From a virus, in the IMG/VR virus record IMGVR_UViG_3300046665_000482, positions 1 through 61,377 of that record: DNA of 61,377 bases; one strand, 5' to 3'. Of this stretch, positions 1 through 61,377 are shown piece after piece. Within the stretch, counting starts at the first letter, position 1. Each line of letters begins with the position of its first letter. The position numbers were made by a program, and so were the translations under genes. Under the pieces are notes generated by a model. The model made no database searches, was not told the DNA's origin, and worked only from the letters and a program-made list of their open reading frames with translations.

Positions 1-564
1 CTTTACCAATAATATCTCGCGGATACGAATATCATCCAGCAAAACTCCATTATCGTCAATCACATAAATTACGTCAATGGTTTCGGAGTTTTTACCGTAA
101 CGGCGAATGTGCGAAAGTACACGGGTTACATCCCAGCTCTTTTTAACGGCAATGTAATCCGGTGTCATTAAACGGCCAACGCTGTCTTCCTGGTAGCCTA
201 ATAGGGATAATGCTTCTTTACGGTCTTCGGGCGATAGGTGCAGTATCAGCTTGGTAACCGCATCGCCATGTAATTCACTAAAAAAAGCGGTACGGTCATC
301 CGGCGGAAGCTCATTAATAAGCTCACTTACTTTTCTACCTGAAAGTTTTTTAATAATACGTTCCTGCGTAGGAAAATCCAATATCCTGAATACATTAACC
401 GCCCGGTTAATGGAAAGGGTTTCTATAAATAAGGGGCCGTACTCCGGAAGTTCATCAATCAGTTCTTCAACATCCGATATATTAAGGTTATTCAAATAAT
501 CCTTTAACTGGCTATTATCACCTTCCTGCAGTAATAATTCTATTTGCTCAACCATTTCTTCCAT
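1..564 (-). CDS. mgtE: Magnesium transporter MgtE, N-terminal part (cut by window edge)
   Basis: The leftward frame is open from ATG at 564 to the window edge (188 codons). It reads as the MgtE N domain, a superhelix of short helices with repeats such as ELIDELPEYG and ELINELPPDDR (roughly residues 35-105). The start of the first CBS domain follows (GRLMTPDYIAVKKSWDV, about 135-155). MgtE is an inner-membrane Mg2+ channel; the cytosolic N and CBS domains sense intracellular Mg2+. The membrane domain lies beyond the window. The gene is host DNA, divergent from ychF. Confidence 0.9.
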   Translation of the reverse strand, partial: MEEMVEQIELLLQEGDNSQLKDYLNNLNISDVEELIDELPEYGPLFIETLSINRAVNVFRILDFPTQERIIKKLSGRKVSELINELPPDDRTAFFSELHGDAVTKLILHLSPEDRKEALSLLGYQEDSVGRLMTPDYIAVKKSWDVTRVLSHIRRYGKNSETIDVIYVIDDNGVLLDDIRIREILLVK

Positions 565-667
565 AAAAAGCGCCCTCTTGTTTACATGTTTTTGCCTTAA
601 TTTATACCCATTGGTAACGGTCGCAAAAGTCGTTTATTTTTTCAAATTACAAGGCAGTTTTTTCTGT

Positions 668-675
668 TATCTTTG
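668..675 (+). promoter_or_regulatory. Putative -7 box upstream of ychF
   Basis: TATCTTTG is an exact match to the Bacteroidota -7 consensus TAnnTTTG, about 90 nt before the ychF start. The expected -33 position holds a T-rich run and not a clear TTTG, so the call is moderate. Confidence 0.4.
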
Positions 676-765
676 CGGCTTAATTTGAGTAGGCGGTTTG
701 CAGTTTGCTGTAGGCAGTTAGCGCGCTCATTTAGAGTTTACAATTTAGAAATTAGAGTTTAACAA

Positions 766-1869
766 ATGGGTTTACAATGTGGTATAGTAGGCTTGCCAAA
801 CGTAGGTAAGTCAACGCTTTTTAACTGTTTATCAAATGCCAAGGCACAGGCGGCAAATTTTCCGTTTTGTACGATTGAGCCAAATGTGGGTGTAATTACC
901 GTGCCTGATGAACGCCTTACAAAACTGACAGAAATTGTTAACCCAAAAAACGTTGTTCCGAATGTTATTGAGATAGTTGACATTGCCGGGCTTGTTAAAG
1001 GTGCCAGCAAAGGCGAAGGCCTGGGTAACCAGTTCCTGGCTAATATACGCGCTACAAATGCCATAATACACGTATTACGCTGCTTTGATAACGATAACGT
1101 GATACACGTTGATGGCTCTGTTGACCCCATCCGCGATAAAGAAATTATTGATACTGAACTACAGCTTAAAGATCTGGATTCGATAGAAAAAAAGATCCAA
1201 AAGGTTGAGAAAATGGCCAAAACAGGCGGCGATAAGGAAGCTAAAAAAACTTACGACGTACTAACCATTTACAGGAACCATTTGCTGGAAGGAAAATCTG
1301 CCCGTACCGCCCCTGTTGCTGAAGAAGATAAGGTATATATTGAAGATATATGGTTGCTTACTGCCAAACCGGTTATGTACGTATGTAATGTTGATGAAGG
1401 CTCTGTTACCACCGGTAACGCTTATGTAGAAAAAGTAAAAGCGGCTGTAAAAGAAGAAAATGCTGAAGTATTGGTTATATCGGCACAAATTGAAGCTGAA
1501 ATTGCTGAGCTGGAATCATACGAAGAACGTCAGGAGTTTTTGAATGACTTAGGGCTTGCAGAATCGGGCGTAAATAAGTTAATAAAAGCGGCTTACCGCC
1601 TGCTTAACCTGGCCACATACTTTACTGCAGGTGTACAAGAAGTGCGTGCATGGACCATTACACAGGGCTTTACCGCTCCGCAGGCTGCAGGTGTTATCCA
1701 TACCGACTTTGAAAAAGGCTTTATTCGCGCAGAGGTAATAAAGTACGAAGATTTTGTTAAGTTTAATGGATCAGAAGCTGTTATTAAAGAAAATGGCAAA
1801 CTGGCAGTTGAAGGCAAAACCTACGTTGTTGAAGATGGCGATATAATGCACTTCAGGTTTAACGTTTAA
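766..1869 (+). CDS. ychF: Redox-regulated ATPase / GTPase-like YchF
   Basis: The 367-aa product has the usual length of the Obg-related YchF family. The P-loop GLPNVGKST is at residues 9-17. The G3-like DIAGLVKGAS motif is near 70 and a coiled-coil arm lies around 130-200. The G4 position carries NVDE instead of NKxD, which explains the ATP preference of the family. The C-terminal TGS domain ends in EDGDIMHFRFNV. YchF is a cytosolic ribosome-associated P-loop ATPase linked to stress responses. Host gene. Confidence 0.96.
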   Translation: MGLQCGIVGLPNVGKSTLFNCLSNAKAQAANFPFCTIEPNVGVITVPDERLTKLTEIVNPKNVVPNVIEIVDIAGLVKGASKGEGLGNQFLANIRATNAIIHVLRCFDNDNVIHVDGSVDPIRDKEIIDTELQLKDLDSIEKKIQKVEKMAKTGGDKEAKKTYDVLTIYRNHLLEGKSARTAPVAEEDKVYIEDIWLLTAKPVMYVCNVDEGSVTTGNAYVEKVKAAVKEENAEVLVISAQIEAEIAELESYEERQEFLNDLGLAESGVNKLIKAAYRLLNLATYFTAGVQEVRAWTITQGFTAPQAAGVIHTDFEKGFIRAEVIKYEDFVKFNGSEAVIKENGKLAVEGKTYVVEDGDIMHFRFNV

Positions 1870-1907
1870 CAAAAATTAAACTATAATATTAACCTTACAT
1901 TGCAGGC

Positions 1908-3839
1908 ATGAAAGCATTGTATAATTTAAATAAATGTTACTTAAATTATACAATGGCCTCGCTTTTGGCACTGCTGTCATTTCCAAAAAATGTATTTGCA
2001 CAGGCCGAATTTATGCCATACGGCAACTTAAACGGCATACGTATTAAAGGCCAGCTAATGGCATTTAATACCAGTATTGATGTTGTAGGCAATAGTTGGC
2101 TAAAAATAAAATCGACAGGTAAAGAACTTCAAAAGCCTCAATTTAAACGGAGTAGCAACCTGCAGGTAGTAAATACTGCTATAGGTAGCTTCGGCTTTAT
2201 TATAACCAATGAAGACATAGGCTATGGTAAAATAAAACTTACTATAAAATGTACGGTAAACCATGATACTACAGTAAAAGGTGTTTACTTAGGAATACGG
2301 CTTCCAAAAACGGTTTATACAAACAGCGCCAGTCATTTAAAACGGACAAGCACAATGCCGCAATCGCCCATTACAGCTATTGGTTTTAAGGGCAATCAGC
2401 AAGAAATAACCATTACACCAAGCCAGCCATCGGAAATTATACAGCCTAATAACGATACGTTAAAACACATTCAGCTATACTTCCCTATTTGCGAAGGGGA
2501 ATTAAATAAAGGAGATGTTTTTGCAAAATCCTTTTCTATAAATGTAACCGGTATTGTTGATGACAGCGATGCTACCCTGCAAATGGATACCACCAACCCG
2601 GGGAGAAACTTTATGGGCCTTGGTGGAAACTTTCGCCTGCAAAACGCCAAAACCGACCCACAGGTAATTGATTACTGCCTTAAAAACTTAAATGTGGTGT
2701 GGGGCCGTGTAGAAATGCCCTGGCATACCTGGCAACCATCCATGAGCCAGGACCCTATTGCAGCAGCCGACAGTGGTTTTTTAAACGAGCATGTTAAAAG
2801 ATCAATGGAAATGGCGCAAAAATTATATAAACTAAACATTCCTATTATTTTAAGCGCATGGTCGCCACCGCAATGGGCAGTTGTTGGGCCATTAAAGTAT
2901 GGTCCTGATAAAAATGGTGTTTGGGGTAACCCTCTCCTTGCAGATCATATGCAACAGATATATAAATCAATTACTGATTATATAATTTATTTAAAAACTC
3001 ATTATGGTGCCGAGGTTAAATACTTCTCCTTTAATGAATCAGATCTTGGGATAAACATCAGGCAAACAGGCAGCGAACATGCCGAACTGATAAAGGGGCT
3101 TGGCGCTTATTTCAAATCAAAAAATTTATCAACCAAGCTGCTCTCGGGCGATAATTCAGATGCCACAACTTATAAATTTATTTACCCGGCTATGAATGAC
3201 CCCGAAGCATTGCCCTACATTGGCGCAATATCCTTTCACTCATGGCGCGGATGGGATACACCAACATTACAAAAATGGGCCGATGCTGCAAAAAAACTTA
3301 ATCTGCCCCTGCTTGTAGGCGAAGGCAGTATTGATGCGGCAGCCTGGGCCTATCCTGCTTATTTTGAAGAAGAATCATACGCCCTTGAAGAAATTAATCT
3401 TTATACCCGCCTTATAGCTATCTGCCAGCCGCAGTCTATTTTACAATGGCAACTTACGGCAGATTATTCGCCTTTAGCCGGCGGCGGAATTTTTGGTGAT
3501 AACGGGCAATTAAGGCCAACCCGTCGTTTTTGGCAGCTTAAACAATTAGCATCAACGCCGTCAAATTTATACGTTTTTCCGCTTGTGGCAGATAACGAAA
3601 ATGTTTCTTGCACTGCTTTAGGCAATTCATTTACCGGCACCTATAGCTTTCATATAGTAAACAACAGCGCCACCAGGCAAGTGCATTTAAAGGGCTTGCC
3701 TTATGCAGTTAAAACGCTTAATGTGTATATAACAGACAATAAGCACAACATTAAAAAAGTTAAAGAGATAAAGGTTACTAACCACCAGGCTCAGTTTAAA
3801 CTTGGCGCCAGGTGCTTTACAACTCTTAGTACCAATTAA
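1908..3839 (+). CDS. Secreted glycoside hydrolase, clan GH-A (GH30/GH39-like)
   Basis: The 643-aa product opens with a signal-peptide-like segment: Lys-rich start, a hydrophobic stretch around residues 15-28, then cleavage after VFA. A beta-sandwich-like N part (about 30-235) is followed by a TIM barrel starting near FMGLGGNF. The likely acid/base is E377 in FNESD and the likely nucleophile is E472 in LLVGEGS, the pattern of retaining clan-A enzymes. A C-terminal beta domain follows from about 560. It probably cleaves a plant or microbial polysaccharide outside the cytoplasm; the substrate cannot be read from sequence. It is 38 bp after ychF. Host gene. Confidence 0.8.
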   Translation: MKALYNLNKCYLNYTMASLLALLSFPKNVFAQAEFMPYGNLNGIRIKGQLMAFNTSIDVVGNSWLKIKSTGKELQKPQFKRSSNLQVVNTAIGSFGFIITNEDIGYGKIKLTIKCTVNHDTTVKGVYLGIRLPKTVYTNSASHLKRTSTMPQSPITAIGFKGNQQEITITPSQPSEIIQPNNDTLKHIQLYFPICEGELNKGDVFAKSFSINVTGIVDDSDATLQMDTTNPGRNFMGLGGNFRLQNAKTDPQVIDYCLKNLNVVWGRVEMPWHTWQPSMSQDPIAAADSGFLNEHVKRSMEMAQKLYKLNIPIILSAWSPPQWAVVGPLKYGPDKNGVWGNPLLADHMQQIYKSITDYIIYLKTHYGAEVKYFSFNESDLGINIRQTGSEHAELIKGLGAYFKSKNLSTKLLSGDNSDATTYKFIYPAMNDPEALPYIGAISFHSWRGWDTPTLQKWADAAKKLNLPLLVGEGSIDAAAWAYPAYFEEESYALEEINLYTRLIAICQPQSILQWQLTADYSPLAGGGIFGDNGQLRPTRRFWQLKQLASTPSNLYVFPLVADNENVSCTALGNSFTGTYSFHIVNNSATRQVHLKGLPYAVKTLNVYITDNKHNIKKVKEIKVTNHQAQFKLGARCFTTLSTN

Positions 3840-3879
3840 TAAGATTGATTAACCGTTTTTTATATCTTTGCGCCAGATA

Positions 3880-3954
3880 GTTCTCGTAGTTCAATGGATA
3901 GAATTATGGCCTCCGAAGCCGTCGATATGAGTTCGAATCTCATCGAGAACACCA
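3880..3954 (+). tRNA. tRNA-Arg(CCG), prophage attachment gene
   Basis: The cloverleaf is complete. The acceptor stem GTTCTCG pairs with CGAGAAC, the anticodon stem ATGGC/GCCGT encloses loop CTCCGAA (anticodon CCG), and the T-arm ATGAG/CTCAT encloses TTCGAAT. Discriminator A3951 is followed by an encoded CCA. A TATCTTTG -7 box sits at 3863-3870, about 10 nt upstream. The 3' 15 nt are the prophage core repeat, so the bases after 3952, including the end of the CCA, are phage-supplied. Confidence 0.95.
3938..3952 (+). repeat. attL core (15-bp direct repeat)
   Basis: TCTCATCGAGAACAC lies in the T-stem and acceptor 3' strand of tRNA-Arg and is repeated exactly at 60245-60259. Flanking bases differ on both sides, so the core is exactly 15 bp. 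Confidence 0.9.
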
Positions 3955-4065
3955 AATCAATACCAGTTCGGTCTAAAACGGTACTAAAAATAGCCTTAAC
4001 TTTAGTTAAAAGGCACTTTGCTAATTCAACTAGCATTCTTTTATATCGCGTTAATTCGCTATTTT

Positions 4066-4085
4066 TAGACACCCATTTGACACCG
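4066..4085 (+). repeat. Left integrase arm-type site
   Basis: TAGACACCCATTTGACACCG is matched at 19 of 20 positions by 60167-60186, just inside attR. A third GACAC follows at 4091, so GACAC units recur about every 11 bp. This is the arrangement expected of arm sites for the N-terminal domain of a tyrosine integrase. Confidence 0.6.
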
Positions 4086-4099
4086 TTTAGACACTGGTT

Positions 4100-5320
4100 A
4101 TGAGTATTAATTTAAAGATCGCTTTATTCAAAGGTAAGACATATGCAGATGGGTCACATCCTATTCAGTTGCAATTTTACTTAAACGGAAAGCAAAAACG
4201 AAAAGGAATCTATTCTTGCCACGCTGATGACTGGGACAAAAAAGCATGCCGGGTAAAGCCCAAGGTTACTAACTCAGCATTTATCAATAATTTAATTTCT
4301 GAAAAATATGCTGAGTTCGAGCGAGAGTTAATTAAAATATTAAATGGTGAAATAGCCGCTACTGATTTCTTCGAAGAAAAAAAAGCGCTGACCTTGGGTC
4401 GAATCTTTGAACTGGAACTTAAAAGATTTCAAGACGAAGTAAAACCTGCCCCTTACGCCATATTTGACGGGTATAGAAAACAAATATCATCCTTTACTGA
4501 TATTGATAACCTTAATATAAAAGATATCGATCTTAAATGGTTCCAATCATACGCTGCTTACTTAAAAACGGCAGAAAAGATCGACGGCAAGACTGTAAAA
4601 AAAGTAAATATTGGTTCTACTTCTCAAAAGAAAATTAAGTCAATCAGGAGGCTAATTGAAAAATATTCTGGCCAGATGCCAAGTGACGATGTGAAAAATT
4701 TCAGGGTTCCCACTAGAAAGCCAGCTAAACAGAAACTGACGCTTGATGAACTTGCAAAAATTGAAAATTTAGAACTAAGTCCCGATACCACTATTGATGT
4801 AGTTCGAGACATATTTTTAATGCAAGTATATCTTAGAGGTGCAAGGGTTGGTTCATTATTACAGGCTTACTCCAATCAGTTTGATGATGGGCGCTATGTC
4901 GCCTCTAATAGTGACGGTAAAAACAACGTTGGTTCAAGGCTAATACCAAAAGCTCAGATTATTGTAGATAAGTACTATGGACGACATGAACGACTGTTCC
5001 CATTGTATAAATTTGTACCGGATCCCAAGCTGAGCGAATATGAAAATAAACGCAAAGGACTAAAGAAGAAAGAATCGTGCACGACAGTTGTCAATAAATA
5101 TCTTAAACAAATAGCTGAAAAAGCGGAAATTCAAAAACCAATATCGTCCCATATTGCACGCCATACATTCGCCCGTATGGCTATAGATAAAATAAATAAT
5201 CCAATGGTAACCATGGAGCTATTAGGGCACGCATCTCTAGCAGTCCATCAGGCATACCTTAACGACATCAGAAAGGATGACTTATTGGATGCCGCAGCCG
5301 ATGATATATTTGATATTTAA
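4100..5320 (+). CDS. int: Phage tyrosine integrase
   Basis: The 406-aa protein has an N-terminal arm-DNA-binding domain (about 1-90), a SAM-like core-binding domain (about 95-195) and a C-terminal catalytic domain. Catalytic residues are R249 (LRGARVGSLL), H351 and R354 (HIARHTFA), H377 (LGHASL) and Y386 (HQAYL). It recombines attP with the tRNA-Arg attB and, with an excisionase, reverses the reaction. It starts 15 bp after the arm repeat, next to attL, as in most tRNA-integrating phages. Confidence 0.96.
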   Translation: MSINLKIALFKGKTYADGSHPIQLQFYLNGKQKRKGIYSCHADDWDKKACRVKPKVTNSAFINNLISEKYAEFERELIKILNGEIAATDFFEEKKALTLGRIFELELKRFQDEVKPAPYAIFDGYRKQISSFTDIDNLNIKDIDLKWFQSYAAYLKTAEKIDGKTVKKVNIGSTSQKKIKSIRRLIEKYSGQMPSDDVKNFRVPTRKPAKQKLTLDELAKIENLELSPDTTIDVVRDIFLMQVYLRGARVGSLLQAYSNQFDDGRYVASNSDGKNNVGSRLIPKAQIIVDKYYGRHERLFPLYKFVPDPKLSEYENKRKGLKKKESCTTVVNKYLKQIAEKAEIQKPISSHIARHTFARMAIDKINNPMVTMELLGHASLAVHQAYLNDIRKDDLLDAAADDIFDI

Positions 5321-5826
5321 GCCGTCAATAACAGTTTATCACTAAAAGAACAATAGCCGTTCCTGCTGATAATAATATGATCAAGTAACTTTATATTCAT
5401 AAATTCTGCGGCAGCCTTCAGCTTCTTAGTAACTACCATGTCTGCTCCTGATGGCTTTAATGAACCGGATGGGTGGTTGTGTGCAATAATAATATTTGAA
5501 GCCAGGCACCCTAAAGCACAAGCCAAAGCCAATTTAATATCAAATAGTGTGCTGCAGTCAGTGCCAGTGTTTAAGCACCGCCAACATATTACCTCATTAC
5601 AATCATTTAAGTAGAGAATGTAAACCTGCTCCTGAATGCTGATTAATTTCTTATCCCATATTTTTTTCAGGAAGGAATAACTATCAATTGAACAGCAGAT
5701 CGGAGTAGAAAGTATGCTTACTGCATACCTCACACTTAGCTGAGAATGTTTCAACAACAAAAAATAAAAAAGACGTAACCGAGATTTTACTTTTACGCCT
5801 TCAAGGCCTACGAAAGCCCGTTCCAC
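5317..5826 (-). CDS. RadC-like JAB/MPN domain protein
   Basis: The 169-aa product carries the JAMM motif HNHPSG (residues 116-121) with the downstream PSGAD (D129). It lacks the HhH region of full-length RadC. The first 30 or so residues do not resemble the family, and no alternative ATG lies before the conserved part, so the true start may be a downstream non-ATG codon. Function of RadC-like proteins is unsettled; short forms are common in phages and plasmids of Bacteroidota. It converges on the integrase with a 4-bp overlap and may be cargo. Confidence 0.85.
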   Translation of the reverse strand: MERAFVGLEGVKVKSRLRLFYFLLLKHSQLSVRYAVSILSTPICCSIDSYSFLKKIWDKKLISIQEQVYILYLNDCNEVICWRCLNTGTDCSTLFDIKLALACALGCLASNIIIAHNHPSGSLKPSGADMVVTKKLKAAAEFMNIKLLDHIIISRNGYCSFSDKLLLTA

Positions 5827-6067
5827 GCAAAAGACTCAGCTACGCCTTACCGGCGTACTAATCTTGCGCTGCGTTGGAACTTTTTAAATTTCGTAGTTTA
5901 GAAGGCCTGCAACACTTAGTACAATATTTTTATTGCGCTAAAATAATAATTTATTTATTCGGGAGGTTTAATCATCTGCACATATCTTTAAAGTTAGTTA
6001 GGAATGACCTATACGTAAAGCAATAAGAAAATGTTTAGTTATTAAGAAAATAACATCAAGGCGCTGG

Positions 6068-6844
6068 TTAAAATCCACCTATCCTGTAAGATGCGCCCGC
6101 ACCCCATGTCCAACCTCGATAATTGGTGTAGTATTGGTAGTCTCCATTAATATCAAATCTGCCAATCTTAATTTTGACACCAGGTCCGCCTGATGGGCCT
6201 GTAAAGTTGTTAAACTCAGCTTTTGCCAGAGCTTCAAATCCGAACCCTGCAGGCTTCTGTTTAACAGATAGCGAACGTGCGCCCCTGATCGTAAATCTTG
6301 GATCATTTGAGTATATATCCATATAATTGGATCGGCTTCCAAAAAATGGGAACTTTCTTTTATCATATTGCGCGGTAATAAGATCAGCGTCATATCCGGC
6401 ATCAAATGTGGCTGCTTTAGAGCTGTCACGAGGGACGTTAACCGATAGCTTAAAGTAGTTGTCATTGTGGCTGTAGGTAGTTGCAAAATTACTTACTTTT
6501 CGTTCTAACTCCTGTTTTTCAATAAACAGCGTGGTGTTGACTACTGTTATCTGCCTTAACTTATCACGCGTAATATTTAACGCATCAATGGTGTCTAACA
6601 AATCGGCGCTAACTTTATCAACTGCATCCTGGTCAATCTGTTTAACCATCTTAAAAATAGTGTGGGTTAGCCCGTTTTTATCTACCTCTTTGGCGATTTG
6701 CTTAGCCTCCGTTTGAATGTTCTTTTTAGCAATCTCACCAATTGGGTTTGGCTTTACTTCTGGTGAGGACTTGAAGTGTATGTATACTACTAGCCCTACT
6801 ATGGTAAGGATAAGAGCTATAATTATTTTTGTTGGGGTTTTCAT
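6068..6844 (-). CDS. Membrane-anchored lysis-cassette protein, unknown function
   Basis: The 258-aa product has one N-terminal membrane segment (about 5-24), a charged helical region with coiled-coil tendency (about 30-125), and a C-terminal half rich in Gly and aromatic residues ending in GWTWGAGASYRIGGF, which looks like short beta strands. It overlaps the preceding gene by 4 bp and is last of three lysis genes. An anchored rod plus a beta-rich end would suit an envelope-spanning (spanin-like) role. That is inference; no lipobox is present. Confidence 0.6.
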   Translation of the reverse strand: MKTPTKIIIALILTIVGLVVYIHFKSSPEVKPNPIGEIAKKNIQTEAKQIAKEVDKNGLTHTIFKMVKQIDQDAVDKVSADLLDTIDALNITRDKLRQITVVNTTLFIEKQELERKVSNFATTYSHNDNYFKLSVNVPRDSSKAATFDAGYDADLITAQYDKRKFPFFGSRSNYMDIYSNDPRFTIRGARSLSVKQKPAGFGFEALAKAEFNNFTGPSGGPGVKIKIGRFDINGDYQYYTNYRGWTWGAGASYRIGGF

Positions 6845-7116
6845 TTTTTCGACTCTTTAATGGTGCTGTCTTGTTTTGATTTTAACTGATCGATGACACC
6901 GGACTTAACAGCTACAGCCCAGGTTAAATCATCTTTATCTTTTTCAAGTTTATCAACTCGTTTTGCTAGCGCGGCATTGGCTAGTCTAAGGTCGTCACAT
7001 TCGTGGCCGCGGGTAAATTCTTTAAAAACAAAATATGTCAGTAATAGATATACTACTGCTTGGAGCGGGTATTTAACAAAATCAGGAAATGAGAATGGTA
7101 GTTTAGGCACGGTCAT
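6841..7116 (-). CDS. Small single-TM protein of the lysis cassette, holin candidate
   Basis: The 91-aa product has a hydrophobic segment at about 15-31 (YPLQAVVYLLLTYFVFKEF) followed by a charged coiled coil with heptad-like leucines and lysines. It lies 3 bp after the endolysin gene and overlaps the next gene by 4 bp. A small membrane protein beside an endolysin is most often a holin or holin partner; with one visible segment the assignment is tentative. Confidence 0.6.
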   Translation of the reverse strand: MTVPKLPFSFPDFVKYPLQAVVYLLLTYFVFKEFTRGHECDDLRLANAALAKRVDKLEKDKDDLTWAVAVKSGVIDQLKSKQDSTIKESKK

Positions 7117-7119
7117 TGG

Positions 7120-7662
7120 TTAGGCTTCGTTAGTTGACAATTCACCGGCTTCGGTTAAGATGATCTTACGCACGTTCTCTGGCTGTCCAACTTTATAGGC
7201 TGGTTTACGAACAGCAATGCACCGTTCTTTTGCCACCCAAGTGAACCCAACAGCGTTTGACTGGTTTCCCCCATACACAAGAAAGGCGTGATCGTTTTCA
7301 CCAACGTAAAAACCTACATGGCCCCCGCCGGGTCTTTGGAATACTAAAATATCCCATAGCATAGCGTTATGAATGTCAGCATGAGTACCCCATTTTGCCC
7401 ACTCTTTTGCGGCTAATAGTTTATTTGCAGAAAAAGGATACCCGGCACGCAAGGCTACCATACCAACAAATAATCCGCACCAAGGTATATCATCATCTGT
7501 GTACCATCCTGATACGCCAGCTTCTTTAGCCCATTTTGTAATATTCGGATTGCTTCCTTTACCCACATGCTCTAATACGCCGTAATGCTTCAATGCTTCA
7601 ACAAGCATTTTGGGAGCGCCTTCTTTATATAACCATTGATATTTATTGGGTAATTCTGCCAT
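7120..7662 (-). CDS. Endolysin, CHAP/NlpC-like (TIGR02594 type)
   Basis: The 180-aa product has the family pattern IPWCGLF with catalytic C62 and GGGHVGFYVG with H115. An N-terminal helix (KMLVEALKHYGVLE) precedes the catalytic domain. It is predicted to cleave peptide bonds in peptidoglycan for host lysis. No signal peptide is seen, so release should depend on the adjacent membrane protein. It is first in the lysis cassette, and a perfect inverted repeat sits directly before its start. Confidence 0.88.
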   Translation of the reverse strand: MAELPNKYQWLYKEGAPKMLVEALKHYGVLEHVGKGSNPNITKWAKEAGVSGWYTDDDIPWCGLFVGMVALRAGYPFSANKLLAAKEWAKWGTHADIHNAMLWDILVFQRPGGGHVGFYVGENDHAFLVYGGNQSNAVGFTWVAKERCIAVRKPAYKVGQPENVRKIILTEAGELSTNEA

Positions 7663-7684
7663 TGATACAACTAATATTGTATCA
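7663..7684. promoter_or_regulatory. Perfect inverted repeat before the endolysin start
   Basis: TGATACAA and TTGTATCA (8 bp each, 6-nt gap) lie immediately upstream of the endolysin ATG at 7662. It could be an operator or a hairpin in the leader that limits translation of the lysis genes. Confidence 0.45.
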
Positions 7685-7800
7685 CAAAAATACCCTTGTA
7701 AAGAGGCGTGAAAGCGTAGTTGAGCTTACTATCCTAGCCTAGTAAAAAATGGTACTTATGGGGTATTTTTTGAAGGGGTGTATTGTCGGATATTTGATAT

Positions 7801-7938
7801 ATGAGAAAAATAATATTATTATTCGCACTTGCAATCTCCAGTTTGGCAGCCTGTAAAAAAGAAAGCCCCAAACCAATTAAGTTCATTAAGCATCCTGACA
7901 AGGTTAAAGACACAGTAATTTACGTTATCAAGCCTTAA
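7801..7938 (+). CDS. Small lipoprotein, 45 aa, counter-oriented
   Basis: The frame starts MRKIILLFALAISSLAAC: a basic start, a hydrophobic core and a lipobox ending at Cys18. A Lys-rich tail ending YVIKP follows. Signal peptidase II processing would give a lipid-anchored peptide of about 28 residues. It runs against the late genes, in the gap between the lysis and tail modules, and its stop overlaps the 3' end of the baseplate gene by 4 bp. A GATATTTG box just before the ATG is a weak promoter candidate. Such genes can act in surface modification or superinfection exclusion; the role here is inference. Confidence 0.65.
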   Translation: MRKIILLFALAISSLAACKKESPKPIKFIKHPDKVKDTVIYVIKP

Positions 7939-10900
7939 GCATCAGGGTCCCACAATATTCCGCTAACAAAATACATTGTTTTATTTACCCCCGCATCATT
8001 CTTATAATTTACAGGACCTGAGTACCCTTGCCTATATGTTAGACCTCCGTCATTGATATATAACCCATGTGATGCATCAATAAATGCTGCCTCACCCCTA
8101 ATGAAAGAGGTTTGCACATTGCCAGATGAGTCTCTAACCCTAATTCCATAAGGTGTTACAGTAGTCTGTGGCTGGCCCGACTGTCCTACTAACATACCCG
8201 GTACTGCCAGATCGCCTAAAGGCGTATCAACAATATCTATTCCTGTATCTACCTTTACCGCCTCATTCCCACTGCTATCATAAAAAGATATAGAGTTATC
8301 AGCTCCATCAATTTCAACTCGCTTACCGCTATCAGCAGTTTTTAAGTTACGAACATACAATTCTGCAACCTTTATGAGCGTGGTTAAAAGATAGCCTCCA
8401 CTAATTACCGTTGTGCCAAGCTTAGCTATCTCTACAGCATCTTCAAACGCCATATTGCCAAGTGATGCTGCTAAAGAATTATATTGAGAAATTGCCGTAT
8501 TTGCCTTTGTATCATCAGTATACTTTGAAGCTAATCCCCAATCACCTACAACATAAGCCCCTGATGCCCTTGCAATGTTACAACGCTTTAAATCACCTGC
8601 TGAACCACCGGCCCATAAGTCGCCAACATCATAAGGCGTGGTCGGGGTGGTGGTAAACACACGTCGTTTACCATCCGCCGTATCTTGTGCTGCAGCAGCA
8701 TTTGACAGCGCTAAAACAATATCAGTATCTGAAATTGGCAGCCAGCTATAAACTCCAGTACTTGTATTTTTTGAATACCTATAAGCGTATCCCTTCGAAG
8801 TCCAATAAAATAAATCCCCTAAATGGGCATCTCGAATGGCAGTTGTTGACCATGTATTAGCCGGGGCATTGGTTAATGTTGGTTGATAATCAAAAAACCA
8901 GCTTGTAATTTGACCGTCAATTTGATTTTGCAGACTGTCTTTTATGGCGTTTACAAAGGAAACTTGAGCATAAGTTGTTAAATCTGGTTTATCTGCAAGA
9001 TTAGCGTACCCGGATGATCCCGACTGGAATTGTATTTTACCACCTATTACCCCGGCATTTAAATCAAAATAGGTACCACCGTCAATACTTGATATTGTAC
9101 CCGTTGTTATCTGATCGCCCACTATCGTTGTTATTCCCTTAGTTGAGCGCATAATCCTGTAACCATCTGAATTGACTTCATACAGTATGCCAAGGTTGAA
9201 CGCATAGTATCCTGCAATGTCATTGATTCCGATTGGCGTTTCAGATATTTCCCAAGTACCAATTAATGCGGATTTAGAGCACTTTGCGTAAACGTAATAG
9301 AACTTAGTCGAAACAAGGCCTGTCCATGAGTGAGATGCCATAACCCACGTATAGCCTAGTCCTTCTATCTTATAAACAAAATGAATTAACTGCCCAGATG
9401 ATATTGAAAAAGAGTTAGGGTTGCCAGCCACATTTGGCGTTATAGTAACCTTGTTTAAATTGAAGTTTTGCGAATCGAAACCAAAGGCGGCCATGCCGGC
9501 TACTAAACTCGTTGGGCCAGTGAATAGCGTTCCATCTGGATTAAATATTCTGGTTTGTAGCGTACGCAAGTTTAAACTGTTTAACCTCGCCCTTTCCGCA
9601 TTAGTCCGATTTACATACTTCACCTCATGCTTAGTATCGATAGTGTCGCTAATGATCCGCTCACTAAGAGTATATGGGATGAAGTTAGCTATCTGAACTG
9701 TTATTTTTGTTTCAGGCGTGATTAACTCAGGAAAATTAACCGGGTAATTGACCGCCGTAACCCTAATAAGAGAGTTAATTCCAAGCGCGGTGTCAACAAC
9801 TGTTACCTTATCACCCGGCTGTAGCATAATGCCATTGTCCCTCGCATATAGGGGATCCATTTCAAGGTTATACAGCACACGCGGTATGCAGTTTTCATCA
9901 AGCCATTCTTGCGTTTTAGTCCTGAGTAGATTTTCAGCAGCAGTTACCGAAGCGGGTGGCATGAACATATCAAATAGTGTATAGGTGTCCCCTACCTGTG
10001 CCTGGAATACTGTATTTGGTAATGTGTTGTTGCTGGCGTCAACAAATACCTTAATCTTAATAGTCTTGGTAGCATTGTCGTAATCCAGTATATCGAACTC
10101 TTGCCCTTGAACTTCGCCAGTTAAGAATGAGATTTTAGGAGTTTCAGAGGAGAAATTATCTTTCAGGTTGAACGACAAAGTAGAGTCGGTAATGCTAAAA
10201 TACGTACTGTCTGGACTAGTACCGACCGCCGCCGTAACAACTCCTTCAACCTTTGGATAAATATCTTCATTGATGTAGTCATCTTCTTTGATTCGGTATA
10301 AACTAACATTCTTATCCAGGTGCTCTTCGGCAAACATTAATTGCGTTGCACCTCCCCTATAATTTTCAGGTAGGTTACGCGTGCTGCCGTATCCAAAGCC
10401 GCGTGTTACAATATTCTTATCATCCTGATATTGGTAGCCCAAGGAGTAAAGGCCATTACCCATCCCCCGTTTAAATACGTGAGTAGTTACATTTCCAACT
10501 TGCTTAACAAATTTTAATGCCTTGCCGTTCAAATCCCACTCAACCCCAAATGCTTCAGCAATTGTATCTAAAGCTGTCCGGCAAGTATGTCCATCGAAAC
10601 TTATGGATTTCTCTGTAACAGCATCACATGCCCCAACTGACCAGCCTGAATCTATCTCATTAATGTTGTCAACGACAAGTTGTGCGAAGTCGGTTAGGTC
10701 GCCGTAGTACTGAAACGTCTTGTTTTTCAGATGCTTAAGCTTTTTATCATATAATCGGTACTGATCTGACTCAAATGTGATCGTATACTTATATTCAAAG
10801 GTATTGCCGGCCATTACACTGGGAACGGTGTTAACTGTGTACTGTTGGCCTTTATACACTATATAGGCTCCTATAGGGCAGTCTAATGCACCAGGCAATT

Positions 10901-11012
10901 CTACGTCAGCTTTGATTTCCTTTGCACCCATGAGTTGCCAGTCGATTGACAGGGTATCGTATATGGGGAGGTTAGATATAGCGGAGCCGTTGAAGTAGAT
11001 GGGTAGGTACAT
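7935..11012 (-). CDS. Baseplate hub / tail-tip protein (Tal-like) with fiber C-terminus
   Basis: The 1025-aa product begins with a region typical of phage tail hub proteins (about 1-430), with strands such as GAYIVYKGQQYTVNTVPS and the linker DGHTCRTALDTIAEAFGVEW. Its middle and C-terminal regions are repetitive and beta-rich, with short SSGN-type motifs near the end. It follows the tail-spike gene by 8 bp. It is predicted to close the tail tube and hold the receptor-binding parts. Whether it carries a peptidase cannot be told. Confidence 0.78.
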   Translation of the reverse strand: MYLPIYFNGSAISNLPIYDTLSIDWQLMGAKEIKADVELPGALDCPIGAYIVYKGQQYTVNTVPSVMAGNTFEYKYTITFESDQYRLYDKKLKHLKNKTFQYYGDLTDFAQLVVDNINEIDSGWSVGACDAVTEKSISFDGHTCRTALDTIAEAFGVEWDLNGKALKFVKQVGNVTTHVFKRGMGNGLYSLGYQYQDDKNIVTRGFGYGSTRNLPENYRGGATQLMFAEEHLDKNVSLYRIKEDDYINEDIYPKVEGVVTAAVGTSPDSTYFSITDSTLSFNLKDNFSSETPKISFLTGEVQGQEFDILDYDNATKTIKIKVFVDASNNTLPNTVFQAQVGDTYTLFDMFMPPASVTAAENLLRTKTQEWLDENCIPRVLYNLEMDPLYARDNGIMLQPGDKVTVVDTALGINSLIRVTAVNYPVNFPELITPETKITVQIANFIPYTLSERIISDTIDTKHEVKYVNRTNAERARLNSLNLRTLQTRIFNPDGTLFTGPTSLVAGMAAFGFDSQNFNLNKVTITPNVAGNPNSFSISSGQLIHFVYKIEGLGYTWVMASHSWTGLVSTKFYYVYAKCSKSALIGTWEISETPIGINDIAGYYAFNLGILYEVNSDGYRIMRSTKGITTIVGDQITTGTISSIDGGTYFDLNAGVIGGKIQFQSGSSGYANLADKPDLTTYAQVSFVNAIKDSLQNQIDGQITSWFFDYQPTLTNAPANTWSTTAIRDAHLGDLFYWTSKGYAYRYSKNTSTGVYSWLPISDTDIVLALSNAAAAQDTADGKRRVFTTTPTTPYDVGDLWAGGSAGDLKRCNIARASGAYVVGDWGLASKYTDDTKANTAISQYNSLAASLGNMAFEDAVEIAKLGTTVISGGYLLTTLIKVAELYVRNLKTADSGKRVEIDGADNSISFYDSSGNEAVKVDTGIDIVDTPLGDLAVPGMLVGQSGQPQTTVTPYGIRVRDSSGNVQTSFIRGEAAFIDASHGLYINDGGLTYRQGYSGPVNYKNDAGVNKTMYFVSGILWDPDA

Positions 11013-11020
11013 AGTTATTT

Positions 11021-14000
11021 TTAAATGATTATATAATTACCTGATCCGTCAACTGCTTGAACACGTATTGACTGTTTAGAATCGGCAGGTAATACATAAG
11101 TTGATGCGCCGTCTATGCTGGTTGCTGACACAGTAATAACCCCACTCCCACTATTTTTAATCGCAAACACGGTTTTAGCTGGTGCATTAGGCAATGTCTG
11201 TGTGAATGTTCCACTTGTTATGTTTATAGTATAATCCGTTGTTGGCAAGACAGTAGTGGCAGCTGTGATAGCCCTATATCCTAATAGTAACCCATTCCCT
11301 TTATATGATAATTCGTTTATACTATTAAATGTGCCGTCGCTGTTATGTCTGATAATGAACAGTCCTAGTCCCACATCCGACTTAGGATAGCATATAGTTA
11401 GTGCCCTTGCTGCATCTCCATTGCCATTAAATGTAAAAACTTGCCCAAGACTAAACGGGAAATTTAGTCCTCCTGATACAGAATTGGCACGGACACTGCC
11501 ACCTACAGTAGTGCTGGTTATAGGATTATTCATATTGTCGATAGCTGCCACAAATCCATTTTTATCAACTTTTGAATCTAATTGGCTTTTGATTACCACA
11601 TGGTTTGCGGTCGTCGCTGTTGCTGCTGTGACATTTCCTGAAAAATCAGCGGATGTTCCACTTAACAGGCCGGTTAATGCGCCACCTGATTTATTAAGTT
11701 TTAATGCATCTCCGGCATCTACATAATCTTGCACGGCTTTAGCGCTGGGATAAAGAGTTGTACTATTAGATACTGTGTCGGTTTTATTAGATGAATTTTC
11801 CACAACATACCCAAAATTACCCTCTAAAATACCCCAATTGGCTGCCGTTTGCCCTGGTGTATTTGTTAATGCTCGTAGCCAATCGCCAACATTTACTGCA
11901 ATGCCAGCTAATGTTCCGGCTACACTTATTGACCAAACATTGCCCTTTAAAATTGCTCCCGATGTCCCTGAACCGCCTGTTGACGGATAGGCGTTAGTTG
12001 AAGCGTCATAGGTGCCACGGTCGTTAAGCAATCCAACAACAAGGTTATCGGCATAGTTTTTTGCCGCCTGGACTGTCGGATATAAATTATTATTTACAAC
12101 CGTGAAATCTGTCGCCTTATTTAACAAGTTTTCTTTTAAATCGTCTGATGTATCTATATATGATTTGGTCATCACAGGTACCCACGTACCAGGTGTTCCC
12201 GTTGCAGTACAAACCCAATAGGCTATTCCTGTGCTTGGATTTGTATTGTAAACAATCGTACCGGTAAACCCTTTATAGCCACTTACCGGAATGGTTGCTC
12301 TATAGCTATAATCTGAAACATTTTCGATAACAATGTTGACCCCAGTAGTATTCAGGTTAATGGTATGAGTATTTCCAAACGCTAACCCTGCGCATTTAAG
12401 TCCTCTTATAGTAAAGTAATTGGCCGTAGTGGCAGCGCCTACCTCATTAGTTAATGTAACTGCTGTTCCTATTCTTGTCCCTGAAGTTTCGTATAGCTCA
12501 CAATTTTCGATCGTATAATGATTTCGACTAGTTTCTATTTTAATTGCCGCTCTACCATTTGCCCCCGCAATCGTACCATTATCAAACATTTTAGAGTTTG
12601 ATATTTTTACTCTTGTTGGCGATTGAGTGCCATCTGATGAATTAATAGATTTAAGATACATAGCTCCAAGGGGAAATCCGGTTATCGTATTATTATTGTA
12701 GCTTATATCTTCCCACTTCCCTGCCGTTGTAATGCCGTAAGCGACATTTGTTGTACTACCACTTGTTGCAGCCCCCCCATTTAAATAATTATTTGAAACT
12801 GATACACCGCTAATAACTTGGTTGTCATAGCGTGTATCAAGATAGATACCTGCTATGCTGCGGTAGTATGCGCTTGTATTTACATATTTGTTGATGCAGA
12901 TATTACCATCTATTACAAGCCCCTTTACAGATAATGCTGCTGTTACATCAAAACCTAATGGCCGCCAATAGATAGCAGCGGAGGCCGTGTTAGAAAAAGT
13001 ATTATCTATGTATCCGCCTGTTTGGTTTGTGCCCCAATTAATAATTTGATTATTTGACACTAAAGCGTTATTGCCAAAACCTGAAATAGCACTATAATAT
13101 GTGTTGGTAATCCTGTTGTTGCTTATGGTAACATCATTTGAGTTGTCAAGGTTCGTAGTTGTATTCCCGTACAGCTGAATGCCATATAAATTATTATCCA
13201 ACGTATTTCCATCACAGATTAAGTCACCTGTACCGCCATCGTTCAAACCCTCTATGAGTATGCCGGCGATGCAATTTATAGCGCTATTGCCCTGCACGAT
13301 GAAATTTTTCGTTGTTCTTTGGGTCGGCGCTATTGCTCCCGAAACAAAGTCAAACCCTATATTAGCGGCATCGTCAATAACCTGATTAGTCATTGGGGAA
13401 GATGGAAATGTCCCCACCTTACCTACAGCGGTGTTGTTTTTGACGTAATAAGCCCCAATAGGCCCGGTATAGGCATTTAGCTGTGGTGGAGTTGTGGTTG
13501 GATTCCCTGGTGTAGTACCCCTAATTGTAAAACAATTTCCGTTATACATAGCACCCTGTAACGTTGTTGAGTATCTGACATTCCGAACACCGTAAACGCC
13601 ATTATCTTCAAAAGCTAAATCATAACACCCCTGCACTAAAAATCCCCCCAAGGTACTATCGAATACGTTTACATTATTTACTCTTATATGGTCAACCGCT
13701 TGTATTGACACACATGCTTGTGAAACACCGTAATATTTTGACTCACCAGCTGGATCGGCAGGTATCCACTTATTTAAGTAAACGGGTGTTATGTTACTTT
13801 GGTCAATTGAAAAATCTTTAAGTATAATATTACTAATACGTTTATCTGCGCTATAATAATCGGTATGATAATTTACTACTAAAACACTCAAACCCACATC
13901 TTCGGTTTGCGTAGGGTTATAAGCTATAATTTTACTTGCATTACCATCACCCCTAAGTGTAATATTATTACCTTTTATAAATATAAATTGTGTTGTACGA

Positions 14001-14650
14001 TAATTCCCAGCTGGTAGATACACAGAACCACCACCTATACTATTAGCAAAAGCTAACGCGGCATTAATCCCTGCACTATCTTCATTAATGCCGTCACCTA
14101 ATGCACCAAACCACCTGACGCTTAAATCACTATCATGAGGACGTTTATATCGTTTACCATTTGTAGACACTAAAATAGTACCTGTATTATCTGCACTTGT
14201 AGTATCTGTAGCATCATAAAACCATTGGCCTCCACCATAGTCGCTCGTTTGATATATTACATCAGTTTTAGGATTTGTTATTGCTCGTAAACCGGCTACG
14301 GTTGTATTAATCGATTTATTATCACTTACATGGTCCTGTACAGCTTTAGCACTTGGATAGAGTGTGGTACTGGTTGATATTGCTTGCGATTTGTTTGCAG
14401 TGTTTTCCTTTAATCCTAAATCTCTGCCATCAGCCTTTTTAACCAGACCGGTTGCCGTTAGATCAGCACCCGGCCACCAATATTCCTCAATAGTAGCACC
14501 TGTGATGATGCCTATTGTCCGCTGTACCCTCATCCCCGATGGGATAGCAGATACTGCTGCCGCAGCATCAGCATACGGTCCATACCAGTCATCTATGTTA
14601 CCTGGTACTGTATTTCTGAAAGGTCCCGGGTATTCAAATTTGTTAGACAT
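11021..14650 (-). CDS. Tail spike / fiber with right-handed beta-helix (pectate-lyase-3 fold)
   Basis: In the 1209-aa product an N-terminal attachment part is followed by a pectate-lyase-3 type entry motif (about residues 180-235, GDGINEDSAGINAALAF then GGGSVYLPAGNY). Many short N-rich turns follow to about 800, as in a parallel beta-helix. A fiber repeat of the form ENxxNKxx...TTLYPSAKAVQDxV occurs near 82-110, about 840-868 and about 950-978. It probably binds or cleaves a surface polysaccharide at the tail tip. It overlaps the preceding gene by 8 bp. Confidence 0.8.
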   Translation of the reverse strand: MSNKFEYPGPFRNTVPGNIDDWYGPYADAAAAVSAIPSGMRVQRTIGIITGATIEEYWWPGADLTATGLVKKADGRDLGLKENTANKSQAISTSTTLYPSAKAVQDHVSDNKSINTTVAGLRAITNPKTDVIYQTSDYGGGQWFYDATDTTSADNTGTILVSTNGKRYKRPHDSDLSVRWFGALGDGINEDSAGINAALAFANSIGGGSVYLPAGNYRTTQFIFIKGNNITLRGDGNASKIIAYNPTQTEDVGLSVLVVNYHTDYYSADKRISNIILKDFSIDQSNITPVYLNKWIPADPAGESKYYGVSQACVSIQAVDHIRVNNVNVFDSTLGGFLVQGCYDLAFEDNGVYGVRNVRYSTTLQGAMYNGNCFTIRGTTPGNPTTTPPQLNAYTGPIGAYYVKNNTAVGKVGTFPSSPMTNQVIDDAANIGFDFVSGAIAPTQRTTKNFIVQGNSAINCIAGILIEGLNDGGTGDLICDGNTLDNNLYGIQLYGNTTTNLDNSNDVTISNNRITNTYYSAISGFGNNALVSNNQIINWGTNQTGGYIDNTFSNTASAAIYWRPLGFDVTAALSVKGLVIDGNICINKYVNTSAYYRSIAGIYLDTRYDNQVISGVSVSNNYLNGGAATSGSTTNVAYGITTAGKWEDISYNNNTITGFPLGAMYLKSINSSDGTQSPTRVKISNSKMFDNGTIAGANGRAAIKIETSRNHYTIENCELYETSGTRIGTAVTLTNEVGAATTANYFTIRGLKCAGLAFGNTHTINLNTTGVNIVIENVSDYSYRATIPVSGYKGFTGTIVYNTNPSTGIAYWVCTATGTPGTWVPVMTKSYIDTSDDLKENLLNKATDFTVVNNNLYPTVQAAKNYADNLVVGLLNDRGTYDASTNAYPSTGGSGTSGAILKGNVWSISVAGTLAGIAVNVGDWLRALTNTPGQTAANWGILEGNFGYVVENSSNKTDTVSNSTTLYPSAKAVQDYVDAGDALKLNKSGGALTGLLSGTSADFSGNVTAATATTANHVVIKSQLDSKVDKNGFVAAIDNMNNPITSTTVGGSVRANSVSGGLNFPFSLGQVFTFNGNGDAARALTICYPKSDVGLGLFIIRHNSDGTFNSINELSYKGNGLLLGYRAITAATTVLPTTDYTINITSGTFTQTLPNAPAKTVFAIKNSGSGVITVSATSIDGASTYVLPADSKQSIRVQAVDGSGNYIII

Positions 14651-15404
14651 TTTGTATAATTATTTTATGGGGATGATTCGATGAAAACGGCACACCCTGT
14701 GATAAATAGAAAAGATTATATGATTTTCCATCAACGGTGATTGGAGTCGAAGAATAATTTAGGCCTACCCCATTTGCTAAATCTGTTATAGAAACTACTC
14801 CCTTGTTAACCGGCAGTGCAAAAACAAAATTGGTATAAGTAGTTCCAGTATTTAAAGTGAAATTATCAACGCTAATAATCTCGTTATTTGGCAGGGCAAG
14901 AACTTGTGAAGAGTTGGATGGAACCGCAGCTGCTGCCCCGTAATAAACAATAGATAGGTAATTCCCTCCGTTAATTTTATAAGGCATACTTTGTTTCACT
15001 TCATCAAACTGAAATTGAACAGCAACTAATATTCTTTCATCGTAAAGGTTAGTTATCCGTTTCCATGATGTACCATCCGACTTAAGCTTTGCATTTACTT
15101 TAACGGAGGATTCGACTTGCTCCAGGGTTACATAATTTTGGTTAAGTATGCTAGTTAATAGTGTTTTACTCGCCTCGTATTCAGATAACGTATGAGCAAA
15201 AAGAGCCCCCTTTATAGTAAACACACGTGGCTTCAATCGAGTAGCACTTACCAGGTCAAACTCGACCATATCCCCCCAATCGTGGGAAAAAGCAGCATAA
15301 GGCTCAGGCGGTGCCTCAAATGAATCCGCAGTTGTTTTATCAGCATCGGGAATAATCCCGATAGCTGTTAAAAGATCAAATCCATTTATTTTATAGTTAG
15401 CCAT
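14643..15404 (-). CDS. Distal tail (Dit-like) protein, putative
   Basis: The 253-aa product lies between the tape measure and the spike/hub genes, the usual place of the distal tail protein. Its beta-rich N half (FDLVSATRLKPRVFTIKG) resembles Dit proteins that join the tail tube to the tip. No signal peptide or catalytic motif is seen. The assignment rests mainly on position and length. Confidence 0.55.
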   Translation of the reverse strand: MANYKINGFDLLTAIGIIPDADKTTADSFEAPPEPYAAFSHDWGDMVEFDLVSATRLKPRVFTIKGALFAHTLSEYEASKTLLTSILNQNYVTLEQVESSVKVNAKLKSDGTSWKRITNLYDERILVAVQFQFDEVKQSMPYKINGGNYLSIVYYGAAAAVPSNSSQVLALPNNEIISVDNFTLNTGTTYTNFVFALPVNKGVVSITDLANGVGLNYSSTPITVDGKSYNLFYLSQGVPFSSNHPHKIIIQNV

Positions 15405-15405
15405 A

Positions 15406-18400
15406 TTATCCCAATCCTGCCCCTCGCATTGACCCCGGCGTGGTATTCTTGTTAATCGCCTTCAATTCAACCACGGCGTTTTTCAATTCTACCACCGTAT
15501 TTGCAGTATTTGCTGCTGTAGCGGCGTTATGCGCTAAGTTAGCAGTAGCAATATTGAAGATATCTCCAATGGACTTACCAAGCCCTGTAAGTAAGGTGTT
15601 ACCAACGGTCTGCCCTGTTAGCATCTGCTTCGTTAAGTCATACTGACCGCGTTGAATACCCTCCAATGCATTAGCTTCATCAGAAGTAATGGACTTAATC
15701 GAGTTGTTTAGGGCGCTACCGGAAGAAGATGACGCATCAGTCGGTTTAAAGAAATCCTTAAACGGCTCAAGCCCTGCTGTAAAGCTGTCTCCAGCAACTT
15801 GCAGCATGTCTTTATACTTGTTAAAATCAAACCCTATTGCGCTGTTCCCATTGCCATTCATATAGGCTGCGAAGTCTTTAATAAAACCATCAACAACGGG
15901 CTGCAAGAACTTAAGCTCTAAACCTTTCTTAACTGCATTAGCAATAACTCCGTTGAACGCCTCATTGAGCTTGGCCAGAGAATCTTCCCCAGATGCAAAT
16001 GCATCGGTAAAAGCATCAGCAAGGCTAGATGAAAGGTCTTTGAAAGTAGTTTGCACGAGCATATCTGTAATCGACTGCTGTATGTCAGCGATCTGATTTG
16101 GTATCTCGTTTAATTTGTCTTGGTAAGAATTGATCTTCCCCTGATCTGCATGCTTTTTTCCACGCTCTGCATCTAATTGTTGCTGAAGTAGAGCCTGCTG
16201 TTTATTAAGGTTTTCAATCTCTTTTAAGCTATCGGTATAAAAGGACTCCCCGACCGATCGTTGAACATCTCTTTCCAATTGCTTGAAACCTTTATCTAAC
16301 GCCTCAAGTTGATCTTGGTAGCCCTGAATGGTTTTTTCAATACGCTTATCACCTGCATTGAATATCGATTTAAATACGCTTGCAATGGCTTGTACAACTA
16401 CCAAGGCCAATGATATTACTGCAAGTATTACAGATGCTTTTTCGGCTGTTTTTATGGCGGCAGAAGTGGCTACAGCTGTTGCGGCAGCAGCAGTAGATGC
16501 TGCTGATACTGCCGTTGCTGTAGCTATACCTGCTTGAGCAATAGCTGATAGCGAAGATAATGCAGTTGTGCCAACCTCACCTATCGCATCTTTTAATATA
16601 TCGCAAGATTCAACAGCATCATTTACAAACTTGAACGCGCCAGATGTTGCATGCGCAAGGTTATTCCAGTCAGCTTTTATTTCAACTGCTGATTTCTTGG
16701 AACTGTCGGCACCATCTGAAAATATTGTTCTAATGGCTAGGCCTAGTTGCTTGAATGGATTATCTTTGATTAAGATATCCCTGGCCTCTTGTAGTTTTTT
16801 TCTGGTTGCTGCAAGGTCTATTGGAGTTAACTTTTTGCTTAAGTCTTTGAATTTGCCCTCTATAGTTGAAAGTAATTTCTCAATATCGCCTACGGCAAGG
16901 TCATCAAGATTTGAGAACAGGTTTGACCAGTCAACACTATCCGTTAATTCGCTTACAGATAACCCGCTAATCTTTTTGTCAAAGTTGTCCTTTAGTATCC
17001 TGTACTGCTCTGCCAGTTGGTCAGCGTTTAGATTTAAAGGATTCTTAGCAATCTCGGCTTGATCTTTTGCATAATTTGCAGTTAATATTTTTGCCTGATC
17101 CTGGTAGCTTTGAAGTTGCTTTAAAAGGGTGTCATATTTGCCACGCTCTGCATTTGTTTCATCGGCTATACGTTTGTTAAGTTCAGCTAGTTTTAATTTA
17201 TTCCCCTCTGTGTCAACATCAAAGCCTCCTTTAGCTTTCTCATCTGTGGAAACCAAAGCCTGTTCTTGTGCCTTCAAGCTTTGTAGATACGTTTTATCCG
17301 TATCAATCAGGCCGGCGTATCTCTTCTTGGCATTTTCCTCGCCTACTTCATTTTTATAAGCCTCAAAATCATCATAAAGTTTCTTTTGAGAATCTAATGT
17401 TACCTTTAGTTTTCCAGTTCCTTGCCTGTCACGTAGGGCAACTAATTCACGGTCTTGGGCACGAATCAAACCGCCACCATCAACTCTAAGGCCTTTCTTT
17501 TTATTTTCGGGATTGTTATTGAACTTAACAGCCTCTTCCTGCATCTTCCTATACTTGTCTCTAACCGATTCCAGTTCTTGTTCATCGGCCTCCAATTGCT
17601 TATTAGTACCTTTTTTGGTAAGTTCATCTATTTTTTGTTGCAGCGAATTACGGGCGTTCAATGCAGTGTCAACTTTTGGATTATTATCACTAACTTTTGG
17701 CGAATACTTTTTTAATATCAGTTCTACCTGTTTTAATTTACCTTCTAAGTCTGCCCGCTGTTTATCATTCGGAGCCAATGCGTTGAGCTTAGCTTGTAAT
17801 GCGGCCTGAAGGTTATCGGCATCTGCTTTTTGTTCGATGTTGGTTAATAAAGATTGGAAATTCTTTACAGGCTCTTTTATTAGGTTAGTGTTACCTTCAA
17901 TAGCGGCTGCAATCTTCTTTCCACCACCTGCATATTTTGTAACAAAAGCCTCTTGCCCATCCAGTATTTTAATAAGATCATTTTGAACTTTATATGCCTC
18001 TGAAGCATCATTCTTAATATTCTTAATGTTCGCTAAATCTTGAATACTCCCCGGCTTTAAGGTGCTGCTGCCATTTTCAAAATTTATTTTGTTCTGCTTT
18101 TGAAACTTTGAATAATCGGCTAATTGATTATTCCTTGCATTATTTATTTTTTCCTTTTGAAATTCTGCGTCCTGCTTTTTTGCTTCGATTTCAGTTATTT
18201 TATTAGCCGCGGCTTTTGCCTTTGCTTGCTCTAAAATAGATGCAGTAACTAAATCGTAACTTTTACTTAACTCGCCATTTATTATTTTCAAGGATGATGT
18301 GTTTGCAAACTCATTCGGGAACTCTTTCTTTAGTTCAAGCGCAGCCGCAAGCCTATCCTTCATTGCATTATTTACATCTGTAGCTACTCCATATAGAATT

Positions 18401-19524
18401 TTTAAGTTTGCGATTTGAGGCGCTGCTGTTTGATTAGCGCTTTTCTGAACTTCATTGTAGGCATCTAAATTTGCTTTTAACTGCGTAAGCTTGGTTGTAA
18501 ATGTGCCTAACTGAGATATGTAATCAATGATAGGGCCCGCAGCAAATGCAAGTAACCCGGCCAATCCAACACCCGGCAACATCCCTGCGATTAACTTTAA
18601 CCCGCCCCAAGCTTTAGTTAAGTAATTACCAACATTACGTTGTGACCGGCCAGTTGACTTTTCCAATGCAAGAACCTGATCATTCAACCGTCCTAACACG
18701 CCGTTCAATCTCCCGCCTGCAGGTGATTCTCGTTCAGCCACTGACATACGATCAAATACCGTTTGAAGCCTTATAAGTGCTGCCCGGCGTTGCTCCAATG
18801 AACCTTTGGCGTTGTTCATTTCGCGGACATTGTTCTTAAGTTCTTTAGTCGCTTGCTGCTGGTTATATTTTTCTTCAGCAAGTAAGAAAGCCTGCTGTTT
18901 CTTTGTTAATCCGGCCTTTTTCTCTATAGCATCCGTTTCGGCAATTGCTTTTCCTGAAGCAGTAGCACTATTTGCCAAAGCCGCCTGAGCTAAGTTCTGC
19001 TCATTTAAAGTGCTGGTAATTTCTTTTGAACCGTTAAGTGCATTATTATATGCATCAATCTCAGCTTGGGAATTGGAAAGCTGAGCTGGCTTCTTTACCA
19101 ATGCTTGCGCAGCTATTTCCTTCTGGACCCTTGCCTGTTCTTTTGCCGCTAATGATGCCTCAGCAGCCATTTGCTTTGTCAACGCTATAGCTTCTAGCTT
19201 TTCTTTTTTCTCGGCAGCAGCAGCAGCTTGCTTAATTTGCCTTTCTTCTCGCAAAGCCGCTTGCAAAGCTAATGATGCGCTTTTATCTGCAGCAGCTTGC
19301 GCCTGTTTTTGTTTAGCTAAATCAAGAGCATCCTGCTTTATCTTTAAAATGCCAGCTTGATATTCTGTCAGCGGTTTTGTATCAAATGCTTTCCCTGATG
19401 ACGAACTAACGCCTCCAATGGATGCCAACTCTTTTTTAAGTAATTGAGCGGCTTTAATGGCTTCTGCCACATTCAGCTTAGCGGTTAGGCTTAACCCTTT
19501 ACCGCCCGTTGTTGTCTTTGCCAT
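15406..19524 (-). CDS. Tail tape measure protein
   Basis: This is the largest gene of the element (1372 aa). Long Ala/Lys/Gln-rich coiled coils cover about 50-310 and 400-900. Hydrophobic segments occur near 310-335 (GLKLIAGMLPGVGLAGLLA) and in the Ala-rich stretch near 1000-1065. Tape measure proteins set tail length and help deliver DNA through the envelope. At about 0.15 nm per residue the tail would be near 200 nm (family rule, not measured). It directly follows the tail chaperone genes and a small gene. Confidence 0.92.
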   Translation of the reverse strand: MAKTTTGGKGLSLTAKLNVAEAIKAAQLLKKELASIGGVSSSSGKAFDTKPLTEYQAGILKIKQDALDLAKQKQAQAAADKSASLALQAALREERQIKQAAAAAEKKEKLEAIALTKQMAAEASLAAKEQARVQKEIAAQALVKKPAQLSNSQAEIDAYNNALNGSKEITSTLNEQNLAQAALANSATASGKAIAETDAIEKKAGLTKKQQAFLLAEEKYNQQQATKELKNNVREMNNAKGSLEQRRAALIRLQTVFDRMSVAERESPAGGRLNGVLGRLNDQVLALEKSTGRSQRNVGNYLTKAWGGLKLIAGMLPGVGLAGLLAFAAGPIIDYISQLGTFTTKLTQLKANLDAYNEVQKSANQTAAPQIANLKILYGVATDVNNAMKDRLAAALELKKEFPNEFANTSSLKIINGELSKSYDLVTASILEQAKAKAAANKITEIEAKKQDAEFQKEKINNARNNQLADYSKFQKQNKINFENGSSTLKPGSIQDLANIKNIKNDASEAYKVQNDLIKILDGQEAFVTKYAGGGKKIAAAIEGNTNLIKEPVKNFQSLLTNIEQKADADNLQAALQAKLNALAPNDKQRADLEGKLKQVELILKKYSPKVSDNNPKVDTALNARNSLQQKIDELTKKGTNKQLEADEQELESVRDKYRKMQEEAVKFNNNPENKKKGLRVDGGGLIRAQDRELVALRDRQGTGKLKVTLDSQKKLYDDFEAYKNEVGEENAKKRYAGLIDTDKTYLQSLKAQEQALVSTDEKAKGGFDVDTEGNKLKLAELNKRIADETNAERGKYDTLLKQLQSYQDQAKILTANYAKDQAEIAKNPLNLNADQLAEQYRILKDNFDKKISGLSVSELTDSVDWSNLFSNLDDLAVGDIEKLLSTIEGKFKDLSKKLTPIDLAATRKKLQEARDILIKDNPFKQLGLAIRTIFSDGADSSKKSAVEIKADWNNLAHATSGAFKFVNDAVESCDILKDAIGEVGTTALSSLSAIAQAGIATATAVSAASTAAAATAVATSAAIKTAEKASVILAVISLALVVVQAIASVFKSIFNAGDKRIEKTIQGYQDQLEALDKGFKQLERDVQRSVGESFYTDSLKEIENLNKQQALLQQQLDAERGKKHADQGKINSYQDKLNEIPNQIADIQQSITDMLVQTTFKDLSSSLADAFTDAFASGEDSLAKLNEAFNGVIANAVKKGLELKFLQPVVDGFIKDFAAYMNGNGNSAIGFDFNKYKDMLQVAGDSFTAGLEPFKDFFKPTDASSSSGSALNNSIKSITSDEANALEGIQRGQYDLTKQMLTGQTVGNTLLTGLGKSIGDIFNIATANLAHNAATAANTANTVVELKNAVVELKAINKNTTPGSMRGAGLG

Positions 19525-20036
19525 TAGTAAGTTGCTTTATTCTTGTTTACAATTTTAACAGTTGCCTTGTCTTGGCTGGTATGGGTTACCGCGGCGCATC
19601 CATACACGTTGATGAGTAATTTGCAGTTGTCGGAGGCAGTTATTGAAAGGTTGGTAGAATCAAAGCAATCAATAATTACGAATGCATTTCCGGTTACCTG
19701 TACATTGGCACTAGATTGGTCTTTGATGAAGATTTCAGAAACAGAGTATCCCCCTATGGTAATCTCACCGGAGCTGGCCCCCAGTAGTACCACAAATGGC
19801 TTATCATAAATTTCAACTTCTGTATCTAAGTAAATGCCATGCTTTCCAAGTTCAACTCCTCCTAACCGAAGTAAATCAGTGTTTGAAGGAAAGTTATTTT
19901 TTAAGCAAAAGTCAATGCCAGCCACATACATTTTAAGCAGGTCCTGCACATCACAAGCCTGTGAAATTTGCACTGCCCACTCTTTACAGATACCCGCCAG
20001 CAAAGCTTTATGAAGTATGTATTTATTTATTTCCAT
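19524..20036 (-). CDS. Conserved hypothetical tail-module protein
   Basis: The 170-aa product has a helical N half (about 1-65) and a beta-rich C half with regularly spaced strands (about 85-165, for example GEITIGGYSVSEIFI). It sits between the tail chaperone pair and the tape measure and overlaps the tape measure start by 1 bp. I do not recognise a family. The position suggests tail assembly. Confidence 0.6.
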   Translation of the reverse strand: MEINKYILHKALLAGICKEWAVQISQACDVQDLLKMYVAGIDFCLKNNFPSNTDLLRLGGVELGKHGIYLDTEVEIYDKPFVVLLGASSGEITIGGYSVSEIFIKDQSSANVQVTGNAFVIIDCFDSTNLSITASDNCKLLINVYGCAAVTHTSQDKATVKIVNKNKATY

Positions 20037-20043
20037 TAGTTAT

Positions 20044-20295
20044 TTAAAATATATCATCTGAATCCTTAACCTCAATTGGTTCTTCTTTAGGCTTACCGTC
20101 ATATCTTGGTATAGATGCCATGTATAACATGAAGTTTGTCCAGGTCATCGTATTAATAAAATCTGGAGGCCACCGAAAATATTTCATTGCAGAACCTATA
20201 CTGCTGTGTGGGAGGCTATCTACTCTCTCCCGTCTAACGGACTTGTCTCTGGTATCAGGATCTTTGCTGTCCCGTTCATTAAGACAATAGAAGTC
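20044..20295 (-). CDS. T-like extension of the tail assembly chaperone (-1 frame)
   Basis: The frame is open without a stop from the slippery site at 20295-20301 to TAA at 20044-20046 (83 codons). It includes DSLPHSSIGSAMKYFRWPP and ends in an acidic tail. A -1 shift on the upstream gene would give a 234-aa fusion, as gpG-T in lambda. A 47-aa product could also start at ATG 20187. It lies between the G-like gene and the tape measure module, exactly where T domains occur; by analogy it would recruit the tape measure protein. Confidence 0.7.
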   Translation of the reverse strand, partial: DFYCLNERDSKDPDTRDKSVRRERVDSLPHSSIGSAMKYFRWPPDFINTMTWTNFMLYMASIPRYDGKPKEEPIEVKDSDDIF

Positions 20296-20747
20296 AAAAA
20301 AGACTGCATATTTGCTGCTTGTAGTGATAGAGTTAGCAAATTCGCAATATCTAAATTGTCCAGATTTCGTTCAAGAAAAGTGATAAGTTCTTCATCTGGT
20401 TCTTTATAGTTGTTTTGAATGGCCGAAGCGATAATATATATCATCTTAGGCAGATGTTCAGGCACATAGGCAAGCATTGATGTTTCATCCTCGAACAAAT
20501 CAGTGGGTAATGTTACAGCCATACCAGCAATTCTATACTGGTTTACTGCCACACACGGATATACTTGAAAATTACGTTCAGTTTCTGGTTGCTCCGGATC
20601 AGGCAAAGGCTTTCTCCTTAAGCTATCCCATCTGCTTTGTTTAGGCATAATAGGAGCGTCCACGCATCTTACCTTCACAGTAAACTCATATATCATCTTG
20701 CCGGTTAAAGCATCCGTAACCCCTTTTATTATAAGATTGTCTTCCAT
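20220..20747 (-). CDS. Tail assembly chaperone (gpG-like)
   Basis: The 175-aa product lies between the tail tube and tape measure genes. It begins with a beta segment and is helical from about 85 on (KMIYIIASAIQNN, LITFLERNLDNLDI). Codons 150-151 form part of the heptamer T_TTT_TTG, and only 24 codons follow before the stop. This fits a gene whose C-terminus is replaced by frameshifting. The family coats the tape measure protein while the tail tube polymerises. Confidence 0.75.
   Translation of the reverse strand: MEDNLIIKGVTDALTGKMIYEFTVKVRCVDAPIMPKQSRWDSLRRKPLPDPEQPETERNFQVYPCVAVNQYRIAGMAVTLPTDLFEDETSMLAYVPEHLPKMIYIIASAIQNNYKEPDEELITFLERNLDNLDIANLLTLSLQAANMQSFLTSIVLMNGTAKILIPETSPLDGRE
20295..20301 (-). 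promoter_or_regulatory. Slippery heptamer for -1 ribosomal frameshift
   Basis: On the minus strand the bases read T TTT TTG with codon boundaries exactly in the X_XXY_YYZ register of the G-like gene (codons 150-151). The -1 frame is open from here for 83 codons. Confidence 0.7.
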
Positions 20748-20762
20748 GTACGTTTGTTAAGA

Positions 20763-20796
20763 TAAAAGGCGCAATGTTTAATGTTTGCGCCTTTTA
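20763..20796. terminator. Hairpin between the tail-tube operon part and the chaperones
   Basis: TAAAAGGCGCAA and TTGCGCCTTTTA form a 12-bp stem with a 10-nt loop. T runs lie inside both arms, so it may terminate in either direction. Partial termination here would lower expression of genes after the abundant tail-tube gene. Confidence 0.65.
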
Positions 20797-20798
20797 TG

Positions 20799-20987
20799 TT
20801 ACTTGTTCTTTATTTTCCCGGCCTTAATGGGTTGCTCCTCGGATTCATTAATTATTTCTAACAGCCCAGTGCCTTCTTTTCCGTGTCGCTTCGCTAAGTC
20901 TTCCGGTACTTCAACCTCGGCTCCTTTTAAGTAATGGGTCTTTGTCTGCTCAGCAAATAAGGCCTCTAGGAATTTAACCTTTACCAT
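20799..20987 (-). CDS. Small hypothetical tail-module protein
   Basis: The 62-aa, Lys/Glu-rich product starts MVKVKFLEALFAEQ and ends KAGKIKNK. It follows the tail-tube gene by 19 bp and precedes the hairpin at 20763-20796. The family is not recognised, but similarly placed short proteins are common in this phage group. Confidence 0.6.
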   Translation of the reverse strand: MVKVKFLEALFAEQTKTHYLKGAEVEVPEDLAKRHGKEGTGLLEIINESEEQPIKAGKIKNK

Positions 20988-21006
20988 AATAAAATCCTCT
21001 CTTCGT

Positions 21007-21573
21007 TTATGGTGTAGTTGAATCGATTACAGCACCTGAATCAGTTACCCAGGTTTTTACTGAGATTGCATCTTTGTTAGATGTGGTTGTTTTGAAAGAA
21101 CCAACTTTTCCGGTTAGTAATAACTGCTGTAAAGCTGTTTTTGAAAGGTTATTTACAATTGAAGTAGTAAACCTAACGTTAGGGATAATGATGATCTGTT
21201 TACGAGCATCTTTCATTGAACGAGTTGTTATGCGAACGGCCAGATTTGCCACCTTGCGGCTTGCCAACATTGTTGTTTTAGAAGTGGCTGCTACATATTC
21301 TTGATCAAACAACATTGCCATAATTGTAGGATGATGCTGTAATAAACCAAATACGATTGTATCGGCTTCACCTGGTGTGTAGAATGTAACAAAAGATACT
21401 TCTTTATCTTCCGGTACCAAGTCGGTTTCCGTATCTGCATTACGCGTATAAAGCACACTGTCCGGGGCTACATATTCAGCTTCCACCCAAGTGATGCCCG
21501 AAATGCCTGCCTCTGTAAATACTGCGGGAGCTAAATCAATTTGCTCTACCCCGCCAACTGCGTATGTTGCCAT
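21007..21573 (-). CDS. Major tail (tube) protein
   Basis: The 188-aa beta-rich product (VSFVTFYTPGEADTIVF, KQIIIIPNVRFTTSIV) is placed after the tail-completion genes and before the chaperones. Length and order are those of the tail-tube subunit that stacks as hexameric rings in siphoviruses. No catalytic motif is expected. Confidence 0.75.
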   Translation of the reverse strand: MATYAVGGVEQIDLAPAVFTEAGISGITWVEAEYVAPDSVLYTRNADTETDLVPEDKEVSFVTFYTPGEADTIVFGLLQHHPTIMAMLFDQEYVAATSKTTMLASRKVANLAVRITTRSMKDARKQIIIIPNVRFTTSIVNNLSKTALQQLLLTGKVGSFKTTTSNKDAISVKTWVTDSGAVIDSTTP

Positions 21574-21616
21574 AATTTATTTGGTTTTAATGCCCCCTTT
21601 CGGTTACGGGCGGTTT

Positions 21617-22042
21617 TTAAATGTTTTTATAATTTGTTTGCATTGAGTAATATTTGAACCCAATATTTATGAACCATGTCCCATCAGTATCTTGATACAC
21701 GTTACCTGATTCTTCAATTTCTGTTCTGAATGTTGCCTTGAATTGAGTATCTAAATAAGGCGTTACCGCTTTACATATCGTATTCATCTTGGCATAATCA
21801 GGATACTGTTGTGTTCCCCCGTTGCCGCTAGCTATAATAAGAGCCGGCACATATATATTGACATTGCCGAATCCTATTTGAATTGCTGTATTTGAAATTG
21901 AATTGCAGTTAACAACAATATCAGTTTTGGTGCTATTATTCAGCCTCTGATTTGACCATATCTTGCCATCAATTAAACCTGTTATAGCCTGGATATTAAT
22001 CAGTGACCTTACATCGGTAACTACGTCTAAACCATCTTTCAT
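21617..22042 (-). CDS. Tail completion / terminator protein
   Basis: The 141-aa product is in the conserved slot before the tail-tube gene. It has an N-terminal helix-rich start (DVRSLINIQAITGLIDGKIW) and a beta-sheet core with IGFGNVNIYVPALII and GTWFINIGFKYYS, as in gpU/gp17-like proteins that cap the tail end. It overlaps the upstream gene by 4 bp. Confidence 0.6.
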   Translation of the reverse strand: MKDGLDVVTDVRSLINIQAITGLIDGKIWSNQRLNNSTKTDIVVNCNSISNTAIQIGFGNVNIYVPALIIASGNGGTQQYPDYAKMNTICKAVTPYLDTQFKATFRTEIEESGNVYQDTDGTWFINIGFKYYSMQTNYKNI

Positions 22043-22482
22043 CCTAATAGCTGTGTTAATTCAGTTTCGAATTTGGCACTAGATGATTGGATAACATCGT
22101 AACCTTTTGCTTTCACAAATGAGGCATAATCTTCTCCAGCTACTAATACCAATACTATCCCGTCTCCATGATCGCCATATATAGCCAGCGTTTCAGCCAG
22201 TTCACGCCCTTTAGCTTCGCCTGATGTTCCGCCTTTGATTGATGGAAAATAGCTTTCAACTACTTTGTTCTCATACATCAGGCAGTAACCAATTGAGCTG
22301 CGTAAGTTCCAGGTAATGTTACCAAAGCCACCTTCAGATTTTGTTTTGGCCCTTGCCCTCGTTGTGAATTCACGGCCTTTCTCCCTGAATGTTTCCACCA
22401 GTTCATCAAACCATTCATTCACATCTTCCATGATCCAGTTTTCCAAATCCTTTTCTGAGAAATCAGCGCTAATGCTAAACAT
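22039..22482 (-). CDS. HK97 gp10-like head-tail / tail completion protein
   Basis: The 147-aa product resembles the gp10-like family: an amphipathic N helix (LENWIMEDVNEWFDELVETF), an Arg/Lys-rich RARAKTKSEGG stretch, and a C-terminal YASFVKAKGYDVI motif. Proteins of this family join the tail to the head. It overlaps both neighbours by a few bases, consistent with coupled translation. Confidence 0.7.
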   Translation of the reverse strand: MFSISADFSEKDLENWIMEDVNEWFDELVETFREKGREFTTRARAKTKSEGGFGNITWNLRSSIGYCLMYENKVVESYFPSIKGGTSGEAKGRELAETLAIYGDHGDGIVLVLVAGEDYASFVKAKGYDVIQSSSAKFETELTQLLG

Positions 22483-22786
22483 CTATCCTCCAGCTTAATT
22501 GTCCTTTATAAATGTCCCTTGCAATTCCCGTGAAATGACCGGGGATATCTAATGTTTGGCCTACTAACGGCAATTCGCTACCTGGGTCTAACCTGATCCG
22601 CCCTATCTGCCTGGTTACCGAGTTATCCTCGTTCTTAAACTCCTTTATGCCACCTAAATGAAAGTGACAGGGGATTGACTTAGCCTCGCCCGGCGTTCTA
22701 GGTAATGGATAACCAGTATTAGGGTCTTCACCTCCCGGCGTTCCAGCGGTTGTCCAGTTCATAATATGCGGCCTTAAGACTACCAT
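22475..22786 (-). CDS. Head closure protein, putative
   Basis: The 103-aa small beta-barrel-like product (GRIRLDPGSELPLVGQTLDI, IARDIYKGQLSWRI) is in the slot of SPP1 gp16-type stoppers that hold DNA in the head. A later ATG at 22762 is possible. The assignment is by position and size. Confidence 0.55.
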   Translation of the reverse strand: MVVLRPHIMNWTTAGTPGGEDPNTGYPLPRTPGEAKSIPCHFHLGGIKEFKNEDNSVTRQIGRIRLDPGSELPLVGQTLDIPGHFTGIARDIYKGQLSWRIDV

Positions 22787-23097
22787 ATAAAAACCTGTTT
22801 AACTGTTGGTTTAGCCGGAGCAAATACATCAGGTATACCCCACTGACTACATAATGCAGAGTAGACTTTCAGTAGCACATCCCTTTGAGGTAGCTTGATG
22901 TAAACATCGTCCTCAGTGACATCAGCACTCGTGATCAATGTGAAAAGAAGCCCCGCCATGCACACACCAACGGCCTTTGCATCTTCTTTTGCGTATGGAT
23001 CGGACCCGGTTAGGTCTCCATCAATTAACGCTTTCTCGATCGCAGTGTCAGGCAAAGGAAAGTTTACGGTACTGGTTAGGGCTTCTTTTATGGTCAT
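22780..23097 (-). CDS. Head-tail connector, DUF6706-like
   Basis: The 105-aa mainly helical product starts MTIKEALTSTVNFPLPDTAI and contains the pattern DVTEDDVYIKLPQRDVLLKV. It resembles DUF6706-type connector proteins of Bacteroidota phages, which occupy the adaptor position between portal and stopper. It overlaps the next gene by 7 bp. Confidence 0.6.
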   Translation of the reverse strand: MTIKEALTSTVNFPLPDTAIEKALIDGDLTGSDPYAKEDAKAVGVCMAGLLFTLITSADVTEDDVYIKLPQRDVLLKVYSALCSQWGIPDVFAPAKPTVKQVFIW

Positions 23098-23110
23098 ATC
23101 AGCAGGGTAC

Positions 23111-23434
23111 TTATATAGCCTCGATTAATCCACGGTTTACTAAGTCAGCTTTACGCTCGTCATCTAAATGACTTACATCTTCGCCAACTTCATAAAGCTT
23201 CTCCCAGTTGTTTTTATCTCTGAATTGAGTTAATACAACGTGGCCTTTGGCTTCTGGTTCAGGTTCAGGCTCGGCAGTAATAGCATCGTATATCTGATCA
23301 ATCTGCTCAACGGAATATCCTTTTTCATCAGCAGCTAATGCATCTTTAACTTCAGCCTCGGCCTGGCCATCTGAGTGAAGCGAGCCGTAAGCTTTTACGG
23401 CCGCTTTTAATGAGTTTTTATTAAATTTTTCCAT
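23111..23434 (-). CDS. Hypothetical protein between capsid and connector
   Basis: The 107-aa acidic product has a Pro/Glu repeat (EPEPEPEA) near residue 55-62. The C-terminal half (RDKNNWEKLYEVGEDVSHLD) looks like a small folded domain related to the Rho/FI-like head-tail proteins found here in other phages. It shares one base with the capsid gene stop. Confidence 0.55.
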   Translation of the reverse strand: MEKFNKNSLKAAVKAYGSLHSDGQAEAEVKDALAADEKGYSVEQIDQIYDAITAEPEPEPEAKGHVVLTQFRDKNNWEKLYEVGEDVSHLDDERKADLVNRGLIEAI

Positions 23435-24528
23435 TATGCTTGAACAGTTTTAGAATCTAGCAAATAGATTTCGTCAACATTGTTGATTACCGGCAAAGCA
23501 AGAGCCTGAGAGCTTGTAAACTCCTTCAATGGATCAACCTTATGATATTTAGATACTAGGATGAATTGATCCGCTACCTGATAGCTAACCGCCTTGTTAG
23601 GGTGATTCATTTCAGCTAAAGTTCCCCATGTTAATGATCCAACTTCTTCAGTAGTTAAGAATACAACTGAACCTTCTTGCCATGGCTTAACATTAGTTTT
23701 CACTCCGTCACGCTCAAGCTTTACTGTACGGTTAACAACCTTTAAGTTCCATCCAAACTGACCTAAAATAAATGCCTGAGCTTGCTCCATATTCGGCGTA
23801 GGTAAAACGGCGCCTGTATTCACTGCAATTCCTAAGCTACCAGCATAAGCCTGCTTCAACTCAGTAGATTTAAGCATGTTATTAAAGGCGAATGAGTCAA
23901 GCATTACGGTAGTGATAGTATTACCATCTGCATCAGCTTTGTCTTTCACTTTGTTAAAGTCAGTTATGGGCGTGCCAGTTGCACCAGCAGACCAAACAAC
24001 CGCTACACCAAACTTATTTTCAGCTTTGTAACCGAAATCTATACGGATACCTAAACCAACATTGGCTGTATCTGCAATTAAGGTTACGCCACTCGATAAG
24101 GCTTGTAAGAACATCAGCTCGATCACTTCATAAATACCTGTGATACATTTTGCCGTATCTTGAAATAATTTCTGAACTATTGAGCTTTCCTGAGTGCCTG
24201 GGTTATTTGTTAAAATATCCAAATCAGTCATCGTGCGCTCATTCAAAGCTAATTTCATACCCAGCTTAGGTATATCGCCATCAGCCTTAGAAATAGTATC
24301 ACGTTTCTTTAATGGTAGCGGTGAATCCATTGCTACAACATCAGCCGCTACAGTTGAACCATCTACATTAATTGAATTCCATTTTAGAGTTGGAGAATAC
24401 TCTTTACGCAACATAGTCTTATGCAGATATGTGTCCGGTGTTTTTGTGCCGTTGATTTTCTCAACAACCTTCGCTACTAAGGGCTTAAAATACTTCGCTA
24501 CCCACGCGGTAAATAATGATGGTTCCAT
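23434..24528 (-). CDS. Major capsid protein
   Basis: The 364-aa product resembles the major capsid proteins of Bacteroidota siphoviruses (HK97 fold, gpE-like group). It has a long N-arm with LHKTMLRKEYSPTLKW, a helix-rich P domain around residues 120-170, and an A-domain stretch with ITTVMLDSFAFNNML. It lies directly after scaffold and decoration genes in transcription order. It forms the icosahedral shell. Confidence 0.82.
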   Translation of the reverse strand: MEPSLFTAWVAKYFKPLVAKVVEKINGTKTPDTYLHKTMLRKEYSPTLKWNSINVDGSTVAADVVAMDSPLPLKKRDTISKADGDIPKLGMKLALNERTMTDLDILTNNPGTQESSIVQKLFQDTAKCITGIYEVIELMFLQALSSGVTLIADTANVGLGIRIDFGYKAENKFGVAVVWSAGATGTPITDFNKVKDKADADGNTITTVMLDSFAFNNMLKSTELKQAYAGSLGIAVNTGAVLPTPNMEQAQAFILGQFGWNLKVVNRTVKLERDGVKTNVKPWQEGSVVFLTTEEVGSLTWGTLAEMNHPNKAVSYQVADQFILVSKYHKVDPLKEFTSSQALALPVINNVDEIYLLDSKTVQA

Positions 24529-24530
24529 AA

Positions 24531-24932
24531 TTAATCTGCTCTATATGTAATAAAAGGTTGAGCAGCTTTTACTGCCGTTAATACTGATGCAATTGTATAT
24601 TTCTGTGCATTTGGGTTTACAACACCTCTATCTATCAACCCTACAAAAGGCTTACTAGTTAGAACGGAAGCAACCGTAACGAATGGAGAAATAGTATGCA
24701 GTGATGGTAAGGTGCTGTAAGCTGTTCCTGATATTGGAAACGGCTTATAATTACCGGTTGCGGTTTCTTGGATGATAACGTGTCCCGCTGGTATGATATC
24801 AGGGGTAAAACCAGTTACATCTAAAGTAGCTCCGCCAACTTTACCGCTGATATACTCAACAATTACAATGGAATCGTTACCGGTATCCAGAGATGTTGCA
24901 GCGTTGTTTAAATTTGCTGTTGCTGTTGACAT
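24531..24932 (-). CDS. Head decoration protein, putative
   Basis: The 133-aa product has a beta pattern (GHVIIQETATGNYKPFPI, KPFVGLIDRGVV) like lambda gpD-type decoration proteins. It is 2 bp before the capsid gene, the typical position. Decoration trimers stabilise the expanded capsid. Confidence 0.6.
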   Translation of the reverse strand: MSTATANLNNAATSLDTGNDSIVIVEYISGKVGGATLDVTGFTPDIIPAGHVIIQETATGNYKPFPISGTAYSTLPSLHTISPFVTVASVLTSKPFVGLIDRGVVNPNAQKYTIASVLTAVKAAQPFITYRAD

Positions 24933-24949
24933 TTTTTGTTTTTTACTTG

Positions 24950-25624
24950 TTAAATAATTGCATCTGCTAAAGCTGATACCTCAGCGTCAGATGCTTCTTT
25001 TTTTGATGATGCACTTGCACCAGTACCACCCGTAGGTCTGTCGCCACCTAGCCCGCTGTTAGCCTCATCCTGGATAAATCCTTTAGCGTCCTCCGATGCA
25101 TCTGCCAAGTAATCCGAGAAGTCGGAATCATCCTTGAAGTTCATGCGATCGAAGTCCTTTAATGCTTTAGCTTTAAAAGCATCTGATGTGCCTTCCAGCG
25201 CTTTAGCGTACCGCTCTCTACGGGTATTAGTCACTTTTTCAGTACCAAAGGCGGCAATTGCTGCATCCTGTTTTTCTTGTTTCTCCATGATTAATCGTAG
25301 CATTTTTTCTACGTTCGTTTCATTTGGGTCAACATCTACAGGCGCTGGCTTCCCATCAGCTATTGCCTTCAATCGCGCCGTTTCTTTATCAGCTGCATCC
25401 TTAGCGGCTTTCCCAGCCTGATAATCATCGAACTTCTTCTGATCCTCGAAAGAATACAGAGCATTGCGCTCATTCAGTTTAGTATCGATTTCTTCGTCGG
25501 TTGCCTCGTCGGTTAAACCTGCTTTTGCAAGCTGGTCGCCGATAAGATCAATGGTTTTTTTAGATAGTGCCACGCCTGCGAACAATGCCTTCAGTCGTGT
25601 TGCTGTCTTAATTTTCAGTGACAT
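24950..25624 (-). CDS. Capsid scaffolding protein, putative
   Basis: The 224-aa product is highly charged, mostly helical, with a coiled coil around 65-120 and a Gly/Ser-rich linker near 195-208 before a short C-terminal helix. That architecture, and its place directly before decoration and capsid genes, is that of a scaffold that guides shell assembly and is then lost. No protease motif is seen. Confidence 0.65.
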   Translation of the reverse strand: MSLKIKTATRLKALFAGVALSKKTIDLIGDQLAKAGLTDEATDEEIDTKLNERNALYSFEDQKKFDDYQAGKAAKDAADKETARLKAIADGKPAPVDVDPNETNVEKMLRLIMEKQEKQDAAIAAFGTEKVTNTRRERYAKALEGTSDAFKAKALKDFDRMNFKDDSDFSDYLADASEDAKGFIQDEANSGLGGDRPTGGTGASASSKKEASDAEVSALADAII

Positions 25625-25887
25625 AATATTTTAGTTGGTTAATTGGAGACTGGCCCCTGTTTTTTTCGCTAAGTTGCAGCCGTTAATTACTCGTATACAC
25701 CTTGCGGTATGCACGAAATTACCCATGTGGCATGGGGATTGGAAGTTTAGGGGCTTACTTGGGTACGTTGGTAAGGGGTTATGGATTTAACCCGAATGGA
25801 GTCTAATGTTATTCGACATACCATCTAAATAAGTGTTTACAACTAAATTTTCAGTTTTAAAGGCAATGACTATCTTTAAGGCTGATT

Positions 25888-26982
25888 ATGAAGCTAAACC
25901 AACTCACCTTCACAAGATTTCTTGCCGCACTTTCTATCGTTATATATCATTCAGATTGTAAGATATATCCTTTTAATCAGGGAGTATTAAAAATGATATT
26001 CAGTCATGCTAACGTAGGGGTATCTTATTTCTTTATCCTATCTGGATTTGTAATGATAATAGCATATGGCAAACAAAAAACAGGTACAATTAACGCCAAG
26101 GCTTATTATATAAACAGAATTGCGAGAATATATCCACTGTATATATTTGCGCTTTTTTTGACAATTATAACTCAGTTAAGCAAACATGACGTCCATTTCA
26201 AGGATGTGTTATTGCAAATATTTGCACTTCAAAGTTGGTATCTTCCATTGGTTTTGAAATTGAATTCACCGGGCTGGTCGTTATCTGTAGAAGCATTTTT
26301 CTATTTAGCTTTTCCTATATTATTCAATTACGTATACAGCAAGTACTCAACTAAAATTGTGTTTGCATCAGTCATTTCATTTTGGATAATTAGCCAGGTA
26401 ACGGTTAATTATTTGTTTTTATCTCCATTTTATAAAGGATTCCCTTCAGACAGTCATAACTTTTTATTCTATTGGCCGATACTGCACCTTAATCAATTTA
26501 TGATGGGTAACATACTGGGATATATTTATTTAAGATATGCCGGGAAGAACAGAAACTTTGATTTGCCAGTTATCGCCGTTGTTTCTGCCTTATTAATCCT
26601 CCTATCCTTTAAACCGACTTTTAATTTTCATGATGGATTGATGGCAGTTATTTTTGCTCCGCTAATATTACTTATCTCTTTAAACAGTGGCATAATTACT
26701 AAGGCATTCTCGAACAAATACTTAGTAATATTAGGCGAGGCCAGTTACGGAATGTACATATTGCAATATCCAATAAGAAACTTTTGCCTTTCAGCATTTA
26801 AGAGGCTGCATATTAGCAATGAAACTATCTTCTTTTATGGATACCTGGTTATTTTGATTGGCGTTTCAATAGTCTGTTATTATATGATTGAAATCCCTGC
26901 AAAAGACTGGATAAAGAGCTTGCAAACTAGGCCGGCCAAGAAAGTGGCAGCGCCACTGGTAGAAAATGCAGTTAATTTTTAG
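25888..26982 (+). CDS. Acyltransferase-3 family membrane protein (OafA-like)
   Basis: The 364-aa product has about ten hydrophobic segments. It has an N-terminal RFLAALSIVIYHS with H21, which matches the catalytic His of acyltransferase-3, and a downstream NRIARIYPLY motif. The family O-acetylates lipopolysaccharide or other surface sugars. It is transcribed against the late genes; a TATCTTTA box lies at 25871-25878, 10 nt before the ATG. It is probably a lysogenic-conversion gene that alters the phage receptor. The 260 bp before it show no other gene. Confidence 0.85.
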   Translation: MKLNQLTFTRFLAALSIVIYHSDCKIYPFNQGVLKMIFSHANVGVSYFFILSGFVMIIAYGKQKTGTINAKAYYINRIARIYPLYIFALFLTIITQLSKHDVHFKDVLLQIFALQSWYLPLVLKLNSPGWSLSVEAFFYLAFPILFNYVYSKYSTKIVFASVISFWIISQVTVNYLFLSPFYKGFPSDSHNFLFYWPILHLNQFMMGNILGYIYLRYAGKNRNFDLPVIAVVSALLILLSFKPTFNFHDGLMAVIFAPLILLISLNSGIITKAFSNKYLVILGEASYGMYILQYPIRNFCLSAFKRLHISNETIFFYGYLVILIGVSIVCYYMIEIPAKDWIKSLQTRPAKKVAAPLVENAVNF

Positions 26983-27061
26983 GTTTTCAATAGTACGTTT
27001 TTCGTTTTTCCCAAAATCTGGTGTAGAGCCATCGACAGCGGACTTTATAAAATAATTAATC

Positions 27062-27226
27062 ATGGATTCAAATAATATTATATCGTTAAAAACCTGCCGG
27101 AAGTGTAAAAGAAATTCGTCAGAAAGAATACCTGGCAATAGTCTCATAAAAGCATTGTTGTTCTGGCTTGAAGTGAAGCGTTACCGTTGTACTTCATGCC
27201 GTAAAAAGTATTATATAATCAGTTAA
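27062..27226 (+). CDS. Small zinc-ribbon protein, 54 aa
   Basis: The frame has CRKC near residue 12 and CTSC near residue 43, separated by ERIPGNSLIKALLFWLEV and KRYRC. Two CxxC knuckles in a 54-aa basic protein indicate a zinc ribbon. Similar ERIP...LFW...KRY proteins are familiar from Sphingobacteriaceae chromosomes, suggesting recruitment from a host. It follows the acyltransferase by 79 bp on the same strand. Confidence 0.7.
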   Translation: MDSNNIISLKTCRKCKRNSSERIPGNSLIKALLFWLEVKRYRCTSCRKKYYIIS

Positions 27227-27308
27227 CTATAAGTCGATGTTAGCAACCTGACCTATGTTTTGTATAGGGCAGGTCAAACAAAAAAATCTTGCCATTTGTT
27301 TCCTTCTT

Positions 27309-27644
27309 ATGAGACAAATGCAAATCGACCCTGAATCTGTTATCAATGTTCCCCTAACAGGAGCGGCCAAAGCTTTACACCCAATTGTTTTCAAAGAGGG
27401 CGATAGTTTCTGTGCTCTACTTGGCCCTGATCCGCAAGCAGGCATATTTGGCTGCGGCTCTACACCTAAAAGTGCCTTAACCGATTGGGACGAACATTTG
27501 AAAGAACACCTGGCAACTGCCGGGGACGATGACGAAATAGTACAGCATGTAAAAGGTGTATTATCTAAGCCCAAAGAAGAAAAACCTATGTCACATGAAC
27601 TGGCTCACTTCCTCTCTGAAGCTATCAGACCACCCCGCAAGTAG
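27309..27644 (+). CDS. Hypothetical protein, 111 aa
   Basis: The chosen start gives MRQMQIDPESVINVPL; an in-frame extension to 27255 looks non-coding. Visible parts are a middle domain with KEGDSFCALLGPDPQAGIFG and a C-terminal amphipathic helix SHELAHFLSEAI with a basic end. The family is not recognised. It is the last gene of the rightward acyltransferase cluster and converges on a leftward gene. Confidence 0.6.
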   Translation: MRQMQIDPESVINVPLTGAAKALHPIVFKEGDSFCALLGPDPQAGIFGCGSTPKSALTDWDEHLKEHLATAGDDDEIVQHVKGVLSKPKEEKPMSHELAHFLSEAIRPPRK

Positions 27645-27675
27645 TTCCTTCCAAAAGCATATAGCGGGGAGGGGG

Positions 27676-27972
27676 TTAAAGTTTGAATGAGCGTTTAGTA
27701 AATTCAGTTACGCCCTCTCTTGCTTCTACAGCATTAGGATAACAATTGCGCCTTTTTCCTGTATATCCGCATTCATCACATCCTGAACCAACTTGAGGGC
27801 CTGTTTCGTATTCGCCGTGTTCGTTGCAGCCTGTACACGCCTCCGTTATATGCACATCTGTAACCAATGTGTCAACATATAGCGAATACTTAAACCGTCT
27901 ATCCAGTTTATGAGCCTTTATTGCTGCGGGTATATCTTCCGCTTTATCGAGATATATAAAATTCATTTTCAT
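27676..27972 (-). CDS. Cys-rich zinc-binding small protein
   Basis: The 98-aa product has CTGC (near residue 46), CDEC (near 64) and a further C in a DnaJ-like CxxCxGxG arrangement (CDECGYTGKRRNC). It is predicted to bind zinc. It is at the end of a long leftward run of small genes that precede the scaffold gene. Role unknown. Confidence 0.6.
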   Translation of the reverse strand: MKMNFIYLDKAEDIPAAIKAHKLDRRFKYSLYVDTLVTDVHITEACTGCNEHGEYETGPQVGSGCDECGYTGKRRNCYPNAVEAREGVTEFTKRSFKL

Positions 27973-27986
27973 TTCTCCTTTACTGT

Positions 27987-28190
27987 TTATACTTTGGGTG
28001 GGGTTGGAAGTATTTTAATATTCGCTGCAATTTCTTCAAAGTCTTTACGTATACGCATACCCTTTTCTTCGCTTGTTTCTTCCCTGTACTTATGTATATT
28101 TTCGGGGTCTGCTATACTTTTAATAGCAAATTCAAACGGGCTTATTGTAGTCTTAGCCTCTGCCGACTTTATTTCTTCTGACTGGTTCAT
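27987..28190 (-). CDS. Hypothetical protein, 67 aa
   Basis: The product is charged and helical with a central PFEFAIKSIADPENIHKY segment. Its start overlaps the stop of the previous gene by 4 bp (ATGA type), which supports translation. No family recognised. Confidence 0.5.
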   Translation of the reverse strand: MNQSEEIKSAEAKTTISPFEFAIKSIADPENIHKYREETSEEKGMRIRKDFEEIAANIKILPTPPKV

Positions 28191-28585
28191 GGGTTAGTTT
28201 TAAACTTAAATTCTCTTTTCAAGGTTTTGTAGATTATTTTTATGGCTTCTGAATTAAAGCCCCAATAGTCATTTATAAGCATTCTAATAAGACCATTGAC
28301 CCTTAAGAAATAAATAGAGCAAATTGCTTTATCGTTTGAACCATTTTCTTTTTTAATGTAGTGAGTTTGATTTGATAGACTAGATACTTTAACCCAATTA
28401 TAATGGAGATTTTTATTACATAAAACCATTTCTTTTGATAAAATATCAAAGAGTTTCTTCGCATCTTCTTTATCGAAGAAGTAAAAAGAGTCATCTTCTT
28501 TCAATACAATTGAAAAATATTTTTTGTCATCATCTCCTAAAATCTGAATCTCAAAAACGCTATTAATTTGAATAATTCGCTTCAT
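28187..28585 (-). CDS. Hypothetical protein, 132 aa, AT-rich
   Basis: The product is rich in Lys, Ile and Phe with alternating beta pattern (FEIQILGDDDKKYFSIVL). Base composition is clearly more AT-rich than the structural genes nearby. It overlaps its downstream neighbour by 4 bp and is 3 bp after the preceding gene. No family recognised. Confidence 0.55.
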   Translation of the reverse strand: MKRIIQINSVFEIQILGDDDKKYFSIVLKEDDSFYFFDKEDAKKLFDILSKEMVLCNKNLHYNWVKVSSLSNQTHYIKKENGSNDKAICSIYFLRVNGLIRMLINDYWGFNSEAIKIIYKTLKREFKFKTNP

Positions 28586-28588
28586 GGG

Positions 28589-29428
28589 TTATTGAGGTTT
28601 AATTAATGAGTAATACTTATCGTAAATTGGCGGTGAAAGTTTTTGCACAATTCTTTTTGCGCTATCATCTAAAAACCGAACTGTATATCCTTGTTTAATA
28701 AGCCTTGAAAATAAGTCTACAGCATTGGATGATAGCCTTTTAATATTAGTGTCTTTACTATGAAAGAAATCGGCTTCTATTTCTTGATCGGGGGCGAAAA
28801 ATGTATCTACAATTACAATATTATTATGCTTAACCCCATTTGAGATATTTAGCCAATATTGTTTTTCTAATGATAGATTTCTAAGCTTGATAGCGTTTGC
28901 TTCCTCTATAGGTACATGGGTTGACTGGAAGTGCTTTATTTTATAGGTAGCATATTCTTCAATAGCTTCTATTATATCCCTTTTTGAGTTACACCCGTTT
29001 TCTTCATAAATTTGCTCTGCTGATTTAATCAACCCTACTTTTGGGTTTCCGCATACCCGCATATCAGATAATATTTCTTTGGGCATCTGCATTAATTGAG
29101 TTTCAATTATAGGCTTTGCAAATGCGCATTGAGAATTATCTATGCAACCACATGTTTGACCACATATTTTATTTACCGACTCGTCAATAGCGGGTACTTC
29201 CTTTTCAGGTTGTTCTTTGTAGTTAGGAGAGGAAGTTTTAAATGATTGCCTTGCTTGTGCTTTTTCCTGCCAGTTGCTTTTACCTGTTGATAAACTTTCC
29301 AGTGTGGAAACCTCTATGCTTTCGGGCGCAACGGGTGGCGGTGTCTTAACAGGACCCGGCCAAGTGTCTTCTCTTAATTGTTTCATAGCCTTTTTATCGG
29401 CTCTACTAAATAGTTTTAATCTTGCCAT
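28589..29428 (-). CDS. Hypothetical protein with Cys cluster, 279 aa
   Basis: A disordered Pro-rich N region (about 20-85) leads to a Cys cluster (CGQTCGCIDNSQC, about 89-101) that could bind metal. A helical domain follows (about 125-190), then a beta segment IVIVDTFFAPDQEIEADFF. The cluster and the mixed fold suggest a nucleic-acid or metal enzyme, but no family is recognised. AT-rich like its neighbour. Confidence 0.55.
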   Translation of the reverse strand: MARLKLFSRADKKAMKQLREDTWPGPVKTPPPVAPESIEVSTLESLSTGKSNWQEKAQARQSFKTSSPNYKEQPEKEVPAIDESVNKICGQTCGCIDNSQCAFAKPIIETQLMQMPKEILSDMRVCGNPKVGLIKSAEQIYEENGCNSKRDIIEAIEEYATYKIKHFQSTHVPIEEANAIKLRNLSLEKQYWLNISNGVKHNNIVIVDTFFAPDQEIEADFFHSKDTNIKRLSSNAVDLFSRLIKQGYTVRFLDDSAKRIVQKLSPPIYDKYYSLIKPQ

Positions 29429-29502
29429 AATTTTCTTACTTTTTTAAATTCTTCTTCGGTGTATACGTGGGGTATGGGACGGTCTTGGTGGGTGATGTTC
29501 AT
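29416..29502 (-). CDS. Possible 28-aa peptide
   Basis: ATG at 29502 opens 28 codons (MNITHQDRPIPHVYTEEEF...). The gene overlaps the stop of the gene before it and the start of the gene after it, the coupling seen across this operon. Length alone is weak evidence. Confidence 0.35.
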   Translation of the reverse strand: MNITHQDRPIPHVYTEEEFKKVRKLWQD

Positions 29503-29849
29503 GGGGTTAGATTTATTTCAAGTTCGCTGCCTGTATTAAAATAGTACCAATTTTGAAACTGATGCACTGCATTTTGCTTTACGCCTATATTTGTTAGGAC
29601 ATTATCACCACCCTGCACAAATAGGTTGAAATCATCATCCATTAAAATATCATCGTCAACAATGTGGTAAAACCCATCTATATCAAATTTGAATAATGGC
29701 ATTAATATTTCATGTGTAAGCCTTATGCCATTTGGTTTAAGTTTACCCTCGTGCAATAGCCGTAGTTCTGTCCATTGGACTTTAACTATACCACCACCAT
29801 CAAGTATATAATTACCAATCCTTACATCATTTTTATTAAACTTCATCAA
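29499..29849 (-). CDS. Hypothetical phage protein (xELRIGN-type family), 116 aa
   Basis: The start MKFNKNDVRIGNYI resembles MKANELRIGNWV of the gene at 41143-41538. Both keep an order of a lead motif, a middle LTxE...LGF-like or ILMPLFKF part, and a C-terminal VHxFQNWYY or VHELQNIFF motif. They appear to be divergent paralogs of a family common in Bacteroidota phages. Function unknown. Confidence 0.6.
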   Translation of the reverse strand: MMKFNKNDVRIGNYILDGGGIVKVQWTELRLLHEGKLKPNGIRLTHEILMPLFKFDIDGFYHIVDDDILMDDDFNLFVQGGDNVLTNIGVKQNAVHQFQNWYYFNTGSELEINLTP

Positions 29850-30003
29850 TTCTATAAGCTGTAAACTGCTGAACTGATATATCCATTAATTCACCTATGT
29901 GGCTGTCGCAACTTTCGGTATAATCATCAGTCGTGTTACCATAATTCATTTGCCAAGTTGCATCTTCTGTGCAATCAATTTGGCAGCATTTTACTTTTTC
30001 CAT
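29836..30003 (-). CDS. Small Cys-containing protein, 55 aa
   Basis: The frame MEKVKCCQIDC... has four Cys in 32 residues (CC, C11, C32) and overlaps the next gene start by 14 bp. Coupled placement and Cys spacing support a small metal-binding protein. Family unknown. Confidence 0.5.
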   Translation of the reverse strand: MEKVKCCQIDCTEDATWQMNYGNTTDDYTESCDSHIGELMDISVQQFTAYRIDEV

Positions 30004-30005
30004 TT

Positions 30006-30137
30006 TTATTTATTTAAGTTTATACATTTTACGTTCTTCTTTTTATGGTAAAAAACAATCTTTGCAGACCACTTATCGCAAATTAAACAATGCTTCCATA
30101 GGTCCGAAGACTCCCATATGTGCTTGCAATATTTCAT
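30006..30137 (-). CDS. Small zinc-ribbon-like protein, 43 aa
   Basis: The frame starts MKYCKHIWESSDLWKHC with CLIC following and one later Cys. CKHxW...C-x2-C is a zinc-ribbon style pattern seen in small phage proteins. It overlaps the preceding gene by 4 bp and is 2 bp before the next. Confidence 0.55.
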   Translation of the reverse strand: MKYCKHIWESSDLWKHCLICDKWSAKIVFYHKKKNVKCINLNK

Positions 30138-30433
30138 ATTGTGTCATAAATAGTGAAGTCTTTTTTATGGAGTTCTTTTTCAAACCATTCCTGTAGTTGA
30201 TCTCTATCAAAAGACGGATTCCCAAAACTGTCATAAATTAAACCACATTGTCTAAACATGGTGGCTATATTGATAGCGGCTTGCTTTTGTTTAGCTTCTA
30301 ACGCCTCAAAATCTATTGCTGTTACTCTGTGTATATTTTCCATAATCGGTTTCATTTTACGTTCTTCCCAAATAGCTATGCAGATTAGTATTAAGGCTGC
30401 AAGCAGTACCAGGGGTGTGAGGATGGTTTTCAT
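30134..30433 (-). CDS. Single-TM hypothetical protein, 99 aa
   Basis: An N-terminal membrane segment (about 4-22, ILTPLVLLAALILICIAIW) is followed by a helical soluble tail with QKQAAINIATMFRQCG and ending in an aromatic, charged stretch. It is likely an inner-membrane protein of one segment. Role unknown. Confidence 0.55.
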   Translation of the reverse strand: MKTILTPLVLLAALILICIAIWEERKMKPIMENIHRVTAIDFEALEAKQKQAAINIATMFRQCGLIYDSFGNPSFDRDQLQEWFEKELHKKDFTIYDTI

Positions 30434-30609
30434 GGGGTTGGGGTTATACCCTTGATGTGTTTAAATTGGATTCTTACAAAGTGCTCTTTATCCACATCTA
30501 AGTCTATCCCCGTATCGTTAATTCTTAATAGAGTACCCGTGCGCTCATACATATATTTTGTCGGCATCCATTGGACATTATAAACTTTACCCACTTCAAG
30601 GTTTTCCAT
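30430..30609 (-). CDS. Hypothetical protein, 59 aa
   Basis: The frame MENLEVGKVYNVQWMPTKY... is a short beta-rich domain of the kind found in small OB/SH3-like proteins. It overlaps the next gene start by 4 bp (ATGA). No family recognised. Confidence 0.5.
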   Translation of the reverse strand: MENLEVGKVYNVQWMPTKYMYERTGTLLRINDTGIDLDVDKEHFVRIQFKHIKGITPTP

Positions 30610-30613
30610 CTTC

Positions 30614-30898
30614 TTATATTTTTTCGGTGTTGCCTAAGGCTTTGTTAATGGCTGCAATAGCTTTAATATGAGCCGGATGATTTGTATTAATCATTATTTC
30701 CGATTCTGGTAACAACGCTTTTAAAGCCTCTAACAAGTCTCCTAGTGAATTAGAAAGGCGTAAATTAATTTCACGCTGCTTGTTAACTTCTGCTTCTAAT
30801 TTACTAATGGTATTATATGCAAATGATAGTTTTCCTGATCCTTTAAATTCTCCGTTCGTTTTCATTTGGTATGGGTGTGTTTTTATGGGTGTGGGCAT
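30614..30898 (-). CDS. Hypothetical coiled-coil protein, 94 aa
   Basis: A basic N-terminal tail (about 1-25) leads to a heptad stretch (ISKLEAEVNKQREINLRLSN) and an amphipathic end. It is 4 bp from its upstream neighbour's start region. The likely form is a small oligomer. Function unknown. Confidence 0.5.
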   Translation of the reverse strand: MPTPIKTHPYQMKTNGEFKGSGKLSFAYNTISKLEAEVNKQREINLRLSNSLGDLLEALKALLPESEIMINTNHPAHIKAIAAINKALGNTEKI

Positions 30899-30900
30899 GG

Positions 30901-31152
30901 TTAAAGTATTGGTTGTTTCAATAATCTAAAATGTTCGTTAAATTGAGTGGGATAAGCATCCCACATTCGTGGCTCACCATACGCGTCAATTATGCAATCA
31001 CCGTCAACGCAATCATATTTATTGCCCTCAACGTAAATATTTCGCTTTCCTCTTATCCCGTTTTCGTCACATGTCTTAATGCATAAGACCTTTCGCCCTT
31101 TAGTTAATAAACCTTTGTAAATACTTGACATAATCTTATTTGCGTTTACCAC
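30901..31152 (-). CDS. Hypothetical protein, 83 aa
   Basis: The product is basic and beta-rich with two Cys (VLCIKTCDENGI) and a C-terminal HFRLLKQPIL. The pattern KGLLTKGRKVLCIKT...NKYDCVDGD resembles small phage proteins with an SH3-like barrel; this is weak. Confidence 0.45.
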   Translation of the reverse strand: MVNANKIMSSIYKGLLTKGRKVLCIKTCDENGIRGKRNIYVEGNKYDCVDGDCIIDAYGEPRMWDAYPTQFNEHFRLLKQPIL

Positions 31153-31213
31153 TCAATCCCCGCCAATCGAAACGGGCGGGGTGGGGATGTGAAAGTATTT
31201 TTTGTATAGTATG

Positions 31214-31393
31214 TTATTTTAGTATTTCTACTGCTTCAAGTATTGCAGCTGCAGTTGACGACATCGTATCAAGCTTTTTAATCACATAGGCCCAATCACT
31301 ACGGGCGATTGCCTTACTCAAATATCCGGCATCTTCAATCATAAACTCTTTTCTGGTTTCAATGGCTTCTTTTATTTCTTGCTCTGTTTTCAT
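31214..31393 (-). CDS. Hypothetical helical protein, 59 aa
   Basis: The frame MKTEQEIKEAIETRKEFM... is all helical, with an Ala-rich C-terminal helix. ATG at 31393, TAA at 31214. It fills an otherwise empty gap in the operon and has coding-like third positions. No family recognised. Confidence 0.5.
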   Translation of the reverse strand: MKTEQEIKEAIETRKEFMIEDAGYLSKAIARSDWAYVIKKLDTMSSTAAAILEAVEILK

Positions 31394-31421
31394 AATTCAA
31401 AATATTGTTATAGATAGATAA

Positions 31422-31667
31422 TTAGGAAATTTTGGTTATGGATAAACACTCATTATTAAATTCAGCCTTGATAGCTTTATATAAGTACGGTATAAAAAGT
31501 TTTGATAGATTAATACTCATAGTTATTTTTGTCACCATTCGCCTTTCGTATTTTGAAGATGTTACTACATCCACATAATATTCTCCAATACTACTAATGC
31601 CGATCCTTTCTACTTCGCCTATTAATTCAAAATGCCCTATCCCTGACTTCCTGTATCTTATTGCCAT
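31422..31667 (-). CDS. Hypothetical protein, 81 aa
   Basis: A beta-rich N half (GHFELIGEVERIGISSIGEYY) is followed by MVTKITMSINLSKLF and a C-terminal ECLSITKIS. It lies between two other small leftward genes. No family recognised. Confidence 0.5.
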   Translation of the reverse strand: MAIRYRKSGIGHFELIGEVERIGISSIGEYYVDVVTSSKYERRMVTKITMSINLSKLFIPYLYKAIKAEFNNECLSITKIS

Positions 31668-31693
31668 TTTCTTTCTGTTTTAATTATAAATAA

Positions 31694-31885
31694 CTAAAAT
31701 GCGCTGGCTCCATTGAAAATAGCCAAACCTATCTTAGCGTACTTTTGAAATTTGGCGTAGCTTACCCTGTTTTCAATATAATTTCGACTTGCTATTCCGG
31801 TATCTTTTCCATTCTTAGCAAAATCATATTTAATCAGTTGTAAAGCATTTTCTGTTTTAGATGGTTGCTTATTCAGGTTTTTCAT
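31694..31885 (-). CDS. Conserved small phage protein, 63 aa
   Basis: The pattern MKNLNKQPSKTENALQLIKY...NRVSYAKFQKYAKIGL...F is one I associate with a short conserved protein of Bacteroidota prophages. It is the first gene of its leftward unit, just downstream of a well-matched promoter at 31915-31946. Function unknown. Confidence 0.65.
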   Translation of the reverse strand: MKNLNKQPSKTENALQLIKYDFAKNGKDTGIASRNYIENRVSYAKFQKYAKIGLAIFNGASAF

Positions 31886-31914
31886 ACTACTAAGTTTTGT
31901 TTGTTTTGATGATG

Positions 31915-31946
31915 TAAATATATGTACCTATTATTACATTACCAAA
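31915..31946 (-). promoter_or_regulatory. Leftward promoter of the small-gene block
   Basis: On the minus strand TTTG (31946-31943) is followed after exactly 20 nt by TATATTTA (31922-31915), one base from the consensus -7 box. The start of transcription would fall near 31908, about 23 nt before the ATG at 31885. Confidence 0.65.
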
Positions 31947-31950
31947 TATA

Positions 31951-31982
31951 TTTGTAAATATTTGTACGTTTTATTACATTTG
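31951..31982 (+). promoter_or_regulatory. Rightward promoter of the gene at 31987
   Basis: TTTG at 31951-31954, 20 nt, then TACATTTG at 31975-31982, an exact match to TTTG-N20-TAnnTTTG. The expected start of transcription coincides with the GTG at 31987. It is back to back with a leftward promoter, and the repeated ATATTTGTA/AATATTTGTAC between them could be a shared operator. Confidence 0.7.
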
Positions 31983-31986
31983 CTTT

Positions 31987-32208
31987 GTGAACAAACGAGC
32001 AAAGAAAATATTCGTGGTTATTTTAGATAACCAACTTATCTACTTCAACACCAATTTAAAAGCCTTACATGCATCTGCAACTGGTATTCCAGGCTTCACG
32101 GATAGCTACGTTACTCTATTTAGGCGTTTTCAAGCCGCTGACGGCTTTACATTATCCATCGGCGATAAAGAGTATCACTTTCAAAAGTTCGTGTCGGTAG
32201 CGGCTTAG
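31987..32208 (+). CDS. Small hypothetical protein, likely leaderless (GTG start)
   Basis: The 73-aa product begins (GTG) MNKRAKKIFVVILDNQLIYF and is a compact alpha/beta-like domain ending FQKFVSVAA. No ATG lies in its first 25 codons. It is the only rightward gene between 27.7 and 37.0 kb and has its own consensus promoter. It is probably expressed in the lysogen. Family unknown. Confidence 0.6.
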   Translation: MNKRAKKIFVVILDNQLIYFNTNLKALHASATGIPGFTDSYVTLFRRFQAADGFTLSIGDKEYHFQKFVSVAA

Positions 32209-32226
32209 GCTATCCGATCCTATCTC

Positions 32227-33345
32227 CTACCTAATCCCCCTCAACATCTCAACAATAGGTTTTGGCTGCTTCTGAGCGTCCCACATGCCGAACGTTCCCT
32301 CTACCCCTAGCCGCTCAACTTGGTCATACTGCTGAAAGGCGAATACAGAGAAGCCCTTATCCTTCAGACGCTTAAGCAACGGTATCAATGCTAATTGCTT
32401 TTGAGCATCAAAGCCAGTTTTATCAGCCTTAAACCCTACTTCATTGAATGATATTGGCTTACCTGGAAACTCAATAGGCAGAATATCTTCTATCTTCATG
32501 CCGGCATAGCGCTTTGGTAGCAATCCAGTTTCCTGATTTAAATACCAGTGCCAGGTTAACTCATCAAAGTTTACACCCTTATCTTGCAAGTAATGAATAA
32601 ATGCAAAGTGTGTCCATTCTCCGTTTATCTGTGTCCAGCTACCAGACCCCTGTGATTTAACCCCATCAAACATGCCTTTAACATAATCAGCGATACAAGC
32701 AATGGCTATTGGATCGTAATGCTTTACATCGTCGCCTGAGACGTTTTTAAGGATGCATTTCAACGCTAATTCATTGCCTAGTTCAAATGATGGGAACAGC
32801 TTGCCGTATCTCTCAGCGAAACCTGAGGCATAAGTAAAACCTTTATCATAATTGCCGTCAACCTTACTTAGCGACAAGCCCGGCGTATACAATACCGGAA
32901 GTATTTCCAGACCTGCTTTTCTCATGTTGGGGTAGATGCTGTATATGAACTCATCCTCTAACGTTAGTGAACCGTTAGGGTTGATACTGTTCATATCCAA
33001 TCTAACAGCATTCATGCCAAGTGATTTAATAAGTTCAGCAGATATTTTGCTGTCTTTATAGATCGGGCTGTTGAATGAGTGAATGTTCATTCCCCAGTAT
33101 TGCAAGCGGGGCGAGGCCGGTGAGGCCGGTGCCGGTGTTGCTTGTAGCAGCGCTATCTGTGCCGCCTGATCTGCTAGCTTTTGAGTTAGGTCAGCGTTGT
33201 ATTGGTGCGCATGGTCAAGTGTCGCCTGAAGGTCCGAATTGTCGATTACAAGCGTTTTATTCGTTTGCTGTAAGTCTGCTAAATCAGCAGTTGCGGTTTC
33301 CAGTTCTTGAAGTCCGGTAGTGAGGAACTCTTTTAGGTTTTGCAT
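32227..33345 (-). CDS. Coiled-coil glycoside hydrolase (TIM-barrel, clan GH-A-like)
   Basis: The 372-aa product has an N-terminal coiled coil (about 1-68), a Pro/Ala linker (about 69-80), then a TIM barrel from RLQYWGMNIHSFN. The likely acid/base is the Glu in FELGNELAL and the likely nucleophile is the Glu in ISFNEVGF. There is no signal peptide. A coiled-coil stalk on a cytosolic glycosidase suggests a virion part assembled into trimers, or an enzyme released at lysis. It lies away from the tail module. Substrate unknown. Confidence 0.7.
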   Translation of the reverse strand: MQNLKEFLTTGLQELETATADLADLQQTNKTLVIDNSDLQATLDHAHQYNADLTQKLADQAAQIALLQATPAPASPASPRLQYWGMNIHSFNSPIYKDSKISAELIKSLGMNAVRLDMNSINPNGSLTLEDEFIYSIYPNMRKAGLEILPVLYTPGLSLSKVDGNYDKGFTYASGFAERYGKLFPSFELGNELALKCILKNVSGDDVKHYDPIAIACIADYVKGMFDGVKSQGSGSWTQINGEWTHFAFIHYLQDKGVNFDELTWHWYLNQETGLLPKRYAGMKIEDILPIEFPGKPISFNEVGFKADKTGFDAQKQLALIPLLKRLKDKGFSVFAFQQYDQVERLGVEGTFGMWDAQKQPKPIVEMLRGIR

Positions 33346-33405
33346 GGTTTTGTCGGGTTGGTTAGTTAATTAGTTTAAATCCTTTGTTAAGTATTTAGCT
33401 CTCAC

Positions 33406-33510
33406 CTATCCCCCTAACTCCTCCTCAAAGCACATTTTACTTATACTGATACAGAGTCTGACTGCTACTACTGCTGCGATAGCTACCGTTGTTAGGATAA
33501 TTGTTGTCAT
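33406..33510 (-). CDS. Possible single-TM peptide, 34 aa
   Basis: The frame MTTIILTTVAIAAVVAV... has one membrane segment (about 4-20) and a polar tail with FEEEL. ATG 33510, TAG 33406. Small hydrophobic peptides are common in such runs; support is only from composition. Confidence 0.4.
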   Translation of the reverse strand: MTTIILTTVAIAAVVAVRLCISISKMCFEEELGG

Positions 33511-33520
33511 GGTTATTGGG

Positions 33521-33823
33521 TTAATAAACTTTTAAATCGTGCAACAACTGTTTGTAGTTGTCTCGAGAGAAGTTATATGCCTTTTCTTCGGTGCCATTCT
33601 TTATAAAAAGAATACTACCGGCTATATGCCAATTCATTCCACTTAGAAACTCGAATACAGCTTTTTCGTATGCATCAACAGTATAAATTACAGCGTACCT
33701 ATTGGTAGACACTATTGGCAAAATGGTAACAAGGTCTCCTTCCATTTCCTCATTGATAAACCGGAGCATCTCACTGGTATTATCGAAATATTCTTCTTTG
33801 TAGAATAGATGGTTGTCTCTCAT
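33521..33823 (-). CDS. Hypothetical protein, 100 aa
   Basis: The product has an acidic helical N part (YFDNTSEMLRFINEEMEGDL) and a beta-alpha C part ending NYKQLLHDLKVY. It reads like a small alpha/beta domain. No family recognised. Confidence 0.5.
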   Translation of the reverse strand: MRDNHLFYKEEYFDNTSEMLRFINEEMEGDLVTILPIVSTNRYAVIYTVDAYEKAVFEFLSGMNWHIAGSILFIKNGTEEKAYNFSRDNYKQLLHDLKVY

Positions 33824-33839
33824 GGTTGATTAGGTTAGG

Positions 33840-34091
33840 TTATATCCTCTGTTCTGCAGGCATGGCCTCATAATGGTAATCAACCGGGTTGAAGTACTTG
33901 CCTGTCATAGTTGCTAAATGTGCGTTGATCTTTTCGCCATCAGTCATGCCTACCTGTTTTTCTAAATCAATCAGCAACAGGCGGGTTGCCTCCCTCTCCT
34001 GATCAAAGGCCTCAAGCGCCTTAATTGCTTTGTCAATATTTATCACGCCGTTGACAGAGGCGTTGCGTAGTGTTTGTTGGATTGAATGCAT
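33840..34091 (-). CDS. Hypothetical helical protein, 83 aa
   Basis: The N-terminal two thirds form a long charged helix (AIKALEAFDQEREATRLLLI). It ends with a short PVDYHYEAMPAEQ segment. It is 1 bp from its upstream neighbour. Function unknown. Confidence 0.5.
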   Translation of the reverse strand: MHSIQQTLRNASVNGVINIDKAIKALEAFDQEREATRLLLIDLEKQVGMTDGEKINAHLATMTGKYFNPVDYHYEAMPAEQRI

Positions 34092-34092
34092 A

Positions 34093-34383
34093 TTAGTTTA
34101 TCGTTGGTAACTGGTTTAGTACATCAAGCCAGTTAGAATTAAATTTTATAGTGTCTGTTGCTTTTTCTATTAAGCCTTCAATGTATTGTTGTTGAGTTAA
34201 GCCAATATGGTGACCCACATTTACATCGCATATCTTGCCACCTGTAGCATAGTCGAATACACCCATCATGAAGCCATATTCAGTAACGACAAGCCCCCTT
34301 TCAAAAATTGTAATATGTTGAAGTATCTTCATAGGGAGATCATCTATGGAATGGCCGTACGGTATCAGGACATCGGCTTGCAT
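34093..34383 (-). CDS. Hypothetical protein, 96 aa
   Basis: The product starts MQADVLIPYGHSIDDLPMKI and has a central FERGLVVTEYGFMMGVFDY beta hairpin. It lies in a tight run of leftward genes (2 bp gap either side). No family recognised. Confidence 0.5.
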   Translation of the reverse strand: MQADVLIPYGHSIDDLPMKILQHITIFERGLVVTEYGFMMGVFDYATGGKICDVNVGHHIGLTQQQYIEGLIEKATDTIKFNSNWLDVLNQLPTIN

Positions 34384-34385
34384 AA

Positions 34386-34580
34386 TTACTTCCTTTTCTT
34401 TTTAGGTGGTGTATAATTGGTGCCGGTATTTGGACGGCGTTGTTTCTTTTGGCCTGCCGTGTTGTAAGCCATCAGGGCCTCGTACTTATCCGATTCAGCC
34501 TGTTTGTAGTCAATTTCTTTCTCTTGCATTGGTTCACGTTTGTGGAATAGTTTATTCCAGAGTTGTTTGATTAGGTTCAT
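34386..34580 (-). CDS. Small basic hypothetical protein, 64 aa
   Basis: The product is Lys/Arg/Gln-rich with a strongly basic C-terminus (PNTGTNYTPPKKKRK). It starts MNLIKQLWNKLFHKREPM, an amphipathic helix that could touch the membrane. The basic tail suggests nucleic-acid contact; inference only. Confidence 0.45.
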   Translation of the reverse strand: MNLIKQLWNKLFHKREPMQEKEIDYKQAESDKYEALMAYNTAGQKKQRRPNTGTNYTPPKKKRK

Positions 34581-34585
34581 TGTGG

Positions 34586-34819
34586 TTAATCTATGTGAGT
34601 GCCCATTATTTGTTCAGTTTTTACACGTACAAACATTTCCTGCATAAAATCAGATGGCCCATTATTAGGGATTCCATCAAACAGTCCATTATCGATTGCT
34701 AGCAATAGCGCATTAACTCTTTTTGTTGCCTGCTCTTTGTCTATTGATAAAGTCTCAACAGCGATGTCAATCATCGCATTAACTTCGATTTCTCGTTCTT
34801 TTCCTTGTAATTGATTCAT
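34586..34819 (-). CDS. Hypothetical protein, 77 aa
   Basis: The ATG at 34819 gives MNQLQGKEREIEVNAMID; a longer frame to 34855 adds a non-coding-looking tail. The product is helical (IDIAVETLSIDKEQATKRVN). It is the first gene after the structured gap that follows portal. Function unknown. Confidence 0.5.
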   Translation of the reverse strand: MNQLQGKEREIEVNAMIDIAVETLSIDKEQATKRVNALLLAIDNGLFDGIPNNGPSDFMQEMFVRVKTEQIMGTHID

Positions 34820-34888
34820 AAAATGTAAGTTAAATTCACCACCAATGGCCAGCACTATGGCTGACCCTGGTTAAGTTCTTTTGAGTGA

Positions 34889-34911
34889 TTAGCGTTTCAT
34901 AATTCCTCCTT
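34889..34911 (-). other. Strong Shine-Dalgarno before a 3-codon ATG-AAA-CGC-TAA frame
   Basis: AAGGAGG (34905-34911) precedes ATG AAA CGC TAA (34889-34900) at normal spacing. A strong SD is unusual here, and the tiny frame could be a leader (minicistron) or a ribosome trap. Confidence 0.4.
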
Positions 34912-35056
34912 TGTTAGTCCGGTGAGATTGCTACCGGCGCGTTAGTTGCGTTATGCATTGTTTTTACCAACAAAAGCCGGTATTACCCAGCTCATGTTTC
35001 CCCTTTTTAACTCAGTTGAGGTCTGGCCAGTAACTTACTGGATAGCGCATGCTGCG

Positions 35057-35160
35057 TGACAACAGGCCGAGTCGAACGGCTAAACCACCTAGTTCAGAAA
35101 GCTTAAGGGAATCATCCTTAGCCTTTACAGGAGATTAACCCCAACTAAACCTCTGTTGTC
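35057..35160 (-). tRNA. tRNA-like element, atypical, isotype unclear
   Basis: On the minus strand GACAACA pairs fully with TGTTGTC (7 bp) followed by A. The D-arm GGTT/AATC encloses TAGTTGGGGTT with the GG pair. The T-arm GCCG/CGGC encloses TTCGACT. The anticodon arm is irregular: TCCT/AGGA with a 10-nt loop. The variable region is very long (about 33 nt). At 104 nt it is too long for a normal tRNA. It could be a decayed long-variable-arm tRNA or a tRNA mimic. Confidence 0.45.
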
Positions 35161-35277
35161 CTTTAATTTCTTTTAAACCCGGATAGGTAGTCACGGGAAT
35201 ACGGCTCATGCACCTTTATAGCCTTTACACCCTATTATTTATACACCTGTCGCGTAGTCCGGTGTTTCTCTTTTACA

Positions 35278-35302
35278 AAGCCCCGGCACATTACCGGGGC
35301 TT
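35278..35302. terminator. GC-rich hairpin
   Basis: AAGCCCCGG / CCGGGGCTT form a 9-bp stem with a 7-nt loop. On the minus strand it is followed by TTTGT, a weak T tract, so termination is possible but not certain. Confidence 0.5.
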
Positions 35303-35351
35303 ATCCATGTAAGCGTTTACGCTAATTTGCAAGGTTTCCCCCTGTGCGGTA

Positions 35352-35373
35352 GGTTGGATCTCACCGTCCAACC
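35352..35373. other. Perfect 7-bp hairpin
   Basis: GGTTGGA / TCCAACC with an 8-nt loop. It lies just after the first tRNA-like element in the leftward direction. Flanking CTGTGCGG repeats occur at 35342 and 35392. Confidence 0.45.
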
Positions 35374-35394
35374 ATCTCATGTGTATTTTTTCTG

Positions 35395-35466
35395 TGCGGA
35401 AGAAGGGACTCGAACCCCTCTGTTTACTACAAATAAGATTAGCGCTATTACACGCTAACCCTACCC
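35395..35466 (-). tRNA. tRNA-like element, degenerate (Thr-like TGT loop)
   Basis: The 3' half is canonical on the minus strand: T-arm AGGGG/CCCTT around TTCGAGT, then CTTCCGC and A. A D-arm-like hairpin (AGCG/CGCT around TGTAATAG) is present but lacks GG. The loop TTTGTAG would give anticodon TGT, with a weak anticodon stem. The acceptor stem is only partly paired. It is probably a decayed tRNA. Confidence 0.35.
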
Positions 35467-35508
35467 TAATCTCTCACCTAAATATTATGATAAAACGAAT
35501 GTAAGTAT

Positions 35509-35540
35509 ACTTATCAAGTTAATCAATATTTTGATTGATT
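35509..35540. repeat. Dispersed palindrome, copy A
   Basis: ACTTATCAAGTTAATCAA followed by TATTTTGATTGATT. It shares the left arm and core with copies at 45870, 51043 and 53031 but diverges in the right arm. It directly follows the portal stop in the leftward direction. Confidence 0.55.
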
Positions 35541-35546
35541 TTATTT

Positions 35547-36971
35547 TTATTTAGTTGTTTTTGGGTCTGGAACGGGCGGCGCCAACGCAGCTTTTTCCGC
35601 CGCATCCGCCTTAATAGCATCAATCTCCTCATCAACATTCTCTGTTATACCCAACGTTGTAATTGCTGTCTTAATGCTAATCAGTCCGGCACCGTACAGC
35701 TTAACAACATTATCGTACTTTTCAGTCGTGTTCTCAGGCAGATACACCTGAAACTTTGGACTTATATCTAATCCTACAGCTTTAGCAACGCCAGTATTAA
35801 TAACAGCGCATGCAGCTTTTAGGAAGTTATACCTACGCTGTACTCCCATCCCCCATGACCCTGACTGTTTATTCAGCGCTTTTAAGGTAGCTGGCAGGAA
35901 ACGCAATTTGATAGTAATACCTGGCGTATTGGCCCCCATACCTGCAGCATCAAAAATGCTCATGTTTGGTGTGCTGGTATCATAATATATGCCGTTAAGC
36001 AAGTTCTCCCGCTCCATCTTTAATGATTCAGGCGTACCTGCAGCCTCTAGCATCTTAAGATCGCCACCATTCTCCACCTCAAATGTTTTTCCAGTTTGGC
36101 CACGCTTGCCCATGCCTAACAAGCCAGAGGCTACGAGTATTGGTGAACCCGTTGCAATGTTTTGATCTGCATGGTCTGAATCAAGGGTTTCAAGTCTTTT
36201 CCGTTTTTGAGTAATGTCTTCATACTCCAAACGATCCTGACTATAATAAACGAAACTAGCTTTACCGTAGCTCTGCTTTACGTTCGCTACTTGTGCCCAG
36301 CCTGTTTGGTCTTTATTATATGTAATATACGCCCCATCAATCCAGATATCGAACATGTCAACATCTTTATCTTCGTCGTCTTTAACCTTATACTCCCTTG
36401 TTAAAGCAATCGCATCCCCTACACTATTGGTTATCAAAAAAAGGATATCGCCAGTTTCCTGCGATAGCATCATCAACCTTAAACGTTTTTTAAACTTGCC
36501 TAACTCACCCCAATAGAATTCATCGCAATCCTCAGTGAACCACGCCTCAGCACAACGCTTATAGGTTGCCATCAACCGTACAACTGTCTTATCCAGAAAT
36601 TCAGTCTTATTCGACTTTAACGTATGTTTTACCATATGGTAAAGCGTTTGTTCTGTAGCATTGGCCGGGACGGCGTGCGCTTCTACCGGAACACCTGCAG
36701 CCATCTGTGCAGCCCAATCAATAATGTTCTTCTCGATAGGTGAAGGGATACGGGTAACTTCTTCGTACTCCTTTCTGGTAATCTCTTGACCTTTATCATC
36801 AAGAACACCTGTGCCAACAACGATCTCCCGCTTTGGGCGCTCCGAGACATCCATTACTTCATGATCTTCAGGCTGAATAGATTTAATATCCTCATCAGGG
36901 CGAAGTGCCTGAACTTTTTCTATAAGTTTTTTTGGATCAGAAAGAAGATTAGTAAGCGTTGATAACTCCAT
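35547..36971 (-). CDS. Portal protein (SPP1 gp6-like)
   Basis: The 474-aa product matches the portal family in length and pattern. It has an N-terminal region with PIEKNIIDWAAQMAAGVPVE (about 77-97), a beta-rich wing with Tyr/Trp, and a C-terminal KYDNVVKLYGAGLISIKTAI clip/crown segment followed by a Pro/Lys tail. It forms the dodecameric DNA gate of the head. It is 5.7 kb from TerL and 10 kb from scaffold, with small genes between. Confidence 0.85.
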   Translation of the reverse strand: MELSTLTNLLSDPKKLIEKVQALRPDEDIKSIQPEDHEVMDVSERPKREIVVGTGVLDDKGQEITRKEYEEVTRIPSPIEKNIIDWAAQMAAGVPVEAHAVPANATEQTLYHMVKHTLKSNKTEFLDKTVVRLMATYKRCAEAWFTEDCDEFYWGELGKFKKRLRLMMLSQETGDILFLITNSVGDAIALTREYKVKDDEDKDVDMFDIWIDGAYITYNKDQTGWAQVANVKQSYGKASFVYYSQDRLEYEDITQKRKRLETLDSDHADQNIATGSPILVASGLLGMGKRGQTGKTFEVENGGDLKMLEAAGTPESLKMERENLLNGIYYDTSTPNMSIFDAAGMGANTPGITIKLRFLPATLKALNKQSGSWGMGVQRRYNFLKAACAVINTGVAKAVGLDISPKFQVYLPENTTEKYDNVVKLYGAGLISIKTAITTLGITENVDEEIDAIKADAAEKAALAPPVPDPKTTK

Positions 36972-37085
36972 TAAGCAAAAATACCCATGCTTAGTTCCGC
37001 TGTTGTTTAATAGTGGTTATTAAGTGGCGTTAGTAAAACCATGCATAGCCTTGAGTGTTGTATCTCTACACCAAATTATAAGACC

Positions 37086-37274
37086 ATGGCAGACGATAAA
37101 AGAAAGAAAGGTCAACAAGACCGTAAAAGAGTCAGCGGCGATGAAAAATACGAGATTCAATAATTCAAGGAGAAGATGGGCGTAAGTAGCCAGGCAGTTG
37201 CCGGGGCTATAAGGGCGACCAAGTCAAATGACAGAAAGGTGCTTGAAAAGTATCTGACTGATAAACGTAAGTAG
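37086..37274 (+). pseudogene. DUF3606 gene interrupted by an in-frame TAA
   Basis: The frame begins MADDKRKKGQQDRKRV..., the hallmark of DUF3606 small proteins, then hits TAA at 37161-37163. It continues in the same frame with FKEKMGVSSQAVAGAIRAT and ends at TAG 37274, with the full-length family size (about 62 codons). A single change from a Tyr codon to TAA would explain it. A hairpin terminator follows at 37276. It is host-type cargo, rightward. Confidence 0.7.
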
Positions 37275-37275
37275 T

Positions 37276-37304
37276 AAGGTAGCCCGGGATATGGGCTGCC
37301 TTTT
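37276..37304. terminator. Terminator after the DUF3606 pseudogene
   Basis: AAGGTAGCCC / GGGCTGCCTT (10 bp with one T-G pair) around a 7-nt loop, ending in TTTT on the plus strand. The leftward gene ends at 37303, so it may serve both sides. Confidence 0.6.
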
Positions 37305-37524
37305 AGAACCGTGGTATCTCAGGCCCATCGTAAGGATTTTCCATTGCATTGGCAATCCTATTTAGTCGGTGCCTGCAACGCTCATCTTTGGGGTTAGCCA
37401 GCATAAGTTCTATATTCATTTTAACAGCTTCAGCAACATTATGCTGTGTGCTTGCCCTGTCTAGGCGTATTTTCTCCGGTAATTTCGCGTGTTCAAAATA
37501 TGCGATTAACTCTACATCGTTCAT
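37303..37524 (-). CDS. DUF6965-like small protein, 73 aa
   Basis: The chosen start gives MNDVELIAYFEHAKLPEKI, then RLDRASTQHNVAEAVKMNIE. ExxxFEHxxLPxxxRLDxxxTxxNV is the pattern of DUF6965 proteins of Bacteroidota phages. An upstream in-frame start at 37557 is less likely. Function unknown. Confidence 0.65.
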   Translation of the reverse strand: MNDVELIAYFEHAKLPEKIRLDRASTQHNVAEAVKMNIELMLANPKDERCRHRLNRIANAMENPYDGPEIPRF

Positions 37525-37595
37525 CCTGCAAAAGTAAAAAACGACCCGGCTAAACAAAATTAAAATACATCTTGTATTTGCTAATTATTTTAGCA

Positions 37596-37603
37596 TAACT
37601 TTG
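37596..37603 (+). promoter_or_regulatory. Promoter of the rightward three-gene cassette
   Basis: TAACTTTG is an exact TAnnTTTG match, with CTTG 21 nt upstream as a -33 box. The leader to ATG 37623 would be short (about 15 nt). Confidence 0.6.
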
Positions 37604-37622
37604 TATAAAAGAATGCACCAAC

Positions 37623-38078
37623 ATGAAAAAGTTTGAGATAAATCAGGTAGATGGAAAAACTGTCATCACAAATCAGTCAAATGGCTTCAAAATAATTGTC
37701 GAAAAAGGCAGGACTTTGAAAGGTGAAGAATATGGGCTATTGGTTGAAGTTATCCAGTATAAGGATAATAAAACATTTGAACCAGTAGCTAATTATGTTT
37801 TTGAAGGTGTGGGCGTATCTGAAGACTATATTCCTACTGATGACTACCGAGAAAACTTCTTTGCTGCAATAAACCTATTCTTGGAATCGGTGGCGAAAAC
37901 CAGTAATTACCTAATGACGATACCTGAGTATTCAACGTTTAACAATGAAGGCTATGGGTTTTTATCGGAATCACACCTCGGTCCGGAACTAACAGAAGAA
38001 AACTGCACTCCTGAGTTATGGGAGGAGTTGACAGGTGATGAGACTAAGGATATTCCAGACGAAACGCTGCCATTCTAA
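37623..38078 (+). CDS. Unknown cassette protein 1, 151 aa, acidic
   Basis: The product starts MKKFEINQVDGKTVITNQ and is acidic, with an alpha/beta N half and a C-terminal acidic tail (TEENCTPELWEELTGDETKD). No family recognised. The next gene starts within 2 bp of the stop and its first residues (MKKFKVI) resemble these, hinting at tandem duplication of a lead segment. Confidence 0.6.
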   Translation: MKKFEINQVDGKTVITNQSNGFKIIVEKGRTLKGEEYGLLVEVIQYKDNKTFEPVANYVFEGVGVSEDYIPTDDYRENFFAAINLFLESVAKTSNYLMTIPEYSTFNNEGYGFLSESHLGPELTEENCTPELWEELTGDETKDIPDETLPF

Positions 38079-38079
38079 A

Positions 38080-38460
38080 ATGAAAAAGTTTAAAGTAATT
38101 AGCGAGCCAGGGGGCGTATACGTAACAGGAGATGATAATTTACGAATACTGAGATATGTACATCAGGACGTTGACAAGACAACCAATGGGTTTATATATG
38201 TGTTAATAAACGATCCGTTTGATGGTTTGCAAAACTCATCGTTTATGGTAGACCTGAATGAACTGGCCGCTAACATGTGGGATTTGGAAACACTAAAGGG
38301 TGCGATCTTTTTCTATTACACGCAATGGCCGGATGAGGTAATAGTGGAAATAGAAATATCAGAGACACTACAGGCATATTATAAGCATCCGGAATCTATT
38401 TATAGCAATACTACTGAACTAAACAGGTTACAGGATTCGGGGCCTAATCTATTTTCATAG
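38080..38460 (+). CDS. Unknown cassette protein 2, 126 aa
   Basis: The start at 38080 gives MKKFKVISEPGGVYVTGDDN. The product is acidic and mixed alpha/beta, ending with LQAYYKHPESIY and DSGPNLFS. It follows cassette protein 1 by 1 bp. An in-frame extension to 38035 reads across the previous gene and is unlikely. Confidence 0.6.
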   Translation: MKKFKVISEPGGVYVTGDDNLRILRYVHQDVDKTTNGFIYVLINDPFDGLQNSSFMVDLNELAANMWDLETLKGAIFFYYTQWPDEVIVEIEISETLQAYYKHPESIYSNTTELNRLQDSGPNLFS

Positions 38461-38467
38461 GATAGTC

Positions 38468-38713
38468 ATGCAAGAAATCATTTTAGATATCCCCTGGGAT
38501 GATAGGCGTGCAGTATTAAAGATATCAAATCCAGGAGGAGCAGGTAATCAAATTTGGCATGTGTATCTTGATAACTACTATAATGGCCAAGTAATATTAA
38601 TAAATGGAGAAATCGTGTGCTTCCTGCATGAAACGTCCGAATTATATTACGATGATCAGCAGATTATTAAAGAATTGATAAATGAACATTTCGGGCCACT
38701 ACAAGGGGGCTAA
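38468..38713 (+). CDS. Unknown cassette protein 3, 81 aa
   Basis: The product begins MQEIILDIPWDDRRAVLKI and has beta hairpins (WHVYLDNYYNGQVILING). It is 7 bp after cassette protein 2, and its 3' end overlaps the leftward SRAP gene by 15 bp. No family recognised. Confidence 0.55.
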   Translation: MQEIILDIPWDDRRAVLKISNPGGAGNQIWHVYLDNYYNGQVILINGEIVCFLHETSELYYDDQQIIKELINEHFGPLQGG

Positions 38714-39430
38714 CTCAGGATATTCACAAACCTCCAAAATCTGAGCGTTGTTCGTATCAATCTTTGTTTTATTTAAATCCTTGTTAACTGGATGCGCGGC
38801 AAGTACGCCATCTTCAATAGGCACCATTAAGTCTTTAATCTCTTCATCAAGCAAATCATTGGATAGCCAATTACGCTCTTTATCAGGCGGTAATATAACA
38901 GGCGTGCGCAACTTAATGTTATGTATCTTCCGTATTAAATCATTAGGATCGTCATTTGGCTCGGTAGTCACTATTGAAAATGTAGGATGCCAGATTTCTT
39001 TCTCGTCCTTCCACGCGTTGTATAGACCTGCAAAGGCAAACGGCTGCTTATCTTTCCTGTAAATAAAATACGGATACTTATTACCGTTCACATCCATGCT
39101 TTCGTAAAAACCATCGGCCAACACCAGACAACGCCGTTTTCTAATTGATGTTTTCCATGACACCGCAGTGAATGCATTATCATCCCGCGCATTCAGGTTA
39201 CCTATTCGAAGCTTTTTTGCATGCGCTGCATCTTTGGCAAACGAAGGAATAAGCCCCCACTCAAACGCCTGTATCACGTCCGGGTCTTTCTGAGTGATAA
39301 CCGGCAATGAAGGGTGTGAAAAACCATTCGCATGATAGTGCAGCTTGTGTTCATATTCAGGTTTGAATTTAGACCCAAACCTTTTCTCAAATTCTTCTGG
39401 TGCCGATTTTACCGCTACTTTGTAACACAT
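38699..39430 (-). CDS. SOS response-associated peptidase (SRAP/YedK-like)
   Basis: The 243-aa product starts MCYKV, so Cys2 becomes the N-terminal nucleophile. NARDDNA (80-86) and GFYE (107-110) are the catalytic-site motifs, with a late HPVNK. SRAP proteins crosslink to abasic sites in single-stranded DNA and shield them from cleavage. In a phage this may protect replicating DNA. It precedes an unknown leftward gene by 2 bp. Confidence 0.93.
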   Translation of the reverse strand: MCYKVAVKSAPEEFEKRFGSKFKPEYEHKLHYHANGFSHPSLPVITQKDPDVIQAFEWGLIPSFAKDAAHAKKLRIGNLNARDDNAFTAVSWKTSIRKRRCLVLADGFYESMDVNGNKYPYFIYRKDKQPFAFAGLYNAWKDEKEIWHPTFSIVTTEPNDDPNDLIRKIHNIKLRTPVILPPDKERNWLSNDLLDEEIKDLMVPIEDGVLAAHPVNKDLNKTKIDTNNAQILEVCEYPELAPL

Positions 39431-39432
39431 AG

Positions 39433-39915
39433 CTATAGGGTTGAATAAAATGTAACTACCTTTTTGAAAAACTCATCTAACTCAACATTGTCGTATAAAG
39501 GCTTAACAGGTATACCGTTGTATGATATAGGCGATGCACCTGTTGGGTCTTCAACAAAATACGTTTTAAAGGCGTGAAACAATGAAACTTCAAGGCGTTG
39601 CAGGTCAGTCTTTTTTGGACGTGAGAAAAAGTTTTCCTCGCGTTCCTCTTGAATGAATGTTACTACCTGCTCGACTTCATCATCGCTCAACTGGTCGCCG
39701 TCATATTCCCACTCATATTTATCTTCTAAGTGAAAACACAAACGGCCCAGGTATTTGGCTTCTACATCGGCATTAGATGGGGAGGTATGTAACTCATACA
39801 CGCCTGTTGCTGCAAGATGCCCGTCAACATCAACTGTTACCGGCTCAATGCTGATATTAATATCTGTTAAGTCATCCCTTGTAACTCCTAATATGGCCCC
39901 GTTCATGTCAATCAT
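39433..39915 (-). CDS. Hypothetical protein, 160 aa, acidic
   Basis: The product is acidic and alpha/beta, with LTDINISIEPVTVDVDGHLA and DDEVEQVVTFIQEEREENFF. Its C-terminus DNVELDEFFKKVVTFYSTL is helical. Co-directional with SRAP with a 2-bp gap. Function unknown. Confidence 0.5.
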   Translation of the reverse strand: MIDMNGAILGVTRDDLTDINISIEPVTVDVDGHLAATGVYELHTSPSNADVEAKYLGRLCFHLEDKYEWEYDGDQLSDDEVEQVVTFIQEEREENFFSRPKKTDLQRLEVSLFHAFKTYFVEDPTGASPISYNGIPVKPLYDNVELDEFFKKVVTFYSTL

Positions 39916-39960
39916 AGCCTTAAAGTTAGATATTTAAGACAAATTAGGAAAGCGAAAGTT

Positions 39961-40167
39961 TTATTTTAGCAGGTATTTTAACTCTGTAAGGGTGCTCACT
40001 AATACCGATTTATCATTCTTTGAAACCGAATAGTCCCCGTTGTTATCAATACAAACGATAACATTATTTCTTGCAAATCTATCTACTCCAGCATGGCTCT
40101 CGCTTATCGGAACAAAGCCTAATGCTTCAACGGTCGTATGGTTTATGGCTGTGAGGGTTTGAGGCAT
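39961..40167 (-). CDS. Hypothetical protein, 68 aa
   Basis: The product is a short alpha/beta frame (EALGFVPISESHAGVDRFA then NNGDYSVSKN). It is 5 bp after the DUF551-like gene. No family recognised. Confidence 0.5.
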   Translation of the reverse strand: MPQTLTAINHTTVEALGFVPISESHAGVDRFARNNVIVCIDNNGDYSVSKNDKSVLVSTLTELKYLLK

Positions 40168-40172
40168 GGTGA

Positions 40173-40532
40173 TTATACTTTAGGTGGTTTCGGTAATGGT
40201 AGCCAGCGTTTAACGTCTCGAAACTTATGCTTGTCTTTTAAGTAAACCTTGTTATACTTACTGGAATTACAATGAAAATGCAGTGTAAATTTATAAAAGC
40301 CTTTAAAATTTGGATAGCTATAATAAATTGCCGGTAATGAAAATCCTTCTACATCAATCAATACAAGGTCTTTATGATCTGGTAACCTATCTTCCGCATT
40401 CACCCATTTATTTTGCTGGTTGGCATAGGATTCAATGAGCTTGACTCCTGATTCTATACTTTCATTTAACTTGCCAATTGTGACGGGCATATAAAGTATT
40501 TCGCCGGTAATTTCTTCTGCTGTTGGGTTCAT
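40173..40532 (-). CDS. DUF551-like protein, 119 aa
   Basis: The chosen ATG is 2 bp after the HNH stop. The product carries WVNAEDRLPDHKDLVLI and ends RWLPLPKPPK, the pattern of DUF551 proteins widespread in phages. A longer start overlapping the HNH gene is less likely. Function unknown. Confidence 0.7.
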   Translation of the reverse strand: MNPTAEEITGEILYMPVTIGKLNESIESGVKLIESYANQQNKWVNAEDRLPDHKDLVLIDVEGFSLPAIYYSYPNFKGFYKFTLHFHCNSSKYNKVYLKDKHKFRDVKRWLPLPKPPKV

Positions 40533-40533
40533 G

Positions 40534-41112
40534 CTATTTAACAGATAATTCTTCACCAGTAAATTCGACATGTTTCCATATTTTACCGTTGGCTATCATT
40601 GAAATTGTTGGTCTCGATATTTTAAATGCCTTAGATAACTCAGAGTGGCTAAAATTCTTGCTTAAAAACCATTTTATAGCATGAACAGTTGCATCGTTTA
40701 ATTTTGCAGATGATATTTTACTACCCTTCGCTTTCAGCCCGGTAATCGTTGCATGTTCATGATTATAAGCGTTAGTTCCCCATTCCAAATTATCAACTGT
40801 GTTATTATGCTTGTTGCCGTCTTTATGATTTACAACATCAAAAGTTTCATCCGATCTCTCGTTGAATGCCAAAGCAACTAATCGGTGTATTGTCAGGTTA
40901 AACATTTTTTTATTGGAATAAAGCTGAACGAATTTATATCCGGTCAAATCGTTCAAATGTATTTTAAGTTCTCTTTCTGTAGATTTCCTGAAATGCTCAT
41001 TCCCAGTAACAGCATGATTATATCTCAATAACCTTTCTTTAGTTTTTACTCTACCGCAAGACGACACCTCATAATCTTCAAATCCATCAATTATTTTCCA
41101 TGTTTCTTCCAT
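40534..41112 (-). CDS. HNH homing endonuclease with NUMOD4 domain
   Basis: The 192-aa product begins with NUMOD4 (EETWKIIDGFEDYEVSSCGR). An HNH core with H and N follows (HRLVALAF, VNHKDGNKHNN), and a C-terminal helix-turn-helix for specificity (SHSELSKAFKISRPTISMI). Such enzymes cut phage DNA and spread their own gene. It stands alone between terminase and portal and may have arrived as a selfish insertion. Confidence 0.9.
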   Translation of the reverse strand: MEETWKIIDGFEDYEVSSCGRVKTKERLLRYNHAVTGNEHFRKSTERELKIHLNDLTGYKFVQLYSNKKMFNLTIHRLVALAFNERSDETFDVVNHKDGNKHNNTVDNLEWGTNAYNHEHATITGLKAKGSKISSAKLNDATVHAIKWFLSKNFSHSELSKAFKISRPTISMIANGKIWKHVEFTGEELSVK

Positions 41113-41142
41113 AGTCTAAATATACACAAACTACAGAATATA

Positions 41143-41538
41143 TTACGTATTAACTATCAATTCTTCTCCACAAAGTGCGAAAAAAATGTTTTGGAGTTCG
41201 TGGACGTATTTAATATCATATTTGGCAATAGGGAAGCCGGCGTCTAAAGGCTGCAATGTATCGCTATCAATTTGGAAAACATTATCGTTGTCATTCAAAT
41301 AATAAATAGGAGAATCTCCTTCATGTAAGATGTCTAAGACAAACCCCAAATTAATCAACCAGTCTTCGGTTAGAGGAATGGCGCTGATATTTGCCCAATG
41401 AAGCGTACTTTCTCCTAAAGCGTACCAATCGCTCTCTTGCCATTGCAAATCGAATTCCCTTTCACCGTCACCTCTATAACTCCATTGAGCGCTATGCCTC
41501 ACCCAGTTTCCTATTCGTAATTCGTTTGCTTTCATCAT
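41143..41538 (-). CDS. Hypothetical phage protein (NELRIGN family), 131 aa
   Basis: The start MMKANELRIGNWV and the C-terminal DIKYVHELQNIFFAL are the marks of a family common in Bacteroidota phages. It is a likely paralog of 29499-29849. A conserved LTEDWLINLGF core is present. Function unknown. Confidence 0.65.
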   Translation of the reverse strand: MMKANELRIGNWVRHSAQWSYRGDGEREFDLQWQESDWYALGESTLHWANISAIPLTEDWLINLGFVLDILHEGDSPIYYLNDNDNVFQIDSDTLQPLDAGFPIAKYDIKYVHELQNIFFALCGEELIVNT

Positions 41539-41744
41539 AGCACTTTAAAATGTCTCTTAACGCTTTCTGGGTAAGCATCAAATTGATCTGGCATAATGGA
41601 ACTGCGACTTATTAAAATTGGCATCGCCTGTGCCAATTCAAACGTTGTAATATCTGGCATTGGTTGCCAATCAATAGATAAAGGGTAGACAAATTTAATC
41701 GTTCTGCTGTCTCCACTAATGAATAGTCCTTTTGTGTCTTCCAT
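41535..41744 (-). CDS. Hypothetical protein, 69 aa
   Basis: The product has a short alpha/beta pattern with VYPLSIDWQPMPDITTFELA. Its stop overlaps the next gene start by 4 bp. No family recognised. Confidence 0.45.
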   Translation of the reverse strand: MEDTKGLFISGDSRTIKFVYPLSIDWQPMPDITTFELAQAMPILISRSSIMPDQFDAYPESVKRHFKVL

Positions 41745-41811
41745 AAGTTTCTGTAATTACGTTATTTTACTTTACCTCCCAAACCTTTTCCTGCACCACA
41801 GTAGCGCCGGC

Positions 41812-41976
41812 CTACTTAATAATCTCCTTAACCCAATCCCTGAAAATCTGGTTAAATGACCTTCCAAATTTAGCTTTTATAACTTCTTTATCTTCAGCAG
41901 GTAGTTTAACCTCCATTGATACATAATTAGTTTTCCTGCCAGAATTCGGACGCTTACCGCCATGAGTATTTTTCAT
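41812..41976 (-). CDS. Small CopG/Arc-like DNA-binding candidate, 54 aa
   Basis: The ATG at 41976 gives MKNTHGGKRPNSGRKTNYV. A basic GGKRPNSGRK hook precedes a strand VSMEVKLPAEDKE and a helix IFRDWVKEII. This resembles phage proteins with an AT-hook-like start and a ribbon-helix-helix. A start at 41994 is also possible. Confidence 0.5.
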   Translation of the reverse strand: MKNTHGGKRPNSGRKTNYVSMEVKLPAEDKEVIKAKFGRSFNQIFRDWVKEIIK

Positions 41977-42004
41977 CAACGAAATATAGGCCAATTTTTT
42001 AATA

Positions 42005-42340
42005 TCATACCGATTTTAGTCTAAAAGTATCTTTCCTAGTTGCATCCCAGTGTTCTTGTACATATCCCAAAGCCAACATTTCTTCTATGTGCTCATCTGC
42101 AACATTCACAAACGGAAAACATTTAGCATCGGCACTATTATGCCCGCAGCAACATCCGTGGGTAAGTATTCCGGCATCCCATAACGATTGTATCTCGGCC
42201 ATAATGCACGGATCAATACAGGCTTTACCGGATAGACCAGCATCTTTTCTTCGTTGCACGTATTCGGGGAAAGGAGGTTCAACTACTATTTGTTGAACAT
42301 ACCGTTCCGCCTCGGTTATGTTTGGGTTACAGTTGCACAT
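42005..42340 (-). CDS. Cys-rich zinc-binding phage protein, 111 aa
   Basis: The product starts MCNCNPN and has C...C...GCCCGH in the centre (LTHGCCCGHNSADAKC). This pattern is familiar in short phage proteins of unknown function. Nine Cys and conserved His suggest structural metal. It is 2 bp from its neighbour. Confidence 0.6.
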   Translation of the reverse strand: MCNCNPNITEAERYVQQIVVEPPFPEYVQRRKDAGLSGKACIDPCIMAEIQSLWDAGILTHGCCCGHNSADAKCFPFVNVADEHIEEMLALGYVQEHWDATRKDTFRLKSV

Positions 42341-42342
42341 GG

Positions 42343-42576
42343 TTATATGGATTGGCTTAGAAATTCAATTAATAACCTTCGTTGCATATCAGACAGCGGC
42401 ACATCATTTATATCCATCTTACAGTTACCTGGGTTGTAGGTGATGGTAAACTGCAACTGTTCCTTGTGGTTATCCCCAACTATATCAAACTCTTTGCTAG
42501 AGCCTTTGTCGTTATGAATTGTAACAACAGTGCTGCTTTGACCGAATTCGGCCTCTGATATTATTTTTTCGTCCAT
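42343..42576 (-). CDS. Hypothetical protein, 77 aa
   Basis: The likely start at 42576 gives MDEKIISEAEFGQSSTVVTI. The product is a short beta-rich domain with a C-terminal helix (LSDMQRRLLIEFLSQSI). It is the first small gene after TerL. No family recognised. Confidence 0.45.
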   Translation of the reverse strand: MDEKIISEAEFGQSSTVVTIHNDKGSSKEFDIVGDNHKEQLQFTITYNPGNCKMDINDVPLSDMQRRLLIEFLSQSI

Positions 42577-42650
42577 AATGTAAAGATACAACTACATTTG
42601 AAATAAACAAGTCTTTTTCAAACCATGTTCAGGATGATAAACCTCGTAGC

Positions 42651-44078
42651 CTACCTAATCGAACTCAACACACTAATCCCCATTCCTTTCTTCTTATTGA
42701 TGAAGGCGAGGTATTCTTTGTTGAAGGCGGATACTATAAAGTCTTTGAGGGTGTCGGTTAAGTGGCCGTTCTTTTCATAGGTTAACTTATCTATGGTGGG
42801 ATGCTTTACCCTTACTTTTAATACGCCCCCATTCTCATTGGTTTTTGTTTCAATATAGTCGTTAATTGATGTTTTGCAATGCTCTGCTATCTCAATATTC
42901 AGCCCCGGCACCTCACCCGCTAACACACCATTCACGAAATCAGCAATGGTACTCACAACCGGCGCATTGTTCAGCATACAATCCTCAATTGTAAATCCCT
43001 CTTTCGCAATAGCTTCAGTAAACAGGGCAAAGAATGATTTTTTATTGTCGTCGATGTTGTTGCGGTTCTTAGTGCTTCGGTCGCCGTAAACCTTTACCCG
43101 CTGATTATATCCGATCGACCTAAGCCATTCTCCCACGTTCTTTCCTGCCTTTGTGCCGGTATTTATTGGATCAGCTGCCGGTAATTCATGAACTTGCTTA
43201 ATCTTACGACCTGATCCGTCTGGTATTATCTGCCATGCCGTAACAGCCACATAAGGGTAAACGTTGCTATCAAGTGATATGCAAATCATTTTTTCTATAT
43301 CCCATGTACCAGGCTTAACATGATCACTCAATTCAAACTTACCTAAAAACTCGCCGCCTGTCTTTAACTGTACATCCCAATCACCTTCGACATAAACCAA
43401 AAACTCATAAGTGTTTAAGTTTTCTCTTAGCGATGGCAGATAATCAGGCTGCGCTTTTAACAATGGAATGTTATCGTGTATTCTTGATTGAATATAATGC
43501 CATGATGGTTTTAGCGTGTCTTCTTTCCATGGAGTATAGATGAGTTCCTTTACCCACCCTTGTGTTGGATTACATGTTCCGACAACTATTGGCTTAGGCT
43601 GCGTTTTCAACCCTGGTACCACATAAGATCCGGCACGTTCAAAAGCTTTGAATAAGCTTACCTGTTGGCACTCATTTATTTCCTCGAAGCCGAATCCATT
43701 TACTTCAAGACCTTTCCACCTATCCAAATCTTTATCCTGTGCGTAGTTCTCAGGGTAAAAAATAATCTGGCTTCCATTATTAAAAGTTACTGTATGCGTT
43801 TCATTGTTATGGTTCTTTATAAACCTATCAGGCTTTATTTTATTCCAACTTGGATAAAGGTTTCTTTTGATTGTTGGCAGGTCTTTACGAACTAACGCCC
43901 ACCTGCTACCTGGGAAAACCTTACAGAGAACAATAAATAAAGCCAGTAGCGCAAAAGTCTTGCCCCCGCGGATAGCACCACCAAATAACACGAAAGAAAA
44001 TTTACCGCTCAACACGGCATTTAAAAACTCCTCCTGCTTAGGGAATGGTTCAAATAATACCTGTCTATCAGAACTCAA
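42651..44078 (-). CDS. terL: Terminase large subunit
   Basis: The 475-aa product has Walker A GGAIRGGKT (33-41), Walker B with GFGFEEINE near residue 130, and a coupling NPTQGW motif. The C-terminal RNase-H-like nuclease has Asp in CISLDSN and in VYGDRST. TerL pumps DNA through portal using ATP and cuts concatemers. It overlaps TerS by 11 bp. Confidence 0.95.
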   Translation of the reverse strand: MSSDRQVLFEPFPKQEEFLNAVLSGKFSFVLFGGAIRGGKTFALLALFIVLCKVFPGSRWALVRKDLPTIKRNLYPSWNKIKPDRFIKNHNNETHTVTFNNGSQIIFYPENYAQDKDLDRWKGLEVNGFGFEEINECQQVSLFKAFERAGSYVVPGLKTQPKPIVVGTCNPTQGWVKELIYTPWKEDTLKPSWHYIQSRIHDNIPLLKAQPDYLPSLRENLNTYEFLVYVEGDWDVQLKTGGEFLGKFELSDHVKPGTWDIEKMICISLDSNVYPYVAVTAWQIIPDGSGRKIKQVHELPAADPINTGTKAGKNVGEWLRSIGYNQRVKVYGDRSTKNRNNIDDNKKSFFALFTEAIAKEGFTIEDCMLNNAPVVSTIADFVNGVLAGEVPGLNIEIAEHCKTSINDYIETKTNENGGVLKVRVKHPTIDKLTYEKNGHLTDTLKDFIVSAFNKEYLAFINKKKGMGISVLSSIR

Positions 44079-44601
44079 CTTCTTTGCCGTTAATGATGAT
44101 CACTTGCTTAGGAACTTCAACCGCCTTTTGGTTATTGTCTTTCTCAAATAATCCAAGGTGTTTACCCAAATCCTGCAAAGCCCTGATCTTATCAAACACC
44201 TTAATTTCCTTTACGGTACCGGTTATGATCTTATTCCCATCGTCGTCTTCGCCCCACTCTTCAGTTGATTTTATCGAAGCGATTGCGCCAGCATTGTTAG
44301 CATCAAGTTGCTTGACGTTTGTTAAACCTCCATCAACATCAAATATTTCTCTTATGTCAAAGAAAGCGATCTTAGCATACTCTTCTAAAACTCTTTTCTG
44401 GCTTATTCCTGTGGCTTCTAAGCGACTTTTGTTTAATTCTGATACACGGGCTTGAATGTCAGGTTTTGTCAGGTTCTCTTGCCCTAATGATCTTGCGGTA
44501 TTAACTGAATATCCTGCCCTTATCGCCGCTTGCGTTGCATTCAAGTCAATCAGGTATTCCTGACAAAATTGTTCCTGCTTATCAGTAAGTTTATCTGCCA
44601 T
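44068..44601 (-). CDS. terS: Terminase small subunit
   Basis: The 177-aa product starts MADKLTDKQEQFCQEYLIDL. LNATQAAIRAGYS is the HTH of the terminase_2 family, and a helical oligomerisation region follows. It recognises the packaging start site. A start at 44625 would overlap the previous stop and is disfavoured. The iteron field at 45.2-45.4 kb lies upstream. Confidence 0.93.
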   Translation of the reverse strand: MADKLTDKQEQFCQEYLIDLNATQAAIRAGYSVNTARSLGQENLTKPDIQARVSELNKSRLEATGISQKRVLEEYAKIAFFDIREIFDVDGGLTNVKQLDANNAGAIASIKSTEEWGEDDDGNKIITGTVKEIKVFDKIRALQDLGKHLGLFEKDNNQKAVEVPKQVIIINGKEVEF

Positions 44602-44603
44602 GA

Positions 44604-45044
44604 TTACACTAATTTTAATTCCCAATCCTGCGCCCTAACACTAAAGCATCTAAACTCATCTTTTATCGCATCAACCCTACTGCGGAAGGATTTACCCTTC
44701 ATGTAGGCATCCGCTATGCCCTTCCACGAGTTAATGTTCTCAGGATTTCCGTACCCCAGAACTCTCGCCATTTCATCACGTATACCAACGGGTAACCTCA
44801 TAGCTGCCTTTGGCAAAAAAGAAGCAGGACAATAAATTTCATAAACACAAGCGGTAAATAAAATGCGTGTATCAGTTTCGTCAAAGTTGGGATGCTGGCA
44901 GCGGACAGCTTGCAATAGCGCCGGTATGTGGGCCGTGTCCGAGAGCATCGGAGTTATCGCCTCTTCTATCTCCCTGTACATTACAGGATTCACCTGCGAA
45001 AGATACCGGGATATCACAACCGGGTATAAGTTTAATTTGGCCAT
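44604..45044 (-). CDS. Hypothetical protein before TerS, 146 aa
   Basis: The product is mostly helical with VNPVMYREIEEAITPMLSDT and ILFTACVYEIYCPASF. It stops 2 bp before TerS and overlaps its own upstream neighbour by 13 bp. Possibly a packaging helper by position. No family recognised. Confidence 0.55.
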   Translation of the reverse strand: MAKLNLYPVVISRYLSQVNPVMYREIEEAITPMLSDTAHIPALLQAVRCQHPNFDETDTRILFTACVYEIYCPASFLPKAAMRLPVGIRDEMARVLGYGNPENINSWKGIADAYMKGKSFRSRVDAIKDEFRCFSVRAQDWELKLV

Positions 45045-45217
45045 GCTATTACTTTAGTTATCGTTTTGTATTCTTCGCCGATTTGAATGTTTCCTCCGCT
45101 GTCCATGTAGTCCTTCGCAGCCTGGATAAGAACCGCTGGGTCTTTCGCTTTGGCCACGTGGATTTTTTCTCCTGGTTGCATGTTATTGAAATATGTTAGG
45201 ATGTTGGGTGGTATCAT
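45032..45217 (-). CDS. Hypothetical protein, 61 aa
   Basis: The product is short with VAKAKDPAVLIQAAKDYMD and a beta end. It is the first gene after the repeat field at 45232-45439. No family recognised. Confidence 0.5.
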   Translation of the reverse strand: MIPPNILTYFNNMQPGEKIHVAKAKDPAVLIQAAKDYMDSGGNIQIGEEYKTITKVIAWPN

Positions 45218-45231
45218 GCTATTTAAATATT

Positions 45232-45439
45232 CACGTTAACAGTAAGTGCGTTAACATACCCCCTATATTACATATAGGGGGGTATTAACGTAACGTACTT
45301 TGTATATAAGTGCGTTAACTTAGTTTTTATATTGCTTAACGTACTTTAAAGCACTGTTAAGGCTGTTTTTGTATAGTACGTTAACGTACTTTTAAACTTC
45401 ATAATTTTACAAGTACGTTAACAAGTGCTTAACGTACTT
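45232..45439. repeat. Iteron-like field of AAGTRCGTTAAC motifs with palindromes
   Basis: About eight copies of AAGTRCGTTAAC, or its reverse complement, occur in about 210 bp. Examples are 45244-45255, 45308-45319, 45336-45346, 45411-45422 and 45429-45439. AGTACGTTAACGTACT at 45375-45390 is a perfect palindrome. A large inverted repeat (45250-45289) holds CCCCC/GGGGGG arms. It lies between a nuclease gene and the genes before TerS. It may be an origin, a packaging site or a late-promoter operator. Confidence 0.7.
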
Positions 45440-45474
45440 TAAAGTACCGTCAGGGCACTTTTTGCAATTTTGGC

Positions 45475-45849
45475 CTACGCCGCAATCTTGCAAGGATTTG
45501 GCAAATTAACCGCCTCCCAAAATTCATTTTCAGAATAAATCAACCTGTATTCATGCCCCAAACTTTCGCAAATCTGCTGCCATTCCTTTTGTTTTTCCGA
45601 TTGTTTTCCGCCTGGTATTTTAAATTCAAGCCATAAAATCCGGCCACCTTCAAGCAGGTAAAACATGTCAGAAACACCAGAAACAACACCGATAGCTTTG
45701 TTAAAAGCACCCTTCAATGCGTTCTGAGAATTGTTGTTTATACAGCACAAACGCTTCCTTAACGCCGGGTAATAGTTCCAGTGGTTAGTAAAGCAGTTCG
45801 ATTGAAATTTAAGTTCAGAATCCAATGTATGTGCGTATTCCGGTTGCAC
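45475..45849 (-). CDS. VRR-NUC nuclease (phage Holliday-junction resolvase-like)
   Basis: The likely start is GTG 45849 (VQPEYAHTLDSELKFQ), as the longer frame runs into the dispersed repeat. Core motifs are GVVSGVSDMFYLL and LWLEFKIPGG with E-x-K, then KQSEKQKEWQQI. VRR-NUC enzymes cut branched DNA, useful in resolving replication intermediates before packaging. It is the last early gene before the repeat field. Confidence 0.85.
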   Translation of the reverse strand: MQPEYAHTLDSELKFQSNCFTNHWNYYPALRKRLCCINNNSQNALKGAFNKAIGVVSGVSDMFYLLEGGRILWLEFKIPGGKQSEKQKEWQQICESLGHEYRLIYSENEFWEAVNLPNPCKIAA

Positions 45850-45869
45850 GATATAAAGATAATAAAAAG

Positions 45870-45899
45870 TTATCAAGTTAATCAAAATATTGATAAGTA
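45870..45899. repeat. Dispersed palindrome, copy B
   Basis: A 30-nt sequence, TTATCAAGTTAATCAAAATA then TTGATAAGTA, identical to copy C at 51043. The arms TTATCAA / TTGATAA make an inverted repeat. It overlaps the 5' end of the nuclease gene. Confidence 0.75.
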
Positions 45900-46106
45900 A
45901 TTTGGTATATTTGGTTAGAAGAGCAATAATTATTGAATCACAGCCATATATTTGTTAATAGAAATACGGGCATTATGTTCATTCTTGAAATTAGAGTAAT
46001 TAAAGCTACTTAGATTTAGTATTGAACATTCATTTTTTGGATGTATTAAGGGTTAATGGATAAACTACGTTATATTTAGCAGCCAATTAATAAACCCTAA
46101 ATCAAT

Positions 46107-46958
46107 ATGAATTATAGATCTTCTCGTTACTCAATATTCCGATATCAAATATTGCCAAACCTATCCGCGCAAACGAGCTTATTCGAAGTTCATATGTCAA
46201 CAAAAGAGTTAGTAAGTAGAAAAAACGAATTTTTCAAGGATGTTATAACCGATGAAAAAAACATCTTTAGAGGCAAAGGGTCCAAGATAATTGGCAGGGT
46301 AGAGTATGAGAAAGATGACGATATTTTATTAAAAATAGGAGTAGAAAAAAATAAGGAGATTAATAAATCAGATTTTAAAAAGGAAACAATTAAAGATTAT
46401 CCGAATATTAATGTTTATATTAATAACAGAAATGACAAGCAATTTTTGATTATTCAAAATAACCTTGATGCATTTTCTGATAGCATTACTGCTAAAAATA
46501 TACTAAAAAATACTTGGTCAAAAAAACTTGAAAAGTACCAGCTTTCGTTATACATTGAGCAAACATTTGATAAAAATCAGTTTTGGGATACGATTAAGCA
46601 GTATGAGGGCAGGGGTATAACATCCCTAAAGTTTGAGTTCATTAAGCCTAATATCTCAAATATATCGGGAGCGATAAAAAGCAGTCTTACAGCAATAAGC
46701 AATGAGCTAAATGGCCATTCAATAGATTTGAATATAGCCGCGCCACGTGACAGCACTTTGGAGAATATTAAGGAAGGCGATCCAATAGTGGAATCACTGC
46801 TGGATTATAATAAAGAAGGCGGAGGAAAGTCACCTTTAATAAAGGTTAAAGGTATCCGAAGCAATATTAAAACCATCAACTCAGAACGAACAATTAACAT
46901 TCAAGAATTTAATGGAACAACTGAAGAATTAATTAAAATTTTAAACGGCTATCTATAA
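46107..46958 (+). CDS. Two-gene cassette, protein 1 (soluble, unknown), 283 aa
   Basis: The N-terminal block (MNYRSSRYSIFRYQILPN, then SAQTSLF) looks like a conserved lead motif. A mixed alpha/beta body and KYQLSLYIEQTF follow, ending with KILNGYL. Composition is very AT- and Lys/Asn-rich compared with neighbours, a sign of recent acquisition. The stop codon abuts the ATG of the membrane gene, so the two are coupled. TATATTTG boxes lie at 45906 and 45947. No family recognised. Confidence 0.7.
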   Translation: MNYRSSRYSIFRYQILPNLSAQTSLFEVHMSTKELVSRKNEFFKDVITDEKNIFRGKGSKIIGRVEYEKDDDILLKIGVEKNKEINKSDFKKETIKDYPNINVYINNRNDKQFLIIQNNLDAFSDSITAKNILKNTWSKKLEKYQLSLYIEQTFDKNQFWDTIKQYEGRGITSLKFEFIKPNISNISGAIKSSLTAISNELNGHSIDLNIAAPRDSTLENIKEGDPIVESLLDYNKEGGGKSPLIKVKGIRSNIKTINSERTINIQEFNGTTEELIKILNGYL

Positions 46959-47414
46959 ATGATATATATACTTAAACGGATTGGATTCTTAATTATGGTT
47001 TCTATAACAATAGAATCAATATGTGTATTCATTAAAAGCGAATTCTTAGTAGGGTTTTTAACAAATAAAATTGTAGAAATTCAAATTACCCTAATTGCAA
47101 TTAACACCGCTACAAGCAGTTTCATAGTATCTAAGCTAGAGGAACTATCGAAAACATATAATAAAAAGTTTACAAATATTTACAAAGAGATTAAAGCATC
47201 TATGCATCAACAAATAATATTGATAGTATTTTCGATTCTGCTGTTAACGATAAGAGACAGCGGAACCCTTTCCCCTGTCTTTCATCAATTTAAAGATTTA
47301 AAATATATATTTGGTATATGTATGATATTTTCTTTTTCATGCTCCATTGATATCCTTAGAGATACGGGCACTGCGATGTTTAATGTTTTGATAGATAATA
47401 ATAAAACCGACTAA
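46959..47414 (+). CDS. Two-gene cassette, protein 2 (multi-TM), 151 aa
   Basis: Three to four hydrophobic segments are visible: about 5-23, about 27-55, about 85-100 and about 116-133. A cytosolic-looking basic loop (EELSKTYNKKFTNIYKEIK) lies between. A membrane protein coupled to a soluble partner, expressed against the lytic genes, fits an exclusion or abortive-infection pair. The role is inference. The next gene on the other strand starts 4 bp later. Confidence 0.7.
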   Translation: MIYILKRIGFLIMVSITIESICVFIKSEFLVGFLTNKIVEIQITLIAINTATSSFIVSKLEELSKTYNKKFTNIYKEIKASMHQQIILIVFSILLLTIRDSGTLSPVFHQFKDLKYIFGICMIFSFSCSIDILRDTGTAMFNVLIDNNKTD

Positions 47415-47418
47415 CCCC

Positions 47419-48282
47419 CTACCTCAACAAAAAATCAGCTAAGTCCAACCCTTTACCCCTATCCTCATCAGTAGCAATTCGCTCTATGTGATCGGATATA
47501 TTAAAGCCAAACTCTTTTGCCTTCAGTGTCCAGTCACTATAAGCGCCCAGGTCTGGGAATAGGGTAACAGACCTGTTAGCCAATGGACCTACTTTTTCGG
47601 CCCGTAGTTCAACTTTACCACCGCAAGCTAGCCAAGTATACTTGTCAATGAATAAACTGCATATCATGGCCGTTTTTTCGCTTTCAACTATAGCTACCGG
47701 TTTGGTGGGCTGGCCGGCCAGTAGGTGCTCACCGAATAAACATTGCTTCAAATTATAATCAGGGAATACCGGCGCGTCATTACGCACTCGCTTATGGTAC
47801 CAGGTTGCGGAATGTTCTTTATCCCGATGCCCATCACTGCAATATTTAATGATCTTACCGGACCTAATCCTATTATGCAAATCATACTGCCAAAATATAG
47901 TCCAGTCTTTAGTATAGGGGCTGCTGTCATCAACGCCGAAACGGTAAGTTTCGATAAGCTCTTGCACTTTCTGATCCCCTACAAGCGATATTAGCCATTT
48001 AGTGAAGTTGTTGTCTTCATATCCTTTTAACGTTGATATCACGTGGTCAATGGGGATGTATGACGGATCCTTTTCAACTGGTCGTTGATATGGTACGAAA
48101 ATGATTGCATCATCTTCCGGCTTTGCAAAATATCCGCAATTGACCTCCCTATCACACCGACCAAATTTAGGATCGGCGAAGTTGCCTTCTATATCGCGGA
48201 AGCAAACTAGTGTTTTCTTATTGCAGCCTGGGCATATAAACTTTTTGCTCGATCTATCCAGATTGTATTTGAAGGCTTTCAT
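47419..48282 (-). CDS. DUF6371-like primase/TOPRIM protein
   Basis: The 287-aa product begins with a zinc-binding region (CPGC near residue 18 and a later CDREVNC). Then come a central DUF6371-type domain and a TOPRIM-like core with AIVESEKTAMICSLF and SVTLFPDLGAYSDW. It is similar to primase-like proteins of Bacteroidota phages and mobile elements. It shares one base with the ATPase gene stop, so they are co-translated. It probably primes or assists replication. Confidence 0.8.
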   Translation of the reverse strand: MKAFKYNLDRSSKKFICPGCNKKTLVCFRDIEGNFADPKFGRCDREVNCGYFAKPEDDAIIFVPYQRPVEKDPSYIPIDHVISTLKGYEDNNFTKWLISLVGDQKVQELIETYRFGVDDSSPYTKDWTIFWQYDLHNRIRSGKIIKYCSDGHRDKEHSATWYHKRVRNDAPVFPDYNLKQCLFGEHLLAGQPTKPVAIVESEKTAMICSLFIDKYTWLACGGKVELRAEKVGPLANRSVTLFPDLGAYSDWTLKAKEFGFNISDHIERIATDEDRGKGLDLADFLLR

Positions 48283-49403
48283 TAAAACGGAGCATCCTTT
48301 CCGGTGGTTGGAGTGATATCAACCACGCCGCCAGTTGCACTAAACCCAATAAACTTAGGATTCTTTTGGTACTTCGCATATCCTTTTACATACGGGTTTT
48401 TCCATATGATGCCTACCATCATGTAATGCGTAGCGAATTCGCGTGATTTATTAAGGCCCATTTCAACACCATATAGCTGGAAGTAATATTTAATATTTTG
48501 CATCAGATCATCATACTTTAAATACTCTTCTTTACTAAATACCTTATTTACAATATCTAAGTGTGCCGGATTCCATTTTGGATCGGTTGGGTCAATAGCG
48601 CGCTTACCATCTTTTTCTCCCCCACTTGCTGTAATAGCACCTGAAAAGCCTTCAACTAACTGCGGCATGCCATGCTCATCCCTATCAAAAGCAAAAGGCT
48701 CGAATGGCTGCGATCGGGTGTATTCTGGGCTGCAGATGATGAGCTTGTCTTCATTGACTTCTATTTTGACGACCGTTTCAGACTTATTGATCATTTCAGT
48801 GCCCAGGTGGCCACGCGCATGCTCGTTTCCTTTATTCTGGTGAAGGATAGTTAATATGTGAGTATTGTATTGTTCAGCCCATCGCATAAGGTCACCTGTA
48901 CGCATTGTGGCCTCTTCTGGGCTGTTTATATCAAATACTAAGTCACGTACACCGTCAATAATAACTAAATCAGGCTTAACGATCTTAATGATCTCTTCAA
49001 TCATTTCAATACGCTTAGTCGGGTTGAATACTTTAAGGTCGTAGAATTGCAGGTGGGGGCTGGTTGTAAGCCCCGACATATTAAGTATCCAGTGCTGCGT
49101 GCGACTGCCGTAATATAATCCCTGCTCCGTATCAATCCATAAGACGCGGGTGGAATCCTGTATGGACTGCGAAACTATCCATGCGGTAACAGTAGTTTTA
49201 CCAGATTTAGCCCGGCCTATAAGCGTGGAAATAGATTTCTTTGTGCAAATTGGTATCCCGTTAATGCCAAAGACAAGGTCAGGCTTAGGCACTTCAACCC
49301 CTTGCGGGATTAACGACTCCCTGATTATATCCTGCAGGGTTTTGCCTTCTGGAGGGGCGGAATCGGATATGTCTTTTACTAATTGTATTACCTTCGTTTC
49401 CAT
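48282..49403 (-). CDS. RepA/DnaB-like AAA ATPase (AAA_25)
   Basis: The 373-aa product has Walker A GRAKSGKTT (63-71) and Walker B PDLVIIDGVRDL, with the H/Q motif TILHQNKG. The RecA-like core resembles RepA helicases and DnaB C-domains. It probably unwinds DNA at the phage fork together with the DUF6371 protein. It is 3 bp after the helicase gene. Confidence 0.88.
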   Translation of the reverse strand: METKVIQLVKDISDSAPPEGKTLQDIIRESLIPQGVEVPKPDLVFGINGIPICTKKSISTLIGRAKSGKTTVTAWIVSQSIQDSTRVLWIDTEQGLYYGSRTQHWILNMSGLTTSPHLQFYDLKVFNPTKRIEMIEEIIKIVKPDLVIIDGVRDLVFDINSPEEATMRTGDLMRWAEQYNTHILTILHQNKGNEHARGHLGTEMINKSETVVKIEVNEDKLIICSPEYTRSQPFEPFAFDRDEHGMPQLVEGFSGAITASGGEKDGKRAIDPTDPKWNPAHLDIVNKVFSKEEYLKYDDLMQNIKYYFQLYGVEMGLNKSREFATHYMMVGIIWKNPYVKGYAKYQKNPKFIGFSATGGVVDITPTTGKDAPF

Positions 49404-49406
49404 ATC

Positions 49407-50861
49407 CTACCTTAAAGTTATATCTGCAAATTGGATCGGCTCACTTGGGATCACCTGATGATCAATCCAAGTTCTTTTATATCCCATATTGGCTGCAAAA
49501 TTCATCAGAAACCCCTGCTCTAACTGTTCTTTAGCTTTCGCAACCCTGATAGCGAACGGGCGTTTATTCTTTAACTTGGCATAGTTAGCCAGTTCAACCG
49601 GTGTTAATTCGGAGATGCGCTTGCCAACTAACTCATGGTATTCATCAGTCAAATCCACTAACTCCCCCTGCGCAAATTCCTGCTGTTGTTCTGGATATTC
49701 ATAACCACAGTACTTGCATATCCTTACTGATACAGGGATAATACTTTCACAGCTTACGCATGACTTGCAAGCTGCCGGCCCTTCCGCCGTGCCCTTCCTT
49801 TTAACCTTATTCCAAAGTTCAGAATATGGCCTATCCTCAAAGTATAATCCGTGCTGCTTCCAGTTTGATCCGTAATCCAAGACTGTGAACATGTCTTTAC
49901 CGGGGTATATCCGAGAACCGCGGCCAATCTCCTGCTGGTAAACGCTGGTGGAAAGCGTTTTATGCATGAGTACCACCATATCAATAGGCGGATAATCCCA
50001 CCCTTTAGATAGAGATTTAATGGTTACCAATATATTGGCCATCCCCAAGCTGGTAAACTTTGCCAACTCATACTCCCCATGTTCAACCTGTGAGTGATAT
50101 CTGGTAGCGGGAAAACCCGCCTCCAAAAGTTTATCGGTCAGCCCCTCAGCCTGTTTGATGGATGCAACAAAAATCACACACTTTTTATATGGGAACGCCT
50201 TGAGGTCATCAAATAGCCCATCATATACTCTCTGCGCACCAAATACTATTTCATTTGATCGTTCGGTAACTTCACCATTTCTAATTTCGAGTAAGCTAGT
50301 ATCGGCCGGCACTCTACTTTTGTGCCGGTAATTAGTAAGAAACCCCTGTTGTATCAACCAGTCAACCTGTGGGCCTTCAACTAAATCATTGTAGTATGTC
50401 GGCAGGTGTTTATGTAATACGCCGTATGGAGTTGCCGTTAGGCCAACGCGGTAAGCTTCAGGTAAATAGTCGATAAGTTTGGTACTGGTAGCCACATGTG
50501 CTTCGTCAATTAGTAGGATAAGGTTGCAGCCCAACTCTTGAAGCTGCTGTATGATCATAGGCCTCTTAATCAGCGTCTGAATCATGCCGACATAGCAATG
50601 TCCTGGTTGAATTTGTATTGTCTTTACCGAACTGTTAATCTCGACACCATTACACTCCTTTACTAGCTGATTATATATCTTCCTGGCATCGGAAAGGACT
50701 AACACTGTCTTCCCTTTGCTTACACACCGGCTAACAATCATATCAATCATTATTGACTTACCAGCCCCTGTTGGCGCATGCAGAATCACGGCTTTATTTT
50801 TCGCCAATGAACGAGAAGTGCGATCCACTATATCAACCTGATAAGGCCTTGGTGTTTTCAT
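49407..50861 (-). CDS. Superfamily II DEAH helicase (RadD-like)
   Basis: The 484-aa product has motif I APTGAGKS (29-36), DEAH (119-122), motif III GLTATPYG and motif VI QQEIGRGSRI. A zinc ribbon with C..C....C..C is near 380-400 (CKSCVSCESI, ICKYCGY). RadD-like enzymes act in recombination and repair. It is preceded by a structured leader at 50891-50966. Confidence 0.93.
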   Translation of the reverse strand: MKTPRPYQVDIVDRTSRSLAKNKAVILHAPTGAGKSIMIDMIVSRCVSKGKTVLVLSDARKIYNQLVKECNGVEINSSVKTIQIQPGHCYVGMIQTLIKRPMIIQQLQELGCNLILLIDEAHVATSTKLIDYLPEAYRVGLTATPYGVLHKHLPTYYNDLVEGPQVDWLIQQGFLTNYRHKSRVPADTSLLEIRNGEVTERSNEIVFGAQRVYDGLFDDLKAFPYKKCVIFVASIKQAEGLTDKLLEAGFPATRYHSQVEHGEYELAKFTSLGMANILVTIKSLSKGWDYPPIDMVVLMHKTLSTSVYQQEIGRGSRIYPGKDMFTVLDYGSNWKQHGLYFEDRPYSELWNKVKRKGTAEGPAACKSCVSCESIIPVSVRICKYCGYEYPEQQQEFAQGELVDLTDEYHELVGKRISELTPVELANYAKLKNKRPFAIRVAKAKEQLEQGFLMNFAANMGYKRTWIDHQVIPSEPIQFADITLR

Positions 50862-50890
50862 ACAAATAAAAGTGTCTTAGTAAAATAAAC

Positions 50891-50966
50891 ATTACCCCCT
50901 GCAAGTCTAAAAAGTTGGTAGCCTAATGAGCAGTAAATTGCTCTGTGATACTTGCAAGAGGGTAAT
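50891..50966 (-). other. Long stem-loop in the leader of the helicase gene
   Basis: ATTACCCCCTGCAAGT and ACTTGCAAGAGGGTAAT pair over about 15 bp with small bulges. Inside is a second hairpin, GAGCA/TGCTC. It is in the 200-bp gap before the helicase start. It could be a regulatory RNA, or, read in the other frame, part of a marginal ORF. Confidence 0.45.
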
Positions 50967-51042
50967 ATTTGAATGTTTTTATACCTGTTATTATACGGGT
51001 ACTTACCGGCTACCAACCGTTCAACAAGTATACACAAATTAC

Positions 51043-51072
51043 TTATCAAGTTAATCAAAATATTGATAAGTA
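51043..51072. repeat. Dispersed palindrome, copy C
   Basis: Identical over 30 nt to copy B at 45870. It directly precedes the stop of the 165-aa HTH protein gene on the minus strand. Confidence 0.75.
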
Positions 51073-51570
51073 TTAAGCAACTTTGATGAAATAAGTATCA
51101 TTATAACGCTGACCGCACATCTTGCCTTTAAACGTGCTTCGGTTTATTCCAATAGTATCAGCTGCTTCATTATTTGAAAAATAGTATATGCCGGTGATAG
51201 TATTAAGTACTATCGTTCGGCTTCGATAACTAAACTTGGATTTTTCAAATACCACTTTTTTCTTTTTTCCAAACTTAAGCAGCGCCGCCCGGCGTTTAAT
51301 TACTATTATAGAGCATGCTAACACTTCAGCCATCTGCTGAATAGCTAACTTATTCCAGTTTTCGTAAATGAACCAATCTCGGAAACCGTAGTTAACCTTA
51401 GATTGTAGCGTCATATCATTATTAGCAGGTTGTGTGTATTGGCTTATAATAGCTTCGATAGACAGTAATGATATACCAGTATTATTTGAGATGCTTAAAG
51501 CCGTTTCTTGTAGGCCTATATAGCGTTCAATTATCAATGCGTTGCGTGTTAAGAGTTGTTGTGGGGTCAT
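51073..51570 (-). CDS. Hypothetical HTH protein, 165 aa
   Basis: The product has two helix-rich DNA-binding-like regions: GLQETALSISNNTGISLLSI and WNKLAIQQMAEVLACSIIVI. A C-terminal EAADTIGINRSTFKGKM resembles a NUMOD-like motif. It overlaps the methylase gene by 4 bp. Possibly a regulator of the recombination block. Confidence 0.6.
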   Translation of the reverse strand: MTPQQLLTRNALIIERYIGLQETALSISNNTGISLLSIEAIISQYTQPANNDMTLQSKVNYGFRDWFIYENWNKLAIQQMAEVLACSIIVIKRRAALLKFGKKKKVVFEKSKFSYRSRTIVLNTITGIYYFSNNEAADTIGINRSTFKGKMCGQRYNDTYFIKVA

Positions 51571-52388
51571 GCAACATCCTCCATTAAATCAAATATCGAC
51601 CTCTGAGTGTTTATTAAGTTGTAATTCCACGTCAAACATTCTGTTTTTGTTTTTCCTAAGGTGTGTTTTCCAGACACGGAAAGATTTTGTATTATATCTT
51701 TACTGTTCCACCCGTTATCCCCCCTCATCTGCTTCAGTTGATCCGATGGGTACGAAGACATTAACCACTGGCTTTTAAGCGAAGGAAGTATATTTAACAA
51801 TTCATAATACACACCTTTGAGTTTATCGTATTGACCGCAGCTGCTTTCAGCGTAAGGCGGATCAAAATAAAAAAAAGTATCTGGTGTATCTTTTTGGAGA
51901 ATTAGTTTAATTGCATCTCTATTAAATATTTCTACATCGGCCAGTCTTTCATATAACTGTTTTGTGAAAGATTGAATAGAGTTTTTTGTATTTGTTGGTT
52001 GCCGTCTATCATTTGAAAAAGCGAACCCGCCAAATAGTTTATGGGAAAACGTCATTTGAGTGCAGCACCAATACGCCCATGCCCATTCTACCTTGTTATC
52101 GCATGGTTTTTTAAGTATATCTGCTGCTTTCTTTAGTTGCTTTTCGGAATGAAGGGTTGAATTTAGCAAAAGTTTCAGCGAGTCGAAATCTGTTTTTAAA
52201 ACCTCGTAAAAATTTACTAGACGCCCGTCAAAATCATTTATAACCTCATGCCTTGATTTTGGCTTAGCAAAAAACAATGAACCCCCACCGATAAATGGCT
52301 CGACATATTGAATATGATTTGGGAACATAGGTAGAATTTCACTTATTAAGTTCTGTTTGCCTCCGTAGTAACTTATTGGTGTTTTCAT
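51567..52388 (-). CDS. DNA adenine methylase (Dam/D12 class)
   Basis: The 273-aa product has YYGGKQ (7-12), AdoMet-binding VEPFIGGG (29-36), DPPY (176-179) and FSHKLFGGFAF. It is an alpha-class N6-adenine methyltransferase, probably GATC-like in specificity although that is not certain. It may mask phage DNA from restriction or mark regulatory sites. No restriction partner is nearby, so it is likely an orphan. Confidence 0.93.
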   Translation of the reverse strand: MKTPISYYGGKQNLISEILPMFPNHIQYVEPFIGGGSLFFAKPKSRHEVINDFDGRLVNFYEVLKTDFDSLKLLLNSTLHSEKQLKKAADILKKPCDNKVEWAWAYWCCTQMTFSHKLFGGFAFSNDRRQPTNTKNSIQSFTKQLYERLADVEIFNRDAIKLILQKDTPDTFFYFDPPYAESSCGQYDKLKGVYYELLNILPSLKSQWLMSSYPSDQLKQMRGDNGWNSKDIIQNLSVSGKHTLGKTKTECLTWNYNLINTQRSIFDLMEDVA

Positions 52389-52394
52389 AGATAC

Positions 52395-52724
52395 TTAAAT
52401 TTCAAATTTTGGCAATGTTCTATATTCAATTTCACGACCTACTTTCTTTGCGTTTTCAATGCCGTACTTCATTCCAGTTGATAGTCCTAAATCAGTATAC
52501 ACAACTGTTTTATCAGCACAGGCACCCCATAGTAGGCCAGCATCAATACCAAGTGTTCTTTCATCTGGAACTGTATCATTTAATACATTTGGTTGCGTAT
52601 ACAGCAGATGGCTTGCAAAAGGCGCTTCGCCTCTATCAAAACAGTCTTTCATACAAGCGCGAGCGTAGTTTTCATTTAGAATGATGTTGCCAGCATAAGG
52701 GCTTTCAATAATTACTTTTTTCAT
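52395..52724 (-). CDS. Nucleoside 2-deoxyribosyltransferase-like protein
   Basis: The 109-aa product has ESPYAG, a Rossmann-like N part, and a late DLGLSTGMKYGIENAKKVG motif, as in DUF4406/DUF7768-like proteins. The family is related to nucleoside deoxyribosyltransferases. It is 6 bp after the methylase start. Possibly nucleotide metabolism. Confidence 0.65.
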   Translation of the reverse strand: MKKVIIESPYAGNIILNENYARACMKDCFDRGEAPFASHLLYTQPNVLNDTVPDERTLGIDAGLLWGACADKTVVYTDLGLSTGMKYGIENAKKVGREIEYRTLPKFEI

Positions 52725-52745
52725 ATCTGTTTAATTTATCCCCGG

Positions 52746-52988
52746 CTACTTTCGCACCGGGGGAACTTTTATCACCATCTTATTCCACCCCTCCCTATCG
52801 GGCGTACATTTAACCAGCCAGCCATCAGCTCTGCGGATGGTGAAGTAGTCCGGGCCCTTAAAGAAGATTTGGGAAACCGATCCATTTGGCCTGTGCTTGT
52901 ACCTGTCTCCATGCCTGAGTGTATTAAACGGCACCCGTGGTGCGTTGTCAATCTCGGAGGGTATGGTTAGGATGTTGTGGAGTAGCAT
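52746..52988 (-). CDS. Hypothetical protein, 80 aa
   Basis: A compact beta-rich product with FNTLRHGDRYKHRPNGSV and VKCTPDREGWNKMVI. It may be a small OB-fold-like domain, but no family is recognised. It ends the recombination block before palindrome D. Confidence 0.5.
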   Translation of the reverse strand: MLLHNILTIPSEIDNAPRVPFNTLRHGDRYKHRPNGSVSQIFFKGPDYFTIRRADGWLVKCTPDREGWNKMVIKVPPVRK

Positions 52989-53030
52989 TGTTTAGTGTGG
53001 GTTAAATAAGCTACTGAACTAATCCAGCAG

Positions 53031-53060
53031 CTTATCAATTCAATCAATATTTTGATAAGT
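53031..53060. repeat. Dispersed palindrome, copy D
   Basis: CTTATCAATTCAATCAATAT then TTTGATAAGT. It shares both arms with the other copies and differs in the core. It is just after the stop of the DUF3127 gene. Confidence 0.65.
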
Positions 53061-53067
53061 TAGCCGG

Positions 53068-53421
53068 TTAGAACGGCAAATCGTCCGAATCCGGCTTGGA
53101 ACTAATTTCAGCAGGAGGCGTATGTACAGGTGCTGATCCTGCCGCCAATACATTAATCTTCCATAACTGCAGAGAATTGAAATATGTCTTTTTACCTGCT
53201 TTATCTGTCCATGGACGGCCGCGTAGATTAAAGAATACCTCTACGTCATCACCTGCCTTTACATTGTCCAGTAATGCGCAACGATCTTGTATCGCTTCAA
53301 ACTTTAAATACTCCGGATACTGAGGGTTCTCAATATATTCAAGTATTAGCTCTCTCTTTTTTAATGCATCAGTAACCTGCTGCGTTGGGGATACTTCGTA
53401 CACCTTACCTTTAATTTCCAT
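53068..53421 (-). CDS. DUF3127 protein, SSB-like
   Basis: The 117-aa product has an OB-like body with KRELILEYIENPQYPEYLKF and FFNLRGRPWTDKAGK. It ends in an acidic tail (SDDLPF) like the DDDIPF tail of SSB proteins. It probably binds single-stranded DNA and recruits repair or recombination partners. It follows a small gene and the DUF3820 gene. Confidence 0.8.
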   Translation of the reverse strand: MEIKGKVYEVSPTQQVTDALKKRELILEYIENPQYPEYLKFEAIQDRCALLDNVKAGDDVEVFFNLRGRPWTDKAGKKTYFNSLQLWKINVLAAGSAPVHTPPAEISSKPDSDDLPF

Positions 53422-53465
53422 TATGTGTGTTTTGTGCCTTGCGGCTGGTTATGCCTTGCGGCGGG

Positions 53466-53543
53466 TTAAATTATTTCTATTGTAGTAATTATGACCTCTA
53501 CGCCCCCATCAATGGGGACTAGTTCATAGGTTGTAATTAGCAT
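53466..53543 (-). CDS. Possible 25-aa peptide
   Basis: ATG 53543 to TAA 53466 reads MLITTYELVPIDGGVEVI... Its start overlaps the stop of the DUF3820 gene. Weak but coupled. A GCCTTGCGGC duplication lies at 53437-53464. Confidence 0.3.
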   Translation of the reverse strand: MLITTYELVPIDGGVEVIITTIEII

Positions 53544-53722
53544 CTGGCCATAGCCTTATTTACATTCGTCCTGATTGATGCCAGGTTATCCTGGATATAC
53601 CTCAGTAGGTCACCATGCGCTTTGCCCTCCGTGTACAGCCAAAGCAGATACGAATCTGGTACGTTGGCTAATTGCTGGCCTTGATACTTGCCCCATGGCA
53701 TTTGTGATTTGTCGGTGTACAT
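53537..53722 (-). CDS. DUF3820-like small protein, 61 aa
   Basis: The pattern MPWGKYQGQQLANVPDSYLL is that of DUF3820 proteins, found in phages near recombinases. It has no known enzymatic role. It is 3 bp after the YqaJ gene. Confidence 0.8.
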   Translation of the reverse strand: MYTDKSQMPWGKYQGQQLANVPDSYLLWLYTEGKAHGDLLRYIQDNLASIRTNVNKAMARC

Positions 53723-53725
53723 AGG

Positions 53726-54367
53726 TTAGGCGGCTACAGGTAAAGACCACTGCTTCTTATTATTAATGGCTTCAACAAACTGATCCCTAATAGCTACCGC
53801 TTCATTTATACGCTCCTTCATTAGGTCAATACGAGCCTGATCCCTATTTACAACTATTTCGTGCCAGTATGGAATACCATTATAAATTATGTAGTTGAAA
53901 AAATAGGCTCTTTCAGTTGCAGTAACGAACATTTGGTGTTGCATCTGATCAACATAACACGGGTCGATAACGTCATCACATACAAGCCTAAAAAACTTAT
54001 TAGGTTTAGGACATTTAATTTCCAATACCGAGTTATCAGATACCAATCCATCAGGGCTGCCGCCAGTGTCTTTGTTAAGTTCGAAGAAGTCACATTTAAT
54101 TACGCTTAAAAAGTCAACTTCTTTCAGTTCCGCAAACTTATTAAATGCCAGTGGCTCAAGTTCAATACCCCTTTGCATATCGAACGATGTGTAATCATCT
54201 GATAAGTCAATTCCATTGCATATTTCAACCGCCATTTCAAAAGCATAGGTTTCGCCTGTTTTACCAAGCCCCTTAATGCCCATTAAATCGTTGATCCTAG
54301 ATGATGTAAATTTGCCTTTACGCTTAGCGTACCACTCAGGCGTTCTCTGTAACTCCAACATATTCAA
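53726..54367 (-). CDS. YqaJ-type viral recombinase exonuclease
   Basis: The 213-aa product has the lambda-exonuclease fold signature: E in GIELEP (71), D in GSPDGL (106), and E-x-K in LEIKCP (116-118). It is a 5'-3' exonuclease for homologous recombination. It overlaps the next gene by 32 bp in a different frame, so the two are tightly coupled. The 170-aa neighbour may be its single-strand annealing partner. Confidence 0.9.
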   Translation of the reverse strand: MNMLELQRTPEWYAKRKGKFTSSRINDLMGIKGLGKTGETYAFEMAVEICNGIDLSDDYTSFDMQRGIELEPLAFNKFAELKEVDFLSVIKCDFFELNKDTGGSPDGLVSDNSVLEIKCPKPNKFFRLVCDDVIDPCYVDQMQHQMFVTATERAYFFNYIIYNGIPYWHEIVVNRDQARIDLMKERINEAVAIRDQFVEAINNKKQWSLPVAA

Positions 54368-54848
54368 GATATTTAGATTTAACTTCCTCTGTTAATTGAT
54401 AAGCTTTTTCAATAGCTTCTATTGATGCTCCAGCTGCTTTCGCTTTTTCAAAGTTGACTTCTGTGAATACCGGCTTTGCTTTAGCTGTTAATTGGGGCTT
54501 AGTTGGTTTAATCCTTACACCACCGACAACGTCACCTTTCATTTTGACGGTTGCATCAATATAAAGCTCAACTGGTACGTTCTTCCAGTCTTCAACGAAT
54601 GGAGAGCCGCCGGCAAATATTTTAACCTGTTTGGCATTAGTAGCATTTAAAACCCATGGCTTGATAGGTTGAATAAAGTAGGCTATGTTAAACTCACCTC
54701 TTTTGCCAGCAACAACTTCTATCTGTTGCTTTACTTCTTTGATGGTAAAAACAAGTTGCTTACCTTCCTCAATTAAATCTTCTAAATCTGGAACACCTAA
54801 GTGATCCGACTTGTAAACTTTTCTGAAATGTGATTTATCTGCACTCAT
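54336..54848 (-). CDS. Recombination-module protein, possible annealase partner, 170 aa
   Basis: The product starts MSADKSHFRKVYKSDHLGV and has GEFNIAYFIQPIKPWVLNAT and KNVPVELYIDATVKMKGDVV. It belongs to a family found next to YqaJ in Bacteroidota phages. The single-strand annealing role is an inference from position and not from a known motif. It shares one base with the coiled-coil gene. Confidence 0.65.
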   Translation of the reverse strand: MSADKSHFRKVYKSDHLGVPDLEDLIEEGKQLVFTIKEVKQQIEVVAGKRGEFNIAYFIQPIKPWVLNATNAKQVKIFAGGSPFVEDWKNVPVELYIDATVKMKGDVVGGVRIKPTKPQLTAKAKPVFTEVNFEKAKAAGASIEAIEKAYQLTEEVKSKYLEYVGVTENA

Positions 54849-55927
54849 TATATTAGGTTTTTACTGTCTTGAATAATTAATTGTCTTACTATTTGAAGCG
54901 CCTCTTCAACTCTTTTGCCAAGTTTAATAGCTTCTTCCGATTTAAATTCTGGAACTTTTATTGCTTTCACAGATTCAAAAAGAGCCTTTACTTTCACTTT
55001 ATCCGGAGCCAGTATAGCGGCTTTTGCTTTCGCTTTCTTTTCTGCTTCTTCTGATTCAATGCGCTTTCTCTCTTCTTCTTGAGCCAACTGTTCAGCCTCC
55101 TCCTTTTGTTTAAGGGCGAAAGCTATTTTTTCATTTGCAGCTTTCAATTCTGCTTGAATCTTAGCGGCTTTATCAGCGGCGTCCTTCGCCTGTTTCAACC
55201 TTTCGGCTTCGGCTTTAGCCTGTATTTCACGCTCGGCTTTAAGTTCAGCCTCTTTAACGGCGGCAGTTCTTTTTAGCTCCTCATTTTCTAACTGTATTCT
55301 TTCTTGTTCAGCTTTAGCTTCTAGCTCCGCTTTTACACGTTCTTCTTCCGCTAGTCTTTCAGCCTCAATACGGTCAAGTTCAGCTTGCTTTGCTTGCGCC
55401 TCTCTTGTTTCGAATGCCAGCTTTTCAGTAGCTAGATATTTATTAAAATTGTCGTCGTCCATGGCTTTCAAGTCAACGAATTGATTTACCTCTCCATAAG
55501 GAGACAGCAATGTTTTTCTAACAAACTCAAGATTTGATAATCTTTCCGCTTCAACTCTTTCCTGATGTTTTTCTATTTCCAGGTATTCAGACTCGGTTAG
55601 CTTAGCAGCATTTTCTACTACTTTAAATAACCCATCTATTAGACGGCCTTCAATGACTATAACCTCCTTATCCTCTTTCTTTTTGTTTTCAGCCGCTGTT
55701 CTGACTTTTACAAGTGCTAACCGTTGTAGGCGAGCTGTTTTCGCATCAGTGGTTGTCGGGTTGATTTTATTGATAGTTTTCAATCCTTGGCTAAGCGTAT
55801 TTACTTCATGCATAAATGGAGCATAACCGGCTGCATAAGATTCTGCTTTTGTAAATTCAATTTTACTTTCGTTTACAACCTGCAAAAGCTCAGGCTGCTC
55901 TACTTTTACTAGTTCTAGTGTCTCCAT
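54848..55927 (-). CDS. Coiled-coil protein, recombination block, 359 aa
   Basis: The product is Lys/Glu/Ala-rich with a very long coiled coil (about residues 175-305). The N part has MHEVNTLSQGLKTINKINPT. It ends with a helical PEFKSEEAIKLGKRVEEAL. Similar proteins lie beside recombinases in many siphoviruses. No enzymatic motif is visible. Function unknown. Confidence 0.65.
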   Translation of the reverse strand: METLELVKVEQPELLQVVNESKIEFTKAESYAAGYAPFMHEVNTLSQGLKTINKINPTTTDAKTARLQRLALVKVRTAAENKKKEDKEVIVIEGRLIDGLFKVVENAAKLTESEYLEIEKHQERVEAERLSNLEFVRKTLLSPYGEVNQFVDLKAMDDDNFNKYLATEKLAFETREAQAKQAELDRIEAERLAEEERVKAELEAKAEQERIQLENEELKRTAAVKEAELKAEREIQAKAEAERLKQAKDAADKAAKIQAELKAANEKIAFALKQKEEAEQLAQEEERKRIESEEAEKKAKAKAAILAPDKVKVKALFESVKAIKVPEFKSEEAIKLGKRVEEALQIVRQLIIQDSKNLI

Positions 55928-55948
55928 GTTAGTTTTATGTTTTATGTT

Positions 55949-56383
55949 TTATTTTTTAATTAATCCGTTTAATGCTTCTTGAAATAGGGTCTCCATAGCT
56001 AGTTCTTGTTCTACCTTGTCAGCCAGTCTATTATGCCGTTCTCTGTACACCGACTCACCCCACTTCTGCTCCCCTATCTTTTCAAATATGTCGAGACGCT
56101 GAATGTGGCGTTGAGTTCTGGCAAGCTCTGTGGAGATATTAGCACGCCATGCTTGAAACATCTTCCTCCATACTTCAGGATAAACCGGTGCTGATGCCTT
56201 CCTCCCGGCCAGGCAAGATCTATGTTTTGTACTTATCTTCTTAATCAACTTCTTGATAGTACCCATGGTAGAATAGGCCAGCTTGAACAATTTATTAGTA
56301 GCTTTCTTCAGTTCGCTAATTGATGGATACGTAGATAACCAAGCTTCGTACTCTTCAACTGTTGTATCGTGGGTGATGGTCAT
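55949..56383 (-). CDS. Hypothetical helical protein, 144 aa
   Basis: The product is all-helical and basic with ISTKHRSCLAGRKASAPVYP. It overlaps the HTH gene by 4 bp. The family is not recognised. It may bind DNA given its charge. Confidence 0.5.
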   Translation of the reverse strand: MTITHDTTVEEYEAWLSTYPSISELKKATNKLFKLAYSTMGTIKKLIKKISTKHRSCLAGRKASAPVYPEVWRKMFQAWRANISTELARTQRHIQRLDIFEKIGEQKWGESVYRERHNRLADKVEQELAMETLFQEALNGLIKK

Positions 56384-56679
56384 GAGTATTTCCTCCTTGG
56401 TGCTTTCGTCTTGAAATAGTTGGATTCCATGTATGATTCCAAGTCCTTGCGTTTAAACCGCAAGCATCCGCCTACCATGCTGTAACCGATATCTTGTTTA
56501 TTATCATTCAGCCATGTTTTACCAAAGCCAGTTAGGTCCATTACCTCATGAGCCGTTAAGTATGGCTTTTTGCTATCAGCTAAACTGGCAAGAGTCCCTA
56601 CTACTGTTTGCTCCAATTTCTCTACCTTATTTATAAGGTTAAGTAGTGTTTCAGTTTCAATTATTGATACGCCTTGCAT
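56380..56679 (-). CDS. Excisionase-like HTH protein, 99 aa
   Basis: The product has a coiled lead (about 6-35) and an HTH_17 domain with YLTAHEVMDLTGFGKTWL and GGCLRFKRKDLESYM. It resembles excisionases and phage regulators. It could direct integrase toward excision, although it is far from int. It is 2 bp after its upstream neighbour. Confidence 0.75.
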   Translation of the reverse strand: MQGVSIIETETLLNLINKVEKLEQTVVGTLASLADSKKPYLTAHEVMDLTGFGKTWLNDNKQDIGYSMVGGCLRFKRKDLESYMESNYFKTKAPRRKYS

Positions 56680-56681
56680 GC

Positions 56682-57104
56682 TTACAATGATTTTAAAATG
56701 TGTTCTAGTGCAGTTTCCCTAGCTATTTTCTGCTGGTATATGTTAGCATCTTGCTCATACCATTTAATAGGGGTGTTAATTTCTATTTGCGCATCATATT
56801 CCCGGCCGCATTCAGTATACTTTACTCCAGGATAGCTGTTAAGATTTTCGCTGGCGATGATTCCAGCAAACTTGCTGATAGGCAACTTATACATCAGGAG
56901 GTCTTCCAGGTTATCCTTAAAATCCTGTTTGTCTTCTAAATAAAGCGTCAAAAAGTTATCAGATAACTCATGGTCAGCAATTACTATTCTGGCCCTTTCA
57001 AAGTTTGCCGACAGTAATAGGGACAATAGCCCAGATGTAGTTTCCTGTGGTGCTTTGTGGGCTACCTTCAGGCGGTTAGTTAGTTTAAGTGCTAGATTGC
57101 TCAT
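56682..57104 (-). CDS. Hypothetical protein, 140 aa
   Basis: The product has a mixed alpha/beta pattern with LLLSANFERARIVIADHEL and a C-terminal AREIALEH-like helix. It follows a small gene by 2 bp in the early operon. No family recognised. Confidence 0.5.
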   Translation of the reverse strand: MSNLALKLTNRLKVAHKAPQETTSGLLSLLLSANFERARIVIADHELSDNFLTLYLEDKQDFKDNLEDLLMYKLPISKFAGIIASENLNSYPGVKYTECGREYDAQIEINTPIKWYEQDANIYQQKIARETALEHILKSL

Positions 57105-57106
57105 CG

Positions 57107-57355
57107 TTAGTTTTCTTTAATGGGTAGGATTTTTTTCCAAACGTTCAGTACTTCTCGGCCTAATTCCGGTACATGAACTATCTCGGTACCAAATTTCATT
57201 TCTGGGTTTTTTCTTTTTAGTGTCCGGCTGATTGCTTGCCTTACTGCACCTTCAAACTCAATGTCAATAACCTGTGGGTTTTCTTTAGTCCTTTCGGGCA
57301 TTAACCTTAATATTTCAGGCCATCGCATGTTTCTCTCAATTCTTAGTACTTCCAT
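57107..57355 (-). CDS. Hypothetical protein, 82 aa
   Basis: The product is basic with RMPERTKENPQVID-like charge and a C-terminal VWKKILPIKEN. It is the second gene of the early operon. Family not recognised. Confidence 0.5.
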   Translation of the reverse strand: MEVLRIERNMRWPEILRLMPERTKENPQVIDIEFEGAVRQAISRTLKRKNPEMKFGTEIVHVPELGREVLNVWKKILPIKEN

Positions 57356-57361
57356 TATATG

Positions 57362-57919
57362 TTAGTTTAAAATTCCAATTTCATTTGCTGTAAGAGCAAG
57401 GTTCGTTTTATCAGGTATACCGGTTTCCTTAAGCACGTCCTGCATATGACGCTTTACAGTCTGAACTGAAATGAATAGCTTGCCAGCAATTTCTTTGTAT
57501 GATAATGAACAATGATTAACTACCCGCTCCTGGCTCTTGGTGATCTTTGCATTGCAGATAGTTAATTTATTGCATGCAATGCCCTCGTGTTTACAAGCGC
57601 CACGTTTAGGACATTGAACGTATTCTGTGTTGAGGATGTCGCCATTAACATCTATATCGGGGTTGCCATCAAGCTGAGCAAACATGCATTTGATACATTG
57701 TGATATTTGAGCATCTGTATCTTGGCCGGCCATTTCTGCATAAGCTTTTCTTCTTGCCTCACTTGAATTAATAAAGCCTAATATTTTTTCTTTAACCTCA
57801 ACAGGTGCCTCATGAACTTCAAAAGTCTGGCGGCCATGAGAAATTAATGGAGTTTCGTCATATTCAAACATCTCGGTTCCCTTTCCGCTTAAAACCATTG
57901 CTAATTGTGAGTTTTTCAT
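57362..57919 (-). CDS. LuxR-type HTH regulator, first early gene
   Basis: The 185-aa product has a Cys-rich middle (CIKCMF, CPKRGACKHEGIAC) and a C-terminal LuxR HTH (LSYKEIAGKLFISVQTVKRH). It is the first gene after the leftward early promoter and so may control later genes. The Cys cluster may sense metal or redox. It is under repressor control through operator O1. Confidence 0.8.
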   Translation of the reverse strand: MKNSQLAMVLSGKGTEMFEYDETPLISHGRQTFEVHEAPVEVKEKILGFINSSEARRKAYAEMAGQDTDAQISQCIKCMFAQLDGNPDIDVNGDILNTEYVQCPKRGACKHEGIACNKLTICNAKITKSQERVVNHCSLSYKEIAGKLFISVQTVKRHMQDVLKETGIPDKTNLALTANEIGILN

Positions 57920-57978
57920 TTTGGTACTTTTAGGTTATTTTTTAGTGATTAGTAGTTTGTATCTTTGTTTGTGTTAGA

Positions 57979-58010
57979 CAAATATAAGTACCATTTGGTA
58001 CATCAACAAA
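57979..58010 (-). promoter_or_regulatory. Leftward early promoter PL
   Basis: On the minus strand TTTG (58010-58007), 20 nt, then TATATTTG (57986-57979), a perfect match to the Bacteroidota consensus. The operator O1 lies inside the spacer. The leader to ATG 57919 is about 55 nt. Confidence 0.8.
57989..58000. promoter_or_regulatory. Repressor operator O1
   Basis: TACCATTTGGTA, two TACCA/TGGTA half sites with a 2-nt gap. It sits exactly between the -33 and -7 boxes of PL, so a bound repressor would block PL. Confidence 0.75.
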
Positions 58011-58013
58011 TTA

Positions 58014-58046
58014 TTTGGTACATTAATTTACCATTTGATACATTTA
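58014..58046 (+). promoter_or_regulatory. Repressor promoter with operator O2
   Basis: TTTG (58014-58017), 21 nt, then TACATTTA (58039-58046), one base from consensus. Operator O2, TACCATTTGATA (58029-58040), overlaps the -7 box, allowing negative autoregulation. The start of transcription lies within a few bases of ATG 58055. Confidence 0.65.
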
Positions 58047-58054
58047 ATATTTAA

Positions 58055-58855
58055 ATGACTGATAATCAAATAGAAAAAATCAAACGAGTTACCGAAGTAA
58101 GAAAGCTTTTGGGCTTGAGGCAGACGGAAATGTCAAAAATATTAGGTATAAACAGGGTAAATTTGTCTGCAATTGAAAACTTTAGAGAAAACAGACAGTT
58201 ACCAAATGGTACATCTTATATTCTTGAAAAGGAATTGAATGTTAATCCAATTTGGCTAGACACAGGAGAAGGCGACATTTTCTTGACTAAGCAAACAACA
58301 TACCCCCGCCTTGAAGCCAAGCCAATCAGTCTGGCATCAGACCCTGCCGATTACAACAATGACGGATCACGGTTTGAGGAATTACCAGATGGTACAATAA
58401 GAATGCGTGTGCCGGTTATCCCTCATAAAGCTTTTGCCGGTTATTTAAGAGGGTTTCAAGACCCTGAATTTTATGAAGACTTACCTTATATATCGGTTGA
58501 CGTAACTAAGCAGCATAGAGGGCACTACCTGGCATTTGAAGTTAAAGGTGATAGCATGACAACACTTGAGCCTGAGAAGTTTAGACAAAGCATTTTTGAT
58601 GGGGTTACTGTTGTTGGTCGTGAATTGGCAAAGCACCACTGGCGATATAAGCTGCACACTAATAATTATGACAACTGGGTAATTGTTCATAAAACGGAAG
58701 GTATTTTATTAAAGCAGATACTAGAACATGACATCGAACAATGCACTATCACTATTCACTCGCTTAATCCTGATAAGAAAGCATACCCGGATCAAACATT
58801 ACAGCTTGATGATGTAGAGCAGATATTTAACGTGGTACAAAAAATAGATAAATGA
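58055..58855 (+). CDS. CI/LexA-like phage repressor
   Basis: The 266-aa product has an N-terminal XRE HTH (about 9-60, RKLLGLRQTEMSKILGINR). A linker includes KAFAGYLRG, where A128-G129 would be a LexA-type cleavage site. A C-terminal S24 peptidase-like domain has S167 (GDSM) and K220 (ILLKQI). It is predicted to repress PL in the lysogen and to self-cleave on RecA activation. It overlaps the secreted-protein gene by 4 bp. Confidence 0.92.
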   Translation: MTDNQIEKIKRVTEVRKLLGLRQTEMSKILGINRVNLSAIENFRENRQLPNGTSYILEKELNVNPIWLDTGEGDIFLTKQTTYPRLEAKPISLASDPADYNNDGSRFEELPDGTIRMRVPVIPHKAFAGYLRGFQDPEFYEDLPYISVDVTKQHRGHYLAFEVKGDSMTTLEPEKFRQSIFDGVTVVGRELAKHHWRYKLHTNNYDNWVIVHKTEGILLKQILEHDIEQCTITIHSLNPDKKAYPDQTLQLDDVEQIFNVVQKIDK

Positions 58856-59373
58856 AGAAACTAATACTTGTATTTATATTAATCGCGACATCAACATTAG
58901 CAGCGACCGCTCAACAAGTTGTCAACGGATGTATGGTTTCTATGACAGTGCCGGCAAGCAAAAACCTATCATACAAATCAGATACGTTATCGGTAGCATT
59001 CACCCCAAAAGAATACGCCTGGGGTGTAAAAATAACGAATAACCAAAAAGACGATATATCTATTATTTGGGACAAGAGTTCTTTTATTTTAAATGGAGCA
59101 TCATCTAAAGTAATATTTGATAATACTCTTAAGTTGAATATTGAAAATTCAATACCAGATCAAGAGCTACCAGCCGGATCATTTGTAGAAAAAAGGATAT
59201 TCCCTGCAGGAAGTTTTTCGGAACGGTGGCCATCAAAAACGATAGACAAAAAAGAGGTTAGGAAATTGTTGAAAGAAAGTGGAAAGCCGGAAATCGTTAA
59301 AATTATATTAGCTATTCGCATAAGAGGGATGATTAAGAAATATGATTTCAATTTTGAAATTGCTCCTAACTAG
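58852..59373 (+). CDS. Secreted protein co-transcribed with the repressor
   Basis: The 173-aa product starts with a signal peptide MKKLILVFILIATSTLAAT, probably cut after AQ or TAQ. A beta-rich body follows (VKITNNQKDDISIIWDKSSF). It starts inside the repressor stop (ATGA), so it will be made in lysogens. A periplasmic or outer-membrane exclusion factor is a fair guess, without motif proof. No family recognised. Confidence 0.75.
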   Translation: MKKLILVFILIATSTLAATAQQVVNGCMVSMTVPASKNLSYKSDTLSVAFTPKEYAWGVKITNNQKDDISIIWDKSSFILNGASSKVIFDNTLKLNIENSIPDQELPAGSFVEKRIFPAGSFSERWPSKTIDKKEVRKLLKESGKPEIVKIILAIRIRGMIKKYDFNFEIAPN

Positions 59374-59375
59374 GC

Positions 59376-59753
59376 ATGTTAACACAACCAAACATAGTAA
59401 ACATGGTCTGTGATACTACAATGTATATCCTTCATGATAGTTATTTATATGGTAGTAATCTATGGCCAAAGAACGGATTCAAGGTTGGCTCCGGAATAGG
59501 TACCAAAATAAAGGATTGCATTTACGTTGGCGTAAATGCTTACGGGCATGATCAGAACCCAATAATAGGCGCATTAAGATTTAACATATGGAATACTGGA
59601 GCACGAAGATTTTGGAAACAACATCACCACATAAAATTAATAATGGACTTTGCATATAAAAACGAATTATTATTTGAAGATCAATTTAGGACTTCGTCAT
59701 TAGATTGCCTTTCATTCAAATTTACTTACACACCCAACCAATTAATATCATAA
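59376..59753 (+). CDS. Hypothetical protein in the immunity operon, 125 aa
   Basis: The product is mixed alpha/beta with KVGSGIGTKIKDCIYVGVNAY and RRFWKQHHHIKLIMDFAY. It lies between the secreted protein and the second HTH gene, with a 2-bp gap and a 1-bp overlap. No signal peptide. Function unknown. Confidence 0.55.
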   Translation: MLTQPNIVNMVCDTTMYILHDSYLYGSNLWPKNGFKVGSGIGTKIKDCIYVGVNAYGHDQNPIIGALRFNIWNTGARRFWKQHHHIKLIMDFAYKNELLFEDQFRTSSLDCLSFKFTYTPNQLIS

Positions 59754-60169
59754 TGCAAGAGATCGGCCAATACCATGATATAAAAATAGCTCAAAGACTT
59801 AGAATCTTTAGAACGACTTACATCAATCCGAGCCAAAACGAGGCTGCAAGAATACTAGGTATCCCACAAAGCAATTTGTCTTACATGGAGAACGGCAGGG
59901 CTCCTATTCGTTACGAGTTCGTAGCGCTTTTGGAAAAAAACTTCGGTTTGAATTCAGACTGGTTAGGCAGAGGTGAAGGGAAGCCGCAGGACAAGGCTCC
60001 AGTAAAACCCAGTGGACTTGTAACAGATATGAATGAACTGCTTTTGGAGCTTTCTTTTCTGAGAAAGCAGTTTAAAATGATGGAGGCAAATCAAAAACAT
60101 TTCATTAAAATAGTTGAACGCCTGGATAAGGAAGTTGAAGCATTACAGAAGAAATTAGATGAAAAATAG
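59753..60169 (+). CDS. XRE-family HTH regulator, 138 aa
   Basis: The chosen ATG overlaps the previous stop (TAATG). It has a classic XRE HTH (NEAARILGIPQSNLSYMENG) and a C-terminal coiled coil (about 90-138). It may be a second immunity or excision regulator. A longer start at 59705 is inside the previous gene. The right arm repeat overlaps its stop. Confidence 0.8.
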   Translation: MQEIGQYHDIKIAQRLRIFRTTYINPSQNEAARILGIPQSNLSYMENGRAPIRYEFVALLEKNFGLNSDWLGRGEGKPQDKAPVKPSGLVTDMNELLLELSFLRKQFKMMEANQKHFIKIVERLDKEVEALQKKLDEK

Positions 60170-60186
60170 ACACCTATTTGACACCG
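60167..60186 (+). repeat. Right integrase arm-type site
   Basis: TAGACACCTATTTGACACCG, 19 of 20 identical to 4066-4085. It is 59 bp before the attR core and overlaps the stop of the HTH gene. Confidence 0.6.
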
Positions 60187-60205
60187 AATTGTAGAATGAC
60201 GCATA

Positions 60206-60231
60206 ACATAATGATCGCCAGCACATTATGT
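60206..60231. repeat. Inverted repeat near attR
   Basis: ACATAATG and CATTATGT, 8 bp each, 10-nt gap, between the arm site and the attR core. It could be an excisionase or IHF-like site. Confidence 0.45.
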
Positions 60232-60244
60232 AACACTGTTGTGT

Positions 60245-60259
60245 TCTCATCGAGAACAC
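60245..60259 (+). repeat. attR core (15-bp direct repeat)
   Basis: Exact copy of TCTCATCGAGAACAC at 3938-3952. What follows (ACATTT...) is host sequence and shows that the native tRNA gene probably had no encoded CCA. Confidence 0.9.
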
Positions 60260-60268
60260 ACATTTAAG

Positions 60269-60300
60269 AGCGGGTAACGGCTAAGTTACCCGCTTTTTTT
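60269..60300 (+). terminator. Native terminator of tRNA-Arg, now displaced
   Basis: AGCGGGTAAC / GTTACCCGCT form a perfect 10-bp stem with a 6-nt loop, followed by six T. It lies 9 bp after the attR core, so before integration it would have ended the tRNA transcript. Confidence 0.8.
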
Positions 60301-60361
60301 GTGCTTTAATTGATAATGTAGGTGGCTATCCGTATTATATTGGTACCTTTACCACCCACAC

Positions 60362-60718
60362 ATGGAAGAAAGAAAATACCTTACAACCTGGAGAAAATAT
60401 ATCCCGGTTATTCGTCTGCATTTAAAGAGAAGCCTTGCAGAAGAGCAAAGCTTTAAATTAAACATCACAGATTTTGAGTCTGCCGGCGATCGTGGCAAAT
60501 CTGGCTACACCTTCAGTTTAGCTATGGAAAACGGCAAAGTTACCAATAATATAAGCGGATCTGCCGTTGCACGCGACCTTTATGAGGCCCTTAAAACCGA
60601 TGAGGCTATAAAAGCTATGATTCAGGATAAAGCCATAAAGATAAGTGTAGGTAAATCTTTTGTACTGAGTATAAAAACAACTCATATATCTTCTTTTAAA
60701 CCAGAAATAGCTGTTTAA
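60362..60718 (+). CDS. Host conserved hypothetical protein, 118 aa
   Basis: The product has a helical lead (MEERKYLTTWRKYIPVI) and a beta sheet body (YTFSLAMENGKVTNNI). No signal peptide. It is the first host gene after the prophage and is followed by a strong bidirectional terminator. Function unknown. Confidence 0.6.
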   Translation: MEERKYLTTWRKYIPVIRLHLKRSLAEEQSFKLNITDFESAGDRGKSGYTFSLAMENGKVTNNISGSAVARDLYEALKTDEAIKAMIQDKAIKISVGKSFVLSIKTTHISSFKPEIAV

Positions 60719-60800
60719 CTGCACTATTTGTTCGTTTGAACGAAAAAGAGAAATCCGGTAAGATTTATTCGTGATTTACACGCGAATGCGATAAACTATA

Positions 60801-60837
60801 AAACAAAAATGGGGACTTTTAGTCCCCATTTTTGTTT
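60801..60837. terminator. Strong bidirectional terminator
   Basis: A 17-bp perfect stem (AAACAAAAATGGGGACT and complement) with a TTT loop and T/A runs on both sides. It separates two convergent host genes. Confidence 0.85.
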
Positions 60838-61377
60838 ATTTCAATGCATCAGCCGCGTATGCGCGGCATATCTTTACTTCCTGTACAGCATCTGAATTTG
60901 CAGGAATAGCATATTCCAACTCAATAGTAGCCGGGAACCTATACTTGTTCTTTTTCATTAAAGTCAGCACTTCTTTTATTGGTGTATCGCCTTGCCCCCA
61001 TGGCGCGTTAGGGCCATCGTTAAACTTACGATCCTTAATGTGCATGCTGGTTATACGGTCATGATATTTTTCAATAAAAGGTAGAGGGCTGCTGCTGGTA
61101 CCTGATGCGTAGTGGCCAATATCAAGGTTAATGGCATTATATTTAGATTGACTAAGCGCGGTATCCCACAATGTTGGCGTAGCTTGTGTATGCGCATGAT
61201 AACCTACATACATTTTATGCTTTGTGGCCAGGTCGCCCAGGCGTTTAGTTTGCTCATCATTAGGCAACTCAACAGTAACATGTGTTACGCCCAATGCTTT
61301 ACCTGCATTAAAAGCATATTCTATCTCCGCATCGCTGTTTTTGGCGCCTAATGCATTTGGTTTCCAGGCATAAATGG
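60836..61377 (-). CDS. Sugar phosphate isomerase/epimerase-like protein (partial)
   Basis: The leftward frame is open from the window edge to TAA at 60836 (about 180 codons). Motifs of xylose-isomerase-like TIM barrels are present: VTVELPND, YVGYHAHTQ, INLDIGHY and HIKDRK, ending with TIELEYAIP. His and Glu residues in these motifs bind a metal. It is probably a sugar or inositol-degradation epimerase. The 5' end is beyond the window. Host gene. Confidence 0.8.
   Translation of the reverse strand, partial: IYAWKPNALGAKNSDAEIEYAFNAGKALGVTHVTVELPNDEQTKRLGDLATKHKMYVGYHAHTQATPTLWDTALSQSKYNAINLDIGHYASGTSSSPLPFIEKYHDRITSMHIKDRKFNDGPNAPWGQGDTPIKEVLTLMKKNKYRFPATIELEYAIPANSDAVQEVKICRAYAADALK

Follow-up and report, generated by a model that had tools for sequence, protein, structure and literature searches.

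A low-GC gene pair in a prophage-like genome

The DNA analysed here, called the window throughout, is the virus record IMGVR_UViG_3300046665_000482 at its full length of 61,377 nt, and it carries what looks like an intact prophage. Two genes, named A and B, lie between a VRR-NUC-like gene and a primase-like gene, the names of these two neighbours being taken from reading and from alignment with relatives and not from HMM matches. The features needed below are the following:

3880-3954, tRNA-Arg; its 3' end contains the putative attL
3938..3952, putative attL, 15 bp, TCTCATCGAGAACAC, in the tRNA-Arg 3' end
4100..5320 (+), tyrosine-recombinase-like integrase of the prophage, read from the sequence; beside tRNA-Arg
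45475..45885 (-), VRR-NUC-like gene, one flank of the A-B site (ORF; relatives)
45886..46106 (+), AT-rich region upstream of A where the promoter is expected (sequence read)
46107..46958 (+), gene A, soluble RexA-like protein and putative infection sensor, 283 aa (ORF, homologues, AF2 model, Foldseek)
46959..47414 (+), gene B, predicted four-helix membrane protein and putative RexB-like effector, 151 aa (ORF, hydropathy, co-occurrence, AF2 model)
47419..48282 (-), primase/TOPRIM-like gene, tail to tail with B (ORF; relatives)
58055..58855 (+), HTH/S24 (CI-LexA type) repressor, Pfam E 2e-4 to 1e-3, below the cut-offs
60245..60259, putative attR, the identical 15 bp at the opposite prophage end

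The TAA stop codon of A (46956-46958) directly abuts the ATG of B (46959), and the stop codon of B (47414) is only 4 nt away from the tail of the primase-like gene. Between approximately 42 and 58 kb the remaining likely genes all point leftward, while A and B are read rightward against the lytic direction. The GC contents of A and B are 0.316 and 0.281, respectively, compared with 0.395 for the window, which places B second lowest and A third lowest among the 62 non-overlapping ORFs of at least 100 aa. The lowest of these ORFs is a leftward gene of unknown function at 28187-28585 (-), with a GC content of 0.268. An earlier note, made from the sequence alone, had pointed to the abutting rightward pair between the two flanking genes and to its deviating base composition, and both observations hold. 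In the upstream region the only candidate promoter elements are matches to a -7-like TAnnTTTG motif, an exact one at 45947-45954 and one with a single mismatch at 46071-46078, and no promoter was established there.

The nearest relatives of the primase-like gene come from Mucilaginibacter and Pedobacter prophages, and the host of the prophage, a soil-type bacterium, is therefore probably a member of the Sphingobacteriaceae. Neither A nor B gave a credible match in Pfam, PADLOC or NCBIfam, toxin and antitoxin families included, in agreement with the statement of the earlier note that both families were unfamiliar. Against PHROGs, B produced only phrog_21152 (E 0.009) and the cation efflux family phrog_7308 (E 0.09), both of which were discarded as too weak.

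A and B occupy a cargo hotspot

The VRR-NUC-like neighbour is also present in L001-L004, L006-L008, L087 and L089, and the content of the gap between this gene and the primase-like gene could be compared. The gap is nearly empty in the related prophages L001, L087 and L089, contains a two-gene pair in L002 (1737-2647), a PemK-like gene (Pfam E 0.009, below the cut-off) with a partner in L003 and L007 (7685-8509 in L007), a GNAT-like gene (Pfam E 1e-4, below the cut-off) with a short partner in L008 (7731-8480), a single 204-aa gene in L006, and a mixed set of other genes in L004. All gap genes of L002, L006, L007 and L008 are on the strand opposite to the phage block. Judged by reading and by the weak Pfam matches, the gap pairs of L002, L007 and L008, which are Mucilaginibacter-type prophages, resemble toxin-antitoxin pairs. 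Since the gap is empty or differently filled in related prophages, it is a cargo hotspot in which A and B are replaceable cargo and not part of the core phage machinery, and it is a place to seek further cargo.

A and B form a conserved unit

Searches by tblastn with the A and B of the window against phage and plasmid collections gave nothing useful, nor did single-sequence scans of contigs with either protein, and the family was opened only by whole-genome searches of the host family followed by alignments. When A was compared with 401 genomes of the host family, four matches (L140-L143) were strong, and a profile search across 396 genomes of the phylum contributed L145 in addition to the distant L147 and L148. 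A homologue of B, with 27-33% identity to the B of the window, follows directly after A in L140, L141, L142 and L145. Using L145 as a tblastn query led to the E. coli record L157, where A (9773-10669) and B (10644-11108) are located between an integrase gene and icd. At an identity of at least 99% this pair is present in 32 of 5,426 complete E. coli genomes, in the e14-like prophage context seen in L159, and 9 further genomes of the same set carry a diverged copy. The two proteins of the E. coli pair have the accessions WP_001177766 and WP_001180570. The two diverged copies that were inspected belong to lambdoid prophages, where they form reversed cargo flanked by hok and ead. A tailless Vibrio phage encodes an A that is 42% identical, together with its own B. 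Two scans of viral contigs supplied 25 more loci, and wherever these include downstream sequence a small B containing hydrophobic segments comes next after A.

It is clear from these loci that A followed by B on the same strand is a conserved unit, found in the window and in more than 20 other loci, some of them near-identical. The order recurs in every full-length relative with downstream sequence, the exceptions to the pairing being L143, where A is truncated, and L146, a doubtful distant relative. The rows overstate the number of independent cases, because L142 and L175 are apparently one element and several of the E. coli entries hardly differ from each other. The two genes overlap by 1-41 nt, usually by 4-26 nt, or abut in the relatives, and most relatives encode an A of about 280-300 aa and a B of about 143-165 aa, the latter mostly with three to four hydrophobic segments by hydropathy. 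Invariant in the alignment of A are R12, F43, F90, P99, Q112, L141, F159, W160, P181, N182, N202, L218 and G238-G240. The doubtful L146 encodes (1069-2079) a 336-aa A-like protein overlapping a soluble 277-aa protein, has no membrane partner and was left out of the argument, and the matches in L144 and L138/L139 were judged to be due to chance.

The carriers are prophages of Bacteroidota and Proteobacteria, the e14-like prophage of E. coli, the Vibrio phage, and defence islands. The co-occurring homologues of both proteins that the earlier note had suggested looking for were thus found in other prophages and in defence islands, and not just among structural or lytic genes. No report of the family was found in the literature, either by accession or under Rex in Bacteroidota.

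Repressor-like and restriction-modification-like genes flank some of the relatives

Eight Proteobacteria-like loci (L177, L178 and L181-L186) have a repressor-like ORF with an HTH on the same strand upstream of A and B, and in L178 and L181 Pfam confirmed both S24 and HTH in the repressor. The pair of the window, at approximately 46 kb, shares its strand with the repressor at 58 kb, at a distance of 10.6 kb.

Other relatives are chromosomal. The neighbours in L150, L152, L155 and L156 were named from the sequence by eye and not by HMM. Read in this way, the L150 pair has as neighbours a Septu-like ATPase/HNH pair together with HsdS-HsdM-HsdR of a type I restriction-modification (R-M) system, the L155 pair lies inside a type III Mod-Res operon, and the L156 pair is next to an Mrr-like gene and a gene for an Eco57I-like enzyme. 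In L152 (9679-17858) A lacks its C-terminal part and has no B; its neighbours encode a PLD-SNF2 helicase of 1118 aa and a methyltransferase-like protein of 1353 aa, and this A is probably a decayed member of the family in a defence island. In L149 and L153 the pair is located between housekeeping genes. Taken together, the cargo next to intE in the e14-like prophage, the reversed cargo of lambdoid prophages, the Vibrio phage and the R-M islands are contexts that fit defence, and an anti-phage role of A and B is well supported by them.

A speculative extension, which we consider unlikely, is that the chromosomal pairs are a second layer built into R-M operons (of type III in L155, of type I together with the Septu-like pair in L150, Eco57I-like in L156) that would kill or arrest the cell once restriction has failed or been inhibited, with prophages carrying the sentinel alone and the family being a broad and uncatalogued group of Rex-like sentinels.

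Predicted structures and comparison with lambda Rex

The RexA/RexB "exclusion" system of phage lambda is 70 years old. Lambda RexA and RexB have 279 and 144 aa, the gene order is cI-rexA-rexB, and rexA and rexB are separated by a gap of 15 nt. The comparison of A and B with this system was prompted by a paper on RexAB of P. putida (PMC12894663) and had been set down as a hypothesis by the time folds were searched.

The AlphaFold model of A, built from 19 sequences, has a pLDDT of 80 and a pTM of 0.77. When it was compared with 350,542 PDB chains by Foldseek, lambda RexA (8TWQ) ranked first with a probability of 0.85 and an E value of 4.8e-3, which is above the Foldseek mark of 1e-3, and the alignment of 323 columns is nearly full length with a TM score of 0.30 and an rmsd of 13 Å. 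With this caveat on E value and TM score, A is predicted to have the RexA two-domain fold. A different angle between the domains would be expected, because the 8TWQ crystal is of the closed form. Lambda RexA was absent among the 50 BFVD matches listed for the same model. The model consists of an N-terminal beta-rich domain ending in a strand with the IEP motif (146-152), followed by a second domain with four strands and helices and by a final helix, and this order of elements agrees with the published description of RexA. In lambda RexA the sequence QIEP is found at about 134-137, just before the hinge at 140-142 (8TWQ; PMC11077077), and the IEP motif of A likewise stands just before the inter-domain hinge.

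The AF2 model of B (pLDDT 90) has four long helices (2-24, 29-67, 72-100 and 112-149), and B is accordingly modelled as a small four-TM inner-membrane protein, whereas a fold search with the model returned no informative match. These models and the recurrent pairing bear out the earlier description of a soluble protein with a multi-TM partner, a layout of the exclusion or abortive-infection type.

The sequences were also compared directly. A profile of A scored 17.5 with hhalign against four lambda-type RexA sequences, which is not significant, since 4 of 60 shuffles reached this score and a reversed control gave 17.8. For B against RexB the score of 16.0 is likewise not significant, being reached by 7 column shuffles and by 14 hydropathy-keeping shuffles, out of 200 of each kind; a resemblance that a first control of 60 shuffles had suggested was removed by this control of 400. 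Matches to Hjc resolvases in a sequence-only PDB profile search were weak (E 0.18-0.29), and this identity was rejected. As neither the A-RexA nor the B-RexB comparison is significant, we do not assign A to the lambda RexA family by sequence; the pair probably works like Rex, and A probably shares ancestry with it. Such similarity is not essential to a Rex-type system, as RexABpp of P. putida, discussed below, illustrates.

A Rex-type module as the likely function

Considering all of the above, we think it likely that A and B are a module for superinfection exclusion (abortive infection) of the Rex type, which a temperate phage of Sphingobacteriaceae carries as lysogenic cargo and in which A would sense the infection and trigger B. 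This reading is favoured by the gene order, the protein sizes, the link of relatives to a repressor-like gene and the fold predicted for A. These were obtained directly, as were the genes themselves, their strict pairing and order, their distribution over mobile elements and defence islands and the predicted topology of B. According to this reading A would be a RexA-like, two-domain and probably dimeric DNA-binding protein sensing the incoming phage, most likely through DNA or DNA-protein complexes of replication or recombination. Activated A would then switch on B, which may oligomerise in the inner membrane and either breach it or stop growth before the cycle of the invader is completed, and in this way the lysogen would be protected.

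The pair shares with lambda rexA-rexB the adjacent and co-oriented genes, with a soluble protein of about 280 aa followed by a multi-TM protein of about 145-150 aa, a predicted fold of A for which RexA is the best match in the PDB, and the position of many relatives downstream of a repressor-like gene. It differs in having no significant sequence similarity, in the separate cargo site at a distance from the repressor, and in the abutting stop and start codons where lambda has its 15-nt gap. A further parallel is RexABpp (PP_5643/PP_5644) of P. putida prophage P1, where both genes are needed for phage protection and RexBpp is a growth-stopping effector triggered by RexApp; RexApp was recognised as RexA-like by remote methods only, and RexBpp has no detected RexB homology (PMC12894663). 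Likened by description, both systems are prophage-encoded and combine a soluble DNA-binding protein (putative in the case of A) and a four-TM protein, and RexABpp lies near a CI-like repressor, as do some relatives of A and B. The P. putida proteins are larger than A and B, with 37.5 kDa for RexApp-His and a minimum of 181 residues for RexBpp. The pairs CarolAnn gp44/gp43, Sbash gp30/gp31 and Butters gp30/gp31 of actinobacteriophages exclude other phages (PMC12894663, PMC11077077) and also join a RexA-like protein with a membrane partner, a likeness again of description and not of sequence, while the RexA-like proteins of CarolAnn and Sbash are longer (370-372 aa).

The roles in Butters are reversed, with a toxic RexA-like protein and a restraining RexB-like protein (discussion of PMC12894663), and a Rex-type pair can therefore behave like a toxin-antitoxin system. 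An addiction module in which B is a membrane toxin checked by A, mainly stabilising the prophage, would fit a small membrane protein and a soluble partner in one tight operon, as well as the TA-like pairs with PemK-like (L007) and GNAT-like (L008) genes at the same insertion site. Known type II antitoxins nevertheless do not share the gene order, the length of A (about 280 aa in two domains) or its RexA-like predicted fold, and with no match to a TA family we find this explanation improbable.

Very unlikely, in our judgement, is classical superinfection exclusion at the envelope, with B blocking DNA entry and A assisting. Prophage cargo encoding a membrane protein, carried by unrelated phages, is what one would expect of such a system, yet known Sie proteins usually act alone, the RexA-like fold predicted for the conserved partner A suggests intracellular sensing, and chromosomal copies lie among intracellular R-M genes.

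We attach similarly little probability to a defence pair of unrelated ancestry that is Rex-like in layout only and has another trigger or effector chemistry, such as a nucleotide- or protein-sensing A and a pore-forming B. The insignificant sequence link to lambda RexA/RexB and the modest Foldseek statistics point in this direction, as does a weak match of one E. coli B to the PADLOC profile of 2TM effectors (E 0.017), which recalls the small TM effectors of CBASS, although the cassette consists of A and B only, with no CD-NTase (cyclase) gene, and A has no cyclase match. Against it, RexA is the top PDB match of A, the domain plan and the position of the IEP motif at the hinge agree with RexA, and relatives keep the order repressor-RexA-RexB. 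Ordinary phage genes for lysis, structure or accessory replication functions, as might be supposed from the location inside a phage genome next to replication genes, are extremely improbable given the opposite strand, the low GC content, the empty site in L001, L087 and L089, and the copies outside phages in R-M islands.

Returning to the Rex-type module, the proposal of the earlier note that this might be a new anti-phage cassette stands with regard to the sequence family, which is missing from the libraries searched, but not with regard to the kind of system, which is known from lambda and P. putida RexA/RexB (PMC12894663). Only five RexAB-like systems have been described so far according to the P. 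putida authors (PMC12894663), and the A-B family would extend them to Bacteroidota, E. coli, Vibrio and chromosomal defence islands. Surveys based on Pfam or PADLOC would miss it, because no model there recognised the members tested. The copies that E. coli carries between intE and icd offer a second, independent system for the old question of what activates RexA.

Other genes of the window

A rightward gene for an acyltransferase-3-like protein of 364 aa (25888-26982 (+), GC 0.338) is surrounded by leftward structural genes and is possibly lysogenic-conversion cargo. Three small genes of unknown function at 37623-38713 (+) form a further rightward patch within the leftward block, and the gene at 38699-39430 (-) was read from the sequence as an SRAP/HMCES-like (SOS response-associated peptidase) phage gene.
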